Assembly (NCBI RefSeq): GCF_021729035.1
Contig: NZ_JAJSAP010000001.1
Span: 248,001-312,000, forward strand
Direction: 5' to 3'
DNA from: Microbulbifer sediminum
GTDB lineage: Bacteria > Pseudomonadota > Gammaproteobacteria > Pseudomonadales > Cellvibrionaceae
DNA: 64,000 bases
Below are positions 1-64,000 of this stretch, in pieces. The notes beneath the pieces were generated by a model. That model did not search any database and was not told the DNA's origin. It worked only from the letters and a program-made list of their open reading frames with translations. Position 1 is the stretch's first letter; each line of letters starts with the position of its first letter. Both the position numbers and the translations under genes were made by a program.

Positions 1-1657
1 CTTCCTGCAGCCGCTCCTGCCGCTGGCGTAGTCGGTACTCGCACTGGTCTATGGCTTTCTGCACATGCGATCTCTCCACGCGCACACTGTTCTCGCGTCG
101 GCACCAGTAGTCTGCCTCGCGCAACAGATCGGCCAGGCGTTCGCTATGCAGGGAAAGCTTTTCTGCGTCCCCGGCCAGCCGCGCCCCATGCTCCACGACC
201 CGCGCCACTGCTTCGGCCGACAACGGCCGCAGGTTCTCCCCGATCGCCAGGGCGACCGTACGCCGAGCATAAGCTGCCACGCTTTCACGCTCACGCGCTG
301 TGTCCTCGGAGAAGTCGGCGTACACTTTGAACAGCTGTCGGGACTCAGGATCGTAGGCCTCGAGCAGATAAAAGAGCCAACGCTCGCCGATCAGGACCAC
401 GTTTAAACTCAGTGGAATTGGCTCCGGTTCGAGGGTAGTGGTGGACAGCAATCCCAGCTGCGTTTCCAGCGGCTCGATTTTGATCTTCCGCGAGCGCAGC
501 GCTCGCTTCAGGGTTTCCCACACGAATGGCGTCATCAGAAGTCGGTGCGCATCCAGGATCAGGCAGCCACCATTGGCCCTGTGCAGGGCACCGCCCTTGA
601 TCAGGTTGAAGTTGGTGGTCAGGTTACCCATCTGCGATTCGTGCTCGATACGCCCCAGCAGGTTGGTATAGGTGGGGTTGTCCTCGTAAACCACAGGCGC
701 ACCACTGATATCACCGTTGTCCACGAGGATATTGACATGAAAACGGATAAATTCGCGCGCACGAGCCAGCTTTTGCGGGGCTAACCCCTTTTTCTGAAGC
801 TGCTCTCCAGCGTTGCGGAAGTCATCAGCATACTCGATGACGCCCCGCTTGATGTCCTCGAGAACATTTTGCACCTGCTCCAGGCCCTGGTAGCGCTTGC
901 GCAACCAGTCAATAGGCTCATCCAGAACCAGATGGAGGAATTCGCGGTCCAGGAGCTTTAGTTCCTTGACCAGCTTTTCGTGCCAGCGCAGGGCGCGCCC
1001 AAGGGTTTCCTTCAGGTCGGCGTTAACCTTTTCAATATTCTCCGTGAGCTGCTGTTGCTCCTCTTCAGGCAGCTCGGAAAACTCCTCAGTGGTGATAAAT
1101 TCATCGTCTTCCAGGGGGCCAATGGTGTAACCCGAGGGGGTACGCACCACCCCTATGCCAAGTGCCCTGGCCCGCTCCACCAGGTCGGTAAAGGCATGTT
1201 CCTCCCGTTCCTCCACCCGCTGCTTGAGTTCGTCGCGGCGCGTGCGATACTCGTCGCTCTTGAAAATATCGGGAATTGCGGTCAGCAGGTGCTCGATAAG
1301 ACTGTCGATATCGCGCCGCAGCCGGCGCGCGGTGCCGGCGGGCAGCACCAGGGCCCGCGGCTTGTCGTCTGCACCGAAGTTATGCACATAGCAGAGGTCG
1401 TCGGCCTGTTTCTGCTTTTGCGCCCAGTCGCCGATAAGCCTCTGCACCAGCGCATGCCTGCCGAGCCCCACGGAGCCGGCAACATAAACGTTGTAGCCTC
1501 GGCCAGACATGTCCAGGGCAAATTCCAGCGCTTCCAATGCGCGGTCCTGACCGAAGGGCCGGGTTTTGGCGATTTCGTCCGGCTCGGCTTCCAGTTGCAG
1601 CCACTCCAGCGGGCACTGCCGATAGAGTTGTTCGGGTGTGAGGGGGGGAGGAAGCAT
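1..1657 (-). CDS. Lon-like AAA+ ATP-dependent protease (YcbZ/LonH type), 3' part missing
   Basis: The reading frame starts at an ATG at 1657 with GAGG about 10 bases upstream and stays open to the window edge, giving about 552 N-terminal residues. It begins MLPPPLTPEQLYRQCPLEW, has a long charged middle (residues about 130-290, probably coiled coil) and then the stretch LIKGGALHRANGGCLILDAH, typical of the AAA_32 family of Lon-related proteases. The C-terminal serine/lysine protease domain would lie outside the window. The first P-loop is degenerate: GSVGLGRH in place of GxxxxGK(S/T). Known members are cytoplasmic, poorly characterised ATP-dependent proteases related to LonB. The aminotransferase lies 44 bases upstream on the same strand. 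The family call is firm, the biological role is not. Confidence 0.87.
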   Translation of the reverse strand, partial: MLPPPLTPEQLYRQCPLEWLQLEAEPDEIAKTRPFGQDRALEALEFALDMSGRGYNVYVAGSVGLGRHALVQRLIGDWAQKQKQADDLCYVHNFGADDKPRALVLPAGTARRLRRDIDSLIEHLLTAIPDIFKSDEYRTRRDELKQRVEEREEHAFTDLVERARALGIGVVRTPSGYTIGPLEDDEFITTEEFSELPEEEQQQLTENIEKVNADLKETLGRALRWHEKLVKELKLLDREFLHLVLDEPIDWLRKRYQGLEQVQNVLEDIKRGVIEYADDFRNAGEQLQKKGLAPQKLARAREFIRFHVNILVDNGDISGAPVVYEDNPTYTNLLGRIEHESQMGNLTTNFNLIKGGALHRANGGCLILDAHRLLMTPFVWETLKRALRSRKIKIEPLETQLGLLSTTTLEPEPIPLSLNVVLIGERWLFYLLEAYDPESRQLFKVYADFSEDTARERESVAAYARRTVALAIGENLRPLSAEAVARVVEHGARLAGDAEKLSLHSERLADLLREADYWCRRENSVRVERSHVQKAIDQCEYRLRQRQERLQE

Positions 1658-1701
1658 TCGCACGCCTCAATGACCATCCATTACTTCAGACAAGTATGGA
1701 T

Positions 1702-2898
1702 TCAGCCAAAATCCTGCTTCTCCATCCACGGAATAATCCGCTCGAACGCCCGCTCAATCTGGTCGATGGAAGTGGCGTAACTGATGCGCAGGGCGTTGCG
1801 GCAGGACTCGCCAAAGGTGTCCCCGGCAATGGTGCACACACCGGTCTCCCGCAGCAACCGCAGGGCCACATTGTTGCCGTTGACCCCCTCCGGCAGCGCC
1901 GGGAACAGGTAGAAGGCACCATCCGGAACGTATCCCTCCAGGAACGGGGTTTGCTCCACCAGTTGCACCAGGCGGTCCCGGCGTGCCTTGTAAGTACTGA
2001 TGATGTCCCTGATAAAGCTGCGGTCACCGCGCAGGGCGGCAACGCCCGCCCACTGGCAGGGGGTGTTGGCCACGGTGGTGGTGAACATGTGGTAGCGGCG
2101 CAACTTGCGGATGGCCCCCTGACTGGCGATCAGCCAGCCGATTCGCATGCCCGCCATGCTGAAAGTCTTGGAGAAACTGCTGATGATCATCACATGATCC
2201 AGGTCGGAGCAACAGGACAGCACCCCGGCGTAATCGCGATCGTAAACCAGGTGATCGTAGACCTCGTCACTGATGACATAAATGCCGCGGTAAGCGGCCT
2301 CCTGCACGATCATTTCCACGGTTTCGCGGGGATAGACAGTGCCGGTGGGGTTGCTGGGTGAATTGAGGATGATCGCGTGGGTATTGGTGTCGATCGCGTC
2401 GATCACCTCCTGCGGATCCAGCTGGTGATTGTTCTCCGCCCGGGTGGGAATATACCTGACCTCACCGCCATTCATCCTGATCAGTGGTGCGTACAGCATG
2501 AAGGCTGGATCGGGCACAATAAATTCGCGCCCCGGCGCGGATACCGCAGTCAGTGCCAGGTAAATGGCCTCGGTGGCACCGGTGGTAACCAGGATATTCT
2601 CCGGGGAGATGGCGCGGCCGTAGCGCTCGCCGTTGTACTCCGCCAGAGCCTCCAGCAGTTCCGGCAGACCCGCGTCCATTGTGTAGCCGGTCTGGCCAGC
2701 CTCCAGCGCGTCTACGGTGGCCTGGATCACATGGGGCGGCGCCGGTGCATCGGGCTGGCCGATGGACAAATGGATCACATCATCCATAGTGGAAGCCAGA
2801 TTCACCATCTTGCGGATGCCCGGCACCGGTATGGTCAGCAGCGCCGGGTTCCAGACCGGGTCCTCCGACTCATAGAAATCGAAATCCAGCCTGCTCAT
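1702..2898 (-). CDS. PLP-dependent class I/II aminotransferase
   Basis: This 398-residue protein is the normal length for a fold-type I aspartate-aminotransferase-like enzyme. Visible motifs are NSPSNPTG (substrate/PLP pocket), SDEVYDHLVY (Asp and Tyr contacting the PLP ring) and SSFSKTFSMAGMRIGW, whose Lys forms the Schiff base with PLP. It would transfer an amino group between an amino acid and a 2-oxoacid in the cytoplasm. Its ATG overlaps the stop of the upstream amidase by four bases (ATGA), so the two are translationally coupled. An amidase releasing an amine or ammonia next to an aminotransferase suggests a small catabolic unit, but the substrate cannot be read from sequence. Confidence 0.9.
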   Translation of the reverse strand: MSRLDFDFYESEDPVWNPALLTIPVPGIRKMVNLASTMDDVIHLSIGQPDAPAPPHVIQATVDALEAGQTGYTMDAGLPELLEALAEYNGERYGRAISPENILVTTGATEAIYLALTAVSAPGREFIVPDPAFMLYAPLIRMNGGEVRYIPTRAENNHQLDPQEVIDAIDTNTHAIILNSPSNPTGTVYPRETVEMIVQEAAYRGIYVISDEVYDHLVYDRDYAGVLSCCSDLDHVMIISSFSKTFSMAGMRIGWLIASQGAIRKLRRYHMFTTTVANTPCQWAGVAALRGDRSFIRDIISTYKARRDRLVQLVEQTPFLEGYVPDGAFYLFPALPEGVNGNNVALRLLRETGVCTIAGDTFGESCRNALRISYATSIDQIERAFERIIPWMEKQDFG

Positions 2899-4337
2899 AC
2901 CTGCGCCCCCGCTTCGACGCCCTGGTGGAACAGAGCCGGGCGGCGGTCTGTCAGGGGATTCGCCAGCTGATAGGCCTGCGCGGCACGCAGTACCGTGGCA
3001 TCGTCAAAGCGCCGCCCCACCAACTGCAGGCCGATCGGCAGACCGTCACTGGCAAAACCACAGGGCACCGAAATGGCGGGCTGGCCGGTCATATTGAAAG
3101 GATAGGTATACGGTGTCCAGGACGGCCAGCGGGTGCTGGGCCAGTCCTCGGGCACCTCACGCCCGGCCTTGAACGCGGTAATCGGCAGTGTCGGCGTCAG
3201 CAGCAGGTCGTACTTGCGGTGGAATGTCACCATCCGCTCACACAACGCCATGCGCTCATTGACCGCGCCCAGGTAGTCCAGCATCGACAGCTGCGCCGCC
3301 TTTTCCGATACCCCCACCAGTTGCGGGTCCATCTCCGCCCGCTGGCGCTTGCCCAGGTCGCGCAGGGCATTGGCGGCGCCGCCGTAGAACAGGTGGCCGA
3401 ACGCGGCCAGCGGATCGTCAAACCCGGGCGCCACCTCAACCACTTCCGCACCCAGGGACTGCAGTACATGGGCGGCATCGCGCACGCTCTGCTCCACCTC
3501 CTGCTCGACGTTTACATAACCCAGGGTGGCACTGAACGCGATTTTCAGTCCCTTGAGCAACTCGCCGGGCTCTCCCTGCACCGCCGCGAGGTAATCAATG
3601 TTACGGCGCGGGATGGCATTGGTATCACGGTCGTCAGCCTCGCTCAGCACGTTCATCATCAGCGCGCAATCGGCCACGGTCCAGGTCATGGGGCCGGCGT
3701 GGGCCAGGGTACCGAAGGGGCTGGCGGGCCAGTGGGGCACCTCGCCGAAGCTGGGTTTCAGGCCAACATGACCACAGAAACCCGCGGGGATCCGAATCGA
3801 TCCGCCGGCATCCGTCCCCAGCGCCAATGGTCCCATGCCCAGTACCACCGCCGCCGAGCTGCCGCCGCTGGAGCCTCCAGCGGTCCTGTCGGTATTCCAT
3901 GGGTTACTGGTAACGCCATCGATCGGGTTGTCGGTGACACCTTTCCAGCCAAACTCCGGTGTGGTGGTCTTGCCCAGGGGCACATAACCATTGCGGTCGA
4001 GTGCCGCGACACACGGAGCCTGCTTGTTGAGTGTGGATTCCGGATTGACAGTTTTCGAGCCTTTCAGGGTCGGCCACATGGGCGTCAGGAATACATCCTT
4101 GATCGCCACCGGGACACCATCCAGGGCACCGCGGGTTTCCCCCGCCTGGTACCGCAGCTCAGACGCGCGCGCGTATTCCAGCGTCGTCTCGGGGTCCACC
4201 AGGCAATAGGCGTTTACCGCCTCATTGCAGCGTTCGATTTGTTCCAGCAACGCACTGGTGACTTCCACGGGGGAAAAAGACTTGTCCCGATAGCCTTCCA
4301 GCAGTTCCAGAGCTGTCATGCTGACGAATTCGTTCAT
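2895..4337 (-). CDS. Amidase-signature family hydrolase
   Basis: The start is taken as the ATG at 4337 (MNEFVSMTALELLEGY), which has an AGAGGA site upstream. A longer frame to 4403 has an unconvincing lysine-rich N-terminus. The 480-residue protein has the amidase-signature core: the catalytic Lys in PVAIKDVF, and GGSSGGSSAAVV followed by TDAGGSIRIPA with the cis-Ser and nucleophilic Ser. C-terminal elements TLPITAF and ISVPCGF also fit. Such enzymes hydrolyse amides to a carboxylate and ammonia or an amine. It is not GatA by context, because gatB and gatC are absent. The gene shares a four-base overlap with the aminotransferase downstream. Substrate unknown. Confidence 0.9.
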   Translation of the reverse strand: MNEFVSMTALELLEGYRDKSFSPVEVTSALLEQIERCNEAVNAYCLVDPETTLEYARASELRYQAGETRGALDGVPVAIKDVFLTPMWPTLKGSKTVNPESTLNKQAPCVAALDRNGYVPLGKTTTPEFGWKGVTDNPIDGVTSNPWNTDRTAGGSSGGSSAAVVLGMGPLALGTDAGGSIRIPAGFCGHVGLKPSFGEVPHWPASPFGTLAHAGPMTWTVADCALMMNVLSEADDRDTNAIPRRNIDYLAAVQGEPGELLKGLKIAFSATLGYVNVEQEVEQSVRDAAHVLQSLGAEVVEVAPGFDDPLAAFGHLFYGGAANALRDLGKRQRAEMDPQLVGVSEKAAQLSMLDYLGAVNERMALCERMVTFHRKYDLLLTPTLPITAFKAGREVPEDWPSTRWPSWTPYTYPFNMTGQPAISVPCGFASDGLPIGLQLVGRRFDDATVLRAAQAYQLANPLTDRRPALFHQGVEAGAQV

Positions 4338-4641
4338 CCGTGGATCCTCTCGCTTGTGCTTCTTCTTGATTTGCCATCCAATCCTAGTACCAGTTGGCGC
4401 CAATTCGGGCGTTTACTAGTGGATTCTGGCGCCCCGATTTATCCCCGGATTGCAAACGGCACTTTCGTACTCGTCTGGCGAGCGGCTGACGCCGGCGGGC
4501 GCGAACCAGCGGGCAAGCCCAAAGCCGATTCCCACGCAGCAATTTCGTGACACGCATCACAATCTGCGCGTCAGCTTCAGGCTGCAGACAGGATGAATGC
4601 GGTACCTTAGGCGCGGTAATCATCGCGAACGGGAAGCAATC
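4338..4641. other. Divergent intergenic region (304 bp)
   Basis: This is the space between the divergently transcribed amidase and DUF2799 lipoprotein genes. It must hold both promoters, but I see no clear -35/-10 pair, operator repeat or hairpin. No reading frame in it looks coding. Confidence 0.5.
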
Positions 4642-5268
4642 GTGAAATTTCTTGTACGGATAAGCATTGCCAGCGTGCTGGCACTGTGGCTGGGTGGCTG
4701 CGCCACCATGAGTGAAGAGGAATGCCTGGTGGCTGACTGGCACGGGTTAGGCTTTGAGGACGGCGCCGCAGGCCAGCCGATCGCGCAGCTGGGCCGGCGC
4801 CGCGAGGCCTGTGCCGAACACGGCGTGCGACCGGATACCAGCGCCTATCGTGCCGGTCGCGACGAGGGCCTGGAACACTACTGCACGGAAATGCGCGGCT
4901 TCCGCCTGGGCCGTGCCGGGGGCAATTACAACGGCGTCTGTCCCGCCGACCTGGAAGGGCTGTTCCTCCACGCCTATGAGGCCGGACGGGAGCTGTATGT
5001 GGCCCGCAGAGCGGTCAACAGTGTCGCCGGGGCAATTGGCGACCGCGCCGAGGAGCGGGAACATATTCTCGATGATATTACGGATATGAGTGCCCGCCTG
5101 ATCAGCGACGAGGCGACCCGCGAAGAGCGTATCACCCTGCTGGCGGACATCGCCCGCCTGAAGGAGCGCCACACAGAGCTGGGTATAGAAATCGAGGACC
5201 TGGAGCACGAGCTGGCCATGCGCGAAGCGGAGTACCAGGAAGTCCAGCGCCGCTCCCCCTACCAGTGA
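4642..5268 (+). CDS. DUF2799 lipoprotein
   Basis: The likely start is GTG at 4642 with GGGAAG upstream; the product begins MKFLVRISIASVLALWLGGC. This is a lipoprotein signal with the lipobox LGGC, so the 208-residue protein should be lipid-anchored in the cell envelope. The mature part carries the DUF2799 pattern: C-x4-W, G-x2-DG, a Cys, Y-x2-GR-x2-GL-x2-YC, and a second G-x4-Y-x-GVCP. The last 80 residues are rich in Glu/Arg with heptad spacing and probably form a coiled coil. The function of DUF2799 is not known. It converges on the HD-domain gene. Confidence 0.85.
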   Translation: MKFLVRISIASVLALWLGGCATMSEEECLVADWHGLGFEDGAAGQPIAQLGRRREACAEHGVRPDTSAYRAGRDEGLEHYCTEMRGFRLGRAGGNYNGVCPADLEGLFLHAYEAGRELYVARRAVNSVAGAIGDRAEEREHILDDITDMSARLISDEATREERITLLADIARLKERHTELGIEIEDLEHELAMREAEYQEVQRRSPYQ

Positions 5269-5304
5269 GCCACATGCCCGGGAATGGCCTGCCGGAGTAA
5301 CTCC

Positions 5305-5883
5305 TTACTTCAGCAGGCCGTCCTCTACCGCACCGCGCAGGCGCGTTTCCATCTCTTCCCACAGGGCGCGGCTGCCAAGGCCGATACGGCTGTTCAATTC
5401 CAGCACCCGTTCTTTCGGTACCCGGTGCTCGCGCCAGGAGTGGCCGCCACCGTGGAGGTTGTGCAGTAGCGGCGGCACACGGTCTACCGCGCGGGCGAAG
5501 CGGGCGTCGGCAGTCTCCCCCGCCTCGAATTCTTCCCAAAGGCGCAAGTACTCGGTGCCACGCCCGTTGGGCAGCATCTCCAGCAGCCGCCGGACGCCGG
5601 CCGCTTCGCACTCCTTCTGTGCGGCGGTTTCGCTGGCGTAAATTATCTTGTCACCGGCATCGATTTCCCCCAGGTCGTGGATCAGCAACATACGGATCAC
5701 CCGGTCGATATCGATGGCATCATCCGCGTAGTCCTTCAGCATCAGTGCCGCCAGGCAGACATGCCAGCTGTGCTCGGCGGAATTCTCATAGCGGTCCAGC
5801 CCTACCGGGCGGGTCTTGCGCGTGACATCCTTCAGTTTCTCGATCTCGACAATAAAATCGAGGACCTGTGCTATCTCCTGCAT
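5305..5883 (-). CDS. HD-domain phosphohydrolase (YfbR/HDDC2-like)
   Basis: The start is the ATG at 5883 with AGGAG at good distance. A longer open frame to 6144 runs through the neighbouring GFA gene and is rejected. The 192-residue protein has the metal-binding HD pattern: a first His in NSAEHSWHV, the HD pair in LLIHDLGEID, and a downstream Asp near FARAVDRV. Relatives are cytoplasmic 5'-deoxynucleotidases and related nucleotide phosphohydrolases. The exact substrate cannot be inferred. It lies seven bases downstream of the GFA-family gene, in one apparent operon. Confidence 0.85.
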   Translation of the reverse strand: MQEIAQVLDFIVEIEKLKDVTRKTRPVGLDRYENSAEHSWHVCLAALMLKDYADDAIDIDRVIRMLLIHDLGEIDAGDKIIYASETAAQKECEAAGVRRLLEMLPNGRGTEYLRLWEEFEAGETADARFARAVDRVPPLLHNLHGGGHSWREHRVPKERVLELNSRIGLGSRALWEEMETRLRGAVEDGLLK

Positions 5884-5890
5884 GCTGCTC

Positions 5891-6286
5891 CTATCGGTCT
5901 GCGGGGTGATTGACACCATCATTGGTAGGGACTTCGTCAAGCGCCGCTGGATTGACGCCGTCAAGGCAGCCCACGTTGAATCCATATTCTTCCGGGCTGG
6001 AGCGACGCTGGTGATGGGTATACACACCGCAACGGCCACAGAAATAGTGCTTCGCCGTGCGGGTGTTGAACTGGTACAACCGCAGGTCCGCCGCGCCCTT
6101 GCGAACCCGGATACCCGCCAGCGGCACTGAAGCCATGATGGCACCCCGTCGGCGGCACAGGGAGCAGTCGCAGCGCCGGGGGTTTACCAGCCCTTCCGGC
6201 AATTGCAGCTCCAGTTCCACCGCCCCGCAATGGCAGCGCGCCATATGCACGGGGCCAATGGGTGTATTACCAACAGACTTGATCAT
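5891..6286 (-). CDS. GFA/CENP-V family zinc protein
   Basis: This 131-residue protein has the cysteine layout of the glutathione-dependent formaldehyde-activating (GFA) fold. It shows CHCG near residue 18, CDCSLCRRRG near residue 39 and CGRCGVYTHH near residue 83, which together bind two zinc ions. Despite the family name, most members have no proven formaldehyde activity. It sits 15 bases downstream of the Ldh-family oxidoreductase and 7 bases upstream of the HD hydrolase, all on the minus strand, so the three may be co-transcribed. Confidence 0.87.
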   Translation of the reverse strand: MIKSVGNTPIGPVHMARCHCGAVELELQLPEGLVNPRRCDCSLCRRRGAIMASVPLAGIRVRKGAADLRLYQFNTRTAKHYFCGRCGVYTHHQRRSSPEEYGFNVGCLDGVNPAALDEVPTNDGVNHPADR

Positions 6287-6301
6287 GGTGTTGCCTGCGC
6301 C

Positions 6302-7357
6302 TCAATCCAGTGGACGGGGCATATCGACACCGAGTTTTTCCGCCCAGGGCCGGATGTCCTCCATAATCGACGGGTACAGCGCTACCCCGTCGCGCAGTTG
6401 CCCGGCCCGCGCTCGCCAGGCACGTTGGCCCGGCACCCGCACCTCCCCTCCCCCGTCACTGGGATTTTCCTCCCAAAGCTGGCAGAGGGCGCGGGTCTGG
6501 CGCAGGAAATCCGCCTCCGCACCGAAGGCACGCGGGTCGATCACCTGCAGGAAAACCGAGTTGGCCTCATCGTCCCCGGCTGCTGCTGCATCGGCACGGC
6601 CGTAGCCGCCCAGGCCCATGGACAGGACTTCCAGCATTGCACTGAGCGCCGCACCCTTGTAACCGTGATCGGCGCCACCTACCGGCAGGATGCTGCCCCC
6701 ATTCTGGAAAGCTGCCGGATCGTCAGAGAGCCGGCCCTCGCTGTCCTTGAGGCAGGGCTGGGGCATTTTCTTTCCTTCCCGGGCGGCGCGGGCCACATAG
6801 CCGCCGGCCGTCACTGACATGCTGATATCGAACAACAGGGGGTACTCACCGGCGGGGGCGGCAAAGGCCAGCGGGTTGGCGGAAAACAGCGGCGCCCTTC
6901 CACCCTGCGGCGACACGGTGTTCTCCGCCGGGGTCGAGCAGGTAAGTATGGCCACGCAACCCGCCTCGATCACTGGTGGCAGGTAGGCTGCCAGGCAGGC
7001 GATGTGCTGGCTGCGGCGAATCGTAGCGGTCACCACCCCGTGTTCCTCCACCCGCTGCAGGGCAAGGCCCACGGCCCGGGACAGCACCCAGGGTCCGGGC
7101 AGGAATCCGGCATCCCAGTTGAAGCAGTTGCCTCGGTCAGCAAGTTCACGCGGCTCGCCCTCGGCCCGTGATTCGCCACTCTCCAGCCAGGCCAGGTTGT
7201 GGGGTACGCGATTCAGGCCATGCGTGGTGAACCCCAGCAGGTCTGCCTGCAGGAAAATGTTCGCCATCACCGCGGCCCGTTCCGGTGCGAGCCCGGCCCG
7301 CTGGAATAGGCGGGTGGCAAATTCGTGCAGGTCTGCGGCGGAATATCTGGTTGCCAT
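6302..7357 (-). CDS. Malate/L-lactate dehydrogenase family oxidoreductase
   Basis: This 351-residue protein matches the Ldh_2 (YlbC/YiaK-like) family of NAD(P)-dependent 2-hydroxyacid or imine dehydrogenases, not the classical lactate dehydrogenases. Signature pieces are an N-terminal helical region (residues 1-45), ADLLGFTTHGLNR with the conserved His near residue 49, RRSQHIACLAAYLP, and FDISMSVTAGGYV. The C-terminal GYKGAALSAMLEVLS is also typical. It would reduce a 2-oxoacid or cyclic imine in the cytoplasm. The substrate (malate, lactate, ureidoglycolate or a proline-type imine) is not determinable. Confidence 0.85.
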   Translation of the reverse strand: MATRYSAADLHEFATRLFQRAGLAPERAAVMANIFLQADLLGFTTHGLNRVPHNLAWLESGESRAEGEPRELADRGNCFNWDAGFLPGPWVLSRAVGLALQRVEEHGVVTATIRRSQHIACLAAYLPPVIEAGCVAILTCSTPAENTVSPQGGRAPLFSANPLAFAAPAGEYPLLFDISMSVTAGGYVARAAREGKKMPQPCLKDSEGRLSDDPAAFQNGGSILPVGGADHGYKGAALSAMLEVLSMGLGGYGRADAAAAGDDEANSVFLQVIDPRAFGAEADFLRQTRALCQLWEENPSDGGGEVRVPGQRAWRARAGQLRDGVALYPSIMEDIRPWAEKLGVDMPRPLD

Positions 7358-7404
7358 GGGATTTCCTCTCCTGGTCCATTGCCGATCAGCGGTGATACCG
7401 CGGA

Positions 7405-7821
7405 TCAGTGATCACTTACTTTGCCCCGCAGCGACTTGACCTGACCGCGGCGGGTTTTCTGCTTCAGGCGGCGTTCCCTCGAGGCCCGCGTTGGCTTGGT
7501 GGGAACACGCTTCTTATGTCGGCGCGTGGCGCGGCCGATCAGTTGCGCCAACCGTTCCAGTGCATCGGTCCGGTTTTTTTCCTGGGTCCGGAAACGCTGG
7601 GCCTTGATCACGATAACACCCTCACTGGAGATACGTTGGTCCCCCAGTGCCAGCAGGCGCGCCTTTGTTTCTTCCGGCAATGACGACGCGGCGATATCGA
7701 AACGCAGGTGAATCGCCGAGGCGACCTTGTTGACATTCTGGCCACCCGCGCCCTGGGAACGCACCGCGTGCATCTCTATTTCGTCGAGCGGAATCGCGAT
7801 TTTGCTAGAAACTTTTAACAT
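7405..7821 (-). CDS. arfB: Alternative ribosome-rescue factor ArfB (YaeJ)
   Basis: The protein has 138 residues, the usual size. It carries the peptidyl-tRNA hydrolase GGQ motif in SQGAGGQNVNKV (residues about 24-35), with no codon-recognition domain as in RF1/RF2. It ends in the Lys/Arg-rich tail KKRVPTKPTRASRERRLKQK that enters the empty mRNA channel of stalled ribosomes. It releases peptides from ribosomes stalled without a stop codon. It appears to be a single-gene unit next to the divergent betaine-carrier gene. Confidence 0.93.
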   Translation of the reverse strand: MLKVSSKIAIPLDEIEMHAVRSQGAGGQNVNKVASAIHLRFDIAASSLPEETKARLLALGDQRISSEGVIVIKAQRFRTQEKNRTDALERLAQLIGRATRRHKKRVPTKPTRASRERRLKQKTRRGQVKSLRGKVSDH

Positions 7822-7936
7822 GTCAGACTTGCTTCTTATTTAGCGCCTTTATATAGGGTTTTATTGTCTATGCTGAGACCGATAGGCGCAAAATTTAACC
7901 TTCCAAGTGTCGGCAAATTCAGGTGGTAACTGCGCT

Positions 7937-9922
7937 ATGACCGAAAGCACACCCCGGAACCAGGGCCATTATGACCCCCCGGTATTCTACACGGCGACCG
8001 CCGTGCTCCTCCTCCTTGTCGCCTATGCAGTCTTTTTCCCGGAGGGAGCGACCGCCCTGTTCAAGGATGTGCAGGCGTGGATCGTCACCAACATGAGCTG
8101 GTACTACGTCCTGGTAGTGGCGGTCATTCTTGTCAGTGTGATCGTGATCGGGCTGTCCAAGCTGGGGGAAATCAAGCTGGGGCCGGAGCACATCGAGCCG
8201 GATTACGGTTTCGGTTCCTGGTTTGCCATGCTGTTCAGTGCCGGCATGGGCATCGGGCTGCTGTTTTTTGGTGTGGCCGAGCCGGTCATGCACTACCTCA
8301 GCCCCCCGGTCGGTGAAACCGGCACGGTGGAAGCGGCACGTGAGGCCATGGTGCTGACCTTTTTCCACTGGGGCTTTCACGCCTGGGCCATTTACGCCAT
8401 CGTCGCGATGATCCTGGCGTATTTCAGTTACCGCCATAACCTGCCGCTGACCCTGCGCTCGGCACTCTACCCCATGATTGGTGAGCGCATCCATGGTCCC
8501 ATCGGTCACGCGGTAGACGTTTTTGCCATTGTGGGTACCGTCTGCGGTGTGGCAACAACGCTGGGCTATGGGGTATTGCAGATCAACTCGGGGCTCAACC
8601 ACCTCTTTGGGCTGCCGGTAGGGAACGGGGTCCAGGTGGTACTGATCATCATCACAACCATCCTGGCCACCATCTCTGTGGTGATGGGCCTGGATGCCGG
8701 CATCAAGCGCCTGTCGCAACTGAACATGACCCTCGCCGGGCTCCTGCTGGTCATGGTGCTGATGCTGGGCAGTACCGTCTACCTGCTGCAGGCCTTTGTG
8801 CAGAACTTCGGCAGTTACCTGTCGGTGATCGTGAGCAAGACCTTCAACCTGTACGCCTACAACCCCACAGACTGGCTCGGTGGCTGGACCATTCTCTACT
8901 GGGGCTGGTGGATGTCCTGGTCACCATTCGTGGGGCTGTTTATTGCGCGGATTTCCCGTGGACGCACCATTCGTGAATTCGTGGTGGGCGCCATGCTGGT
9001 TCCCGCCGCAGTGACACTGGTGTGGATGACTTTCTTCGGCAACTCGGCGATCCACATGATCCTCGACCAGGGGCTCACGCAACTCGGTGAAGTGGTGGCG
9101 CAGGACCAGTCGGTGGCACTGTTCCAGTTCCTGGAGCAGTTTCCCTTCTCCGGTGTCTTTTCCCTCGTCGCCGTCATCATGGTGGTGGTTTTCTTTGTCA
9201 CTTCCGCCGATTCCGGCGCACTGGTGGTGAATATGCTGTCGTCCCACGGTCGTGACGACACACCCGTGTGGCAACGTATTTTCTGGTGTTTCCTGATCGG
9301 CGCCGTAGCCATTGCCCTGTTGCTTGCCGGCGGCCTGGGCTCGCTGCAGACAGCGGTAATCGCCAGCGCACTGCCTTTCTCGGTGATCCTGATGATTGCC
9401 ATTTACGGGCTGGTTTCCGGCCTGCGCACCGATACGGTCAAGCGCATTACCCAGTCGGCACCGGTGTCTCCGATCAGCGCGCGCAACCCGGTCGTATGGC
9501 AGCGTCGCCTCAAAAACGCCCTGCAGCTGCCCTCGCTGGAAGAAGTACGCGAATTCATCCGCGAAACCGGCAAGCCCGCCCTGCACGAGTTCGCAGAGGA
9601 GATGAAGAAAAATGGTTACGACGCCACGGTTTCCGAGGGAGAAAACGAGTGGGTGCAGATAGAAGTCCACCAGGGTGAAGAAACCAGCTTCATTTATGGA
9701 CTGCACCCCAAGGCCACACTCAAACCCGATGCCACCAACGCCGACCAGGTGCTGGATGACACTCACGATGACGGCTCCCCCGACACCTATTTTCGCGCAG
9801 AGGTTCATCTCTACGAAGGCGGGCAGGATTACGATGCCATGGGCTGGACCAAGGACCAGTTACTGACCGACATGGTATCCCAGTATGAACGCCACCTGCA
9901 GTTCCTGCATACGCTCCGCTAA
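7937..9922 (+). CDS. BCCT carrier, BetT-like (choline/betaine uptake), copy 1
   Basis: The start is taken as ATG 7937 (MTESTPRNQGHYD) with AGGTGG 11 bases upstream; an in-frame GTG at 7907 is possible. The 661-residue product has about 12 membrane segments and the BCCT transport motif YWGWWMSWSPFVGLFIARIS, with the Trp box intact. The roughly 150-residue cytoplasmic tail after residue 500 is typical of BetT-type carriers and in relatives senses osmotic strength. The family imports choline, glycine betaine or related quaternary amines, driven by H+ or Na+. A paralogue follows 129 bases downstream. No bet oxidation genes are nearby. Confidence 0.9.
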   Translation: MTESTPRNQGHYDPPVFYTATAVLLLLVAYAVFFPEGATALFKDVQAWIVTNMSWYYVLVVAVILVSVIVIGLSKLGEIKLGPEHIEPDYGFGSWFAMLFSAGMGIGLLFFGVAEPVMHYLSPPVGETGTVEAAREAMVLTFFHWGFHAWAIYAIVAMILAYFSYRHNLPLTLRSALYPMIGERIHGPIGHAVDVFAIVGTVCGVATTLGYGVLQINSGLNHLFGLPVGNGVQVVLIIITTILATISVVMGLDAGIKRLSQLNMTLAGLLLVMVLMLGSTVYLLQAFVQNFGSYLSVIVSKTFNLYAYNPTDWLGGWTILYWGWWMSWSPFVGLFIARISRGRTIREFVVGAMLVPAAVTLVWMTFFGNSAIHMILDQGLTQLGEVVAQDQSVALFQFLEQFPFSGVFSLVAVIMVVVFFVTSADSGALVVNMLSSHGRDDTPVWQRIFWCFLIGAVAIALLLAGGLGSLQTAVIASALPFSVILMIAIYGLVSGLRTDTVKRITQSAPVSPISARNPVVWQRRLKNALQLPSLEEVREFIRETGKPALHEFAEEMKKNGYDATVSEGENEWVQIEVHQGEETSFIYGLHPKATLKPDATNADQVLDDTHDDGSPDTYFRAEVHLYEGGQDYDAMGWTKDQLLTDMVSQYERHLQFLHTLR

Positions 9923-9935
9923 ACAGGAGACTACC

Positions 9936-9967
9936 GGGCCGTCACCGGAGCATCCCGGCGACGGCCC
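9936..9967. repeat. Stem-loop between the two BCCT genes
   Basis: GGGCCGTC (9936-9943) pairs perfectly with GACGGCCC (9960-9967), with a second CCGG/CCGG pairing inside. No T-tract follows on either strand, so it is more likely an mRNA-stabilising or attenuating hairpin after the first carrier gene than a simple intrinsic terminator. Confidence 0.55.
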
Positions 9968-10051
9968 GCGAGCGCGCGGACTATGCTGAAAGCATTGGCC
10001 GGTCCGCAATACCGCGGGCGCCCGCCGGGCTGAAATTTTCGGTTTCTGCGT

Positions 10052-12040
10052 ATGAAGCTCCGTACAACTGATGGCGGCCAGGCCCGCTTCGATCCCCCGG
10101 TATTTTATACCTCCACCGGTATCCTGCTGTTACTGGTGGCCTACGCGGTATTTTTCCCCGAGGATGCGACTGAGCGTTTCAAGGCCATGCAGGTGGCCAT
10201 CGTCGATTACATGGGGTGGTATTACGTCCTGATCGTCGCCATCCTCCTGATCACGGTGGTGGTGCTGGGGGTCTCCCGCCTGGGGGATATCAAGCTGGGA
10301 CCCGAACACGCAAAACCGGCGTACGGATTCACCTCCTGGCTGGCCATGCTGTTTTCTGCGGGTATCGGTATCGGGCTGCTGTTTTTCGGTGTGGCCGAGC
10401 CGGTGATGCACTACCTGAATCCCCCGGATGCAGATACCGGCACCGTAGAGGCGGCGCGGCAGGCGCTGGTACTCAGTATCTTTCACTGGGGCCTGCACGT
10501 CTGGGCAATTTTTGCCGGGGTCGCGCTGATCCTGGGCTACTTCAGTTATCGCCACAACCTGCCACTGACACTCCGCTCGGCCCTCTACCCGATGATCGGC
10601 GAGCGAATCCATGGACCTATCGGCCATGCCGTCGATGTATTTGCGATTGTCAGTACCGTCTGTGGTGTCGCCACCACCCTCGGCTTTGGGGTGTTGCAAA
10701 TGAACTCGGGGCTCAACCACCTGTTCGGCGTGCCGGTAGGAGAAGGGGTACAGGTAATCCTGATTGTCGTGACCACGGCCCTGGCTACCATCTCAGTGGT
10801 AGTGGGCCTGGACGCCGGTATCAAGCGATTGTCGCAACTGAACATGGGCCTGGCCGCAGTCCTGATGCTCACGGTGCTGGTGCTGGGTAGCACTGTCTAC
10901 CTGCTGCAGGCTTTCGTGCAGAATGTGGGCAGCTACCTGTCGGTGCTGGTCAATCGCACCTTCAACCTCTATGCCTATGCCCCCACCGACTGGATTGGAG
11001 GTTGGACCATTTTCTACTGGGGTTGGTGCATGTCCTGGTCGCCATTCGTGGGGCTGTTCATCGCCCGAATCTCCCGCGGCCGAACCATCCGCGAGTTCGC
11101 CATCGGCACTCTGCTCATGCCCACGCTGATTACCATCATGTGGCTCACCGTGTTCGGCAATTCGGCTATCCGCCTGATCCGCGACGAGGGGCTGCAGTCG
11201 CTGGCCGACATGATCCAGGAGGACCAGTCGCTGGCCCTGTTCCAGTTCCTCGAGCAGTTTCCCATGTCCGGTTTCCTGTCCATGCTGGCCATCATCCTGG
11301 TGGTGATCTTCTTCGTCACCTCGGCGGATTCGGGCGCCCTTGTGATGAACATGCTTTCCTCCCATGGCCGCGACGACACACCGGTGTGGCAGCGGATCTT
11401 CTGGGCAGCGATCATCGGCGTGGTGGCCATTGCCTTGTTGCTGGCAGGCGGGCTCGCCTCCCTGCAGACAGCAGCGATCACCAGTGCCCTGCCCTTTTCA
11501 TTGATTCTTCTGGTGGCCCTCTACGGGCTGATCAAGGCTCTACGAACCGATACCGCCAAACGGGATGCCCAGAGTGCGCCGGTAGCGCCGGTCAGTGCGC
11601 GCAACCCGGTTTCCTGGGAACGGCGCCTGAAAAACCTGGTGCAGCTCCCTTCCCTGGAGGAAGTACATGAGTACATCGCCGAGGTGGGCCAGCCGGCTCT
11701 GCAGGACTTCGCCGCACAGATGGAAAAAAATGGTTTCTCAGCACGGGTGTCAGAGCTGGACAACTCTGTCGTTCAGCTGGAGGTTATGCAGGGGGAGGAA
11801 CTGGACTTCCTTTACAGCATCCATCCCAAGGCGCACCTCAGGCCAAATGCCGGTAACCCGGACGCAGAGCTTGACGATAGACATGATGACGGTTCGCCAG
11901 ACAAGTATTTCCGGGCCGAGGTCCATCTCCGCGAGGGTGGCCAGGACTACGATGTGATGGGCTGGACCCGGGACCAGCTCCTGACCGATGTGCTGTCACA
12001 GTACGAGCGCCACCTGCAATTCCTGCACACCTTGCGCTGA
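10052..12040 (+). CDS. BCCT carrier, BetT-like, copy 2 with altered Trp box
   Basis: This 662-residue protein is collinear with the upstream carrier from the N-terminal FDPPVFYTSTG to the C-terminal QYERHLQFLHTLR, so it is a tandem duplicate. It has about 12 membrane helices plus the BetT-type cytoplasmic tail. The transport motif reads YWGWCMSWSPFVGLF: the second Trp of the usual WW pair is Cys326 here, while copy 1 has Trp325. In the BCCT protein BetP that position (Trp374) lines the quaternary-amine site. The copy may therefore have a different substrate or affinity, which is inference. Confidence 0.9.
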   Translation: MKLRTTDGGQARFDPPVFYTSTGILLLLVAYAVFFPEDATERFKAMQVAIVDYMGWYYVLIVAILLITVVVLGVSRLGDIKLGPEHAKPAYGFTSWLAMLFSAGIGIGLLFFGVAEPVMHYLNPPDADTGTVEAARQALVLSIFHWGLHVWAIFAGVALILGYFSYRHNLPLTLRSALYPMIGERIHGPIGHAVDVFAIVSTVCGVATTLGFGVLQMNSGLNHLFGVPVGEGVQVILIVVTTALATISVVVGLDAGIKRLSQLNMGLAAVLMLTVLVLGSTVYLLQAFVQNVGSYLSVLVNRTFNLYAYAPTDWIGGWTIFYWGWCMSWSPFVGLFIARISRGRTIREFAIGTLLMPTLITIMWLTVFGNSAIRLIRDEGLQSLADMIQEDQSLALFQFLEQFPMSGFLSMLAIILVVIFFVTSADSGALVMNMLSSHGRDDTPVWQRIFWAAIIGVVAIALLLAGGLASLQTAAITSALPFSLILLVALYGLIKALRTDTAKRDAQSAPVAPVSARNPVSWERRLKNLVQLPSLEEVHEYIAEVGQPALQDFAAQMEKNGFSARVSELDNSVVQLEVMQGEELDFLYSIHPKAHLRPNAGNPDAELDDRHDDGSPDKYFRAEVHLREGGQDYDVMGWTRDQLLTDVLSQYERHLQFLHTLR

Positions 12041-12092
12041 CAATGGTGCCGGGGTCATGCAGAATGTCTTCCTTTCACAAGGAGCCCCTGGC

Positions 12093-12623
12093 ATGACTAT
12101 TCTAGAGACTGACCGACTGCTGATCAGGGAGTTTACCAGGGAAGACACGGGGCCCGTCCTCGCCGTACTGAACGACCCCGACTTTATCCGCAACGTCGCC
12201 GACCGCGAAATCCGCACAGTCGACCAGGCGCGCGGATACCTGCAGGCGACACTACTACCTTCCTATCGCCAGAATGGCTTCGGCATGTACCGGGTGATGC
12301 TGCGGGACGGCAGGGATATTGGCATGTGCGGGTTGGTCAAGCGGGAATGGCTCGATTTCCCGGATATCGGCTTCGCTTTCCTGCCAGAGTACCGAGGCCA
12401 GGGGTATGCGCGGGAAGCCGCTGTGGCCGTCATGGATTTCGCCCGTAACAGCCTCGGCTTGTCCGTGGTGCGGGGCATCGTCAACCCGGATAACCAGCCA
12501 TCCATCCGGCTACTTGAAAAGCTCGGACTGGAGCGAGTCAGGAAAGCCCGGATTCCCGGTGAGGACGAGATGGTGCTGGTCATGGAGTGGCGGGATCCCA
12601 GCCACCAGGCAAAGCCGACCTAA
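12093..12623 (+). CDS. GNAT acetyltransferase (RimJ/RimL-like)
   Basis: The start is ATG 12093, preceded by AAGGAG; an upstream extension of the frame overlaps the BCCT gene and is rejected. The 176-residue protein opens with LETDRLLIREFTRED and has the acetyl-CoA loop in FLPEYRGQGYAREA (Q/RxxGxA pattern). VNPDNQPSIRLLEKLGLE follows, the usual C-terminal GNAT element. This subgroup acetylates protein N-termini, small amines or antibiotics; the substrate here is unknown. The gene lies 52 bases after the second BCCT gene but has its own strong ribosome site. Confidence 0.88.
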   Translation: MTILETDRLLIREFTREDTGPVLAVLNDPDFIRNVADREIRTVDQARGYLQATLLPSYRQNGFGMYRVMLRDGRDIGMCGLVKREWLDFPDIGFAFLPEYRGQGYAREAAVAVMDFARNSLGLSVVRGIVNPDNQPSIRLLEKLGLERVRKARIPGEDEMVLVMEWRDPSHQAKPT

Positions 12624-12631
12624 CAGCCGAG

Positions 12632-12672
12632 AAAAAAGGCGGACCGTCTTCGGGGAGGTCCCGGGCCCGCCA
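12632..12672 (-). terminator. Intrinsic terminator of the symporter unit
   Basis: Read on the minus strand, a GGCGG...CCGCC hairpin with an inner GGACC/GGTCC pairing is followed directly by six T. It lies downstream of the symporter gene, between two convergent genes. Confidence 0.7.
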
Positions 12673-12739
12673 CGGTGGTGAAGGAAAGTGAAGCCGAATT
12701 GAGCGGGCCGGTTACCGACCCGCTCCCCCAAGCCCCTTA

Positions 12740-14446
12740 TCAATGAGCGCTTGCTGCTCCCGCCCCTTTCGGGAAGCGGATATCAGCCACCATGGCCTGC
12801 ACATCCCTGGGCGCATCGGCGGTGAAACGGGCCACTGCAATCGCCACCGCGAAATTCAACAGCATACCCAGGGTACCAATACCTTCCGGTGAGATACCAA
12901 ACCACCAGTTATCCGGGGTGTTCGCCCCAGGGTTGATGAACTTGAAGTAGATGATGTAGGCCGCGGTAAATGTGATACCGGAAACCATACCTGCAATCGC
13001 CCCTTCCTTATTCATCCGCTTGCTAAAGATACCCAGGATGATCGCCGGGAAGAAAGACGATGCCGCAAGCCCGAAGGCAAACGCCACCACCTGCGCCACA
13101 AAGCCGGGAGGATTGATTCCCAGGTAGCCGGCGATACCGATGGCCACCGCCGAGGCAATACGCGCATAACGCAGCTCCTGCCTGTCACTGATATGCGGCA
13201 TCAGGTTCCGTTTCAACAGGTCGTGGGAGATCGATGTCGAGATCACCAGCAGCAGCCCGGCGGAGGTGGAGAGGGCTGCGGCGACACCGCCAGCGGCCAC
13301 CAGGGCGATCACCCAGGCCGGCAGGTCGGCGATTTCCGGGTTGGCGAGCACCATGATATCGCGATCGATATCCATCTCGTTGCGCTCATCGCCGGAGTAA
13401 AACATCCTGCCGTCGCCGTTCTTGTCCTCCCAGCTGATCAGGCCGGTGCTTTCCCAGTTACTGATCCAGCTCGGCGCCTCCTCGTAAGCGGTGCCCTGCG
13501 CATCCGGGCCGTTGATCGTATCGATCATGTTTACCCGGGCAAATGTGGCAATCGCCGGTGCAGTGGTGTAGAGCAATGCAATGAACAGCAGTGCCCAACC
13601 TGCAGACTTGCGCGCGTCACGCACCTTGGGCACCGTGAAAAAGCGCACGATCACGTGCGGCAGTCCGGCAGTACCGACCATCAGTGCTGCGGTGATGAAG
13701 AATACATCAATGGTGCTCTTGGTCCCTGATGTGTATTCGGCAAAACCCAACTCCGTCGATAGCCCGTCCAATTTGTCCAGCAGGTAGGTTCCGGAACCGT
13801 CATTCAGCTCAGCACCAAAACCGAGCTGCGGAATGACATGTCCGGTCATCATGATGGAAATAAAGATAGCCGGAACCAGGTAGGCACAGATCAGCACGCA
13901 ATACTGGGCCACCTGGGTGTAGGTGATGCCCTTCATGCCGCCCAGCACCGCATAGAAGAATACGATACCCATGCCGATGATCACTCCCGCGGTGATATCC
14001 ACTTCCAGGAAACGGGAGAACACCACCCCGACGCCGCGCATCTGGCCCGCCACGTAGGTAAAGCACACGAATACAGCACATATCACTGCCACGGTGCGCG
14101 CGGTATTCGAATAGTAGCGATCCCCAATAAAAGCCGGCACCGTGAACTTGCCGAACTTGCGCAGGTAGGGCGCCAGGCACAGCGCCAGCAGCACATAGCC
14201 ACCGGTCCAGCCCATCAAGTAAACAGCTCCGTCGTAGCCCATGAAACTGATCAGGCCAGCCATGGAGATAAACGAGGCCGCCGACATCCAGTCCGCTGCG
14301 GTGGCCATGCCATTGGCCACCGGGTTAACGCCGCCACTGGCGACATAAAAGTCCCGGGTGGAGCCGGCGCGCGCCCAGATGGCGATGCCAATATAGAGGG
14401 CGAAGGTCAGCCCCACGATAATGAATGTAAGAGTTTGAATATCCAT
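12740..14446 (-). CDS. Sodium:solute symporter, large subunit (ActP-like, VC_2705 subfamily)
   Basis: The 568-residue protein has about 13 membrane segments and belongs to the SSS (SLC5) family. The N-terminal [18 protein letters not shown] and [19 protein letters not shown] resemble the acetate permease ActP. Pairing with a DUF4212 small protein 9 bases upstream defines the VC_2705 subfamily of two-component symporters. A 60-residue polar insertion (around residues 320-380, containing [20 protein letters not shown]) lies in an external loop. With acs, dcaP and crbS/crbR nearby, uptake of acetate or another short monocarboxylate is the best inference. Confidence 0.88.
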
Positions 14447-14455
14447 GACCCGCTC

Positions 14456-14773
14456 CTAGTGTGTGTATTCTTCTTCGAGGGATTCACCGAGCTCTTGCGG
14501 CTCTTCGTGATCCTCATGCACGTTGTACTTGCGATCGAGTTTGTTCATCTTGATCACATACACCACGATCAACGCCAGGAACACATAGATGGAGCCCTGC
14601 TGGGCAAACCAGAAGCCGAGCTTGAAGCCGCCCAGGCGGATGGCGTTCAATTCATCGACCAGCAGGATTCCGCAACCGAAAGAAACGGCAAACCAGATAG
14701 CCAGGAGGGTGAACATCAGGCGCAGGTTCTCTTTCCAGTAGTCCTCTGCATGCTTTTCGCTTTCGAAACTCAT
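14456..14773 (-). CDS. DUF4212 protein, symporter small subunit
   Basis: This 105-residue protein has a short N-terminal amphipathic part (SEKHAEDYWKENLRLM), two membrane helices (about residues 20-42 and 57-78) and an acidic tail rich in Glu and His. It matches the DUF4212 family, described as the small subunit of sodium:solute symporters. It is encoded directly before the large subunit with a 9-base gap, so the two are co-translated. The partner's transport probably depends on it. Confidence 0.88.
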   Translation of the reverse strand: MSFESEKHAEDYWKENLRLMFTLLAIWFAVSFGCGILLVDELNAIRLGGFKLGFWFAQQGSIYVFLALIVVYVIKMNKLDRKYNVHEDHEEPQELGESLEEEYTH

Positions 14774-14810
14774 GATTGATCTCCAGGTTTATTGTTATCA
14801 CTTTCCGGGT

Positions 14811-16136
14811 CTAGAAGGCATATTTGACGGAAAACTGCATTCGCTGCAAGTCGCCCTCATCATCGGCCAGTGTCCCGCTGCTGTTTTCCAGCTGCTTACT
14901 GGCAAAGATGTACTCGCCGCCGAGTGTCATTTGCGGCAAGGGTGAGTAAAGCAGGTTCAGGTGGGCGCTGCGATACTCCGCGGCGGTTGTGTCCGTAACC
15001 AGCTCCGGATTGTCGGCACTGGTCATCGACAGAACCAGGTTGGAGCGCCATTTCTCGCTCCAGAAATGCCGCAGGGCCACGAAGCCCCCGGACTGGTCGA
15101 TCAGCTCGATGTCTCCCTCCGGATCGATGATCCCGGCACGGTAGCTGTTCAGTCCCATATAGCGGCCCAGCGCATTGCCGTAGCTGTACATAAAGCGGAT
15201 GTCGTCTGCCCCCAGCTGGTACTTACCGGACAGGCTGATCGCAAAACCCCGGCGCGACTCCTGGCCGGTATCCCGGTCATACGCCAGCTCGCGGCTCATC
15301 GACGCCACCGAATAACTCAAGCCGCCGGCGCTGTTGTTGTAGCGCAGCACGAAGTCCGGGGTGCTGTTGTCGTCGTAGGGGTTTTCCGTGCCGCTGTACA
15401 GCGTTGTGGCCGGGTTTTCCGCCGCAACTTGCAGGCTGCCACTGCCGATACCGTGGGTATATCGCAGCTGTGGCTGGCGCTCGAAAATCGTACCCACCGG
15501 GCCGACAAAGTCCATGCCCTCGGGTAATGCGCCAACATTGAAGAAGGTGGACCAGGTCTGGCCCGCCAGCAGGGAGCGCCCTGCCGCCATTTGCCAGTCG
15601 ACATAGGCATGGCGCAGGCGTTGCGCATAGGAGTTGCTGATCCGCTCATCGCCCTGGCCGCTGGCCATGGCATCGATCTCCAGGTGCGTGTTGACCTGCC
15701 CCGAACCAAACTTCGTTCGCGTCTTCACGAACAACCGTGTGGACTTGGCGTGGGCGTTGTACTTGGCAGCGCCGCTCTCGCCCCCCACCGGAATAGTGGA
15801 GGGAACCAGGAAGTCCTCGCCGATACCGGCAGTGGCCGCAGCGCCATCGGAATAGTCACTGATGGCGCTGTCCAGCTTCACGTAACCGCCAATCTCCAGC
15901 TGTGTCTCACCATCGGCAGGTTGCGTGGGCTCCGGGTCCCGCACCGGCGCCTCCCGGTCGCGCGCTTCCCGCGCCTGCTCTGCGAGGGTCGCTACCTGTG
16001 CCTGTAGCTCCTGGATCCGCAGTTGCAATTCCTCATTGGTGGGCGACTCCGTTTGGGCCAGCGCCAGCGCGCCAACGGACGAATAAAGCAGGCCCGCCGA
16101 GAGGCGAGCCACGAATTTATTTGTTGTTCTGGTCAT
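14811..16136 (-). CDS. DcaP-type outer-membrane porin
   Basis: The 441-residue protein has a signal peptide (cleavage near ALAQTES, residue 28). A short periplasmic coiled coil follows (NEELQLRIQELQAQVATLAE), and then a beta-barrel that begins LEIGGYVKLDSAISDY and ends in a C-terminal Phe (MQFSVKYAF). This is the layout of DcaP-like trimeric porins, which in Acinetobacter pass dicarboxylates and other anions. The gene is divergent from acs and just upstream of the symporter genes, so it may supply organic acids to them. Substrate specificity is inferred from context only. Confidence 0.88.
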   Translation of the reverse strand: MTRTTNKFVARLSAGLLYSSVGALALAQTESPTNEELQLRIQELQAQVATLAEQAREARDREAPVRDPEPTQPADGETQLEIGGYVKLDSAISDYSDGAAATAGIGEDFLVPSTIPVGGESGAAKYNAHAKSTRLFVKTRTKFGSGQVNTHLEIDAMASGQGDERISNSYAQRLRHAYVDWQMAAGRSLLAGQTWSTFFNVGALPEGMDFVGPVGTIFERQPQLRYTHGIGSGSLQVAAENPATTLYSGTENPYDDNSTPDFVLRYNNSAGGLSYSVASMSRELAYDRDTGQESRRGFAISLSGKYQLGADDIRFMYSYGNALGRYMGLNSYRAGIIDPEGDIELIDQSGGFVALRHFWSEKWRSNLVLSMTSADNPELVTDTTAAEYRSAHLNLLYSPLPQMTLGGEYIFASKQLENSSGTLADDEGDLQRMQFSVKYAF

Positions 16137-16214
16137 TACCTCTCCCTCATCGCTGTTTGAGTGGACTGCTGACAGCCAGTATCAAAACCTGCCCCGGCAA
16201 TCGGGGGTATTAAC

Positions 16215-16249
16215 CATTGGTCTAAGTCATGCCCCGGATTAGACCAATG
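16215..16249. promoter_or_regulatory. Inverted-repeat operator between dcaP and acs
   Basis: CATTGGTCTAA (16215-16225) and TTAGACCAATG (16239-16249) form a perfect 11-base inverted repeat with a 13-base spacer. A further GTCTAG at 16249-16254 and GTCTAA at 16304-16309, 93 bases before acs, repeat the half-site. The position between the divergent dcaP and acs genes suggests a binding site for a dimeric regulator. The CrbR-type regulator encoded just downstream is the obvious candidate, by inference. Confidence 0.65.
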
Positions 16250-16396
16250 TCTAGGTGCTCACGGGCAGCGCGGGGCTTTCGCCCTTATGCGAATTCGACT
16301 TTTGTCTAATACGCGACTGCAATGGGGCGGTGACAAAATGCGCAGCAATCCATAAATCCGCAGTGATCAATGTGATCAAACCAGACCGAGGCGCGC

Positions 16397-18358
16397 ATGA
16401 TGAAAGAACCAACGCTCTACCCCGTACCGGATTCGTATGCCTGGAACAGCCTGCTCGACGACCATGCCTACCGGGAAATGTACCGGCGTTCGATAGAGGA
16501 CAATGAGGGGTTCTGGCGAGAGCAGGGCGGGCGTCTCGACTGGATCAAACCGTTCACCCAGGTCAGGGATGTCTCGTTCGCCCGCGATGACCTGCATATC
16601 CGCTGGTTTGCCGACGGCACCCTGAACGTGGCCGCAAATTGCCTGGATCGCCACCTGCCCGAACGCGGGGACGACACCGCGATCCTGTGGGTGGGGGATG
16701 AACCCGGGGTCAGCCGCGAGATCAGTTACCGCGAGTTGCACGAGGAAGTATGCCGTTTTGCCAACGGACTCAGATCCCTGGGTGTACAACGCGGCGATGT
16801 GGTTACCATTTACCTGCCGATGGTCCCCCAGGCCGCAGTCGCCATGCTCGCCTGTGCCCGCATCGGGGCCATCCACTCGGTAGTGTTCGCCGGTTTCTCC
16901 CCTGAGGCGCTGGCCGGGCGTATGGACGACGGCCAGTCACGGGTGGTTGTTACGGCAAATGCCGGGCGGCGCGGGGGGCGGTCAGTGCCGCTGAAGGAAA
17001 ATGTGGACCGGGCGGCGGACCTCTGTCGCGAGACCCGCGTGGATACCGTGGTGGTGGTGAACTGTACCGACGGGGAGCCCTCCCTGGAGGCCGGCCGCGA
17101 TGTCGACTACCACACCCTGGTCCGGTCCCAGGACAGCGATTCGCCGGCCGAGGAGATGGGCGCTGAGGACCCCCTCTTCATCCTCTACACCTCAGGCTCC
17201 ACAGGCAAGCCCAAGGGAGTGCTCCACACCGGCGGCGGCTACCTGACCTATGCCTCCCTCACCCACGAATACGTCTTTGACTACCGTCGCGGAGAGCGCT
17301 TCTGGTGCGCCGCGGATGTGGGCTGGATCACCGGGCACTCCTATGTGATCTACGGGCCACTGGCCAATGGCGGTACCACGGTCATGTACGAGGGAGTACC
17401 CAATTACCCGGATGTGCGGCGCGTGGCCCAGGTGGTCGACGAACACCAGGTCGACATCCTGTACATTGCCCCCACTGCCATCCGGGCACTGATGGCCGAG
17501 GGCGAAAAGCCCACTGCCGGTGCGGACCTTTCTTCCCTGCGCCTGCTGGGTACCGTCGGCGAACCCATCAACCCGGAGGCCTGGCGGTGGTACCACCGCA
17601 GCTTCGGGCGCAGCGAGTGCCCGATTGTGGATACCTGGTGGCAGACTGAAACCGGCGGCATCATGCTGACCCCGCTGCCCGGCGCCACCCCCCTGAAGCC
17701 CGGCTCCGCCACCCGGCCCTTTTTCGGGATCCAACCCGCGCTGGTGGATGGCGAAGGCCGGCAGCTCGAAGGCAACGCCGAGGGTAACCTGGTCATACTC
17801 GACAGCTGGCCCGGGCAGATGCGCTCGGTGTACGGCGATCACCAGCGGTTTGTCGACACCTATTTCAGCACCTTCCCCGGCATGTACTTTACCGGGGACG
17901 GCGCGCGCCGGGACGATGACCACTACTACTGGATAACCGGGCGAGTGGACGACGTACTCAATGTTTCCGGGCATCGCATGGGAACCGCGGAACTGGAGAG
18001 CGCACTGGTGGCCCACCCTGCGGTCGCCGAGGCAGCCGTGGTGGGCTACCCCCATGAGATCAAGGGCCAGGGGATCTATGTGTATATCACCCTGAACAGC
18101 GGCGAGGAGCCCAGTGAAGCCATGCACCGCGCCCTGCGCGACTGGCTCCGCAGTGAAATCGGTCCCATCGCCACCCCCGATGTTATCCAGTGGGCACCGG
18201 GCCTGCCGAAAACCCGTTCCGGCAAGATCATGCGTCGCATCCTGCGCAAGATTGCTGCGGATGAATCCGACCAGCTGGGGGATATTTCCACCCTCGCCGA
18301 TCCTTCGGTGGTAGCGCAGCTGCTCGATAACCACCAGCGCCTGGCAGAGTCCGCCTGA
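16397..18358 (+). CDS. acs: Acetyl-CoA synthetase
   Basis: The 653-residue protein is full length for Acs, which makes acetyl-CoA from acetate, ATP and CoA in two steps via acetyl-AMP. It shows the P-loop-like [20 protein letters not shown] and [11 protein letters not shown] for acetate and AMP binding. The hinge region [20 protein letters not shown] is present, and [12 protein letters not shown] contains the Lys that is acetylated in known Acs enzymes. ATG codons occur at 16397 and 16400; GAGG precedes them. It faces dcaP across a promoter region with the inverted repeat, and crbR follows on the same strand. Confidence 0.95.
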
Positions 18359-18599
18359 GCGGGTCCAGCTGATAGGTTATATAGGGGCGGGTGGAGTCCC
18401 CTTCCGGGCGGCCGGACAACGCCGCCCGGTTGTCGACCTCGCCGCCTCCATCCCCGAAGAAGGCAGGAGGCGACTGCGATAGCCCTGAAGGTCACGATCC
18501 TGAGGCATAACCTGGGCCAAAAGACCCGGCCCCGTCGTACACTAGGCATAATAATTAAAACGGCTCCCCGTGAGCCCAGACGATGATGATGAGGGAGTT

Positions 18600-19310
18600 A
18601 TGGGCATCCAATCCGATTCCCACCCGGACCGGCGCCAGTTTATTGTCGCCGATGACCATCCTTTGTTCCGCGGTGCGCTGCAGCAATCCATTCGCCAGAT
18701 TTTTCCCCAGGCGGAACTATACGAGGCGCACGATATGGAAAGCCTGCAGGCATGCGTGACAGAGCACGGCGACTGTGACCTGCTGCTGCTCGACCTGCAT
18801 ATGCCGGGAGCCCACGGCTTCAGCGGGCTGGCCTTCCTGAGCGGCCAACACCCCCAGTTGCCGGTCATGGTGGTTTCCGCCAACGAGAAACCGGAGGTGA
18901 TGTGCAGGGCGGTCGACCACGGCGCCTGCGGCTTCCTGCCCAAGTCCGCGCCGGTGGACACCATTGCCGAGGCTATCGGGAAGGTGCTCGCTGGCGAGAT
19001 ATGGCTGCCGGAAGGCATGTCCGCGCTCTGCGCCCGGCAGGAGTCCGCCACCGACGCCGTCGCCGACGTGGTCGCCACGCTGACACCGCAGCAGTTCCGT
19101 GTCGCCACCATGCTCGGCGAGGGATTGCTCAACAAGCAGATCGCCTACGAAATGGATGTGACGGAAGCGACTGTGAAGGCGCACCTGACAGCCCTGTTCC
19201 GCAAGCTGGGCGTCAATTCCCGCACCCAGGCCGTGCTCGCCCTGAACAGCCTGGATGTCGAGCCCCCGGGCCAGTTCACCCCTCCGCCACGACAGCCTGA
19301 ACCCGCCTGA
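18600..19310 (+). CDS. crbR: LuxR-family response regulator, CrbR-like
   Basis: The start is probably ATG 18600 (MGIQSDSHPDRRQF), with GAGGGAG just upstream; a GTG at 18570 is possible. The 236-residue protein has a receiver domain: the acidic pair in ADDHPLF, phospho-acceptor Asp65 in LLLLDLHMPG, and Lys in GFLPKSAP. A C-terminal LuxR helix-turn-helix follows (LTPQQFRVATMLGEGLLNKQ, residues about 160-225). CrbR/ErdR-type regulators activate acs in vibrios and pseudomonads. Placement beside acs and the SLC5-type kinase supports that role. The 3' end overlaps the kinase gene by 35 bases on the opposite strand. Confidence 0.85.
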   Translation: MGIQSDSHPDRRQFIVADDHPLFRGALQQSIRQIFPQAELYEAHDMESLQACVTEHGDCDLLLLDLHMPGAHGFSGLAFLSGQHPQLPVMVVSANEKPEVMCRAVDHGACGFLPKSAPVDTIAEAIGKVLAGEIWLPEGMSALCARQESATDAVADVVATLTPQQFRVATMLGEGLLNKQIAYEMDVTEATVKAHLTALFRKLGVNSRTQAVLALNSLDVEPPGQFTPPPRQPEPA

Positions 19311-22300
19311 GCCGTCGCACCAGGTTGCGCAAAGCCGCCGGCTTGACCGGCTTGGGCAGGTAATGGAGCCCGGCCATACCGGCACTGTCACGCACCTGGC
19401 CCGAGATATCGGCGCTGATCAGTATCCCGGGTACCCGTTGTGCCCACAGCTGCACCAGGGCCTCGAATGCGGCGACGCCGGTCTCCCCGTTATCCAGGTG
19501 ATAATCCACGATCACCAGGTCCGGTGGTGGGGCCAGTGCTCCATGCGACAGGGCGGCCTCGCGGGAGTGGGCCACTGTTACCTGGCAGCCCCAACCCTCG
19601 AGCAGGCTCTGCATTCCACGCACGATTGCATCCTCGTTGTCGATGCACAGCACCCGCAGGCCCCGGAGGCCACCCGGCTCTGTATTCCCCGCCGCCTCCG
19701 GTGATGCCGCCGGGCCCACCGAGGCGCTGCCCACCGGCACCCGGATCGAAAACATGGCGCCGCGGCCCGGTTGCGACCGCAGGTCGATGGGATGCCCCAG
19801 CAGCCCGGCGCTGCGACTGGCAATCGCGAGCCCCAGGCCGAGCCCCTTGTCGGCGCCGCGCTCGGCGGCCGACAGACGTACAAACTCGTCGAAAATCCGG
19901 GCCTGCTCCTCCGGGGCGATACCGGGCCCGGTATCCCAGACCTGGATTTCCAGCTCGCCCCCCCGGCGGCGGGCCCCCAGCAATACCCGACCGCGCCGGG
20001 TATAGTGCAGCGCATTGCCCAGGAAATTCTGCAGGATCCGCCGCAACAGCTGCCGGTCACTGTGGATCCAGGCGTTGCAGGGCACATAGTGGAATTCCAG
20101 ACCCCGCGCCACGGCAATGGCCCCGAACTCGGTGGCCAGGGCTGCCAGTAACTCATCCAGTGGAAAGTGTTCCCGATTGGGCGTCAGCTTACCGGAGTCC
20201 AGGCGGCTGATTTCCCTCAACGCACCAATCAATTGTTCGGCGGAGTGCAAAGCACTGTCGATGCCGGCAATATCGGTCATGGCCTGCGGCCAGTTTTCCC
20301 GGGCTGCCTTCTGTTGCGCCGAGGCGATAAACAGTCGGGCGGCATTAATCGGCTGCAACAGGTCGTGACTGGTGTGGGCCAGGAAGCGGGATTTGGCGGC
20401 ATGGAGGTCGGCGAGTTCGGCGGTGCGCTGTTCCACCCGCTGCTCCAGGGTACGCTGGTTTTCCTCCAGCGCATCCACTGCGGCCCGGTAATCACTGATA
20501 TCGGTGAAAGTGGTAACGAAGCCGCCACCCGGCATGGGAGTGCCGCGCACCTCGACGATGGTGCCGTTGGGCAGGCGCCGCTCAAACCGGTGGGCGCTGC
20601 CGTGCCGCAGCAGGTCGAGCCGTCGCACCACCTGGGCCTCCAGGTCGTCCGGGTTGTCGCCGTAGAGCCCGCGCTCCGCATTGTGCCGGTACAGCCGCTC
20701 GATGGGGCAACCGATATACAGCAGGCGCGGCGGGTACTCAAACAACTCGATGTACTGCTGGTTCCACGCCACCAGGCGCAGGTCTGCATCCACAACGCTG
20801 ATGCCCTGGCTGATGGTCTCTACGGTGGTCTGCAGCAGTTCCTGGCTGAAGCGCAGCTTTTCCGAGGCTCCATCCACCAGCCGGGCAATATCCTCCACCT
20901 TGAGGGGCCGGTTGCGCCGTAGCAACTCCACCACCTGGTGAGCGGTGGCAGACCCCACTACGCCGGCCAGTACCCCCTCCGCTTCCCGCACCGCGAACCG
21001 CGGCGCCAGGTCGTCCGGCAACAGGCGCTGCCCCGAGCGGTGCTCAAAGCCCCGCCAGATCCCGTCGAGGCGCCCCGCTCCCACGAAGGGGCGCATCAGG
21101 CTGTACAGCTGCCCCATGGGAATGCTGGTGGGCGCCAGCTCGACACTCTCATCCCGAACTGTCTCGCCACTGCCCACGAACAGCTCTGCCTGTCGCCGGT
21201 CGCGGGCCCCCTGGCGACACCGGCGAGAAACCAGCCAGAACAGTGAGATATTGGCCAGCAGGCTCCAGAAGACACCATGGCTCAGGCTATCGAGCCCCGA
21301 CAACCCGAGGAATTCCCGTGGGCGCAGCCAGCCGATCCCCAGGGGCCCCGCTTCCACCCAACTGGCCCCGGGGAAAATTGCCGGCAACACCAGGCAATAG
21401 AACCACAGCGCATAGCCGGCAGAAAGCCCTGCCCAGACGCCGCTGCGGTGGGCACGGCGCCAGTAGAGTCCCGCCACCAGGGCCGGCGCCAGCTGCGCCG
21501 CAGCGGCAAAGGACAGCAAGCCGATGGGGGCCAGGGTATCCAGGCCGGTGATGGCCCGGTGTACTCCCCATCCCATCAACATCAGGAGCATGATGCTGGC
21601 AGCCCGTACCTGGCGCAGGTAATTACCAAAGGACACCGCAGACAGCCGGGTGTAGCGGCTCAGGTACAGCCAGACTGGCCCCACCAGCTCATTGGAAACC
21701 ATGATCGCCAGGGTCACTGCGGCCACCACAACCATGCCGGTGGCCGCGGAGAAGCCGCCGAGATAGACGAGCGCCGTCAGGGCATTGCTGTCCGCCGCCA
21801 TGGGCAGGGTCAACACCAGGCTGTCGGGCGCCATTCCCTGGGCCAGCAGCGGCTGGCCGGCCATCGCGATGGGCAGGATCAGGACAGAGAACATGACCAG
21901 GTAAAGCGGCAACAGCCAGCGCGCGGCCTGCAGGTCCCGCGGCCCCTGGTATTCCACCACGGCCATGTGGAACTGCCGTGGCAGGCAGATGATCGCGACG
22001 GTGGCTAACAGGGTCTGGGTCAGGAAATTGGCATCCACCACCAGCGGGTCCCAGCGGCGATCCAGCACCGTCCCCAGAGCCAGCGTCTCATCCAGCAACA
22101 GCCAGCAGGCAAAGCCGCCGACTGCGGCAAAGGCCAGCAGTTTCACCAGTGATTCCAGGGCAATCGCGGCCACCACGCCCCGATTACGCTCGCGACCCTC
22201 CAGGTGACGCGTGCCGAAAAACACTGCAAACAGGCCCATCAGCACCGCGGTGACCAGCGCTGTATCCAGATTCACGAACTCACTGCCCTCCCCACCACCG

Positions 22301-22728
22301 ACGGTATCCCAGGCCATGGCCACCGCACGCAGCTGCAGCGCGATATACGGCAGGGTGCCGACGATCGCCAGCAGCGCCACCAGCGCCGACAGGCCCCGAC
22401 TCTTGCCGTAGCGCGAACCGATGAAATCGGCAATCGAAGTCACTTTCTGTCGCTCACCCACCACCAGCAGGCGCCGCAGGAAGGCCCCACCGAAGACAAA
22501 CAGCAGGATGGGGCCGAGGTAGATTGGCAGGTAGCTCCAGGTACTGGCCGTGGACTGCCCCACCCCGCCAAAGAAGGTCCAGGAACTGCAGTAGACCGCA
22601 AGTGCGAGGCCGTAGACCAGCGGCCGAAAGCGACCCGCCTCGCCCCCGCGATCAGCACGCCAGGCAACCGCAAACAACAGCGCAACGTATACCAGGGCAA
22701 GCAACAACAGGAGGGGTTTGCCGATCAT
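19276..22728 (-). CDS. crbS: Hybrid histidine kinase with SLC5 transporter domain, CrbS-like
   Basis: The 1150-residue protein fuses a sodium:solute-symporter-like membrane domain (about residues 1-490, some 13 helices) to a signalling part. The latter has a PAS domain (about 630-750, QGISVVDADLRLVAWNQQY) and a short coiled coil. A HisKA box FLAHTSHDLLQPINAAR (phospho-His near 787) and a HATPase domain (NFLGNALHYT, DTGPGIAPEEQ) follow. A C-terminal receiver has its Asp near 1076 (DLVIVDYHLD). This is the architecture of CrbS, MxtR and CbrA. CrbS with CrbR turns on acetate use; the neighbouring acs and crbR favour CrbS here. The gene is convergent with crbR. Confidence 0.87.
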   Translation of the reverse strand: MIGKPLLLLLALVYVALLFAVAWRADRGGEAGRFRPLVYGLALAVYCSSWTFFGGVGQSTASTWSYLPIYLGPILLFVFGGAFLRRLLVVGERQKVTSIADFIGSRYGKSRGLSALVALLAIVGTLPYIALQLRAVAMAWDTVGGGEGSEFVNLDTALVTAVLMGLFAVFFGTRHLEGRERNRGVVAAIALESLVKLLAFAAVGGFACWLLLDETLALGTVLDRRWDPLVVDANFLTQTLLATVAIICLPRQFHMAVVEYQGPRDLQAARWLLPLYLVMFSVLILPIAMAGQPLLAQGMAPDSLVLTLPMAADSNALTALVYLGGFSAATGMVVVAAVTLAIMVSNELVGPVWLYLSRYTRLSAVSFGNYLRQVRAASIMLLMLMGWGVHRAITGLDTLAPIGLLSFAAAAQLAPALVAGLYWRRAHRSGVWAGLSAGYALWFYCLVLPAIFPGASWVEAGPLGIGWLRPREFLGLSGLDSLSHGVFWSLLANISLFWLVSRRCRQGARDRRQAELFVGSGETVRDESVELAPTSIPMGQLYSLMRPFVGAGRLDGIWRGFEHRSGQRLLPDDLAPRFAVREAEGVLAGVVGSATAHQVVELLRRNRPLKVEDIARLVDGASEKLRFSQELLQTTVETISQGISVVDADLRLVAWNQQYIELFEYPPRLLYIGCPIERLYRHNAERGLYGDNPDDLEAQVVRRLDLLRHGSAHRFERRLPNGTIVEVRGTPMPGGGFVTTFTDISDYRAAVDALEENQRTLEQRVEQRTAELADLHAAKSRFLAHTSHDLLQPINAARLFIASAQQKAARENWPQAMTDIAGIDSALHSAEQLIGALREISRLDSGKLTPNREHFPLDELLAALATEFGAIAVARGLEFHYVPCNAWIHSDRQLLRRILQNFLGNALHYTRRGRVLLGARRRGGELEIQVWDTGPGIAPEEQARIFDEFVRLSAAERGADKGLGLGLAIASRSAGLLGHPIDLRSQPGRGAMFSIRVPVGSASVGPAASPEAAGNTEPGGLRGLRVLCIDNEDAIVRGMQSLLEGWGCQVTVAHSREAALSHGALAPPPDLVIVDYHLDNGETGVAAFEALVQLWAQRVPGILISADISGQVRDSAGMAGLHYLPKPVKPAALRNLVRRLRRVQAVVAEG

Positions 22729-22839
22729 CTCTCAATTCACCAATTGCGGGGAAGCGCCCAAATCATCGACTTCTTTTATAACCGAAGCCCGGGGGCGGAA
22801 GCTATTAGCGAATGGTCGCAAGGATTGCCCCAGCGACCT

Positions 22840-22867
22840 TTGACAAGCCGGTTCGCTGGACTAGGCT
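22840..22867 (+). promoter_or_regulatory. Sigma70-type promoter of DUF1540 copy 1
   Basis: TTGACA (22840-22845), a 16-base spacer and TAGGCT (22862-22867) lie 48 bases before the start codon. The same -35, spacer length and -10 recur before the second DUF1540 gene, which strengthens the call. Confidence 0.7.
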
Positions 22868-22915
22868 CCAACATATCTCCCACTCCCGCCCCGGAAGCAG
22901 CCAAGCGAGGCCAAG

Positions 22916-23212
22916 ATGATCATTGCCACCGATATGCCGGAAGTCGCCAAGTGCGCCGTCACCCAGTGCGCCTTCAACACAGATGATGCCTGTCACGCCC
23001 GCGCCATCACCATCGGCGAGGGCTCGGACCCCGACTGCGATACCTTCTTCAACAACTCGAACCATACCCACAGTAGCCGCACCGCGGGGGTCGGCGCCTG
23101 CAAGATGACCGACTGCTCCCACAATCAAGACCTGGAGTGCTCGGCGGAAAGTATCCAGGTGGGCAAGAGCGGCGACTCGGTGGAGTGCCTGACCTACAGC
23201 ACCCGTCACTGA
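22916..23212 (+). CDS. DUF1540 protein, copy 1
   Basis: The 98-residue protein holds two DUF1540-like cysteine units. The first is KCAVTQCAFN...ACHARAITIG...CDTF (residues about 13-43) and the second is ACKMTDCSHN...ECSAESIQVG...ECLTY (about 61-94). Four spaced Cys per unit suggest metal binding, though no function is established for the family. GAGG precedes the ATG. Copy 2 starts 1.3 kb away; the two differ at 15 of 98 positions and the first 34 residues are identical. Confidence 0.87.
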   Translation: MIIATDMPEVAKCAVTQCAFNTDDACHARAITIGEGSDPDCDTFFNNSNHTHSSRTAGVGACKMTDCSHNQDLECSAESIQVGKSGDSVECLTYSTRH

Positions 23213-23218
23213 GCCGGC

Positions 23219-23246
23219 AAAAAAAAGGGATGCCGACTGGCATCCC
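23219..23246 (-). terminator. Intrinsic terminator after the OB-fold gene
   Basis: On the minus strand GGGATGCC, loop AGTC and GGCATCCC form a perfect 8-base stem followed by eight T. It ends the transcript of the minus-strand OB-fold gene. Its plus-strand reading lacks a T-tract, so it would not end the DUF1540 transcript by the usual mechanism. Confidence 0.88.
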
Positions 23247-23297
23247 CTGAGAGCCTGCAGCGACTGGAGGCCCGGGCCTCCAGTGCGCGCGCTGAGG

Positions 23298-23990
23298 TCA
23301 GTCGCGCTCCTCGGGACTCAGGCTCAGTACCCGGTCGGCACGGATCTCATTTTCCTCAAAAAAGCCGAGGTCAAACTCACCGGAGACGCTCACAAAGTCC
23401 CCGGCATCGATCCGCTGGAAGCCCTCGTCATCGAGGGGGTCGTAGCCCATACCGACGGTATCGACACGCATTTCACGAACACCGGTGTCCAGGGTGAACT
23501 CGCGACCGTCGACATCCTTTACGATCCCCGTGAGGCTCATTTCCCGCCCCTCGACCAGCGGGAAGGAGAAGTAGCTGCCCACATAAACGCTGGGAATATC
23601 TTCCTCGTCCAGGGCGCTCGCGAAGAAAGTGCTGTTGAGGCTGTCCACATGGACGCTGCTCGCCTCGATCGTACGCAGCTCATACAGGTCATCGTCCACC
23701 CGGCCATGAACAATCACCTCCTGGCCCGGCAGCAGCGCACGGCCCTCCGGGTACCAGTCCCAGTCATCCATCTCGACGACAACTGCGCCATCGCCGAAAT
23801 CGAGGGAGAAACGGTCGTCCTCCACGTTCACCACCTCGCCGGCGATACTGATCCAGCTGTCATCCGGCTTTTTGTAGGGATCCGCCGCCAGCGCGGGCAT
23901 CGACAACACGAGTCCGGCAGCTCCCGCGGCAATACCTCCGAGAGTGGTTCCGATAGCGCTCGTCAGTCTCTGCGTCTTGTGCGGAATCAT
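23298..23990 (-). CDS. Exported protein with two OB-fold-like domains
   Basis: The 230-residue protein has a signal peptide ending near MPALAADPYKK (residue 36), so it should be periplasmic. Two similar halves follow. Each has a stretch like ISIAGEVVNVEDDRFSLDFG (about 46-65) or MSLTGIVKDVDGREFTLDTG (about 150-169), then an acidic strand and an ALLPGQEVIVHGRVDD or RIDAGDFVSVSGEFD element. This resembles the bacterial OB-fold (YgiW/YdeI) pattern in tandem. The protein is strongly acidic. Relatives are linked to envelope stress but have no fixed activity. It lies between the two DUF1540 genes, on the opposite strand. Confidence 0.65.
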   Translation of the reverse strand: MIPHKTQRLTSAIGTTLGGIAAGAAGLVLSMPALAADPYKKPDDSWISIAGEVVNVEDDRFSLDFGDGAVVVEMDDWDWYPEGRALLPGQEVIVHGRVDDDLYELRTIEASSVHVDSLNSTFFASALDEEDIPSVYVGSYFSFPLVEGREMSLTGIVKDVDGREFTLDTGVREMRVDTVGMGYDPLDDEGFQRIDAGDFVSVSGEFDLGFFEENEIRADRVLSLSPEERD

Positions 23991-24148
23991 AAAAACTCCT
24001 TCTCTTCGTATGACTTTCGTCTACGTCACTCCACCTGCGATCGGCATGACGCTATTTAAAGGGTAAAATTGATTCAATTTTGGAATAAAGGCTTGCTATC
24101 GATAGCCCCCTGAAATAACGACGCCGGGCGGCAGTGCCGGCAGCAGAT

Positions 24149-24176
24149 TTGACAGGGTCCCACACTCGACTAGGCT
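24149..24176 (+). promoter_or_regulatory. Sigma70-type promoter of DUF1540 copy 2
   Basis: TTGACA (24149-24154), a 16-base spacer and TAGGCT (24171-24176) lie 48 bases before the start codon. This is the same arrangement as for copy 1, including CGACTAGGCTCC against GGACTAGGCTCC around the -10. Confidence 0.7.
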
Positions 24177-24224
24177 CCCTGAACCAGGCTTGCGGAAGCC
24201 CGATAAACCACAGCGAGGCCCGAG

Positions 24225-24521
24225 ATGATCATCGCCACCGATATGCCGGAAGTCGCCAAGTGCGCCGTTACCCAGTGCGCATTCAACACAGATGACGCCT
24301 GTCACGCCCGCGCGATCACCATCGGCGATGGCGCGAACCCCGGCTGCGACACTTTTTTCGACAATTCGCAGCACACCGACAGTGACCGCACCGCCGGTGT
24401 TGGTGCCTGCAAGGTGACCGACTGCAGTCACAATGACGATTTCGAGTGCTCGGCTGACAGTATCCAGGTAGGCAAAAGCGGTAACTCGGTCAATTGCCTG
24501 ACCTACAGCGCCCGGCACTGA
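24225..24521 (+). CDS. DUF1540 protein, copy 2
   Basis: This 98-residue paralogue of the product of 22916-23212 keeps all cysteines of both DUF1540 units: KCAVTQCAFN and its partner Cys residues, then ACKVTDCSHN and its partners. The substitutions cluster in the linker (residues 35-55), where it has more Asp (DNSQHTDSDRT). Promoter and leader are also conserved, so the duplication included regulation. The role is unknown; a small cytoplasmic metal-binding protein is a guess from the Cys spacing. Confidence 0.87.
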   Translation: MIIATDMPEVAKCAVTQCAFNTDDACHARAITIGDGANPGCDTFFDNSQHTDSDRTAGVGACKVTDCSHNDDFECSADSIQVGKSGNSVNCLTYSARH

Positions 24522-24705
24522 CACCGCTTCACGATGCCCCCGCCTGCGGCCATGCCAGGCGGGCCCACCTCCCCAGCCCGAGTCCCGGGCGACACCCGCC
24601 CACCTGCAGAAAATTCCCCATCGGGTGAATCTGTGGTGAAATCCATGCTTGCTGGCACCAATTCGCCGGCAGGCGGCAATACACAATGGCAGGGATGACA
24701 ACAGC

Positions 24706-25497
24706 ATGGAGAGGACTGCTGCCCACGGAGCATTTGCCCGGGACTTTGCCGGAACGGCAGCGACTGTCGAGTTACCGGGTTTTTCCGGGGTCTGTGCTGA
24801 AATCACCTTTGCTACCACCCATTACGAAGACCGGCTTTACCGGGACCTGCAGGTGCCCTTTCCCCGCTCCCTCGCAACGGCGAGACCGCAACGTCGCGCA
24901 GAATTTCTCGCCGGCCGCTACCTGGCGGGACAGCTGCTGTACCGCCTGGGCTCGATGCAGCGCCGCATCGGTATCGGCAGCCACGGGCAACCGGTGTGGC
25001 CCATTGGCTTCAGTGGCTCCATCACCCACACGGAGGACCGCGCCATTTGTGCCGTGGCCGGCGCCAGTACCATGCTGGGAATCGATTTTGAGGTATTCCA
25101 TCCCCGGCACGGGTGCGAGGAGCTTCTGGCGGCCATTGCCAGCAAAGAGGAGGCGGATCTATTGGCGAGCGTGTTTGCCGGTCGGGCCCAGGGCACCATA
25201 ACGCTGTTCTCTGCCAAGGAGAGCCTGTTCAAGGCACTTTTCCCTCTGGTTGGGGATTACTTTGAATTCACCGATGCGGCCCTGGTGGACATCAACCCGG
25301 CACGGGGCGAGTTGCGGCTGGAAATTCTCCGCGACCTGTCGCCAGCCGTTCCCCGGGGAAAGATTTTCAAACTTGCTTTCCGCCACCACGCCGGGGGTAC
25401 CCTCACGTGGCTGGCTGAGGAAAATACTGGCTCTCCTCCGGCGAACAAAAGCACAGGGACATGGGGCCCCGGTGTTAGCGACACGCGGGACAGTTGA
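24706..25497 (+). CDS. 4'-phosphopantetheinyl transferase, EntD/Sfp type
   Basis: The start is ATG 24706 (MERTAAHGAFARDF) with AGGGAT upstream; an in-frame start at 24649 lacks support. The 263-residue protein has the PPTase motifs: SGSITHTEDRAICAV, the Mg-binding GIDFEVF (near residue 126) and FSAKESLFKALFPL (near residue 168). EntD-type enzymes move phosphopantetheine from CoA to carrier proteins of non-ribosomal peptide or polyketide synthases. No such synthase lies in the window. It could also serve a fatty-acid, lipid or lysine pathway. It converges on the acyl-CoA synthetase gene. Confidence 0.88.
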   Translation: MERTAAHGAFARDFAGTAATVELPGFSGVCAEITFATTHYEDRLYRDLQVPFPRSLATARPQRRAEFLAGRYLAGQLLYRLGSMQRRIGIGSHGQPVWPIGFSGSITHTEDRAICAVAGASTMLGIDFEVFHPRHGCEELLAAIASKEEADLLASVFAGRAQGTITLFSAKESLFKALFPLVGDYFEFTDAALVDINPARGELRLEILRDLSPAVPRGKIFKLAFRHHAGGTLTWLAEENTGSPPANKSTGTWGPGVSDTRDS

Positions 25498-25672
25498 TCA
25501 GGCGGCAGCACCGTCTGCTTCCACGATATCCGCGATATAACCTGGAGTTTTCTCCAGGACCTCCAGCGCACAACACCATCTTCAATCCCCCCCATCGACG
25601 TCGTGCAGGTGAAGTCGCGCAAGTCTTGGCAGGCGTATGTTCGATTGTCTGCGAGATAGGGGCCGACCGATG

Positions 25673-27397
25673 TCAATCGGCTATCCCAGGTTCGCCGAGC
25701 CGGGCCCCGCCGGCCTCTCCCCTATCCGGTTCGGAGTCCTCCCAGATCACCCCAACCTGCTGTTGGTTGTTTTCAATCCACGGCCGGTATTGAGCCTCAA
25801 GCGCCTTTCGCTTGATTTTCAGGGTTGGTGTAGCCAGGTTGTTCTGGGGCGTCCAGTCCCGGCTGGTGATAAAAATCGCCCGCAGCCGCTCATGCTGCTG
25901 GAGCTGCTGGTTCACATCATCAAGAGTCTGCAGGAGTTCTTCCGCAATTTTCACGGGCGAAAGCTTCCGGGCCATCTCGGAAAGGCTGGCGAGCATGACC
26001 GGTTGATCCATACCATGTCCCAGGACGCAAACCTGCCCCAGCAAGGCATTCTCCCCAAACCTGTTTTCCAGTTCTGCCGGCTGCACAAACTTGCCCTTGC
26101 TGGTCTTGAACGTATCGGACAAGCGGCCGGTAACATGCAGCAAGCCGGAATCATCGATAAAACCTGCGTCGCCGGTATGGTAATAGCCGTCGCGCAGCAC
26201 TTCCGCAGTCTTTTCCGGCTCCAGGTAATAGCCCTTCATCAGGGCTCGGCTCTTGAACAGGACCTCGCCCTGCGCCGAGATCTTGACCTCGCAGTCCCAG
26301 AACGGTTTGCCCACAGTACCCGGGACCGGTGTCTCCCCCATGTGAGTGTTGCAGCCATAGATAAAGTTCTCGGTCATGCCGTAACCATCGGCGACCATCA
26401 TCCCCATACGGTGATACCAGTTTTGCAGGTCGATTGAGATGGGAGAGGCGCCGGTAACCAGCATACGCGCCTGGTCGAGGCCCAGCCCCCGCTGCACTTT
26501 CTGTTTGAACCAACGGCTGACCAGAGGAGTTCGTAACAGGAATCGCTGCACCGATGGCGCGAGCTTTGCGTCAATCCCCTCCTTGAATTTTGCCCACAGC
26601 CTCGGCACGGAGAAGAACAGGGTCGGGCGGGTGCGCTGGAGATCCTCGAGGAAGGTATCAAGGGATTCAGGGAAGTGAACCGGGGTACCCGAGTAGAGGC
26701 TGTGGAATTCCACCACAATACGCTCCGCGGCATGGGCCAGGGGCAGGTAAGAGAAGAAACGATCGCTCTCGTCGTAGCCGTAGCCCCGCACCATATTCGG
26801 CACTGCAAAGGTAATAGCGGACCAGGTGTGCATCACTCCCTTAGGGTTACCGGTGGTACCGGATGTGTACATGATGGTGAATACCTCATCCGGGTCATAG
26901 AGCGGCGATTCAACCATAGGCGGGTGCTCGGCAACCACAGCCTCCAGCGAGTAATCACACTCGATCTCACAGCGCTGGATGGCTATTGAGGGCAGTGCTA
27001 CCGCCACATCGGCGAGAGCCTTGTTATCATCGCTGGCCCCGCAGAACAGGAGCCTGCTCTCTGAATGCCGTAACACATACTGCATGGAGGCGGCGGACTG
27101 GCCCGGGTAAAGGGGCACGCTCACCATCCCTGCCAACATGATGGCATAGTCAACCAGGATCCAGTCAGCGCAGTTCTTCGCGTGGATGGCGACCCGGTCA
27201 CCGCGCTCACAGTGCGACCGCAGGAAAGTGGCAATCCGCCGCACCCGGTCCATCACCTCACCCCAGGTGTACTCGCGCCAACGGCGCTGCTGCATCTGTC
27301 TCAGGTAAACGCGGTCGGGGTGCTCCCGCTCACGCTGGTAAAGGATATCCAGGGGCTGCCTGTCCTTCAGGCGCGCATACTTCTCCTCGGGAGTCAT
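25673..27397 (-). CDS. Long-chain acyl-CoA synthetase (AMP-forming)
   Basis: The start is ATG 27397 with TGAGG 8 bases upstream; a GTG nine bases earlier is the alternative. The 574-residue protein belongs to the ANL superfamily. It shows the P-loop IMYTSGTTGNPKGVMHTWSA, the A5 motif DGYGMTEN, the A7 motif YYHTGDAGFIDD with GRLSDTFKTSKGKFVQP, and a C-terminal catalytic Lys in TPTLKIKRKAL. The YLPLAHAAER element and length fit the FadD15/ACSL group that activates long-chain fatty acids to acyl-CoA. No membrane helix is evident. It seems to be a single transcription unit. Confidence 0.88.
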   Translation of the reverse strand: MTPEEKYARLKDRQPLDILYQREREHPDRVYLRQMQQRRWREYTWGEVMDRVRRIATFLRSHCERGDRVAIHAKNCADWILVDYAIMLAGMVSVPLYPGQSAASMQYVLRHSESRLLFCGASDDNKALADVAVALPSIAIQRCEIECDYSLEAVVAEHPPMVESPLYDPDEVFTIMYTSGTTGNPKGVMHTWSAITFAVPNMVRGYGYDESDRFFSYLPLAHAAERIVVEFHSLYSGTPVHFPESLDTFLEDLQRTRPTLFFSVPRLWAKFKEGIDAKLAPSVQRFLLRTPLVSRWFKQKVQRGLGLDQARMLVTGASPISIDLQNWYHRMGMMVADGYGMTENFIYGCNTHMGETPVPGTVGKPFWDCEVKISAQGEVLFKSRALMKGYYLEPEKTAEVLRDGYYHTGDAGFIDDSGLLHVTGRLSDTFKTSKGKFVQPAELENRFGENALLGQVCVLGHGMDQPVMLASLSEMARKLSPVKIAEELLQTLDDVNQQLQQHERLRAIFITSRDWTPQNNLATPTLKIKRKALEAQYRPWIENNQQQVGVIWEDSEPDRGEAGGARLGEPGIAD

Positions 27398-27571
27398 ACC
27401 GGGCACCTCACAATCATTATTGTGTTTATTCTGGGATTCGCGGCTACAGCATCACTGTTTTTCAGGTCCGTTGCCGGTCCAGCACCAAGTATAAGCACAA
27501 TCCTCGGTGCCTGTCCCAGATGCCCTGGCCGCCCCGGCCACGTCGCTGCGAGGCAGGTTCGCAATGGCAAC

Positions 27572-27597
27572 AAAAAAGCCCGGCGATGCCGGGCTTT
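27572..27597 (-). terminator. Intrinsic terminator after the prolyl oligopeptidase gene
   Basis: GCCCGGC (27578-27584), loop GAT and GCCGGGC (27588-27594) form a perfect 7-base stem. On the minus strand it is followed by six T, 25 bases beyond the peptidase stop codon. The plus-strand side has only three T. Confidence 0.85.
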
Positions 27598-27621
27598 GGG
27601 AGGGACACTTTAATAGCGAGC

Positions 27622-29787
27622 TCAGTTTGGCAGGGAATTCATCCCCATATTGAACAGGGTGAAGCTGAAGATATCCGCATACTGCTCGATACTCTTTGAA
27701 ACCGGCGTTCCCGCCCCATGACCCGCCTTGGTCTCAATCCGGATCAGCGTCGGGGCAGGCCCGGCCTGCTTGGCCTGTAACTGTGCCGCAAACTTGAAGG
27801 AGTGGGCCGGCACCACGCGGTCGTCGTGATCAGCCGTGGTCACCAGCGTCGCCGGATATTGCACACCCGCTTGCACATTGTGAACCGGGGAGTAACCCTT
27901 CAGGTACTCAAACATCTCCTCACTGTCTTCGGCGGTGCCATAGTCATAGGCCCAACCAGCGCCAGCGGTAAAGGTGTGATAACGCAACATGTCCATCACC
28001 CCTACCGCCGGCAGCGCAACCTGGAACAGGTCGGGGCGCTGGGTCATGACGGCGCCGACCAGCAGGCCACCATTGGAACCACCGCGAACCGCAAGGTAGT
28101 CACTTGAGGTGTACTTGTTCTCAATCAGGAACTCCGCTGCAGCGATAAAGTCGTCGAACACATTCTGCTTCTGCAGTTTCGTGCCCGCCTTGTGCCAGTT
28201 TTTACCGTACTCCCCACCGCCGCGCAGGTTGGGTACTGCGTAGACACCACCCAACTCCAACCAGGCAGCATTGGCAATGCTGAACGATGGGGTCAGGCTG
28301 ATATTGAAGCCGCCGTAGCCGTACAGGATCGTCGGGTTCTTGCCGTCCAGTTCCAGCCCTTTTTTGTGGGTAATCATCATGGGCACCCGGGTGCCGTCCG
28401 CAGAAGTATAGAAAACCTGGGTGGACTCATAGCGATCGCTGTCGAAATCTGCACCGGACTTCCGGTACACAGTGGATTCGCCCTCATCGGCATCCAGCGC
28501 AAAAATCGTGGAAGGCGTCTTGTAATTGGTGAATGAGTAGTAGAGCACGTCGTCTTCGCGCTTGCCGCTAATGGAAGAGGCACTGCCCGGCCCGGGCAAT
28601 TCAATCTCCCGCACACGCTCTCCCTCATAGTCGTACTGGTAGACCTTGGAGAGGGCATCCACCATATATTCGGCAAAGAAATAGCCAGCGCCGGTGGAAG
28701 CAGTCAGCACATTCTCGGTCTCGGGAATAAAATCCACCCAGTTGCCCGGTCCCGGCGCAGACGCATCCACAGTGACCACTTTCTTGTTGGGGGCACCGCG
28801 GTTGGTCACCAGGTAGAGCTTGCTGTCGACATTGTCGATCACGTAGGTATCGGACTCGAAGTCCTCGAGCACTGGCACCAACGGTGCATTTTCTCTGGAC
28901 AAGTCGCGAATAAAGAGGTCATTGCCGGAAGTGGACTTCGCACCGGAGATTACCAGGAAGCGATCATCTTCTGTCACATAGCCCTGTACGTAACGGCGCT
29001 TCTGTTCCGCGCTGCCACCAAACACCAGACGGTCTTCTGACTGGGGCTGGCCCAGCTTGTGGTAGTAGAGCTTGTGCTGGTCTGTTTTGGCGGATAGCTC
29101 ACTCCCCTCCGGCTTGTCATAGCTGGAATAGTAAAACCCCTCATTGCCCTTCCAGGAGATACCGGAAAACTTGACGTCCACCAGCGGCTCTTCAAGTACT
29201 TCCTTGCTCTCGGCATCCATGACAATGATCTTGCGCCAGTCGCTGCCGCCTTCGGAAATAGCATAGGCGGCAATGGAGCCATCTTTGGAGAAGCTCAGGG
29301 TGGAGAGCGAAGTGGTGCCGTCCTCACTGAACTGGTTTGGATCCAGGAAGACTTCCGCCTCGCCATGGCCTTTGCGGCGCCACACCACATACTGATCCTG
29401 CAGGCCGTTATTGCGGTAAAAATAGGTGTAGTCCCCCTCGGTAAAGGGCCGTCCCACTTTTTCGTAATTCCACAGGGACTCCAGGCGCTGCTTCAGTGTC
29501 TCGCGATAAGGGATACTTTCGAGATACTCGAAGGTGACCGCATTTTGGGCCTCAACCCAGGCCCCGGTTTCCTCGCTGCGGTCGTCCTCCAGCCAGCGAT
29601 AGGGATCTGCCACCTCAGTGCCGAAATAGGTATCGATAACTTCCCCCTTCCTGGTTTGCGGGTAAGTAACTTTGGCGACGGCTTGGCCCGCCAGTTCTTC
29701 GCTGTCCATCACCCGTGATTGCTCGGGTGACTCCCCGGAGCAGGCCGCGAGCAAGCCGGCGACAGCCAGTGAGGTAAGCTTTTTCAT
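27622..29787 (-). CDS. Prolyl oligopeptidase family serine peptidase (S9A), lipoprotein
   Basis: The 721-residue protein begins [20 protein letters not shown], a lipoprotein signal with lipobox LAAC, so it should sit in the envelope. Residues about 40-430 form the seven-bladed propeller, and the rest is an alpha/beta hydrolase. Catalytic residues are visible: Ser in [12 protein letters not shown], Asp in [13 protein letters not shown] and His in KAGHGAGTP. The family cleaves short peptides after proline. [13 protein letters not shown] and [14 protein letters not shown] are classical S9A signatures. It is flanked by its own terminator, so it is probably monocistronic. Confidence 0.93.
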
Positions 29788-30083
29788 GCGTTGATCTCTT
29801 ATGTGTTCTTATCGGACGTTCCGGCAGCGTCGCGCTACCTGATGCCGCGGCAACATCGTTCACTGCGGCAGCCCTCTAGCAAACAGTTTCCACGTGTAAA
29901 GATCAAGCAAACGGTCAGCGGACCGGGGCTTTATCGGGCAGGTGAGGGTTATTTAGAGTAAAACCCTGCCAAACAGCCTCTTAACCGGATGTTAAGCGGA
30001 GCGGTGACACAGCCTCCGGTGAATTACCCACCGGGCAGGGCGGGAAGCCCACGTGCAAGTCAAATAAAAAGGGCAGGACAAAT
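29788..30083. other. Intergenic region with tandem copies of a terminator flank
   Basis: This stretch holds the promoter region of the S9A peptidase on its left and no convincing gene. Next to the lipA terminator the 16-base string CAAATAAAAAGGGCAG occurs twice (30061-30076 and 30079-30094, 18-base period); only the second copy is part of a hairpin. Confidence 0.55.
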
Positions 30084-30113
30084 AAAAAGGGCAGTGCCCA
30101 CAAGGCACTGCCC
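30084..30113 (-). terminator. Intrinsic terminator of the lipB-lipA unit
   Basis: GGGCAGTGCC (30089-30098), a five-base loop and GGCACTGCCC (30104-30113) form a perfect 10-base stem. On the minus strand TTTTT follows, 27 bases past the lipA stop codon. Confidence 0.9.
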
Positions 30114-30139
30114 TTCGATGCAGCGGGAAAAGCGGGCTC

Positions 30140-31138
30140 TCAGCCCACTTTCTCTCCGTGCGCCTGCTTATCGGCATGATAGGAGGAACGCACCAGCGGT
30201 CCACAGGCCGCATGCTTGAAACCAATCTGCTCAGCATAGCGGCGGTACTCCTCGAACTCGTCGGGATGCACGTAACGCTGAACCGGCAGGTGCTCCTTGC
30301 TGGGTTGCAGGTACTGGCCGATGGTGAGCATATCGATATCGTGCTCACGCATATCATCCAGCACCTGGAAGATTTCCTCTTTTTCCTCACCCAGGCCCAC
30401 CATCAGGCCCGACTTGGTCAGTACATCCGGGCGACGCTTCTTATACTCCTGTAACAGCTTCAGGGACCACTTGTAGTTGGCACCCGGGCGGGACTCGCGA
30501 TACAGGCGCGGCACGGTTTCCAGGTTGTGGTTGAAAACATCCGGCGCCTCGGCTTCCAGGATATCCAGTGCCACATCCATACGTCCACGGAAGTCCGGGG
30601 TAAGGATCTCCACCTGCAGGTCCGGCGAATGCTCGCGCGCCGTGCGGATACAGTCGGCAAAGTGCTGCGCACCGCCATCGCGCAGGTCATCCCGGTCAAC
30701 AGATGTGATCACCACGTAGCGCAGGCTCATCGCGGCGATGGCTTCCGCCAGGTGCTGCGGTTCTTGCGGGTCCAGCGGGTTGGGCTTGCCATGGCCCACA
30801 TCGCAGAAGGGGCAACGGCGGGTGCAGATCTCGCCCATGATCATAAAAGTGGCGGTGCCGCCACTGAAACACTCGTGCAGGTTCGGGCAGCTAGCCTCTT
30901 CACAGACAGTGGCCAGTTTCTGCGAGCGAAGGATCTTCTTGATCCGCTCAACTTCCCTGGAGGCGGGCACTTTCACCCGGATCCAGTCCGGCTTGCGCAG
31001 CACCTGGTCACTGGCAATTACCTTGACCGGGATGCGCTCCACCTTGTCGCCGTCGCGCAGTTTCTCGCCCTGCTTCAGTCGCCGGGTCCGCTTGACCGGT
31101 ACCAGGTCGGGCTTCTCAGGTTTGGAATTGTCAGCCAT
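30140..31138 (-). CDS. lipA: Lipoyl synthase
   Basis: The start is ATG 31138 ([17 protein letters not shown]); a longer open frame running back through lipB is spurious. The 332-residue radical-SAM enzyme inserts two sulfurs into octanoyl groups on lipoate-dependent proteins. It has the auxiliary cluster cysteines [12 protein letters not shown], the radical-SAM cluster [13 protein letters not shown] and the C-terminal RSSYHADKQ element with the conserved Ser ligand. It overlaps the end of lipB by eight bases and is the last gene of the operon. Confidence 0.97.
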
Positions 31139-31847
31139 TGCTCGTTTCCTGCTCCTCTTTACCCTTTTCAGGGGCGCTTGCACGCGCAAAAATTTGCTCG
31201 TCCACCGGTTGCCAGTCGGCCTCCGGCAGCGACAGTGCACGAAGCAGTTCGCGCACGAAAATGTCCGCCACCTGCGACCAGGCAGGCGTCGGTTGAACCA
31301 GTTCGGCCATCTGTACCATCTGCATGCCCGCGTAACCGCAAGGGTTGATCCGCAGGAACGGGGCCAGGTCCATATCGATATTGATGGCGATCCCGTGAAA
31401 GCTGCAACCACGACGCACCCGCAGCCCGATCGAGGCGATCTTGCTGCCGGCCCGCGGACCATCGGAGAGGTAGACACCTGGCGCATCGGCCCGGGGCGCC
31501 GCCGCAATACCGTATTCGGCCAGCATGGCGACCGTCGCCTGCTCCAGGCCCGAGACCAGGTCCCGCACCCCCACTTTGATCCGCCGCAGGTCCAGCAGCG
31601 GATAGACCACCAGCTGCCCCGGGCCGTGGTAGGTCACCTGCCCCCCGCGGTCCACCTGCACCACAGGGATATCGCCTGTATTGAGCAGGTGCTCGGCCTT
31701 GCCCGCCTGGCCCTGGGTGAATACCGGCTCGTGCTCGACACACCAGATCTGGTCCGCGCTGTGCTCATCGCGGCAGTCGGTATAGCGGGACATTGCTTGC
31801 CAGACGGACTCGTAGTCACGACGGCCGAGGTTACATACCCTGGTCAT
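31131..31847 (-). CDS. lipB: Octanoyl-ACP:protein transferase
   Basis: The 238-residue protein moves octanoate from acyl carrier protein to lipoyl domains, the first step of lipoate assembly completed by LipA. It carries the signature [20 protein letters not shown], the catalytic Lys in [11 protein letters not shown] and the catalytic Cys in [10 protein letters not shown]. The ATG overlaps the stop of ybeD in a TAATG arrangement, and its own stop lies inside lipA, so the three genes are tightly coupled. The C-terminal 25 residues are acidic and variable. Confidence 0.96.
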
Positions 31848-32128
31848 TACATCACCATATGGACCGACGGATGGGCCTTCAGCTCATCGAACAGGGCCTG
31901 CAACTGGGGCTCCCCGGTGGCAAGGATATAGAAAGTCATGGAGGTAAAGCGGCCGTTGCGGCTCTCCCGCAGCGTGATGCGCTCCTCATCGAGGCCCGGG
32001 GCGTGGCGACGCATCACCTCTAGTACGAACTCGTGCGTCTGGTCATCGGAGTCCCGGACCACCTTGACCAGATAGTCTTCACAGGGAAACTCGATTTTCG
32101 GGGGCTGCTGGTTTGGATCTTGACTCAT
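31847..32128 (-). CDS. ybeD: YbeD/DUF493 family protein
   Basis: The 93-residue cytoplasmic protein begins [20 protein letters not shown] and has the YbeD core [20 protein letters not shown]. YbeD has a fold like the regulatory domain of amino-acid-binding proteins; its role is unsettled, though its position before lipB is conserved. Its stop codon shares one base with the lipB start. No terminator separates it from dacA upstream, but a 215-base gap suggests a separate promoter. Confidence 0.92.
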
Positions 32129-32343
32129 TCCACTCTCTCCCGGCCACTCAATTGCACATTAAATAAACACAGCAGTGACCGGGCGGCGATTATACAGCCC
32201 CGGCGGTTGAGTGGACAGGGATCACAGATATTGGCGGGAACCGCACAGTCGGCGGCGAGAATGTCACCGGGAACGGCGGACTCTCTACTCCTGCCCGCCG
32301 AATCCGGCCGCACCCCGGACGGGTGCGGGATCTGGGCAAATGA

Positions 32344-33504
32344 CTAGAAGAAGCTCATCACGAAGCGTTTCAGGGCATCCCACATACGCTTGAAGAAACC
32401 GGCCTGTTCCACTTCCTCAGCGGCCACCGCACGCACTTCCGCGACGGTTTCCCCATCAAGGGTCACAACCACCTTGCCCAGCGGCTGGCCTTTCTGGATC
32501 GGGGCCTCGAGCTCGCCGTCGATAATCAGGTCAGCCTTGATGCTCTCCTCACCACCGCGGGGAATGGTAACAAACACGTCGCTCTCCACAGCGATGCCCA
32601 CCTGCGGCTCCTTACCGCCCCAGACTCGCTCACTCTGCAGGACATCTTCGGCACTGTATACCTTGTGCGTCTGATAGTAGCGGAAACCATACGCCAGCAG
32701 CTTCTGGGATTCGGCGGCACGCTTGTCATCACTATCAGTACCCAGTACCACGGAAATCAGGCGCATACCACGCTTCTGCGCAGATGCCACCAGGCAGAAA
32801 CCCGCAGCTTCCGTGTGACCGGTCTTGATACCGTCAACCGAGTTGTCCCGCCACAACAGGCGGTTGCGGTTGGGCTGGTTAATCCCGGCGTAGCTGAAGT
32901 ACTTCTCGGAATAGAGCTGGTAGTGCTGGGGATGATCATTGATCAACGCCCGCGCCAGGGTCGCCAGGTCGCGCGCGGTGGTCATATGTCCCTCTGCCGG
33001 CCAGCCGGTGGCGTTCTTGAAGTGGGTGTCGCGCATGCCCAGCAGCTCGGCCTGCTGGTTCATGACTTCCGCAAACACTTCCTCGCTGCCGGATACGTAC
33101 TCCGCCAGGGCAATACTCGCGTCATTCCCGGACTGGATGATGACGCCGCGCAACAGGTCGATCACCGGCACCTTGTCACCAACCTTGACGAACATCTTGG
33201 AGCCACCTTTCTTCCAGGCTTTTTCCGAGATGGGTACCAGGTCGGTCTCCTTGATGCTGCCTTTCTCGATCTCCTCCGATACGATGTAGGCAGTCATCAT
33301 CTTGGTCAGGCTGGCCGGCGGCACCTGCTTGTCCGCATTGTGCTCTACCAGCACCTGGCCGGTATGGGCATCAATCAGCAGGTAAGCGGTTGCAGCCAGC
33401 TGCGGCGGCGCGGGAATCAGCGGCTGTTCAGCGAGAGCAACGCCGGTGGTCAACATCAGAAGCAGGCAGGCAAAAAGGCGTTTAAGCATGGCTGAAAGTC
33501 TCAT
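32344..33504 (-). CDS. dacA: D-alanyl-D-alanine carboxypeptidase, PBP5 type
   Basis: The 386-residue protein has a signal peptide (cleaved near VALAEQP, residue 26). It carries the three active-site motifs of the S11 family: SLTK near residue 65 (nucleophile Ser), SGN in IIQSGNDASIAL and KTG in DGIKTGHTEAAGF. The C-terminal domain ends in the amphipathic helix FKRMWDALKRFVMSFF that anchors PBP5 proteins to the inner membrane. It removes the terminal D-Ala from peptidoglycan pentapeptides. GAGGAAT stands before the ATG. It lies in the conserved wall block between rlpA and ybeD. Confidence 0.95.
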   Translation of the reverse strand: MRLSAMLKRLFACLLLMLTTGVALAEQPLIPAPPQLAATAYLLIDAHTGQVLVEHNADKQVPPASLTKMMTAYIVSEEIEKGSIKETDLVPISEKAWKKGGSKMFVKVGDKVPVIDLLRGVIIQSGNDASIALAEYVSGSEEVFAEVMNQQAELLGMRDTHFKNATGWPAEGHMTTARDLATLARALINDHPQHYQLYSEKYFSYAGINQPNRNRLLWRDNSVDGIKTGHTEAAGFCLVASAQKRGMRLISVVLGTDSDDKRAAESQKLLAYGFRYYQTHKVYSAEDVLQSERVWGGKEPQVGIAVESDVFVTIPRGGEESIKADLIIDGELEAPIQKGQPLGKVVVTLDGETVAEVRAVAAEEVEQAGFFKRMWDALKRFVMSFF

Positions 33505-33593
33505 TATTCCTCATGTCAGTTTGATATCCATCCGAATCGGGCCGTATACCCGGCCCGGCTGAACGCCGTGGGCGACAAATATGGCCGCGCCAC

Positions 33594-34475
33594 TCAGTCA
33601 TATACGACCTGGGGGGTGCCGAGGCGATTTTCCTCTACCGACTCACGCAGGGCCACCAGCGCCCGCTGCTGGGCAATTGGCCCAATACGCACGCGATACA
33701 GCGTCTTCCCCTGGGCCTGAACCGGGCTGACCGATACAGGATAGTCGACCACGGCCGATACTTGCCCGCGAATGCGCTTGGCCTGGGAGGCATCACTGAA
33801 TGCCCCCACTTGCAGGAAAGTATTCTCGGGCAGTTTGAAGCTGGCGTCCTGCGCCAGGGCTTCCCTGGCGGCGACATCTTTTTCCCGCACCAGCGTATCG
33901 CTCGCAGAAGGCAGCGTCTCTGGATCGATCGCCACCACTTCCACCCGGGCCACGCCCTTGTCGATGTAACCCAGTTTCTGTGCTGCGGTGTAACTCAGGT
34001 CAATCAGCCGTCCCGGCACAAATGGCCCGCGATCGTTGACCCGCACAATAACACTGCGTCCATTTTCCAGGTTCGTCACCTTGGCGTAACTGGGCAGCGG
34101 CAGGGTCTTGTGTGCCGCGGACATGGCGTACATATTGTACACCTCACCATTGGCGGTACGACGGCCGTGGAACTTGGTGCCATACCAGGAAGCGTGGCCA
34201 CGCTCACTGTAGCCCTTGACGCCCTGGAGGACGCTGTATCTCACACCGTTTACAACGTAAGGGGATTTATTACCCGCCTTGCCGATGGGCTCCTTCACCG
34301 GTGTGGGCTCCGGCGTCGCCAGCATATTCACCGGCCGCAGCGGGCCGCTGTCCTTGATCGTGTCCGGTGCCGGCCCCTGTGTCGGCTTGCGCGCCGATTT
34401 GTGGGCCTGATGACTGCAGGCCACAACCGCCAGCGCGGCAATGGTTATTGCAATTCGCGAATAATTAACAAACAT
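33594..34475 (-). CDS. rlpA: RlpA septal-ring lipoprotein / lytic transglycosylase
   Basis: The 293-residue protein starts with a lipoprotein signal (AALAVVACSHQ, lipidated Cys near residue 20). A double-psi beta-barrel domain follows (about residues 85-190), containing GHASWYGTKFHGRRTANGE, KVTNLENGRSVIVRVNDRGP and the catalytic-type Asp. The C-terminal 75 residues form a SPOR domain (TFLQVGAFSDASQAKRIRGQ) that binds denuded glycan at the septum. In Pseudomonas RlpA cleaves naked glycan strands and helps daughter cells separate. Location after mltB is conserved. Confidence 0.94.
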   Translation of the reverse strand: MFVNYSRIAITIAALAVVACSHQAHKSARKPTQGPAPDTIKDSGPLRPVNMLATPEPTPVKEPIGKAGNKSPYVVNGVRYSVLQGVKGYSERGHASWYGTKFHGRRTANGEVYNMYAMSAAHKTLPLPSYAKVTNLENGRSVIVRVNDRGPFVPGRLIDLSYTAAQKLGYIDKGVARVEVVAIDPETLPSASDTLVREKDVAAREALAQDASFKLPENTFLQVGAFSDASQAKRIRGQVSAVVDYPVSVSPVQAQGKTLYRVRIGPIAQQRALVALRESVEENRLGTPQVVYD

Positions 34476-34657
34476 GGTCCCCCCGTTACGGTGCCCAACC
34501 GCACACCCCGCTACTTATAGGTTTGAAAGCAAAGAAGAAAATCAGCTTTGATTGATTCTTATTCAGACAATTGGTTCACTTGCCAGCGCATTTATCCCGC
34601 CCACCCGGCTTGGCCAAGCCAGGCGTAACGGGCTGCGGGACAGTAGCCCCGGCGCAA

Positions 34658-35668
34658 TCAGGAACGCCCGCCGCGTGCCTTGACGATCTCCTGCGCCAGG
34701 TCGTAGGCGGCCATCGCGTACAGGCGGCTGCGATTGTAGCGTGTTATGACGTAAAAGTTTTTGAGGCCGATCCAGTATTGCTTGCCTTGCTCGGTCTGCA
34801 GCGAAAAAACATTGGCCGCCATGTCATCCCGCACCTGGGTAGTGGCCGGGAACCCCTTCTCCGCCAACTGGCCGACGGTCCAGTTGGGGTCCAGCGAGTC
34901 ATTGACGATGGTCATGTCCGCGTTGGGACGCGGGTTAGCCAGCACCGTCACCGGCTCCCGGGGCAACCAGCCGTGCCGGGCCAGGTAGTTCGCCACACTG
35001 CCGATGGCATCTTCGGTATCGCGCCAGATATCCACTGCCCCGTCACCGTTGAAATCCACCGCATAGGCACGGTAGCTGGATGGCATGAACTGCCCGAAGC
35101 CCATCGCGCCGGCGTAGGAGCCCTTGAGCTCGCGGGGATCCATATTCTGGTCGCGGGTCAGTAGCAGGAAATTCTCCAGCTCCTTGGTGAAGAACTTGGA
35201 GCGACGCGGATAGTTGAAGGCGAGCGTCGCCAGGGCATCCAGTACACGATATCCGCCCATATTGCCGCCATAGCGGGTCTCGATACCGATAATCGCGACG
35301 ATCATCTCCGCCGGCACACCGTAGCGCTTTTCCGCCTCGGCCAGTGCACCGGCATTCTTATCCCAGAAATCCACGCCGCCGCTGATACTGCGCGGCGTGA
35401 CAAAGAGCTTGCGGTATTCGTACCAGGGCTTGGCCTTTTCCGCCGGGCGCTTGATCGCCTTGAGAATCGAGTCCTTGCGCTTGGCCTCGCGCATCAGCTG
35501 GGACAGTTCCTCGCGGTCAAAATCGTGTTCGGACACCATATACTCGACAAAAGCCTGGGCCTCCGGGTTATCCGCATGGCCGGGCTCCTGCGCACATGCG
35601 GCGAGCACCAGGCCCATCCCTGCCAGTAATCCTGTGGTCCACTTCAAAACAGCCGCTCCTGTTCTCAT
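34658..35668 (-). CDS. mltB: Membrane-bound lytic murein transglycosylase B
   Basis: The start is ATG 35668 (MRTGAAVLKWTTGLLAGMG), which gives a lipoprotein signal with lipobox LAAC; the longer frame to 35737 would bury it. The 336-residue protein is a GH103 lytic transglycosylase: EMIVAIIGIETRYGGNMGGY contains the catalytic Glu, and SYAGAMGFGQFMPSSYRAYA is the substrate-groove signature. It cuts peptidoglycan glycan strands with formation of anhydro-MurNAc. It follows rodA by 68 bases. Confidence 0.94.
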   Translation of the reverse strand: MRTGAAVLKWTTGLLAGMGLVLAACAQEPGHADNPEAQAFVEYMVSEHDFDREELSQLMREAKRKDSILKAIKRPAEKAKPWYEYRKLFVTPRSISGGVDFWDKNAGALAEAEKRYGVPAEMIVAIIGIETRYGGNMGGYRVLDALATLAFNYPRRSKFFTKELENFLLLTRDQNMDPRELKGSYAGAMGFGQFMPSSYRAYAVDFNGDGAVDIWRDTEDAIGSVANYLARHGWLPREPVTVLANPRPNADMTIVNDSLDPNWTVGQLAEKGFPATTQVRDDMAANVFSLQTEQGKQYWIGLKNFYVITRYNRSRLYAMAAYDLAQEIVKARGGRS

Positions 35669-35736
35669 ATAGTGCTTCTCTACTTCCAAGTTCTTATTTG
35701 ATTCAGCAGGCCACCCGATGATGGCCGCTGACGGCA

Positions 35737-36882
35737 CTAAAACGACACCCGCCGCCTTTCCGTGCCTATGGCCATGAGGATACCGAAGCCCGCCATCAGC
35801 GTGATGACAGAGGTGCCACCGTAACTCACCAATGGCAGGGGAACCCCCACCACCGGGAGCAATCCGGTCACCATGCCGATATTCACAAATACATAGACAA
35901 AGAAAGTCAGCGTAATACTCCCCGCCAACAATCGCCCGAATACATCCTGGGCCATAAAACTAATATAGATCCCCCGGGCAATGATCAGGACATACAGTAA
36001 AAGGAGCAGCAATGCACCACGCATGCCCCACTCCTCGGACAGCACCGCGATGATGAAATCGGTGTGGCTCTCGGGTAGGAAATCCAGTTGCGACTGCGTT
36101 CCCTGCATGTAGCCCTTGCCATAAAGGCCACCGGACCCGATCGCGGCCTTGGACTGGAAAATGTTCCAGCCGGCGCCGAGTCGGTCCGCATCCGGGTTGA
36201 GCAGGGTGAGAATACGCTGGCGCTGGTAATCCCGCAGCCCCCACAGCCAGATCGGCCAGGCTGCAACCAGCAACGCCAGCAGGGCGCCGCCGATCATGCG
36301 CCAGCCGAGGCCCGCCAGGTAGAGCGCAAACACCCCGGAAGCGGCAATCAGGATCGCAGTACCCAGGTCCGGCTGCTGCACAATTAACACCGCGGGAATC
36401 GCCGCAATCGCCAGGGCGCCGGCAATGCTGACCAATGACGGGGGCAGCGTGCGTTTGTGCAGGAACGCCGCCACGGACATTGGCACCGCCAGTTTGAGCG
36501 CCTCCGAGGGCTGGAAGCGGAAGCCGCCGATTTCAAGCCAGCGCTGCGCGCCCTTGGCCCCCACCCCGATAAAAAGCACCGACACCAGAAGGCAGCAGCC
36601 GACGACATAGAGCCAGGGTGACCAGCGCCGGTACATATCCGGCGGAATCTGCGCGGCCACGAGCATGCCCACGAAGGCAATACCCATAAAGATCGCCTGC
36701 CGGCGCACATGGTGAAACTCCCCTCCCGAGGCGCTGTACAACACCACCAGGCCGGTCCCGCACAGGATGATCAGCAACACCAGCAGCGGCACATCGATAT
36801 GCCACCGCCGCGACAGGCTCACCGGCCGGCTGAGGCTGCTGTGGGAATCCGGCAGGCGGTGCATGAAATCACGACTAGCCAC
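35737..36882 (-). CDS. rodA: Rod-shape SEDS glycosyltransferase RodA
   Basis: The 381-residue protein has about ten membrane helices and the SEDS-family signatures: LRDYQRQRILTLLNPDADRL, QSKAAIGSGGLYGKGYMQGT and LPESHTDFIIAVLSEEWG, plus a C-terminal VPLPLVSYGGTSVITLM. RodA polymerises lipid II into glycan strands during side-wall growth together with PBP2. Its start overlaps the end of mrdA by eight bases, which fits an obligate pair. The first 24 residues before the first helix are basic and cytoplasmic. Confidence 0.96.
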   Translation of the reverse strand: MASRDFMHRLPDSHSSLSRPVSLSRRWHIDVPLLVLLIILCGTGLVVLYSASGGEFHHVRRQAIFMGIAFVGMLVAAQIPPDMYRRWSPWLYVVGCCLLVSVLFIGVGAKGAQRWLEIGGFRFQPSEALKLAVPMSVAAFLHKRTLPPSLVSIAGALAIAAIPAVLIVQQPDLGTAILIAASGVFALYLAGLGWRMIGGALLALLVAAWPIWLWGLRDYQRQRILTLLNPDADRLGAGWNIFQSKAAIGSGGLYGKGYMQGTQSQLDFLPESHTDFIIAVLSEEWGMRGALLLLLLYVLIIARGIYISFMAQDVFGRLLAGSITLTFFVYVFVNIGMVTGLLPVVGVPLPLVSYGGTSVITLMAGFGILMAIGTERRRVSF

Positions 36883-38764
36883 TGACTACCTCCTCCCGCT
36901 TTTCTGCGCTAGCGCGTGCGGTCTCCTCGACCGGCCGCGATATCCAATCGGCGAACAGCTCACGCGCCACCGGCGCGGCAACGCCGCCGCCGGTTTCGCC
37001 GTTCTCCACCAGCACCGCGACGGCGATCTGGGGATCATCCACGGGGGCGAAAGCAATAAACAGAGCATGGTCACGGTGCCGCTCCTTCAGCGCCTCGGAA
37101 TCGTACTGCTCCCCCTGGGCAATACCTACCACCTGGGCTGTACCCGACTTGCCGGCGACGCGGAAATCCAGGTCTTTACCGGCCCTTTTACCGGTGCCCT
37201 TTGTGTCGTAGACGACTGACTCCATGCCCTCGAAGATCAGGTCCCAGTTTTCCTCGCTGGCTTCGACGTGGTGCAGCACCTCCGGTGGCTGCTCAATACC
37301 GTCGACCGCCATGACCACCTGCGGCTTGAAGTGGGTGCCACGACTGGCGATTGTGGCGGTCATCACTGCCAGCTGTAGGGGGGTGGCGAGCACAAAGCCC
37401 TGTCCCAACACGGCATTCAGGCTGTCCCCCGGGAACCAGGGCATACCGCGGGCACCGCGCTTCCATGCCCGGGACGGGAACAGGCCCGGGCGTTCGATGG
37501 GCAGGTCGATGCCCGTCCTGCTACCAAGGCCGAAGCTGGTCGCGATATCGTGCATGCCATCGATGTTCCAGCGGTGTGCAGTGTCGTAGAAGTAGACGTC
37601 GCAGCTTTCTGTCAGCGCCTGGATCAGGTCCACCTCCTTGCCGTGGCCCCAGCGCTTCCAGTCCCGGTAAAGGCGCTTGTCGTTAGGCAGCCGGTAAAAG
37701 CCGGGGTCCTTGACCTTGGTTTCCCGGTCAATCACCCCGGCGGCCAGCGCTCCAAGCCCCATCATCGGCTTCAGCGTCGATCCCGGCGGGTACTGGCCCT
37801 GCAGGGCGCGATTGAACAGGGGCACATCGAGGGAGTCACTCAGGGCCCGGTAATCCTTGAAACTGATACCGGTCACAAAAAGGTTGGGATCGAAAGATGG
37901 CTTGCTGACAAAGGCCAGTACCCCGCCGTTTTTCACATCCAGGGCGACAACCGCCCCCCGGTTTTCCCCGAGGGCGTCGGAGGCCACCTGTTGCAGGCGT
38001 GCATCCAGGTGCAGGGTGAGCTCACTGCCTGGTTCAGGGTCGTGACGCTCCAGTACACGCAGTACCCGACCACGGGCATTGGTCTCGACATTCTCGTAGC
38101 CGACTTCCCCCAGCAACACATCCTCGTAGGAGCGTTCCAGCCCCACCTTACCAATACTCTGGGTACCGCGGTAGCGACGCACATCCTCGTCGGTAAAGTT
38201 GGCCAGTTCGCGGTCGTTGATGCGGCCTACATAGCCAACACTGTGGGCAAAGAGCTTATTGAGGGGGTAGTAGCGCACCAGTTCCGCCTCCACCGACACA
38301 CCCGGCAGGCGGAACTCATTGACACTGATGCGGGCGATTTCCTCCTCAGACAGGCGGAAACGCAGGGGAATCGGCTGGAAGGGGCGGCGGCGCTCCAGGC
38401 GATCACGGAACTTATTAACGTCGCCTTCGTCGAGCTGCACCAGCTGACCAATCAGTTCCAGGGTGGCATCCAGGTCGGACACCCGCTCCATCACCAGGGA
38501 CAGGGTGTAGCTGGGGCGATTATCCGCCAGCATAGTACCGTTGCGATCGTAGATGAGGCCCCTGGTCGGGGGCACGGGCCGTACCTGGATGCGGTTTTCG
38601 TCGGACTGGGTACGGTAATCCTCGTAATTGATCACCTGCAGGTGGTAGAAACGGGCCACCAGCACGCACAGCAACGCGACCACACCCGCCAGGGCCACCA
38701 GCATACGATGGCGGAACAACCGCTGCTCGGTATGGCGGTCTTTGAGTTGCAGATCTTCGACCAT
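36875..38764 (-). CDS. mrdA: Penicillin-binding protein 2 (elongation transpeptidase)
   Basis: The 629-residue protein has one N-terminal membrane anchor (VALAGVVALLCVLVARFYHL) and a dimerisation domain. The transpeptidase domain has the active-site motif STLK in QGQYPPGSTLKPM (Ser near residue 327), SCD in ALTESCDVYFYD and KSGTAQV near the C-terminus. PBP2 cross-links peptidoglycan made by RodA in the elongasome. Length and domain order are normal. rlmH lies 128 bases upstream; the gap may contain a promoter for the wall genes. Confidence 0.96.
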   Translation of the reverse strand: MVEDLQLKDRHTEQRLFRHRMLVALAGVVALLCVLVARFYHLQVINYEDYRTQSDENRIQVRPVPPTRGLIYDRNGTMLADNRPSYTLSLVMERVSDLDATLELIGQLVQLDEGDVNKFRDRLERRRPFQPIPLRFRLSEEEIARISVNEFRLPGVSVEAELVRYYPLNKLFAHSVGYVGRINDRELANFTDEDVRRYRGTQSIGKVGLERSYEDVLLGEVGYENVETNARGRVLRVLERHDPEPGSELTLHLDARLQQVASDALGENRGAVVALDVKNGGVLAFVSKPSFDPNLFVTGISFKDYRALSDSLDVPLFNRALQGQYPPGSTLKPMMGLGALAAGVIDRETKVKDPGFYRLPNDKRLYRDWKRWGHGKEVDLIQALTESCDVYFYDTAHRWNIDGMHDIATSFGLGSRTGIDLPIERPGLFPSRAWKRGARGMPWFPGDSLNAVLGQGFVLATPLQLAVMTATIASRGTHFKPQVVMAVDGIEQPPEVLHHVEASEENWDLIFEGMESVVYDTKGTGKRAGKDLDFRVAGKSGTAQVVGIAQGEQYDSEALKERHRDHALFIAFAPVDDPQIAVAVLVENGETGGGVAAPVARELFADWISRPVEETARASAEKREEVVSG

Positions 38765-38892
38765 GGAAATTCGCTGGCGATACTCAGGGTAAGTGGCGCA
38801 AAAATTGTCTATTTTGCATACATTATCACAACTGACCAGCGATTAATGGGCAGTAATCAACACTGGCCCGACCGCTTGACCACGGCCAGGGG

Positions 38893-39369
38893 TCACTTGT
38901 GGTACGGATGTCCGGTCAGCAGGGTCCAGGCGCGATAGAGCTGCTCTGCGAGCACCACCCGCACCAGTGGGTGCGGCAACGTCAGCGGAGAGAGAGACCA
39001 GCGCTGCCGCGCCCGCGCCCGCGCCTCATCGGCCAGCCCGTCGGGACCGCCGATCAGCAGACTCACGTTCTCCCCCAGCATCTGCCAGTCCGCCAGCTGG
39101 CGGGACAGTTGCTCGGTAGACCAGGGCTTGCCCAGCACATCCAGCGCCACCACGTGCTCCCGTGGACCGAGCGCCGCCAGCATGGCCTCTCCCTCCTTGC
39201 GCCGCGCCTTGTCGGCCATTGCCGGGGAATTCTTCTGGCCCCGCTGGCCCAACGGTATTTCCACCAGCTCGAGGGTCATTTCCCGCGGCAGGCGCCGGGC
39301 GTACTCGCTGTAGCCCTCCTGCACCCAGCCGGGCATCTTGCCGCCAGCGGCCAGGATACGGATCTTCAC
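38893..39369 (-). CDS. rlmH: 23S rRNA pseudouridine-1915 N3-methyltransferase RlmH
   Basis: The 158-residue protein is a SPOUT methyltransferase. It shows the SAM-binding knot [16 protein letters not shown] (near residue 103) and the C-terminal [20 protein letters not shown]...HPYHK, the hallmark of RlmH. It methylates pseudouridine 1915 in helix 69 of 23S rRNA on the assembled ribosome. It overlaps rsfS by four bases, as in many gammaproteobacteria. Confidence 0.95.
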
Positions 39370-39710
39370 TGCTGGCCGTCGCGGGATGCCGGGGTCATGG
39401 ACCAGAGCTTTTCCAGCTCGTAGAAGCTGCGCGTCTCTGCCTGCATCACATGCACCACCAGGTCGCCGTAATCCACCAGCACCCAGTCGCCCTGCTCCAG
39501 GCCCTCGACGCCGATCGGCCGGATACCGGCCTTCTCCCGGATATCATCCACCACGTTGTTCGCCAATGACTTCACCTGCCGGTTGGAAGTACCGGTACAG
39601 ATCACCAGCGTGTCCATCACGTCGCTCAGTGCCGACACATCCAGTGCCACAATGTCCTGGCCTTTCAGGTCCTCGAGAGCCGTTACGGCAATATCTTTTA
39701 TCTCTGTCAT
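39366..39710 (-). CDS. rsfS: Ribosomal silencing factor RsfS
   Basis: The 114-residue protein matches Rsf[40 protein letters not shown] and [15 protein letters not shown] are the family signature. RsfS binds uL14 on the large subunit and blocks subunit joining when nutrients are scarce. It starts six bases after nadD and its end overlaps rlmH, so the three form one translational block. Confidence 0.95.
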
Positions 39711-39716
39711 AACACC

Positions 39717-40412
39717 TTAAATCTGGCCGGCACTACCGCCGGCTCCTGTATAGAGTTGCTTATCCTCAATGTACTGTAAGACCGCCGCCGGGAGCAGGAA
39801 GCGCGGTGAGCGCCCGTCCCTTACCAGCTGGCGGATCCGCGTCGCCGAAATCGGCAACATTGTCTGCTCGCGCACCACCAGGCGCCCGCCTGGTTCACTG
39901 AGCAGGTCATGTATGTCGCCGGCGTGACGTTCGAGCAGCCCTGCCACTTCCTCGCTTCCGGGCCCGGAGTGCCGGTGCGGCAGCTGCCAGCCGGGGCGCG
40001 TCACCACCACCAGGTGGGCCAGCTCCAGCAACCGCTCCCAACGGTGCCAGGACGGCAGGGTGAGCAGTGAATCCAGCCCCATACAGAAGCTCAGGGACAC
40101 TCGCGGCCCCATCTCAGCCCGCAGCTCCTCCAGCGTATCCACGGTAAAGGTGTCGCCACCCCGCCGGAGTTCGCGCTCATCGAGCTGCAGTTCGCGGCAC
40201 CCCTGCAGGGCGATGGCAAGCATTTCGCGCCGGTGCGCCCCGGAGACCCCGGGCGTTTCGCGATGTGCCGGGCGATGGCTCGGTAACATGCGCATTTCGT
40301 CGACCCCCAGCACCTCTTTCAGTTCCAGCGCCATGCGCAGGTGGCCGAAATGCACCGGGTCAAAGGTGCCTCCGAAAAGTGCGACAGCGTGCAATTTCCG
40401 CTTACCCTCCAT
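39717..40412 (-). CDS. nadD: Nicotinate-mononucleotide adenylyltransferase
   Basis: The start is taken as ATG 40412 (MEGKRKLHAVALFGGTFDPV), preceded by GGGGA; a GTG at 40430 is possible. The 231-residue enzyme joins nicotinate mononucleotide and ATP into deamido-NAD. It has the nucleotidyl-transferase motif GGTFDPVHFGH and the C-terminal ISATRIRQLV (a form of ISSTxxR). The middle insertion (about residues 130-180) is longer than in E. coli. It lies between proA and rsfS as in Pseudomonas. Confidence 0.94.
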   Translation of the reverse strand: MEGKRKLHAVALFGGTFDPVHFGHLRMALELKEVLGVDEMRMLPSHRPAHRETPGVSGAHRREMLAIALQGCRELQLDERELRRGGDTFTVDTLEELRAEMGPRVSLSFCMGLDSLLTLPSWHRWERLLELAHLVVVTRPGWQLPHRHSGPGSEEVAGLLERHAGDIHDLLSEPGGRLVVREQTMLPISATRIRQLVRDGRSPRFLLPAAVLQYIEDKQLYTGAGGSAGQI

Positions 40413-40458
40413 GCCTGGTTCCCCGGTCACTGCCCGGCGGCTCCACCTGTGTGCTGGA

Positions 40459-41748
40459 TCACTGGCGAACCTGCCCGTCGCCCAGCACGATCCATTTCTG
40501 CGAGGTCAGGCCCTCCAGCCCCACCGGGCCGCGGGCATGAATCTTATCCGTACTGATACCGATTTCAGCCCCCAGGCCGTATTCAAAGCCATCGGCGAAC
40601 CGGGTCGAGGCATTCACGATCACGGAACTCGCATCCACCTCGGCGAGGAACCGCCGGGCGCGACTGTAGTCTTCGGTGACAATGGCCTCGGTATGGCCGG
40701 AACCGTAGCGGGCGATATGCTCCATGGCATCGTCCAGGTCCGCCACCACGCGGATCGCCAGCACCGGCGCCAGGTATTCCTCGTTCCAGTCGGAATCCCT
40801 TGCCTCGGCACAGTCGCCCAGCACCTGCCGGGTACGCGGGCAGCCGCGCAGCTCCACCCCCTTATCGCGATAGGCCGCCGCCAGCCGCGGCAGGACCTCG
40901 TCCGCTACGGCGTCGGCCACCAGCAGGGTCTCCATGGCGTTGCACACACCGTAACGGTGTGTCTTGGCATTGAGGGCGATATTGAATGCCTTGTCCCGGT
41001 CAGCCCGATCGTCGATGTACACGTGGCAGACCCCGTGCAGGTGCTTGATCACCGGCACCCGGGCATCCCGGCTGACACGTTCGATCAGGCCCTGGCCACC
41101 GCGGGGAACGATCACGTCCACGTATTCGGGCATGCTGATCAGCGCGCCCACCGCAGCGCGGTCCGCGGTATCCACCACCTGTACCGCAGTCTCCGGCAGG
41201 CCCGCCTCACTGAGGCCGGCTGCGATGCAGGCGGCGATGGCGCCATTGGAATGCAGGGCCTCACTGCCGCCCCGCAGGATGGTGGCATTACCGGACTTGA
41301 GGCACAGGCTGGCCGCGTCGATCGTCACATTGGGACGCGATTCATAGATGATGCCCACAACCCCGAGCGGCACCCGCATCTTCCCCACCTGGATACCGCT
41401 GGGGCGGTAGGACATGTCCTGGATTTCCCCCACCGGGTCCGGCAGCTCGGCAATCTGCTGCAGGCCGCGAATCATCGCATCGATGCGCTCGTCATTCAGC
41501 TCCAGCCGGTCGAGCAGTGCGGCGTCCAACCCGCTGTCGCGGCCGGCCTGCATATCCCGTGCATTGGCCTCCATGATCGCCTCTCGCTCACGATCCAGCC
41601 GGGCTGCAATGGCATGCAGGGCGCGATCCTTGGTGGCGGTGCCCGCCCGGGCCATCAAGCGGGACGCCGCACGGGCGGCGCGCCCCATCACGGCGATGCG
41701 TTCCTCGGCTGATTGCTGCCCGGTGGCTGGCGTACTGACACTGTTCAC
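40459..41748 (-). CDS. proA: Gamma-glutamyl phosphate reductase
   Basis: The 429-residue protein is full length for ProA, which reduces gamma-glutamyl phosphate to glutamate semialdehyde with NADPH in proline synthesis. Characteristic stretches are [20 protein letters not shown] (nucleotide binding), [13 protein letters not shown], the catalytic Cys in [13 protein letters not shown] and [20 protein letters not shown] at the C-terminus. proB is not in the window. It begins the proA-nadD-rsfS-rlmH unit. Confidence 0.95.
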
Positions 41749-41867
41749 TGTGGTTCTCCGTGCTTATCGCTTCGTGACCGCTGATAAATAGGGCCGCGCA
41801 GTATAACGCACCGGCGGCAGAATGCGGCCAATCGGGGCGCGGGAGTTAAAACACGGCAGGCCCGGGG

Positions 41868-42443
41868 CTACTCCCGGGTCCAGCGATCCAGGTTGGAGGC
41901 GATGGTGGCAAGGCGCTCGAGGGGATCTTCTGTGGACAGTAACTCTATCCGGACGCTGTCCTCCAGTGGCAGCAATTGCGCAAGCTGCCAGGAAAGGGCA
42001 TCGGCGGAGTCTACCGGGGAGAATTTCAACGACAGCATGGCGGCGTGCTCCTTCAGCTCCTCCAGCATCGCCAGCAGGCCATCGCATTCCGGGGGCACCG
42101 GCTGCTCCGGCCGATCGGGCAACCACTCCACATCCCCCAGCAGCAATTCATCCTCGTCGCGGCGGGTATCCAGCACCCGGAAACGGCGCTCACCGCGCAC
42201 ATCGACGTGCAGCAAGCCCTCATCCCCCTGGCTCCAGTCGACAATCTCCACCTGCACACCGACAGGCCAGATCTGGGCCCGCCCCACCTCGCCACCGGAG
42301 CGGATCAGCACAACGCCGAAGCCTCTGTCTGACTTCAGCGACTCAGTCACCAGGCGCAGGTAGCGCTGCTCAAAGATGCGCAGTGGCAGAGTCACGCCAG
42401 GGAACAGCGCAACGCGCAGGGGAAACAGGGGGATCTGCTGCAA
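41868..42443 (-). CDS. LON N-terminal domain protein (PUA-like)
   Basis: This 191-residue protein consists of a Lon N-terminal substrate-binding domain only: IPLFPLRVALFPGVTLPLRI and FEQRYLRLVTESLKSDRGFG match the start of that family. The C-terminal helical part ends in LERLATIASNLDRWTRE. No ATPase or protease domain follows, so it is a stand-alone member of the S16-like family found in many proteobacteria, whose role is unknown. It is not the missing part of the Lon-like gene at the left edge, which is of another type. Confidence 0.88.
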   Translation of the reverse strand: MQQIPLFPLRVALFPGVTLPLRIFEQRYLRLVTESLKSDRGFGVVLIRSGGEVGRAQIWPVGVQVEIVDWSQGDEGLLHVDVRGERRFRVLDTRRDEDELLLGDVEWLPDRPEQPVPPECDGLLAMLEELKEHAAMLSLKFSPVDSADALSWQLAQLLPLEDSVRIELLSTEDPLERLATIASNLDRWTRE

Positions 42444-42570
42444 AACGGGCTCTCACTCCGGTCCGTGGTCTCCTTCAAAGATAACACCTCGCAGACGCCA
42501 GCCCATACCTGAAAAAGAATTTTGTGCCACCTGGTCTAGACTCAAGGAAAAGTGGTTGTGGAGAGTCTGC

Positions 42571-43458
42571 ATGCGTTGGCAGAAGGGTCGCAGAAGCAGC
42601 AACGTGGAGGATCGCCGCGGTGAATCCAGTGCTGGCAGCCCCGGCGGCCTCGGTAACCTGCTGGCCCTCGCGCCCCTGCTGCTCCGCAGCAAGACCGGCT
42701 GGGTGATCCTGGCGGTGCTGGCGTTGCTTTACTTTTTTGGCGGCAACCAGCTGTTCACTGGAGCCCCGCCGGGACAGGACAGCGGCCAGGGACAGTCCGG
42801 AGCGCCCGGGGGCACTGACACGGTAGCTGACTTCGTCTCGGTCGTACTCGCCGACACTGAGGATACCTGGGGGCAGCTGTTCCAGGCCGCGGGCTCCCGT
42901 TACGCTCCGCCCAAGCTGGTCCTGTACGACGACATGATCCGCTCCGCCTGCGGCACCAGCTCTTCCGCTGTAGGGCCCTTTTACTGCCCCGGCGACGGCA
43001 AGGTCTACCTGGATCTCGATTTCCTCGGTGCGCTCCGGCGCATGGGCGCCCCCGGTGATTTCGCCTTTGCCTATGTGATCGCCCACGAGGTGGGACACCA
43101 TGTCCAGAACCTGCTGGGCACCTCGCAGAAGGTGCAGCAGCTACGTATGCGGGCAGACAACGCCACCGCCAACCGGCTATCCGTGATGCTGGAGTTACAG
43201 GCCGACTGCTTTGCCGGAGTGTGGGCCTTCTATGCCCATCGCGACCGCCAGATGCTGGAACCCGGGGATATCGAGGAGGGCCTGGCCGCAGCCGCGGCCG
43301 TAGGCGATGACGTGATCCAGCGTCGTTCCGGCCGGGCCGTAACACCGGATGCTTTCACCCACGGCAGTGCCAAACAGCGAATGTACTGGTTCAAGCGCGG
43401 CTTCACCTCCGGGGATGTCAACCAGTGCAATACTTTCGCCGCCATGTCCGGTCAGTAG
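42571..43458 (+). CDS. ypfJ: Neutral zinc metallopeptidase, YpfJ family
   Basis: The start is ATG 42571 (MRWQKGRRSSNVEDRRGES) with GGAGA upstream; the longer open frame upstream overlaps the LON-domain gene. The 295-residue protein has one membrane helix (about residues 40-60, TGWVILAVLALLYFFGG) and a Gly/Gln-rich linker. A putative peptidase domain follows with the zinc motif HEVGHHVQNLLG (near residue 172) and the downstream ELQADCFAGVWA with the third ligand. The catalytic part should face the periplasm. The natural substrate is unknown. Confidence 0.92.
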   Translation: MRWQKGRRSSNVEDRRGESSAGSPGGLGNLLALAPLLLRSKTGWVILAVLALLYFFGGNQLFTGAPPGQDSGQGQSGAPGGTDTVADFVSVVLADTEDTWGQLFQAAGSRYAPPKLVLYDDMIRSACGTSSSAVGPFYCPGDGKVYLDLDFLGALRRMGAPGDFAFAYVIAHEVGHHVQNLLGTSQKVQQLRMRADNATANRLSVMLELQADCFAGVWAFYAHRDRQMLEPGDIEEGLAAAAAVGDDVIQRRSGRAVTPDAFTHGSAKQRMYWFKRGFTSGDVNQCNTFAAMSGQ

Positions 43459-43554
43459 GACAACTCCGCAGGTGATTTTGCAACAGCGGCTGCTAAGCTC
43501 CCATCGCGTCGGGTATCATCGTCAACCTTTCAGACCAAAACCGGAGACATACTC

Positions 43555-43836
43555 ATGCCGAAAGCCACAGCGCGCCACATCCTGGTAGAGACGGAAGAAA
43601 AATGTGAGGAACTCAAGAAGAAAATCGAAGGAGGTGCCGACTTCGCCAGCATCGCCCAGGAGCAGTCCAAGTGCCCCTCCGGTCGCAATGGCGGTGACCT
43701 CGGTGAATTCAGCAAGGGCCAGATGGTGCCGGAATTCGATGAGGCCGTATTCACCGGTGAGCTGAACAAAGTGCTCGGCCCCATCAAGACGCAGTTTGGT
43801 TACCACCTGGTAGAGGTCACCAGTCGCACCGACTGA
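43555..43836 (+). CDS. ppiC: Parvulin-type peptidyl-prolyl isomerase
   Basis: This 93-residue protein is a single parvulin domain, the size of PpiC. It has ARHILVETEEKCEELKKKIE, the characteristic SKCPSGRNGGDLGEFSKGQM and the C-terminal TQFGYHLVEVTSR. It speeds cis-trans isomerisation of prolyl bonds. There is no signal peptide, so it is cytoplasmic. GGAGA lies before the ATG. It stands alone, 96 bases after the metallopeptidase gene. Confidence 0.94.
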   Translation: MPKATARHILVETEEKCEELKKKIEGGADFASIAQEQSKCPSGRNGGDLGEFSKGQMVPEFDEAVFTGELNKVLGPIKTQFGYHLVEVTSRTD

Positions 43837-44025
43837 TTGGCATTCCTGCCGGGGGCAACTATCCACTTCCCCCCAGGCAGCGAACCGGGACGGCATTGGT
43901 ACTGGGCCAGTGCCGTCGCAAGCACCTCGCCACGCCCGCCATCTCTAAAGGCCGCTAACATTCCCCTCCGGGTCATCAAGCTGCCCGGAAACCTGCCATA
44001 AACACCGTCCCCAGCGTCATAGGAC

Positions 44026-44046
44026 GGCACAGGCCCGGCCTGTGCC
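44026..44046. repeat. Stem-loop just downstream of the RND gene
   Basis: GGCACAGGC (44026-44034), loop CCG and GCCTGTGCC (44038-44046) make a perfect 9-base stem five bases beyond the stop codon of the RND gene. No T-tract follows on either strand, so it may protect the mRNA end or pause transcription. The rest of the gap 43837-44025 shows nothing recognisable. Confidence 0.55.
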
Positions 44047-44050
44047 GGTG

Positions 44051-46639
44051 TTACTCGACGACCGCGCGGGCCTCACCTTCCCCCTCAGTCGCCGTTGCCG
44101 GCTTTCCCCGCGCCTCCGGCGCCGAGAACGGCTTGATCAGCAACAGCAGCAACGGCAGCAGGGTCAGGGACCCCAGCAGGGCAGCCGACATCGCCAGCGC
44201 CGTCAGCAGGCCGAAGTAGATCGAAGGCACGAACTTCGACAGCGCCAGGATAGAGAAACCGGCGATAATCGTGATGGCGGTATAGAACATGGCCCGGCCA
44301 ATGGTCGCATGGCTGCGGTGCATGGTCGCCACGTAGTCCCCATCCTTGGCGAATTCGGCACGGAACCGGTACAGGTAGTGGATCGCGTGATCCACACCGA
44401 TGCCCACCGTAATCGCGGCAATGGTGATGGTCATCATGTCCAGCGGGATACCCGCCAGGCCCATACCACCGAGCACCACGGTGGCCGCGAGCATATTCGG
44501 GATCAATGCAATGATTGCCAGCCACAGCGAGCGGAACAGCACCAGGAACATCAACAGGATACCGATAAAAACCGCTCCCAGCGTCAGGATCTGGGATTTG
44601 AACAGGCTCTGCAGCATGTTGTTATACAGCACCAGCAGGCCGGTCTGGCGGATATTCTCGGGGGCAATACCCAGGTCGTTGTGGGCATAGTCGTAGATGC
44701 GCTGGATCAACTCATCCCGGCGCAGGTTCGGGTCCGTCTCCATCACCCGCAGGGTGATCCGCGCCTGGTTATGCTCCAGGGACAGGTAAGGCTCCACCAG
44801 GACGTCGCTGATTTCCTCGGGCAGGCTAGTCCGGGCCACCGCCAGCTCGAAATCGTTCAGAGGGCCATTGTTCAGGTCGCGCGCCACCTTGTAGAGGGTC
44901 GCCAGTGACTGCACCTTGCCGATTTCGGGCTGGTTCTCCAGGTAATCGTGCAACTTCTCGATCTTGTTCAGACCGGCCACGCTAAACCAGTAGCTGTCCT
45001 GTACGCCCTGCCCTTCCGCTGCGAAGGGGTCGTCAGCGGCAAAGGGATCCTCTGTCTCAGCGTAATCATCGCCCCCCTCGACGGCGAAGGGATCTTCCTC
45101 CCCCTCAAAGGCGGGCTCTTGCTGCTCAGGCTTGTCGAGGATGATATCCAACGTCACCGTCCCGCCCAGGCGCCGGTCGATCACCAGCATCCCCTGGTAG
45201 ATTTCGGTGGAACTGTCGAAGTAATCGATAAAGCGGTTCTCCACCCGCAGTTGGGTGACCCCCGCCACGCTGACGACGGCCGCTATTGCGGCAATACCCA
45301 GCACGATACCGCGGCGGTGCTCGGCAAAGCGTGAAAACAACAGGGTAAACGCATGGGAGTTATCCTGGCTGACCCCATCGCTGCGCTTGGCCAGCAGCAT
45401 CAAGGCTGCAGGGATAATCAGGAACGACATCACCAGCGCCAGGGACACGCCAATCACCATCATCCAGCCAAAATCAATCACCGGCCGGATTCCGCTCACC
45501 ACCAGCGACGCAAAGGCCACGATAGTAGTCAGGGCGGTATACAGGCAGGGCTTGGCCATAAACCGCACCGCCGCCAGCGCCAGCTCCTCCCGGGACCAGT
45601 CCGGGTTCTGCGCGACGAGCTCCCGGTAACGCACCGACAGGTGGATGGTGATGGCCAGGGTAATAATCAGCAGCAGCGCGACAAAATTGGCGGAAATCAC
45701 TGTCAGGCGCCAGTCGAGCCAGCTGAGCAGGCCCAGCATGATCACAGCGGTGGTGATACAGGTTGCCAGGGGCAACAGCACCCAGCGCACCTGGCGGAAT
45801 ATGATCAATAGGGTAACGATGATGAACAGCAGGATACCCACCCCGAACACCACCAGGTCGCTTTTGATAAAGGCGATCATATCGGCAGTGATCATGGAAA
45901 CACCGCCGAGGAACAGCTCCGCGTCTCCCCGGTAACCATCCAGGATCCCGCGAACCTCTTCCACCCGCTCCCGGGACTCCAGGTCTTCTTGGGTGCGGTG
46001 TTGCAGGTAGGTCTCGCTCACTTCCTCCAGCCGTGCCGCCTCGGCCTCGGTCAGGCCCTCCTCATTGCGCTTGCGCCGCAGGGCGTCCCGCTCGCGCACC
46101 AGTTCAATGCCGCGCTGGTCCAGTTCAAGGTTGACCAGCAATGCTGTGGTCTGGCCATCGGGGCTCAGGATAAGGTCGCGGTAAATCGGGCTCGACAGGA
46201 ATTCCTCTCGCGCCTTGTCCTTATCGGTACCCGGCATGGACAGGGTGCGGATGCCATCGGAGAGCTCGGAGATGGCGGGCTTGGGGCTGTAGAGCAACGG
46301 AACGTCGAGAATGGTCTGCACACTCTCGACACCACTGACCTGTGCCAGCTCGTCACGCAGGCTGCGCAGGGTCGCCAGGGACTCATCCTGGAACAGGTCG
46401 CCGTGGCGATACTTGTATGTGACCACCAGGAAATCACCGGTGGCGTACCGCTTTGAGATCTTGCGGTAATAATCCAGCGCATCATCGGTTTCCAGGGTCA
46501 GGGAATCCGCCGAGGCATCGATTTTGAAGCGCGGCAGGCCCGCCGCCGCGGCCAGCGTCAGCAATACCACAAGCGCGAGCACCGTTTTTGGGCGCCCGGT
46601 TACCAGCTTCTCGTAAAAGGTCTTGAAAGCAGACAGCAT
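44051..46639 (-). CDS. MMPL/RND superfamily exporter
   Basis: The 862-residue protein has the duplicated RND plan: one helix, a large periplasmic loop, and five or six helices, twice. TAADMI-like and FGWMMVIGVSLALVMSFLII mark the first half; GIPLDMMTITIAAITVGIGV and GVDHAIHYLYRFRAE mark the second half, with proton-relay acidic residues. It belongs to the sterol-sensing/MMPL group that moves lipids, hopanoids or other hydrophobic compounds. No membrane-fusion or outer-membrane partner is encoded nearby. The second periplasmic loop holds an acidic DPFA-repeat insertion (about residues 505-545). Confidence 0.87.
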   Translation of the reverse strand: MLSAFKTFYEKLVTGRPKTVLALVVLLTLAAAAGLPRFKIDASADSLTLETDDALDYYRKISKRYATGDFLVVTYKYRHGDLFQDESLATLRSLRDELAQVSGVESVQTILDVPLLYSPKPAISELSDGIRTLSMPGTDKDKAREEFLSSPIYRDLILSPDGQTTALLVNLELDQRGIELVRERDALRRKRNEEGLTEAEAARLEEVSETYLQHRTQEDLESRERVEEVRGILDGYRGDAELFLGGVSMITADMIAFIKSDLVVFGVGILLFIIVTLLIIFRQVRWVLLPLATCITTAVIMLGLLSWLDWRLTVISANFVALLLIITLAITIHLSVRYRELVAQNPDWSREELALAAVRFMAKPCLYTALTTIVAFASLVVSGIRPVIDFGWMMVIGVSLALVMSFLIIPAALMLLAKRSDGVSQDNSHAFTLLFSRFAEHRRGIVLGIAAIAAVVSVAGVTQLRVENRFIDYFDSSTEIYQGMLVIDRRLGGTVTLDIILDKPEQQEPAFEGEEDPFAVEGGDDYAETEDPFAADDPFAAEGQGVQDSYWFSVAGLNKIEKLHDYLENQPEIGKVQSLATLYKVARDLNNGPLNDFELAVARTSLPEEISDVLVEPYLSLEHNQARITLRVMETDPNLRRDELIQRIYDYAHNDLGIAPENIRQTGLLVLYNNMLQSLFKSQILTLGAVFIGILLMFLVLFRSLWLAIIALIPNMLAATVVLGGMGLAGIPLDMMTITIAAITVGIGVDHAIHYLYRFRAEFAKDGDYVATMHRSHATIGRAMFYTAITIIAGFSILALSKFVPSIYFGLLTALAMSAALLGSLTLLPLLLLLIKPFSAPEARGKPATATEGEGEARAVVE

Positions 46640-46716
46640 AAGTTTTCGCTATGTAATCGTAGTAACAGGTTCCCACCCGCTGATATCAGTACGGAAACCG
46701 CCGGGCTGTGCACCAC

Positions 46717-46989
46717 CTAGCGGTCCACGTGCCCCAGGTCCCGGCCCGGGAACAACAGATCCCGAACCCGACGTTTAAGTTCCTTTGGGGAGGGGAATCC
46801 CCCGTCCCGGACACGCTCCCAGATGGGCTGGCCTTCCACGGAAATCTCAAACACACCCCCGCTGCCCGGCTGCAGGGCTACCTGCTGCAGGTCGTCGGAG
46901 AAGGTATATAACAGCTCCTGCGCCATCCAGGTGGCACGCAACATCCAGTTACACTGGACGCAGTAATGAATGGTCACCGAGGGTTTCAC
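46717..46989 (-). CDS. SelT/SelW/SelH-like (Rdx) protein
   Basis: The 90-residue protein has a thioredoxin-like Rdx fold signature: [20 protein letters not shown] with a CxxC pair near residue 10, then [19 protein letters not shown] and [13 protein letters not shown]. The redox motif contains two cysteines and no in-frame TGA, so it is the Cys form, not a selenoprotein. Proteins of this family are thought to take part in thiol redox control. Its start overlaps ubiX by four bases, making it the last gene of mpl-ubiX-rdx. Confidence 0.87.
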
Positions 46990-47633
46990 TGCCCGCCTTC
47001 CTCGCCCCAGCGCGGCAGCAGGGCCTGATCCAGCCCCAGCTGGTCCAGCAGGCGCGCCACCACGAAATCAACAAGGTCCTCCACCGTAGCCGGCCGCTGG
47101 TAAAAGCCCGGGCTGGCGGGCAGGACCGTGGCGCCCATACGTGTCAGCTTGAGCATATTCTCCAGGTGGATTTCAGAGTACGGCGCCTCTCTGGGCACCA
47201 GCACCAGTTGGCGCCGCTCTTTCAGCGCGACATCCGCAGCCCGCTCGATCAGGTTATTGGACGCCCCACAGGCGATGGCCGACAGGGTGCCACCGCTCGC
47301 CGGGCAGATCACCATGCTGGCCGGGGCACCGGTTCCCGAGGCCACCGGTGAGAACCAGTCCCGCTTGCCGAACAGCTTCAGCTGGCCCTCCCGCGCACCG
47401 TAACGAGCGGCCAGGAAGGCTTCCACCTCGGCTTCGCCGCCTCCCGGCAGCTGGCAATCGGTCTCGGTATCGATGACCACCCGCGCCGCATCGGAAAGCA
47501 GCAGCCACACCCGGCAGTCCGCGGCCAGCAGGCACTGCAGCAGCCGCAGCCCGTATTGCGCCCCGGAGGCACCGGTCATCGCCAGGGTGACGGTTTTGCT
47601 GAACTGGTCCTGGGACAAAGCGGATTCCCTCAA
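46986..47633 (-). CDS. ubiX: Flavin prenyltransferase UbiX
   Basis: The 215-residue protein matches UbiX, which attaches a dimethylallyl unit to FMN to make the prenyl-FMN cofactor of the UbiD decarboxylase in ubiquinone synthesis. It has the N-terminal FMN motif [29 protein letters not shown]-like [17 protein letters not shown] and the C-terminal [19 protein letters not shown], plus ASPGFYQRP. Four-base overlaps join it to mpl upstream and to the Rdx gene downstream. Confidence 0.95.
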
Positions 47634-49021
47634 GTTGCTGCGCCGCCGTGTTTCTGCTCCAGCGCCGCGAGCAGCCGCTGGTGTATGCCACCGAAGCCGC
47701 CATTACTCATGATCACGATGTGACTGCCCGGTTCGGCCAGATTTACGGCGGATTCTACCCCAGCCTCTATGTTGTCGAAAATCTTGGCTGGCACAGGGGA
47801 GTGGTGCACAACATCACCCAATGACCAGTCCATACCCTCGGGCTCGTACCAGAGCACCAGGTCGGCACCGGCACAGGCCTTGGCGAGCCTGCCCTGGTGG
47901 ATTCCCATACGCATGGTGTTGGAGCGCGGTTCAATCAGGGCAATGATGCGGTCACTGCCCACTTTGGCCCGCAAGCCGTTTAGCGTGGTCTCGATCGCGC
48001 TGGGGTGGTGGGCAAAGTCATCGTAGACGCTGATATTACCGATACGTCCCAGGCACTCCATGCGCCGCTTGACCCCCTCGAACCGCTGCAATGCCTCCGC
48101 TGCGACGGCCGGGTCGACGCCCACATGGCGTGCCGCCGCCATCGCCGCCAGGCCATTGCGGACATTGTGCAGGCCGGTATAGGGCCACTCGACCCGGGCC
48201 ACCTCGGCCCCGCGGAACTGTACCGCAAAGGCAGTTCCGTCAGCCGAGATATCCACTGCGCACCAGTCCCCCAGGCGCACACCATCCTCTCCCTCGCAGG
48301 TGAAACGCTGCACCTCGGTCCAGCAGCCCTGCTCCAGGACCTGTTCGACCGCCTCGTCCGGCGCCGACACGATCAGGCCATTGCCGGGCACAGTGCGGAC
48401 CAGGTGGTGGAACTGGCGCTGGATGGCCGCCAGGTCGTCAAAGATGTCCGCGTGGTCGAACTCCAGGTTGTTGATCACCAGGGTCCGCGGCCGGTAATGG
48501 ACAAACTTCGAGCGCTTGTCGAAGAAAGCCGTATCGTATTCATCCGCTTCCACCACGAAGAAGGAACTCTCGCCGAGGCGCGCAGACACATCAAAGTTGC
48601 GCGGCACTCCGCCGATCAGGAAGCCAGGCTTCATACCCGCGTGTTCCAGCACCCACGCCAGCATGCTGGCGGTGGTGGTCTTGCCGTGGGTGCCGGATAC
48701 CGCCAGCACCCAGCGCCCGCCCAGGAAGTGGTCGCAGAGCCACTGCGCCCCGGAGGTATAAGGAAGGCCACGGTCCAGTACTGCCTCCACCGCCGGGTTA
48801 CCCCGGGAGAGCGCATTGCCAATGATGACCAGGTCGGGCGCCGGCTCCAGCTGGGCCGGATCATAACCCTCGGTCAGGTGGATCCCCGCCCGCTCCAGCT
48901 GGGTGCTCATGGGCGGGTAGACGTTGGCATCGCTGCCGGTCACTTTGTGTCCCTCTGCCACCGCCAGCTGGGCCAGGCTGCCCATGAAGGTGCCGCAGAT
49001 GCCTAGAATGTGAATATGCAT
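47630..49021 (-). CDS. mpl: UDP-MurNAc:L-Ala-gamma-D-Glu-meso-DAP ligase
   Basis: The 463-residue protein is the peptidoglycan-recycling ligase Mpl, which couples the recovered tripeptide to UDP-MurNAc. It begins with [20 protein letters not shown], the Mpl form of the Mur N-terminal motif, and has the ATP loop [20 protein letters not shown]. The family-specific [19 protein letters not shown] and [14 protein letters not shown] are present. It works in the cytoplasm, using wall fragments released by enzymes such as MltB. It heads the mpl-ubiX-rdx operon, divergent from the phosphofructokinase gene. Confidence 0.95.
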
Positions 49022-49182
49022 ACTGTAAAAGATGACTCGTGCTGGTCGCGAAAGCGGGCAAGCTTACCACGCCGTCCTGCGCCCGTGATTGTCAAATCCC
49101 CCGGATTCCTGTGCAAATGCAACCCCGTTCCAGTAGAATCCGCCCCGCAATTTGCCCGTCTCAGCCCGTTTGTAGGATGACC

Positions 49183-50445
49183 ATGCCCAAGAAGAACGCT
49201 TTTTATGCCCAGTCTGGCGGTGTTACCGCCGTGATCAACGCCTCGGCCTGCGGGGTCATCGAGGCCGCCCGCGAGCACCACGACCAGATCGGCAAGGTTT
49301 ACGCGGGCCTTAACGGTATTTTAGGCGCCCTGCGCGAGGAGCTGATCGACGTGAGCCTGGAGAGCGTGGATTCCATCACCGCCCTGCGCCACACGCCGTC
49401 CGGCGCCTTTGGCTCCTGCCGCTACAAGCTGAAGAGCCTGGAAGACAACCGGGCCGAATACGAGCGCCTGATCGAGGTATTCAGGGCCCACGACATCGGC
49501 TACTTCTTCTACAACGGCGGCGGCGACTCCGCGGATACCTGCCTGAAAATTTCCCAGCTGTCCGAGACCATGGGCTACCCCATCCAGGCCATCCATATTC
49601 CCAAGACCGTCGACAACGACCTGCCCCACACCGACAACTGCCCGGGCTTCGGCTCAGTGGCCAAGTACGTGGCGGTATCGACCAAGGAGGCGGCCCTGGA
49701 CGTGGCCTCCATGTGTGACACCTCCACCAAGGTATTTATCCTCGAGGTGATGGGCCGCCACGCCGGCTGGATCGCCGCCGCCGGCGCCCTGGCCCAGGAA
49801 CATGAGGGCGACGCCCCGCACATCATCCTGCTGCCGGAAGTGGCCTTCGACCGGGAGAAGTTCCTGACCAAGGTACAGCAGACCGTGGACGAGAAGGGCT
49901 TCTGCGTGGTGGTGGCCTCCGAGGGCGCCCAGTATGCCGATGGCACCTTCCTCGCCGATGCCGGCACCACTGACGCCTTCGGCCACAAGCAGCTGGGCGG
50001 CGTGGCGCCGACCCTTGCCACCATGATCAAGGACGAGCTGGGCCTGAAATACCACTGGGCCCTGGCCGACTACCTGCAGCGCGCTGCGCGCCACATCGCC
50101 TCCGCCACCGATGTGGCCCAGGCCTACGCCGTGGGCCACGCCGCAGTGGAGATGGCACTGAACGGCAAGAACGCCATTATGCCCTGTATCCTCCGCGACA
50201 GCGGCCCGGAATATGGCTGGTCCATCGGCGAGGCGCCGCTATCAGAGGTGGCCAACGTCGAGAAGATGATGCCCAGGGAGTACATCAGCGAGGACGGCTT
50301 CGGCATCACCCAGGCCGGGCGCGACTACCTGCTGCCGCTGATCCAGGGCGAGGACTACCCACCCTACAAGGACGGCGTGCCCCAGTATGCGCGCCTGAAG
50401 AAGCAACTGGTCGAGAAGAAGCTGGAAGAGACCTTCAAAGGCTGA
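49183..50445 (+). CDS. 6-phosphofructokinase, probably pyrophosphate-dependent
   Basis: The start is ATG 49183 (MPKKNAFYAQSGGVTAVINA), with AGGA five bases upstream; ATG 49177 is less well placed. The 420-residue protein is longer than ATP-type PfkA (320) and fits the PPi-dependent group. Lys141 in IPKTVDNDLPHTDN replaces the Gly of ATP enzymes, which points to PPi use. The nucleotide/PPi loop reads NGGGDSADT (residues 111-118), not GGDD or GGDG. Catalytic Asp144 and Asp146 and MGRHAGW are present. It would interconvert fructose 6-phosphate and fructose 1,6-bisphosphate. Confidence 0.9.
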   Translation: MPKKNAFYAQSGGVTAVINASACGVIEAAREHHDQIGKVYAGLNGILGALREELIDVSLESVDSITALRHTPSGAFGSCRYKLKSLEDNRAEYERLIEVFRAHDIGYFFYNGGGDSADTCLKISQLSETMGYPIQAIHIPKTVDNDLPHTDNCPGFGSVAKYVAVSTKEAALDVASMCDTSTKVFILEVMGRHAGWIAAAGALAQEHEGDAPHIILLPEVAFDREKFLTKVQQTVDEKGFCVVVASEGAQYADGTFLADAGTTDAFGHKQLGGVAPTLATMIKDELGLKYHWALADYLQRAARHIASATDVAQAYAVGHAAVEMALNGKNAIMPCILRDSGPEYGWSIGEAPLSEVANVEKMMPREYISEDGFGITQAGRDYLLPLIQGEDYPPYKDGVPQYARLKKQLVEKKLEETFKG

Positions 50446-50474
50446 CGCCAGGGCTCTTTCGGCCCCTGGTAGAG

Positions 50475-50499
50475 AAAACCCCGCAACAGCGGGGTTTTT
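50475..50499. terminator. Bidirectional intrinsic terminator
   Basis: CCCCGC (50479-50484), loop AACA and GCGGGG (50489-50494) are followed by five T on the plus strand and by TTTT on the minus strand. It separates the convergent phosphofructokinase and LLM oxidoreductase genes. Confidence 0.9.
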
Positions 50500-50515
50500 C
50501 CGTTTTGGGGTCTTC

Positions 50516-51520
50516 CTATGCCGGCGGGCGCACCCGCTCCGCCAGCAGCTCCCCGGCAATACGGAAAGACTCCAACCTCGCCTCATGGTCGTACATGGCC
50601 CCGGTGACGATCAGCTCATCCACCCCTGTACGCTCGAGGAAGCGGTCGATAAAGGCGGCCACGCCTTCCCGGCTCCCCACCGCGGTCTCCGCCAGTGCCT
50701 GCGCCACCTGGCGCCGCTCCGCCGCCGGGGCGATGGATTCCGGGTCTTCCACCGGCGGCTGCAGTGGCCCCGGCGTGCCACGGCGCAGGGCAATAAACTG
50801 TTGCTCAACCGACGTCATCAGCCGGCGCGCCTGCGCCCGGGAATCCGCCACGAACACGTTAACGGCCGCCGCGGCGTAGGGGGCATCCAGGTACGCCGAC
50901 GGCTCGAACTGCTCCCGGTACAGGTGCAGCGCCCGGTCCAGCATGGCCGGGGCGAAATGGGAGGCGAAGGCAAACGGCAAACCCAGCGCCGCCGCCAGCT
51001 GCGCGCTGTACAGGCTGGAACCCAGCAGCCAGACCGGCACCCGCAGCCCGGCCCCGGGTACGGCCCGTACCTTCTGCCCCGGCTGCTCCGGTTCGAAATA
51101 GTGCAGCAGCTCCTGCACGTCCTCGGGAAAATGGTCAGCGGCAGTGCTCGGGTCGCGCCGTAGCGCCATCATGGTGGCGCCGTCGGTTCCCGGCGCCCGC
51201 CCCAGCCCCAGCTCCACCCGCTCAGGGTAGAGGGCAGCCAGGGTACCGAATTGCTCGGCGATCACCAGCGGCGCGTGGTTGGGCAGCATCACCCCGCCGG
51301 CGGCCACGCGGATCTTCTCTGTGCCCGCCGCCACATAACCCAGTGCCACCGCGGTGGCCGCACTGGCCACCCCGGGCATATTGTGGTGCTCGGCCATCCA
51401 GAAACGCCGGTAGCCCCACGCCTCCGCGTGTCGCGCCAGGTCGCGGGAATTGCGCAGCGCCCGGCCGGCGTCGCCGCCTGTGGTGATCGGGGACAGGTCG
51501 AGCAGGGAATAGGCTTGCAC
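50516..51520 (-). CDS. LLM-class flavin-dependent oxidoreductase
   Basis: The likely start is GTG 51520 (product [20 protein letters not shown]), with AGGAG five bases before it; the longer frame to 51589 has no ribosome site. The 334-residue protein is of the luciferase-like monooxygenase fold: [20 protein letters not shown] and [19 protein letters not shown] are typical of the MsnO8/YhbW subgroup. These enzymes use FMNH2 and oxygen, or F420 in other lineages, on unknown small substrates. It is probably cytoplasmic and monocistronic. Confidence 0.9.
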
Positions 51521-51833
51521 GGAGACTCCTGATAAACGAAAGGATAACGGTAGTCGCACAGAATAACGCCCCCGGCAGCCCCGGCTCAAAGCCAGTGCCC
51601 CGGGCGCTGCACACGCGTCAGGAACAGAACCAGCGACCGCTATGCCAGCAGCCTGCGATCCCCAGCCCTCTGGCCATGTAGCAACTCCGGCTCAGGTAAG
51701 GCCAGCCCTACCCGCACCCCAGGAGTAACAGGCCAGTTCAGCAGGTGACGCAGCCAGCCCCGCGCCGAGGGCATCGGCAGAGGGAAGCAGGAAAAAGAAA
51801 GACGTGGCCATCCGGCAGACAGCCACCAAGGCC
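51521..51833. other. Intergenic region (313 bp)
   Basis: No convincing coding frame, RNA gene, hairpin-terminator or repeat is visible. It must hold the promoter of the minus-strand LLM gene. The codon pattern of the short frames here is not coding-like. Confidence 0.5.
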
Positions 51834-52025
51834 TCACTTCACCCTCAGGAAACCGATGGCAAAACAGATAGCACCGCCGACCATACCCACCCAGGCTTCC
51901 GCGGGAGAATCGCCGGTGATCGCCCGGGTAAGCTCGGAACTGGCCGAATCGTAAATGTTGTACCCCCATATGACCGCCGCGACACCTACGACCATCAGTA
52001 CGACACCGAGATATTTCTTGTTCAT
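51834..52025 (-). CDS. DUF3185 small membrane protein
   Basis: This 63-residue protein has two membrane helices (about residues 5-22 and 44-60: YLGVVLMVVGVAAVIWGYN and AWVGMVGGAICFAIGFL) joined by a short polar loop. It matches the DUF3185 family, small inner-membrane proteins of unknown function in proteobacteria. GGGAGC stands upstream of its ATG. It lies between the LLM gene and the AT-rich cassette-like island, but its own base composition is like the chromosome. Confidence 0.8.
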   Translation of the reverse strand: MNKKYLGVVLMVVGVAAVIWGYNIYDSASSELTRAITGDSPAEAWVGMVGGAICFAIGFLRVK

Positions 52026-52199
52026 ACAGCTCCCAAATTTATAAATGGCAAATGTGCTGGCAGGACTCTGGCAGAACTGTCACACACTACTCAAATCGGT
52101 CAGGTTACAGCCATAACGGCCATTAGGACGCTATGGGCCGCAACTTTGCCAGGCCGAAGCCTCACTATACAGGGTGTCTACTAAATGTGGGTAAGTCTT

Positions 52200-52278
52200 G
52201 CACCTAACACTCAGAACAGTGGCGAGCGTAGCGAGTCCCGTGGCCAAAGGCCACGACCTGCTTGTCCTTGTTATGCGC
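52200..52278 (-). repeat. Integron attC-like recombination site
   Basis: Read on the minus strand, the 79-base element begins GCGCATAACAAGGAC and ends CTGAGTGTTAGGTGC. The ends carry TAACA/TGTTA as inverted outer boxes, with GTTAGGT (52202-52208) matching the attC core GTTRRRY. Inner pairs GCAG/CTG and GTGGC/GCCAC and a central hairpin CGTGGCC-TTT-GGCCACG complete the imperfect palindrome. The TAA of its first box is the stop codon of the adjacent gene, a usual feature of gene cassettes. No integrase gene is present. Confidence 0.72.
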
Positions 52279-52699
52279 AAATAGGTGAGGTATAGCCAAC
52301 CCGCTTCCAGCTCCATGCATACCACACGATAAACAAAAGAGTTGTAACTTCAACTAACACGAAAAATATATAGAATATCGCTGGATCTCCAACTAAGACC
52401 GATGCCAGTAAGCCAAGGGCATGTAATGTAGCTATTACAACATTTGCCCAACGATTTATTCCATGTTTTAAAACGCGCGAAAGAATCACCATAACCATCG
52501 CCAATTCAAGGAAAATGGCAGCACCAAGCAGCATTTCAGGAGAAGTTAAACTGTTAATCAACTCCGCGTCTTCGCCGCCTGTGCTCGCTTCGCCTCCCAT
52601 CAGGTTTAATACATCAGCATAAATAATATTTAAAATATAAAACACCCACAAAGTGGACAAAATAACCCTTCTGTCAACCGAGCTGTTTTCACTTTCCAT
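52271..52699 (-). CDS. DUF6326 family membrane protein (cassette gene)
   Basis: The start is ATG 52699 (MESENSSVDRRVILSTLWVF) with GGAG eight bases upstream; a GTG at 52708 is possible. The 142-residue protein has four membrane helices: STLWVFYILNIIYADVL, PEMLLGAAIFLELAMVMVIL, NVVIATLHALGLLASVLV and FYIFFVLVEVTTLLFIVWYA. It resembles DUF6326 proteins, whose function is unknown. The gene is A/T-rich compared with its surroundings and its TAA stop lies within the attC-like site, so it was probably acquired as a cassette. Confidence 0.78.
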   Translation of the reverse strand: MESENSSVDRRVILSTLWVFYILNIIYADVLNLMGGEASTGGEDAELINSLTSPEMLLGAAIFLELAMVMVILSRVLKHGINRWANVVIATLHALGLLASVLVGDPAIFYIFFVLVEVTTLLFIVWYAWSWKRVGYTSPICA

Positions 52700-52704
52700 T
52701 TTTC

Positions 52705-52788
52705 TCACTCCGGTTTTTGTAATTTTATGAATTCCTCGTCGTCGAAAACATCAACTTCTGATCTACTCTGAGTTACTTTTTTACGCAT
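52705..52788 (-). CDS. Possible 27-residue leader peptide
   Basis: A short frame (MRKKVTQSRSEVDVFDDEEF then IKLQKPE) lies between the two cassette genes, and its TGA stop is six bases before the ATG of the DUF6326 gene. The GGAG ribosome site of DUF6326 lies inside its last codons. It may couple translation or be chance; its own ribosome site is weak. Confidence 0.25.
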   Translation of the reverse strand: MRKKVTQSRSEVDVFDDEEFIKLQKPE

Positions 52789-52840
52789 GACGCCCACAGA
52801 TCAGCAGTTTACTGCGTCCCTTACCTAAACTTGTTAGGGG
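52785..52840 (-). repeat. Decayed attC-like site between the cassette genes
   Basis: On the minus strand the end of the upstream gene reads CCCCTAACAAGTTTAGG, like the first half of many attC sites. Fifty bases on, GGGCGTCATGCG resembles the closing GGGCGTTATGCG with one T changed to C. GGACGC and GCGTC inside can pair. The closing core is not canonical, so the site may be inactive or the similarity partly accidental. Confidence 0.4.
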
Positions 52841-53285
52841 CGGCTAGCCAGAACGCTAAAGCGCCCACAAGGCCGCACACCCCGAGAAAAAGAACACCCT
52901 GCGTGAACTGAAGCCAGCCAGCTAGCGTGGGTACACCATCCATCATTGTTTGCACGCCATTTACAGACGCGCTTGTTTTAAGCTCTGAATACTTTAGAGG
53001 CCAAGTCAAGACTGCCATTGGCATTGCGGCCAAACAAAAACCAGCACCCAAAGTCGACCACCAGCGAACCAACCGAAACTTGCGCAATACAAAATAGGCA
53101 GGCAAACCAAGCAACAACACAAATCCACCGGACACAAAAAAGCAAATCACAGCGAAATTTTTTGTGCGAACCCATATATATGGATCATCGGCCTCAAATA
53201 TTTGAAATTGACCGTACAGATAACATACGACCATCAGCAAAGCTGGAAATGCTGCTGCTGATATGAACGCGAGCAATACTCTCAT
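52821..53285 (-). CDS. Small membrane protein of unknown family (cassette gene)
   Basis: The 154-residue protein begins MRVLLAFISAAAFPALLMVV and has four predicted membrane helices (about residues 3-23, 43-66, 75-96 and 125-148). An acidic/aromatic external loop (FQIFEADDPYIWVRTKN) follows the first helix. I do not recognise the family. It is A/T-rich, starts six bases after the core heptamer GTTAGGT and ends inside an attC-like box (NKFR stop over TAACAAG). All of this fits a mobile gene cassette. Confidence 0.72.
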   Translation of the reverse strand: MRVLLAFISAAAFPALLMVVCYLYGQFQIFEADDPYIWVRTKNFAVICFFVSGGFVLLLGLPAYFVLRKFRLVRWWSTLGAGFCLAAMPMAVLTWPLKYSELKTSASVNGVQTMMDGVPTLAGWLQFTQGVLFLGVCGLVGALAFWLAAPNKFR

Positions 53286-53290
53286 AGGCT

Positions 53291-53297
53291 ACCTAAC
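53291..53297 (-). other. Cassette-boundary core site GTTAGGT
   Basis: On the minus strand GTTAGGT fits the integron core GTTRRRY exactly and equals the closing core of the attC-like site at 52202-52208. It sits directly before the start codon of the first cassette gene, where a cassette junction is expected. No matching first-half attC boxes are seen to its right. Confidence 0.5.
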
Positions 53298-53330
53298 AGT
53301 TTATTCAATGGCGTGATCATACCTGCCCAT

Positions 53331-53390
53331 ATGCCTATATCTGGGCATGCGTGTCTATATCTAACCATTGGTGTCCATATCTAGCCATAA
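53331..53390. repeat. Three 20-base imperfect tandem repeats
   Basis: ATGCCTATATCTGGGCATGC (53331-53350), GTGTCTATATCTAACCATTG (53351-53370) and GTGTCCATATCTAGCCATAA (53371-53390) follow one another without gaps and share TATCT and CAT at fixed places. They border the cassette-like island. Beyond them, GCGATTACAC occurs twice near 53424-53444. The rest of the 280-base gap holds the nuclease terminator. Confidence 0.6.
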
Positions 53391-53503
53391 GTCAGTCCGA
53401 CAGTCACTTTTATCGCTCTCCTGAGCGATTACACGCGATTACACCCTTATCTGACCCACTGCAAAAAAAACCCACAAACCCAGGTGCTCCATTGCCGGGC
53501 AAT

Positions 53504-53528
53504 AAAAAGGACCCCGGAGGGCCCCTTT
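53504..53528 (-). terminator. Intrinsic terminator of the nuclease gene
   Basis: On the minus strand AAGGGGCCC, loop TCC and GGGGTCCTT pair with one mismatch and one G-T wobble and are followed by TTTATT. It lies 38 bases past the nuclease stop codon. Confidence 0.7.
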
Positions 53529-53565
53529 GTTATTCTGTTCTCTCTGAGATGCAATGGAATACTGG

Positions 53566-56388
53566 CTACCACCCCATATGGGGAATGGTGACCGGCCGGC
53601 TGGCCGAGAACTCGCGGCCGGTGTCGTCGGTGGCGACCAGGGTAATCCGGTAGCTGCCGCCCTGGCCATAGCGATGCCAGCCGCCGGTGCCTTGCTTTAC
53701 AGTGCCGTCACCGAAATTCCACCTGTAGCCCCGCCCATGCGCCCCCTTAGTCCGGGCGCTGACCCACACCCAGCTCAGGAACCGGTGTAACCGGAAGGCC
53801 AGCGGTTGCGTGTCTTTGCCATCCGGCGCATCTACCTTACGGACAATGGTTGTGCTGGCACCGAGATTATCTTCCACCAGCAGGGTTACGGTGTATTCCC
53901 CAGGTACCGTGTAGCGGTGCCTGGGGTTCTGCTCGCTGCTGCTTGCACCGTCGCCGAACATCCACTGCCAGCGGACGATTTCACCATCCACGTCTGTGCT
54001 GCGGTCTGTGAACTGGACATGGCGCTTGCTGGTATCGAATGCGAAATCGGCCTGCGGCGCGCTGTTGGCGCGGGGCAGGTCCAGTTCCACGATTACCGGG
54101 TCGTGGTCGGAGGCGCGGTAGGGGTCGGCGCGATAGAAAGTGTTTATCTGCTCCGCACTTTTATGCTCGGTGTTGTAGTCCAGCGCCCGCGGTTCGTCGG
54201 CATTGACAGGCCATATGGTGGCCGCGGTAACCGATGACGCCAGGGCGGCGTTGGCAAGGGCGTGATCCAGGTAACCCGCCTGGCCGGCGAAGACATAGGA
54301 ATAGGCCTCGCCGCCACCAGAACCGGCCAACAGATCGGTATAGCCCGCATCTTCCAGGGTGGTGATGGGGTTCTCCCTGGCGTAGCTGTTCAGGTCACCA
54401 ATGACCAGCACGCCTTCCGTGCCCGTGCCCGAGGGATCTGCGGCAAGCCAGCTTGCCAGTGCATCGGCAGCCTGGGTGCGGACCAGGTTCCAGCAGCCCT
54501 GGCCATCCCCCTGGTCATCATTGAGGCTGCCGTCGTTGGGGCAACTGCCCTTGGACTTGAAGTGGTTGACGGCTACGGCGAGGGTTCCGCCGCTGGATAG
54601 CTCCTGAAATGCCTGCAGAAGCGGCTGCCGGTTGCTGTCATCGAACGGGTAGCTGTCCAGGGTAACGGCCGGGCCCAGGGGGTGGACCCGGTTACTGCGG
54701 TAGACGATGCCCACCGCAATCTGGTCGCCTCCCAGCTGCGCCGTGGCCGGGTCGACAAATGCATAAGTGTCCGCACCAGTGGCAGCATTCAGCCCGTCGA
54801 CCAGGTCATGGATGGCGCTCCCGGGCCCGTAGCCATCGTTCTCGATTTCCATCAGGCCGATGATGTCCGCATCCATGGCGTGGATCGCGGCAATGATTTT
54901 TTCGCGCTGCCGCTGGAACTCTTCGAGGGTATCGGCACCGCGGTCGGTGGGAAAGCCACCACCCTTGCCGTCGCCATTGAAGTAATTCAGCACATTGAAG
55001 CTGGCCACCCGCAGACTGCCCTCCCCCGGCAGCTCAGGCGCCGGGCTTCGCGCATTGGTGTCACTGAACCGTGGCGCCTCTACCGGGTGGACACGATAGG
55101 CATCGAAACCGTAGCCGATCACCCCACGCAGGCCGCTCACCATTGTGCCGGCGCGAAGGCTGTTGTCCGCGCCCAGCTGCGGCGCCGGATAGGGAATCAC
55201 TGCGGGATTCCGCACCGTGGAACCGTCATCCAGCAGGATACGGTTCAGGTCATTGGCGGCCTGCCGGGCAAGGGCGGCCGAACCGGGCTCGACGACATTG
55301 GTGGGAATAAACAGGCGGCCGGAGGAAAGCTCCACTTCACCGTAACGGGCCAGGTCGTAATTGCCGGTGACGGTCAGGTCCTGCGGAAACTCCACCAGCA
55401 TGCCCTCGAAGCGCTCGGGCGCATCGCCGCTGGCGAACGGCAATACCGGCTGTGCAGCGGTGACACTGTGGCCGCTGCTACAGACTTTCACACCGTCGAT
55501 TCCGGTCAGCTCGGTAAAGCCGTAATACTCGGTAATCACGCCACCGACCCGTACCAGGTCACCCAGTCGCACATCGGTACCAACCCCGTTGTCATAAACG
55601 AACAGGCCTTCAGAACTGGTATCGAGTCCGTCCTGGTCAGCGTCCTCTTCCTGCAGGAAAAAGCCACCCAGTGCAGTCGCGGTATTCTGGAACTCCCCAA
55701 CCACTACAGCCTCTACCTCGATGCGCTCGCCGACGAGCGGGCTGGAGGCACCGGTACCCTGCACGGCGCTGATCAGGGTGGCGGACTCGCCGCACTGGCC
55801 CAATGCAATGCCTCCCCCGCCTGACCCCCCGTGCCCACCGAGACCACCAAAGCTGTCCAGCCCGGCGCTGGACCACTCGAGGGCCGGGTCAAAAGCGGTG
55901 TCGCCGTCGCTGCGGCCGCTGGCCACCCCTTCGTTGCGTCGCAGTGTCTGGTTCTGGGTACCCACCGCGCTGTCACCCCACTGGCTGCCAGGGTCCACAC
56001 CAACCTGGCCGATCACGTCCACCGGTTGTCCCAGCCGGCTCAGCACCACGGCGTCGTCGCCATTGAACAGGCCACCGCCGTAGGTATGGTCCGCCTGCGC
56101 CAGTATGGCCGCATCCGCATCGCGATGGGCAAACACGAACACCTCCCCGTCGGCGAGGGTGCCGGCCAGCGGCACACTGGCGCCCGGGAGGGCGGAACCG
56201 TTGAAGTAGACCTTCACCGCATAGTCCGCCAGATCCACCGGTGAACCGGTGCCATTGAAGATTTCCAGTGCCTTGTTGTCACTGCTGCCCTCGATATATT
56301 CGGAAATCAGCAGGTCCGCGGAAGCCACACCGGGAAGGGTACTGGCGAGAAGTAAAGTGGGCAGCCATGCCCGTTTGAACTGTTTCAT
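53566..56388 (-). CDS. ExeM/NucH-type extracellular endonuclease with PKD domain
   Basis: The 940-residue protein has a signal peptide (TLPGVASADLLIS, cleavage near residue 24). A lamin-tail domain follows (about 25-160, ISEYIEGSSDNKALEIFNGT), then an OB-like region (about 200-430) and an endonuclease/exonuclease/phosphatase domain (about 445-790). Active-site residues are seen in LMEIENDGYGPGS (Glu), VIGDLNSYARENPI (Asp, Asn) and ASDHDPVIVELD (Asp-His). A PKD domain (FTDRSTDVDGEIVRWQWMFG) and a second, weaker one end the protein. Relatives degrade extracellular DNA for nutrients and biofilm release. No GlyGly-CTERM tail is present. Confidence 0.9.
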   Translation of the reverse strand: MKQFKRAWLPTLLLASTLPGVASADLLISEYIEGSSDNKALEIFNGTGSPVDLADYAVKVYFNGSALPGASVPLAGTLADGEVFVFAHRDADAAILAQADHTYGGGLFNGDDAVVLSRLGQPVDVIGQVGVDPGSQWGDSAVGTQNQTLRRNEGVASGRSDGDTAFDPALEWSSAGLDSFGGLGGHGGSGGGGIALGQCGESATLISAVQGTGASSPLVGERIEVEAVVVGEFQNTATALGGFFLQEEDADQDGLDTSSEGLFVYDNGVGTDVRLGDLVRVGGVITEYYGFTELTGIDGVKVCSSGHSVTAAQPVLPFASGDAPERFEGMLVEFPQDLTVTGNYDLARYGEVELSSGRLFIPTNVVEPGSAALARQAANDLNRILLDDGSTVRNPAVIPYPAPQLGADNSLRAGTMVSGLRGVIGYGFDAYRVHPVEAPRFSDTNARSPAPELPGEGSLRVASFNVLNYFNGDGKGGGFPTDRGADTLEEFQRQREKIIAAIHAMDADIIGLMEIENDGYGPGSAIHDLVDGLNAATGADTYAFVDPATAQLGGDQIAVGIVYRSNRVHPLGPAVTLDSYPFDDSNRQPLLQAFQELSSGGTLAVAVNHFKSKGSCPNDGSLNDDQGDGQGCWNLVRTQAADALASWLAADPSGTGTEGVLVIGDLNSYARENPITTLEDAGYTDLLAGSGGGEAYSYVFAGQAGYLDHALANAALASSVTAATIWPVNADEPRALDYNTEHKSAEQINTFYRADPYRASDHDPVIVELDLPRANSAPQADFAFDTSKRHVQFTDRSTDVDGEIVRWQWMFGDGASSSEQNPRHRYTVPGEYTVTLLVEDNLGASTTIVRKVDAPDGKDTQPLAFRLHRFLSWVWVSARTKGAHGRGYRWNFGDGTVKQGTGGWHRYGQGGSYRITLVATDDTGREFSASRPVTIPHMGW

Positions 56389-56644
56389 TAAGGTTATCCC
56401 TGTCGTTCTCGTACAGTGGAAGCTGGGCTCGCTGGATCGGGGTTGCCACCCTCACCTTCAGCTTCGAGCATGCAATTGATCGCTTCCCTGAAAGAATGGA
56501 TTTCCGGAACGACCGTTTCCGGAAACGCGACAGGATGGCAGCAGATTTATAACAACAGATGAGAATAAGATGAAGAATTGCGGTACAGGAGGTTACCGTG
56601 CGGAGCAATTCCCACGATATGCGTGACCGGTGACTGACAATGTG
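56389..56644. other. Intergenic region between nuclease and msrA
   Basis: This stretch holds the upstream region of the nuclease gene and no convincing gene. GATTTCCGGAACGACCG and GTTTCCGGAAACG near 56500-56530 give a short palindromic TTTCCGGAAA. A promoter is expected here, but I cannot place it. Confidence 0.45.
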
Positions 56645-56667
56645 AAAAAGCCCGCGGTATTGCGGGC
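56645..56667 (-). terminator. Intrinsic terminator of msrA
   Basis: GCCCGC (56650-56655), a six-base loop and GCGGGC (56662-56667) form a stem that on the minus strand is followed by TTTTT, 28 bases beyond the msrA stop codon. Confidence 0.85.
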
Positions 56668-56694
56668 TCTCCATCAACAAATCCAGGTTAACGG

Positions 56695-57282
56695 TCAGGA
56701 CGCTTCCCACACCTCTTCCAGCCGCTGGTCACGTCCACAGCGGTAGCGATAAAACTTGTAGCGCACCGGGTTGCGCTGGTAATAGTTCTGGTGATACTCC
56801 TCGGCCGGGTAGAAGGTGGCCGCAGGAACGATCTCCGTAACAATTTTCTTGCCGAGTTTTTCCTCCAGAGCCTGCTTGCTTTCCTCCGCCTGGCGTTTCT
56901 CGCGCTCGTTGGCATAGAAAATGGCACTGCGGTACTGGTTGCCGCGATCACAGAACTGGCCACCGGCATCAAAGGGGTCCACGTTGCGCCAGAATACTGC
57001 CAGCAACTGTGGATAGCTGACCTTGCTCGCATCATATTTCACCTGCACCACCTCGGCGTGGCCGGTGCGACCGCTGGATACCTGCTCATAGGTTGGGTTT
57101 TCCACCTTGCCGCCGCTATAGCCGGAGGTGGTCTCCAGCACACCCTCGAGCTTGTCGTATGGAGGCTCCATACACCAGAAGCAGCCGCCGGCGAAGACCG
57201 CGGTGCGGATACTCTTGGTGTCGTCCTGGGCAAGCGGGGCAGCCGCGGTCACAAGCAGTAGCACAACCATTAACCAGCGCAT
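56695..57282 (-). CDS. msrA: Exported peptide-methionine (S)-S-oxide reductase
   Basis: The start is ATG 57282 (MRWLMVVLLLVTAAAPLAQD), which gives a signal peptide; GAAGGA precedes it. The 195-residue protein has the MsrA active site FAGGCFWCMEPPYDKL and the signature YHQNYYQRNP. A resolving Cys lies near the C-terminus (YRYRCGRDQ). It reduces the S-form of methionine sulfoxide in proteins. The signal peptide places it in the periplasm, unlike the cytoplasmic E. coli enzyme; a membrane reductant partner is not encoded nearby. Confidence 0.92.
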   Translation of the reverse strand: MRWLMVVLLLVTAAAPLAQDDTKSIRTAVFAGGCFWCMEPPYDKLEGVLETTSGYSGGKVENPTYEQVSSGRTGHAEVVQVKYDASKVSYPQLLAVFWRNVDPFDAGGQFCDRGNQYRSAIFYANEREKRQAEESKQALEEKLGKKIVTEIVPAATFYPAEEYHQNYYQRNPVRYKFYRYRCGRDQRLEEVWEAS

Positions 57283-57360
57283 TTTCACTTTTCCTTCTTC
57301 GTAAACTCTGTTGAGGGGATACGCATAAAAGCAGACCCCGGATTCCGATGCCACTATTGC

Positions 57361-58530
57361 TCAGACCAGGCCCCGCAAGGCCTGTCCCAATATTGCACTG
57401 TAACCTGCCGCATCGAGCGCCACCGGGTTCCCGGCCGATGCCGCATCGGCCACTGCCATCTGGCCCACCTGCTCCGCCTGCTCGCTACCAATCCCGATTT
57501 CCTCCAGGCTGTGAGGGATACCGATTTCAGCGCGCAGGGCCAGTATCCAGTTGAGCACCCCGGCAAAGCCTGGCTGGGGCAAGTCGAGGTAGCGGGCCAG
57601 GCGGATCATGCGCTCCTCCAGCGCGGCGCGATTCGCCTGGAGCACATAGGGCATCAGGACCGCATTCAGTAGACCGTGGTGGGCATCGTAAAGCGCCCCC
57701 AGTGGATGGGACAGCGCATGCATGGCCCCCAGTCCCCGCTGGAAGGCCGTGGCTCCCATGCTGGATGCCACCAGCATCTGCTGGCGGGCCTCGAGATCAC
57801 GCCCATCCGCCACCGCACGGGGCAGGTACTCCTGGACCAGCCGCATCCCCTCCAGTGCGATGCCCTCCGCCATGGGGTGATAACCCCGGGCACAGAAAGC
57901 CTCCAGGTTGTGCGAGAGCGCATCCATGCCAGTGGCGGCGGTAATACTGTGGGGCAGCCCGACTGTCAGTTCCGGGTCCAGGATTACGGTTGCCGGCAGC
58001 ATCTTCGGATGGAAAATGATGCGCTTAACCCGGGCCACCTCATCGGTGATTACGGATGAGCGCCCCACTTCCGAACCGGTGCCGGCAGTGGTGGGCACGG
58101 CAACCACCGGCACCATGCCGGCCTCGTCCACGCGGCGAAAATTATCGCCGACGTCCTCGAAATCCCACAGTGGCCGCCGCTGCCCCGCCATCAGTGCGAT
58201 AGCCTTGGCCGCGTCCATGGCCGAACCGCCACCGAACGCTATCACCCCGTCGTGCCAGCCGGCGCGCAAAGCTGCCACACCGCTGTCCACGTTTGCGCCG
58301 TTGGGGTTGCTTTTCACATCGGCAAACACTGCGACATTGAGGCCTTCGTTGCGACAGATTCGCAGCGCGCTCTCCACCATGGGCAGGTCCGCCAGTCCCG
58401 GGTCCGTGACCATCATGGGGGAATGGATACCCAGCTCGAGGCAGGCACCGGGCAATTCCACCACGCGCCCGGGGCCGACACGCATGGCGGTGGGGTAGTT
58501 CCAGTCGACGGAGAGAGGGGGGGTTGTCAT
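57361..58530 (-). CDS. Iron-containing alcohol dehydrogenase
   Basis: The 389-residue protein is a group III (Fe-ADH) enzyme. It has the NAD-binding GGGSAMDAAKAIALM (near residue 98) and metal ligands in TGMDALSHNLEAF (Asp, His) and HALSHPLGALYDAHHGLLNA (two His). It follows the aldehyde dehydrogenase by 15 bases and the glutamine-synthetase-like gene further up, in one minus-strand operon. In that setting it probably oxidises the alcohol end of a gamma-glutamylated amino alcohol, or acts on the parent alcohol. Substrate by inference only. Confidence 0.9.
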   Translation of the reverse strand: MTTPPLSVDWNYPTAMRVGPGRVVELPGACLELGIHSPMMVTDPGLADLPMVESALRICRNEGLNVAVFADVKSNPNGANVDSGVAALRAGWHDGVIAFGGGSAMDAAKAIALMAGQRRPLWDFEDVGDNFRRVDEAGMVPVVAVPTTAGTGSEVGRSSVITDEVARVKRIIFHPKMLPATVILDPELTVGLPHSITAATGMDALSHNLEAFCARGYHPMAEGIALEGMRLVQEYLPRAVADGRDLEARQQMLVASSMGATAFQRGLGAMHALSHPLGALYDAHHGLLNAVLMPYVLQANRAALEERMIRLARYLDLPQPGFAGVLNWILALRAEIGIPHSLEEIGIGSEQAEQVGQMAVADAASAGNPVALDAAGYSAILGQALRGLV

Positions 58531-58545
58531 GGGACACCTCGGTGC

Positions 58546-59934
58546 TCAGGGCTGTCGCTTCAGGTGGAAGGATTTGGGACGGGTCAGGTGCTCATAGCCG
58601 ATACCGGACAGGGTGCAGCCGCGACCGGAGTTCTTGACGCCGGTCCACGCCAGTGCCGGGTCGAGATAGTCGCAGCGGTTCATGAACACCGTTCCGCACT
58701 CCAGCCGCTCTCCCAGCGCCAGCGCCGCCTGTTCGTCCGTGGTGAATATCGCGGCGGTGAGCCCAAAATCACTGTCGTTCATCAATGCCAGCGCCTCGGC
58801 GTCGTCCCGTACCGGCATCACCCCCACGACCGGGCCGAAGGATTCCTCGCGCATGACACGCATCCCGTGGTCGACCCCGGTGAGCAGCTGCGGCGCCAGG
58901 TATGCGGTGCCGCGCCGGTCCTCGGCAAAGGAAGCGGGATTGACATGGGCGGTGGCGCCACCGGCGATGGCTTCATCCACCTGGGCGCGGACAAAGTCCG
59001 CTGCCTCGGCACGCACCAGCGGGCCCAGGGTGGTTTCGGGATCATCGGGCCGGCCCAGCCGGTAGGCACGCACTGTGGCCACGGCACGTTCGACAAAGGC
59101 GTCGTGCAGGGACTCGTGAACGTAAATGCGCTCGATGCCACAACAGGACTGGCCCGAATTGAAAAAAGCACCGTCTACGGCGGCCGCTACAGCGTGGTCC
59201 AGGTCTGCATCGGCGCGGACATAGGCCGGGTCCTTGCCGCCCAGTTCCAGGCCGAGCTGGATAAAGCGACCTGCAGCAGCATGCTCTACCACCCGGCCAC
59301 CGGCTACCGAACCGGTAAAGGCTACATGGTCCACTTCCGGGGCGCGCACCAGGCTCTCGGTATCGGCGTGGGACAGGTGGAGGTACTGGAATACCCCCTG
59401 TGGCAATCCCGCTTCAGCAAACACTTCCACCATATGCTCTGCGCACAGCGGCGTTTGCGCGGAGTGCTTGAGAAGTACCGCGTTACCGGCCAGCAGCGCC
59501 GGCACCACCGCATTCACCGCTGTCAGGTAGGGATAGTTCCAGGGCGCCACCACCAGCGAGATGCCCAGGGGTTCGCGCCGGATCAGCCGCGTGAATCCGG
59601 GCTTCTCCGGCAGGCGGATTTCAGCCAGCCCAAGTTCCGCGATTCCCGCCATGTAGTTGGCCCGCTCTGCAAAGCCGAGGAGTTCGCCACTGGCAAAGCG
59701 GATGGGCCGCCCCATCATCCAGCACAGCTCCTCCCCAAGTTGCTCCCGGCGATCCTCCGTCAACATTACCGCCTGGCGCACAATGGCCACCCGCTCGGCC
59801 AGCGGCGTGCGGGCCCAGGCCGGTTGCGCCCCGCTGGCCAGCTCCAGCGCCGCGCCGATTTCCTGCGCCGCCGCCAGTGGGCGCTCGACATAAACGGCAT
59901 TATCGACAGGGGATATACATTGCAGTTTTTGCAT
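58546..59934 (-). CDS. NAD(P)-dependent aldehyde dehydrogenase
   Basis: The start is taken as ATG 59934 (MQKLQCISPVDNAVYVERPL). The 462-residue enzyme has the ALDH signatures: VVAPWNYPYLTAVNAVVPAL (cofactor site), FTGSVAGGRVV, the general-base Glu in LELGGKDPAYV, and the catalytic Cys in NSGQSCCGIERIYV, then EESFGPVVGVMPV. It resembles the succinate-semialdehyde/gamma-glutamyl-aminoaldehyde group (PuuC/GabD-like). It would convert the aldehyde made by the adjacent Fe-ADH, or by an amine oxidase elsewhere, to an acid. Confidence 0.9.
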   Translation of the reverse strand: MQKLQCISPVDNAVYVERPLAAAQEIGAALELASGAQPAWARTPLAERVAIVRQAVMLTEDRREQLGEELCWMMGRPIRFASGELLGFAERANYMAGIAELGLAEIRLPEKPGFTRLIRREPLGISLVVAPWNYPYLTAVNAVVPALLAGNAVLLKHSAQTPLCAEHMVEVFAEAGLPQGVFQYLHLSHADTESLVRAPEVDHVAFTGSVAGGRVVEHAAAGRFIQLGLELGGKDPAYVRADADLDHAVAAAVDGAFFNSGQSCCGIERIYVHESLHDAFVERAVATVRAYRLGRPDDPETTLGPLVRAEAADFVRAQVDEAIAGGATAHVNPASFAEDRRGTAYLAPQLLTGVDHGMRVMREESFGPVVGVMPVRDDAEALALMNDSDFGLTAAIFTTDEQAALALGERLECGTVFMNRCDYLDPALAWTGVKNSGRGCTLSGIGYEHLTRPKSFHLKRQP

Positions 59935-59995
59935 GGATTCCAGGGTCCGATCACTCTCAGGGACGGTCGGCAACGGCTTCAGTGCCCGGCCCGGT

Positions 59996-61393
59996 TCAGA
60001 TAATTTCGAAGTAGCGCTCCAGCTCCCAGTCAGTCACGTGGCGCCGGTACTCCCGCTCCTCCCACTCACGGCTGGCGGCGAAATGGTCCACAAAGCTGTT
60101 GCCGAACAACTCCCGGGCGGCGGCGGACGCTCGCAGCCGCTGCGCGGATTCCCACAGGGTACGCGGCAGCGCCAGTTCGTCCGGCTGTTCGAGCGCGTAG
60201 GCGTTACCGGCCACGGGGTCACCGGGCTCCCAGCCCTGCAGGATGCCGTACAACCCGGACCCCAGCGCCGCCGCCAGTGCCAGGTAGGGATTGGCATCGG
60301 CGGCACCGAGGCGGTATTCCTGCCGCTGGGACTTGTCACTGCCGGGTATCACACGCAGGGCGGCAGTGCGATTTTCCACGCCCCAGGTGGCGCCGGTGGG
60401 CGCCCAGAAGCCGGGCACCAGCCGGCGGTAGCTGTTGACCGTGGGGGCCATCAGGGCGAGCAGCTCCGGCATCAGCCGCTGCTGCCCGGCGAGGAACTGC
60501 CGCTGCACGATGCTCATGCCCTGTGGCTTCTCCGGGTCAAAAAAAGCCGACTTGCCCGTGTCCCGCTCCCGTAACGACAGGTGGATGTGCCCGCTCTGGC
60601 CGGGGTAGTCACCGGACCAGCGGGCCATAAATGTCGCCATCAGGCTGTTGCGCTGGGCCAGCACTTTGAGGAAGGTCTTGAACAGTGCCGCCTTGTCCCC
60701 GGCAGCCTCCACCTCATCCACGGCGATCGCCGCCTCCAGCACCCCCGGCCCGGTCTCGGTGTGCAGGCCCTCGATGGGGAAATCCATTCGCTCGCCCAGC
60801 TCCAGTATCTGCCGGTGCAGTTCCGAATGGACTGAGTTGCGGATGACCGAATAGCCAAACCAGTCCGGGGTAAACGGCTTCAGGTTGCGGAAGCCCTTCT
60901 CGCGGGCTGAATTCGGAGTCTCGTCGAACAGGAAAAATTCGTACTCCAGCGCCCCGAACGGTTCAAAACCCGCCTCGCGACAACGCTCCACCACCCGGCG
61001 CAGAATGCCCCGGGGACAGACGGCCTCTGCCTGCCGGTCGAACTCCGCCAGGAACAGCAGCATACCGTCCTCGAAAGGAATCTCCCTGCAGGTGTGCGGG
61101 AGGATACGCACCGGGGCATCCGGGTAGCCCGTATGCCAGCCGGTATAACTGGCGTTGTCGTACAGCTGGTCCTTGACGTCCCAGCCCAGCACCACGTCGC
61201 AGAAGGCGAAGCCGTGTTCCAGGGCGGAGAAAAATTTGTCGCGACTCATATACTTGCCGCGCATCACCCCGTCGTTGTCGAACAACCCCACCTTGACGTG
61301 GGTCAGCTGGCGCTCTTCGACAATTTTCCGGGCCTGGGCGGCAGTCCGTACTTCTCGCGGCGAAAATCCGGGGGTCTGGCTCGGGTCGAGCAT
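59996..61393 (-). CDS. Glutamine-synthetase-family gamma-glutamylamide ligase (PuuA/GlnA3-like)
   Basis: The 465-residue protein has the GS catalytic domain: GALEYEFFLFDETPN, HTETGPGVLEAAIAV, SGHIHLSLRE and VENRTAALRVIPG. It lacks the adenylylation-site Tyr motif of GlnA, and the N-terminal domain is of the PuuA type. Such enzymes join glutamate to polyamines, ethanolamine or other amines using ATP. It is followed by ALDH and Fe-ADH genes, so it probably starts a gamma-glutamylated amine breakdown pathway. GAGG precedes the ATG. A gamma-glutamyl hydrolase and an oxidase would be needed and are not in the window. Confidence 0.88.
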   Translation of the reverse strand: MLDPSQTPGFSPREVRTAAQARKIVEERQLTHVKVGLFDNDGVMRGKYMSRDKFFSALEHGFAFCDVVLGWDVKDQLYDNASYTGWHTGYPDAPVRILPHTCREIPFEDGMLLFLAEFDRQAEAVCPRGILRRVVERCREAGFEPFGALEYEFFLFDETPNSAREKGFRNLKPFTPDWFGYSVIRNSVHSELHRQILELGERMDFPIEGLHTETGPGVLEAAIAVDEVEAAGDKAALFKTFLKVLAQRNSLMATFMARWSGDYPGQSGHIHLSLRERDTGKSAFFDPEKPQGMSIVQRQFLAGQQRLMPELLALMAPTVNSYRRLVPGFWAPTGATWGVENRTAALRVIPGSDKSQRQEYRLGAADANPYLALAAALGSGLYGILQGWEPGDPVAGNAYALEQPDELALPRTLWESAQRLRASAAARELFGNSFVDHFAASREWEEREYRRHVTDWELERYFEII

Positions 61394-61578
61394 CGGGGGC
61401 CTCGCTATTGTTGTTATCCACCAGCGGGTATCTCGCTAACAGCATAGTCAATGCGGAGCCGTCCTGTGACTGCCGGGCCAGGTACGTCCCGGTGGCGCCG
61501 TGGCGCTTTCAGCGATGCCGCGCAGGGTTTATAATCCGCCCTCCCAATTTTTCGTCCACTTTTTAATCAGGAACAGCA

Positions 61579-62115
61579 ATGAGCTTCGACAAGGTTTCCG
61601 CAGGTAAGGACCTGCCCAACGATATCAACGTCATCATCGAGATCCCGGCCAACCACGACCCGATCAAGTACGAAGTGGACAAGGATGCAGACGCGGTGTT
61701 CGTGGACCGTTTCGTAGCCACCCCGATGTTCTACCCGGCCAACTACGGCTACGTGCCGCAGACCCTGTCCGAGGACGGCGATCCCCTGGACGTGCTGGTT
61801 GTGGCACCCTACCCGGTAATGGTGGGTTCCGTGATCCGCTCCCGCGTGATTGGCGTGCTGAAGATGACCGACGAGTCCGGCGTCGACGCCAAGCTGCTGG
61901 CGGTGCCACACACCAAGCTGACCAAGCTGTACGATCACGTACAGGAAATCGGCGACCTGCCGGAACTGCTGCTTAAGCAGATCGAGCACTACTTCGAGAA
62001 CTACAAGGCGCTGGAAGCCGGCAAGTGGGTGAAGGTAGACGGTTGGGACAACGCCGACGCCGCCCGCGCCGAGGTCATGTCCTCCCGCGAGCGCTACCTG
62101 AAAGAGGAAGGCTGA
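61579..62115 (+). CDS. ppa: Inorganic pyrophosphatase (family I)
   Basis: The 178-residue protein is the usual length of the soluble family I enzyme that hydrolyses pyrophosphate to phosphate. It has [20 protein letters not shown] and the metal-binding [17 protein letters not shown] near residue 65, then [13 protein letters not shown] and [26 protein letters not shown] precedes the ATG. It is monocistronic with a strong terminator. The cell also seems to have a PPi-using phosphofructokinase, so pyrophosphate is drawn on by both. Confidence 0.96.
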
Positions 62116-62137
62116 ACACGCCACTCCGCCCAGGTAT

Positions 62138-62167
62138 AAAAAAAACCGGCCAATCGGCCGGTTTTTT
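62138..62167. terminator. Bidirectional intrinsic terminator after ppa
   Basis: CCGGCC (62146-62151), loop AATC and GGCCGG (62156-62161) are followed by six T on the plus strand, and on the minus strand by a run of T as well. It separates the convergent ppa and unknown gene at 62196. Confidence 0.92.
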
Positions 62168-62195
62168 CGTTACTGGGGGCACCCGCGGAACAGTT

Positions 62196-62714
62196 CTATT
62201 TCAGCTGCCAGTCCGGCACGCTGACTCGCGTGGCGGGCGCGCGCCGGTGCTCGCCCTCTTCTACCAGGTTGCCCTGCTGGGGTTTGAGGCTCAGGTGCCC
62301 GGTTTCGACGGCGACTTCTTCGCTGCGCTGGCGCTCGCTGTCCCGTACCAGGTTGCCCTCCATCGGCGCGATACTGAGACTCCCCTGTCGCGCGGACGGC
62401 GCAGCGGACCGGGGCTGCGGTTCTTGTGCCGCGCCGGCACCCGGGGCCACACGGGACGTGGCGCTGGCAGCTTCCGGCTGGCCCTCGGCCTTCAGCGAGG
62501 CTTGTGCACCGGCCTTCTCCAGCGCCGCCAGCATCTGCCGGGCCTGGGTCTCGGACAGGTTCTTCTTGATCGCCAGCGGTCGGCCGCTGAACAGCTTCTC
62601 CACGGTTTCCGGTCCCGCCTTGAACAGGCGCGCCAGGTTGGCCCTGACGTCGGCGGCGGTAAAACCGGGCACCAGGTCGCCGCGGAATATCAAACTGTAG
62701 CGAGATTCTGACAT
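62196..62714 (-). CDS. Unknown protein with N-terminal alpha/beta domain and C-terminal repeats
   Basis: The 172-residue protein has a compact N-terminal part (about residues 5-75): YSLIFRGDLVPGFTAADVRA, LARLFKAGPETVEKLFSG, RPLAIKKNLSETQARQMLAA and KAGAQASL. This pattern occurs in uncharacterised proteins of related bacteria, often before membrane domains. A low-complexity Ala/Ser/Gln linker follows (about 75-115). Then come two copies of a unit GSLSIAPMEGNLVRDSE and GHLSLKPQQGNLVEEGE, and the end VSVPDWQLK. There is no signal peptide or membrane helix. The function is not known. Confidence 0.7.
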   Translation of the reverse strand: MSESRYSLIFRGDLVPGFTAADVRANLARLFKAGPETVEKLFSGRPLAIKKNLSETQARQMLAALEKAGAQASLKAEGQPEAASATSRVAPGAGAAQEPQPRSAAPSARQGSLSIAPMEGNLVRDSERQRSEEVAVETGHLSLKPQQGNLVEEGEHRRAPATRVSVPDWQLK

Positions 62715-62791
62715 GGCTTGCTAATCCCCTATGGTGCAGTGTTGCTTGTTCTTGTCGCTATTATCCCGGCCCGGGCGCAGTATTCTGGTGC

Positions 62792-63619
62792 TCAGTCGTC
62801 AGAATCCAGCGTCTGGTCCATGGTGTAGGCCGGATCGGCAGCAGACCTGCCCCCCACCTGGCGCGCTGGCACGCCCGCCACTGTGGAGTGGGCCGGCACA
62901 TCGGCCAGGACCAGGCTCCCGGCGGCAATTTTTACCCCCTCCCCGACATGCACCGGGCCCAGCACCTTGGCGCCGGCACCGATCATGACCCCGCGGCCGA
63001 TCTTGGGGTGGCGATCACCGCCACCACTGCCGCTCCCGCCCAGGGTCACCGAGTGGAGGATGGATACATCATCCCCGACTACCGAGGTCTCCCCCACCAC
63101 CAGCCCGGTGGCATGGTCGATCATGATGCCGCGGCCAAACTGCGCCGCCGGATGGATATCTACCGCGAACTGTTCCGATACCCGGCTCTGGAAATAGAGC
63201 GCCAGCGTGCGGCGGTCCTGCTGCCAGAGCCAGTGCGACACCCGGTGCGATTGCAGGGCATGGAACCCCTTGAAATAGAGGAAGGGCGTGAGGTAGTGCT
63301 CGCAGGCCGGATCACGGTCGTACCAGGCACAGATATCCTCCTGCATGGCGCGGGATATCTGTTTGTCGTTCGCCAGGGCGCTGGCGATCACCTCCTGCAG
63401 CGCCGTGGCGGTCAGAGCGTTATGGTCGAGCACTGAGGCGAGCTGGTAGGCCAGGGCGTCATCCAGCGACTTGTGTCGCAATACGGTATTGTGGAAATAA
63501 CTCGCCAGTACCGGCTCTCCCGCTGCCAGCTCCTGCGCCTCAGCCCGCATATGGCCCCAGACGTCACGCGCCTCCTCATCCTGCCTACCTGTTCCCTTGA
63601 TAACGTTGCCCTCTCCCAT
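62792..63619 (-). CDS. cysE: Serine O-acetyltransferase
   Basis: The start is ATG 63619 (MGEGNVIKGTGRQDEEARDV) with GAGAGA upstream; the longer frame reaching 63757 overlaps the M15 gene. The 275-residue protein has the N-terminal helical domain (MRAEAQELAAGEPVLASYFH) and the left-handed beta-helix with DIHPAAQFGRGIMIDHATGL and VVGETSVVGDDVSILHSVTL. It makes O-acetylserine from serine and acetyl-CoA, the entry to cysteine synthesis. The C-terminal tail ends in acidic residues (LDSDD), without the usual Ile that binds cysteine synthase. Confidence 0.93.
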   Translation of the reverse strand: MGEGNVIKGTGRQDEEARDVWGHMRAEAQELAAGEPVLASYFHNTVLRHKSLDDALAYQLASVLDHNALTATALQEVIASALANDKQISRAMQEDICAWYDRDPACEHYLTPFLYFKGFHALQSHRVSHWLWQQDRRTLALYFQSRVSEQFAVDIHPAAQFGRGIMIDHATGLVVGETSVVGDDVSILHSVTLGGSGSGGGDRHPKIGRGVMIGAGAKVLGPVHVGEGVKIAAGSLVLADVPAHSTVAGVPARQVGGRSAADPAYTMDQTLDSDD

Positions 63620-63626
63620 ATTTCTC

Positions 63627-64000
63627 TCACCCGGCGTCCGGATAGCAGTCCGGCGGTACACGGATAAACCGTCGGTAAATCTCATCGAGCTCCGCGCAAA
63701 CAGTGTCGCACAGCTCAAGCTCAAGCTCATTTTGTTCCCACAGGCGTCGCAGGGCATCCGGTGTCAGCAGGTCATCCAGTTCGCGGGACCTGGGCGCGTA
63801 ACTGAGGTGCCACCGCTCCGGGGCAATCCCCCCACGATCCTCGGCATAGGGCCGGAACAGGCCGTGGGCTTCCCCCTCCGCGATGCGCTCATCCAGCCAC
63901 CGGTGGAAGGGCCCGAAAACGCCCCGGTCATCCACCTCGTCGGGTGTGAGCTGCGGGCGGTAGTCGTCCGGCACCGCCGCGGCATCAATCACATCAAAGT
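63627..64000 (-). CDS. M15-family peptidase (VanY-like), N-terminus missing
   Basis: The frame is open to the window edge (first complete residues FDVIDAAAVPDDYRP) and ends at 63627, leaving about 124 C-terminal residues. The stretch GGIAPERWHLSYAPRSRELD contains the WH motif with the zinc-binding His typical of the M15B D,D-carboxypeptidase group. The earlier ligands (HxxxxxxD) would lie outside the window. It probably trims D-Ala or peptide bonds in peptidoglycan. cysE follows by seven bases. Confidence 0.75.
   Translation of the reverse strand, partial: FDVIDAAAVPDDYRPQLTPDEVDDRGVFGPFHRWLDERIAEGEAHGLFRPYAEDRGGIAPERWHLSYAPRSRELDDLLTPDALRRLWEQNELELELCDTVCAELDEIYRRFIRVPPDCYPDAG

Follow-up and report, generated by a model that had tools for sequence, protein, structure and literature searches.

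The window analysed here, a stretch of 64,000 nucleotides from Microbulbifer sediminum, contains two short genes on the minus strand that are flanked by the heptamer GTTAGGT at 52202-52208 and 53291-53297. An initial annotation had pointed out both copies, which are present, and had taken the pair for integron cassettes in a GC-rich chromosome. The compositional contrast is borne out, as two 1-kb stretches over the genes have a GC content of 0.458 and 0.455, compared to 0.665 and 0.622 just outside. Cassette 1 (52791-53296, minus strand) carries a gene at 52821-53285 for a hydrophobic protein of 154 amino acids, for which a Pfam search returned zero families above cut-off. Cassette 2 (52208-52790, minus strand) carries a gene at 52271-52708 for a DUF6326 protein of 145 amino acids (PF19851, 62.6 bits with a cut-off of 24). 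The first cassette is preceded on the same strand by an attI-type core, GAATAAACTGTTA (53294-53306), in which the cassettes begin at G^TTA, and by a tandem series of imperfect dyads of the type TGGCTAgATATGGCCA (53313-53388). The far end of the array is occupied by a 49-nt left-end remnant of an IS3-like element (52151-52199, minus strand; label assigned by eye).

The cassette array and its attC sites

Cassette 2 ends in an attC at 52202-52276 (minus strand), indicated by a covariance-model match and by a single-strand fold. A palindrome of 79 bases beginning with a TAAC box had been described here. The palindrome is present and the box does include the stop codon of the open reading frame 52271-52708, but the attC model spans 75 bases instead of 79. 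As single-stranded DNA, the segment 52197-52283 folds with -17.3 kcal/mol (z -2.39), and 5 of 200 shuffled sequences fold equally well. The 27 attC sites used to build the covariance model were taken from other Microbulbifer arrays; in their alignment 94.6% of cells are paired and the covariation is 0.644 compared to 0.139 after shuffling (0/500), a score flattered by the selection of the 27 sites by eye among 42 non-redundant short candidates. It replaced a simple score for R box and stem, which was dropped because of many chance matches in GC-rich DNA. The covariance-model search proposed in the initial annotation yields a single match on both strands of the 64 kb, located at the predicted place with 21.5 bits and E 0.0036. 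This attC has two non-standard pairs in its L stem and ranks 28th among the 29 model matches (E up to 1) of its own genome, where its E value is 0.216; the matches lie on contigs 3, 4, 7, 8, 9, 11, 12, 14 and 15. An Rfam scan of 50000-56000 gave five matches, each under its gathering score.

With filters off, a search of 51500-53600 recovers a second attC at the gene junction (52785-52839, minus strand, 10.3 bits, E 0.087), which belongs to cassette 1 and has the R' box GTCATGC in place of GTTATGC; a relative (G019) has ATTATGC at this position. The R''/L''-L'/R' pairing of an attC at the 3' end is present in cassette 2 and decayed in cassette 1. As its R' box reads GTC, the inner attC has probably lost its function, and without a GTT the two genes would therefore be mobile only together, if they move at all. 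Small and partly decayed, the array has an insertion sequence remnant at its far end.

The homologues of the two genes in other species support the cassette interpretation. Proteins 79% identical to that of cassette 1 and 76% identical to that of cassette 2 are encoded in G022 and G019, respectively. Cassette 1 and the G022 locus are homologous at the DNA level from the GTTAGG box to a point within the attC, with unrelated sequence beyond, and the homology of the G019 locus to cassette 2 extends from the box between the genes to the last box, into the attC, again with unrelated sequence outside. Both loci have attC-model matches. Each gene recurs in the array of another species between ends set by att boxes, and both are, as judged from these homologies, real cassettes. 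Vertical conservation, named initially as the observation that would speak against cassettes, is not found: the cassette 1 protein is matched in 1 of 47 other genomes of the genus and the cassette 2 protein in 7 of 47, the best at 76% identity and the others at 31 to 44%.

In G018, a sister locus agrees with the window in its neighbours, left edge and right remnant, while approximately 4.5 kb of other genes, including a 518-aa transposase-like open reading frame, replaces the two genes. The attC model matches this locus three times, each on the same strand (37.9, 29.7 and 23.3 bits). The identity between both loci is 0.87 over the site, 0.63 over the next 94 nt upstream and 0.54 downstream. 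The same edges enclosing different cassettes agree with the earlier suggestion of exchangeable cargo. Relatives were compared at the luciferase-side neighbourhood (12 loci, L070-L081), and G018 is the sole exception among them, as the other 11 loci have no landing site at the window's place and no attC-model match. In G021, G011 and G035 the luciferase-like gene adjoins msrA, and in G059 it adjoins the nuclease gene. In G015 and G027, both genes are within the stretch read and the site is absent; G030 has a right flank that is 80% identical and lacks both the site and the nuclease gene there. Separately, dyad-type sites are seen across the luciferase-like gene from the window's site position in L079 (G001, 208-291) and in L044 (G065, near 2776); a first reading of the G065 dyads as lacking the core was rejected, as the core is present.

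The tyrosine recombinase and intI places found in the genome all lie outside the window, where the array consists of one good and one decayed attC, and the arrangement of a complete integron, with intI adjoining attI, is not present. The claim of a missing integrase holds for the surroundings of the cassettes but not for the genome, in which three intI genes elsewhere, on contigs 11, 8 and 7, score above the TIGR02249 cut-off. The IntI of contig 11 reads through without a stop, that of contig 8 is open until a stop within the last few positions of the model, and the contig 7 gene (G000, 1006-1944) has an internal TAG. Overall, intI over the cut-off is present in 45 of the 58 genomes searched.

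The IS3-like element of which the window holds a remnant (52151-52199) is approximately 1.26 kb in length, labelled by eye from two open reading frames, and further copies occur at L085-L088 and other loci. In the copies with checked flanks, the element has a single orientation and begins 6 nt past the GTT of an attC-type end; it looks like one that targets attC. Known examples of attC-targeting elements are those of the IS1111 group.

Two types of attI-type landing sites

The sequence of approximately 95 nt ending at the window's left GTT is a dispersed repeat in the genus. Of 48 Microbulbifer genomes, 35 contain the core GAATAAA(N)CTGTTA, at 154 sites in total compared to 6 for the reversed pattern, and as GAATAAA(A)CTGTTA it is also found approximately 350 bp before intI genes. 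The left edge of the array has this core in common with the intI-linked attI, the cassettes start at its GTT, and the long sequence shared with attI sets it apart from an attG site. The left heptamer, previously considered another attC core, is present, but it represents the end of an attI-type site and not simply a further attC core. This assignment of the left edge as a putative attI-type site is the new part of the analysis. Taken together, the initial interpretation is partly supported, and what it lacked is that the locus belongs to a genus-wide set of sites.

The sites read, 100 of the 154, come from 23 genomes chosen mostly for few contigs, with two of six sites included for G018. They comprise 60 sites of class A (ordinary attI), 36 of class B (phased dyads, the type of the window) and 4 unclassed sites, as assigned by profile scores omitting the genome under test, the class A profile being seeded with the 16 intI-linked sites and the class B profile with 21 sites chosen by eye. 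These leave-genome-out scores separated the classes, whereas a generic dyad counter did not and was dropped. In class A, 16 sites have intI (15 full-length matches and one fragment in G005) and 44 do not; in class B, intI accompanies none of the 36. Within the 5.5 kb downstream, attC-like sites on the right strand follow 16 of 16 intI-linked sites, 37 of 44 class A sites without intI and 29 of 36 class B sites, two of the sites scored without attC having only 383 and 95 nt downstream. Downstream of the sites, 387 such matches are in the sense and 4 in the antisense orientation, and there are none upstream. The window's site is among the seven class B sites without attC by this strict pattern, because its attC reads GTGTTA instead of GCGTTA; the three attC sites of the G018 locus had been missed by the same pattern.

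The dyad centres of class B sites are located about 82, 62, 42 and 24 nt before GTTA. In an alignment of 28 of the 36 sites, with 5 near-duplicates and the 3 least regular sites left out, the pairing is 77.1% of cells compared to 75.0 after shuffling (9/500), and the covariation is 0.221 compared to 0.198 (21/500). With hardly any covariation, hairpins were rejected as the reason for the dyads and operator-like symmetry is preferred. The dyads may bind a dimeric protein on one helix face, for which effects on either expression or recombination were considered; control of cassette expression is a first guess. The own genome has a second class B site, on contig 9 (G000, 1168-1264, L266), with the changed core AAAAAGCTGG, which is followed by a weak attC-model match, and the same left end of the insertion sequence is present near the contig start.

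An order-wide search of 244 evenly drawn genomes, with stricter filters, returned class B matches in 8 of them: three Microbulbifer, two of genus g75 and one each of three other genera. The two g75 genomes have 10 and 14 matches, both strands counted. Among 16 sites read outside Microbulbifer, 15 have dyads and a related core and one (G273) lacks the core, a count in which coreless sites are disfavoured by design, as the class B model includes the core. In 12 of these 16 loci, the site is followed by attC-model matches on its own strand; intI was found in none of the 16, and in four of the five non-Microbulbifer genomes an intI over the cut-off is present elsewhere. The class B arrangement, as predicted by the model, occurs in other families of the order.

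Whether the dyads belong to the recombination site at all is the point on which the strongest of the alternative explanations bears. They could be an unrelated repeat or operator array near gene ends, with the core alone being of importance for recombination. Class A sites are taken to work without dyads, the dyads are symmetric with hardly any covariation, and dyads and core come apart in the G273 match, with no core at the expected place, and in the second site of the own genome with its changed core. However, the distance to the core is fixed in 36 of 36 class B sites, partly by design since these were found by the core, conservation within class B groups is higher over the dyads than over the DNA preceding them, and the arrangement of dyads and core recurs in other families. 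On balance, an unrelated repeat is considered unlikely, at roughly one chance in a few.

Fixed places, changing cargo and proposed supply in trans

Grouping of the sites by upstream homology, with three further sites added by hand, results in 18 groups with at least two members, and 28 sites stand alone. Group 1 comprises 10 species, all with class B sites and no intI, and groups 2 to 5 comprise 8, 7, 5 and 5 species with intI in none, such that five of the six largest groups have no member with intI. The main intI place corresponds to group 0: of its 11 species 9 have intI there, and the G018 and G030 members lack it. The mean identity within groups is 0.71 for the attI stretch, 0.59 upstream and 0.51 over the initial 100 nt of the first cassette; the first-cassette values range from 0.46 to 0.56 per group, and random upstream pairs have an identity of 0.51 (sd 0.06). 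Only one orthologous site pair (G017, G024) has a common first cassette. At one place (G017:C1:2253034) a class A attI is present where six other species have class B, and ordinary and dyad site types can apparently replace each other.

Cassettes are also shared between sites of the same genome. For 24 of 214 same-genome site pairs, at least 300 bp at 90% identity or more is common to the downstream sequences, some of it likely insertion sequences; shared stretches of approximately 1.8 kb were set aside on this account. In G024, a cassette standing first at a class B site matches one further inside the intI array in 538 of 539 nt. G018 has two cassettes that occur both in its intI array and at a class A site lacking intI, and in G017 one cassette occurs at a class B site and in the intI array. 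In the four shared stretches with checked ends, the identity runs from GTTA to the next CGTT and the flanks differ. A stretch of approximately 403 bp that is 99 to 100% identical was observed at four sites of G008 (1186795, 2052673, 2969817 and 277873): at three of these it occupies the first position after the attI site, and at the fourth it lies within the array. Without a clear attC, it was rejected as proof of cassette transfer.

These observations bear on the explanation that each array is a relic, a complete integron after the loss of intI with its cassettes left over. A precedent is provided by group 0, in which two of the 11 species, G018 and G030, have no intI, and these members therefore show that intI loss does produce such arrays. 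As a general explanation it is nevertheless improbable. None of the 36 dyad-type sites has intI, and a tblastn search with one IntI (E 0.05) found no intI remnant in up to 2.1 kb upstream of the 87 sites that lack the gene. Groups of 10, 8, 7, 5 and 5 species are all without intI, yet their first cassettes differ at the random level, and near-identical cassettes are common to intI-linked arrays and sites without intI.

The preferred reading, in which we have good though not full confidence, is that the window's cassettes form an array without an integrase whose head is an attI-type site of its own, and that this site is one of several dispersed platforms served in trans. A free cassette would be joined through its folded attC to the core GAATAAACTG^TTA by an IntI encoded elsewhere in the genome, so that each newcomer would take the first position at the site. 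Excision and re-insertion would swap the content of the array and the landing site would stay. This presupposes that an IntI of this genome is active, as is presumed here, and that IntI acts in trans on these sites, of which the near-identical shared cassettes may be an indirect sign. Against supply in trans, a shared cassette could also result from homologous recombination between arrays, and the window's own attC is weak. Moreover, G028 has 5 sites and no intI over the cut-off, and its sites are therefore not now servable from within.

Insertion at chance secondary sites, that is, unrelated genomic GTT-type sites (attG) without any special site, has been described (PMC12444791 and PMC12901181) and is very improbable for these arrays, as their left edges share a core of 13-14 nt with the intI-linked attI in addition to an upstream structure of approximately 100 nt, at fixed places across species, among 100 sites that were chosen by core, with cassettes at other places uncounted.

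Relation to known integron systems

The window's array resembles a CALIN in having cassettes and attC without a local intI, but arrays of its type are headed by a recognisable, conserved attI-type site, and the usual limit of two attC is reached in the window only when the decayed attC is counted. In Xanthomonas, CALIN positions are reported to be conserved at seven loci (PMC12444791). In Saccharophagus degradans, a core integron and five satellite sites with the same intergenic repeat occur in one genome; the satellite sites are described by that repeat only, and neither attI nor conservation of place between species is named in the section cited (PMC2386152). Within the cited parts of the two sources, attI-type heads are described neither on the conserved CALIN (PMC12444791) nor on the satellite arrays (PMC2386152). 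The CALIN places and the satellite sites point in the same direction as the multi-site reading.

The attI of sedentary chromosomal integrons has the same core and cassette start as the window's site, and 44 of the 100 sites keep this ordinary type without intI. In contrast, the ordinary attI has other sequence where the window's type has phased dyads, and the latter is beside intI in none of 36 cases. The preferred reading has cassette insertion in trans outside the integron in common with attG sites, but an attG is a loose target and the window's site a long conserved one.

Integrase-less arrays have been read as decayed integrons. With conserved attI-type heads, fixed places and changed cargo, those described here look like working parts of a multi-site system. 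More tentatively, and at somewhat less than even chances, the genus and some other families may keep a distributed integron of many dispersed attI platforms, including a dyad type that is independent of intI and has its own binding protein, with one integrase feeding many separately regulated arrays behind host genes. The core and dyads provide a sequence handle for attI sites outside the clinical classes, and they also allow trans action and the separate regulation of arrays to be tested.
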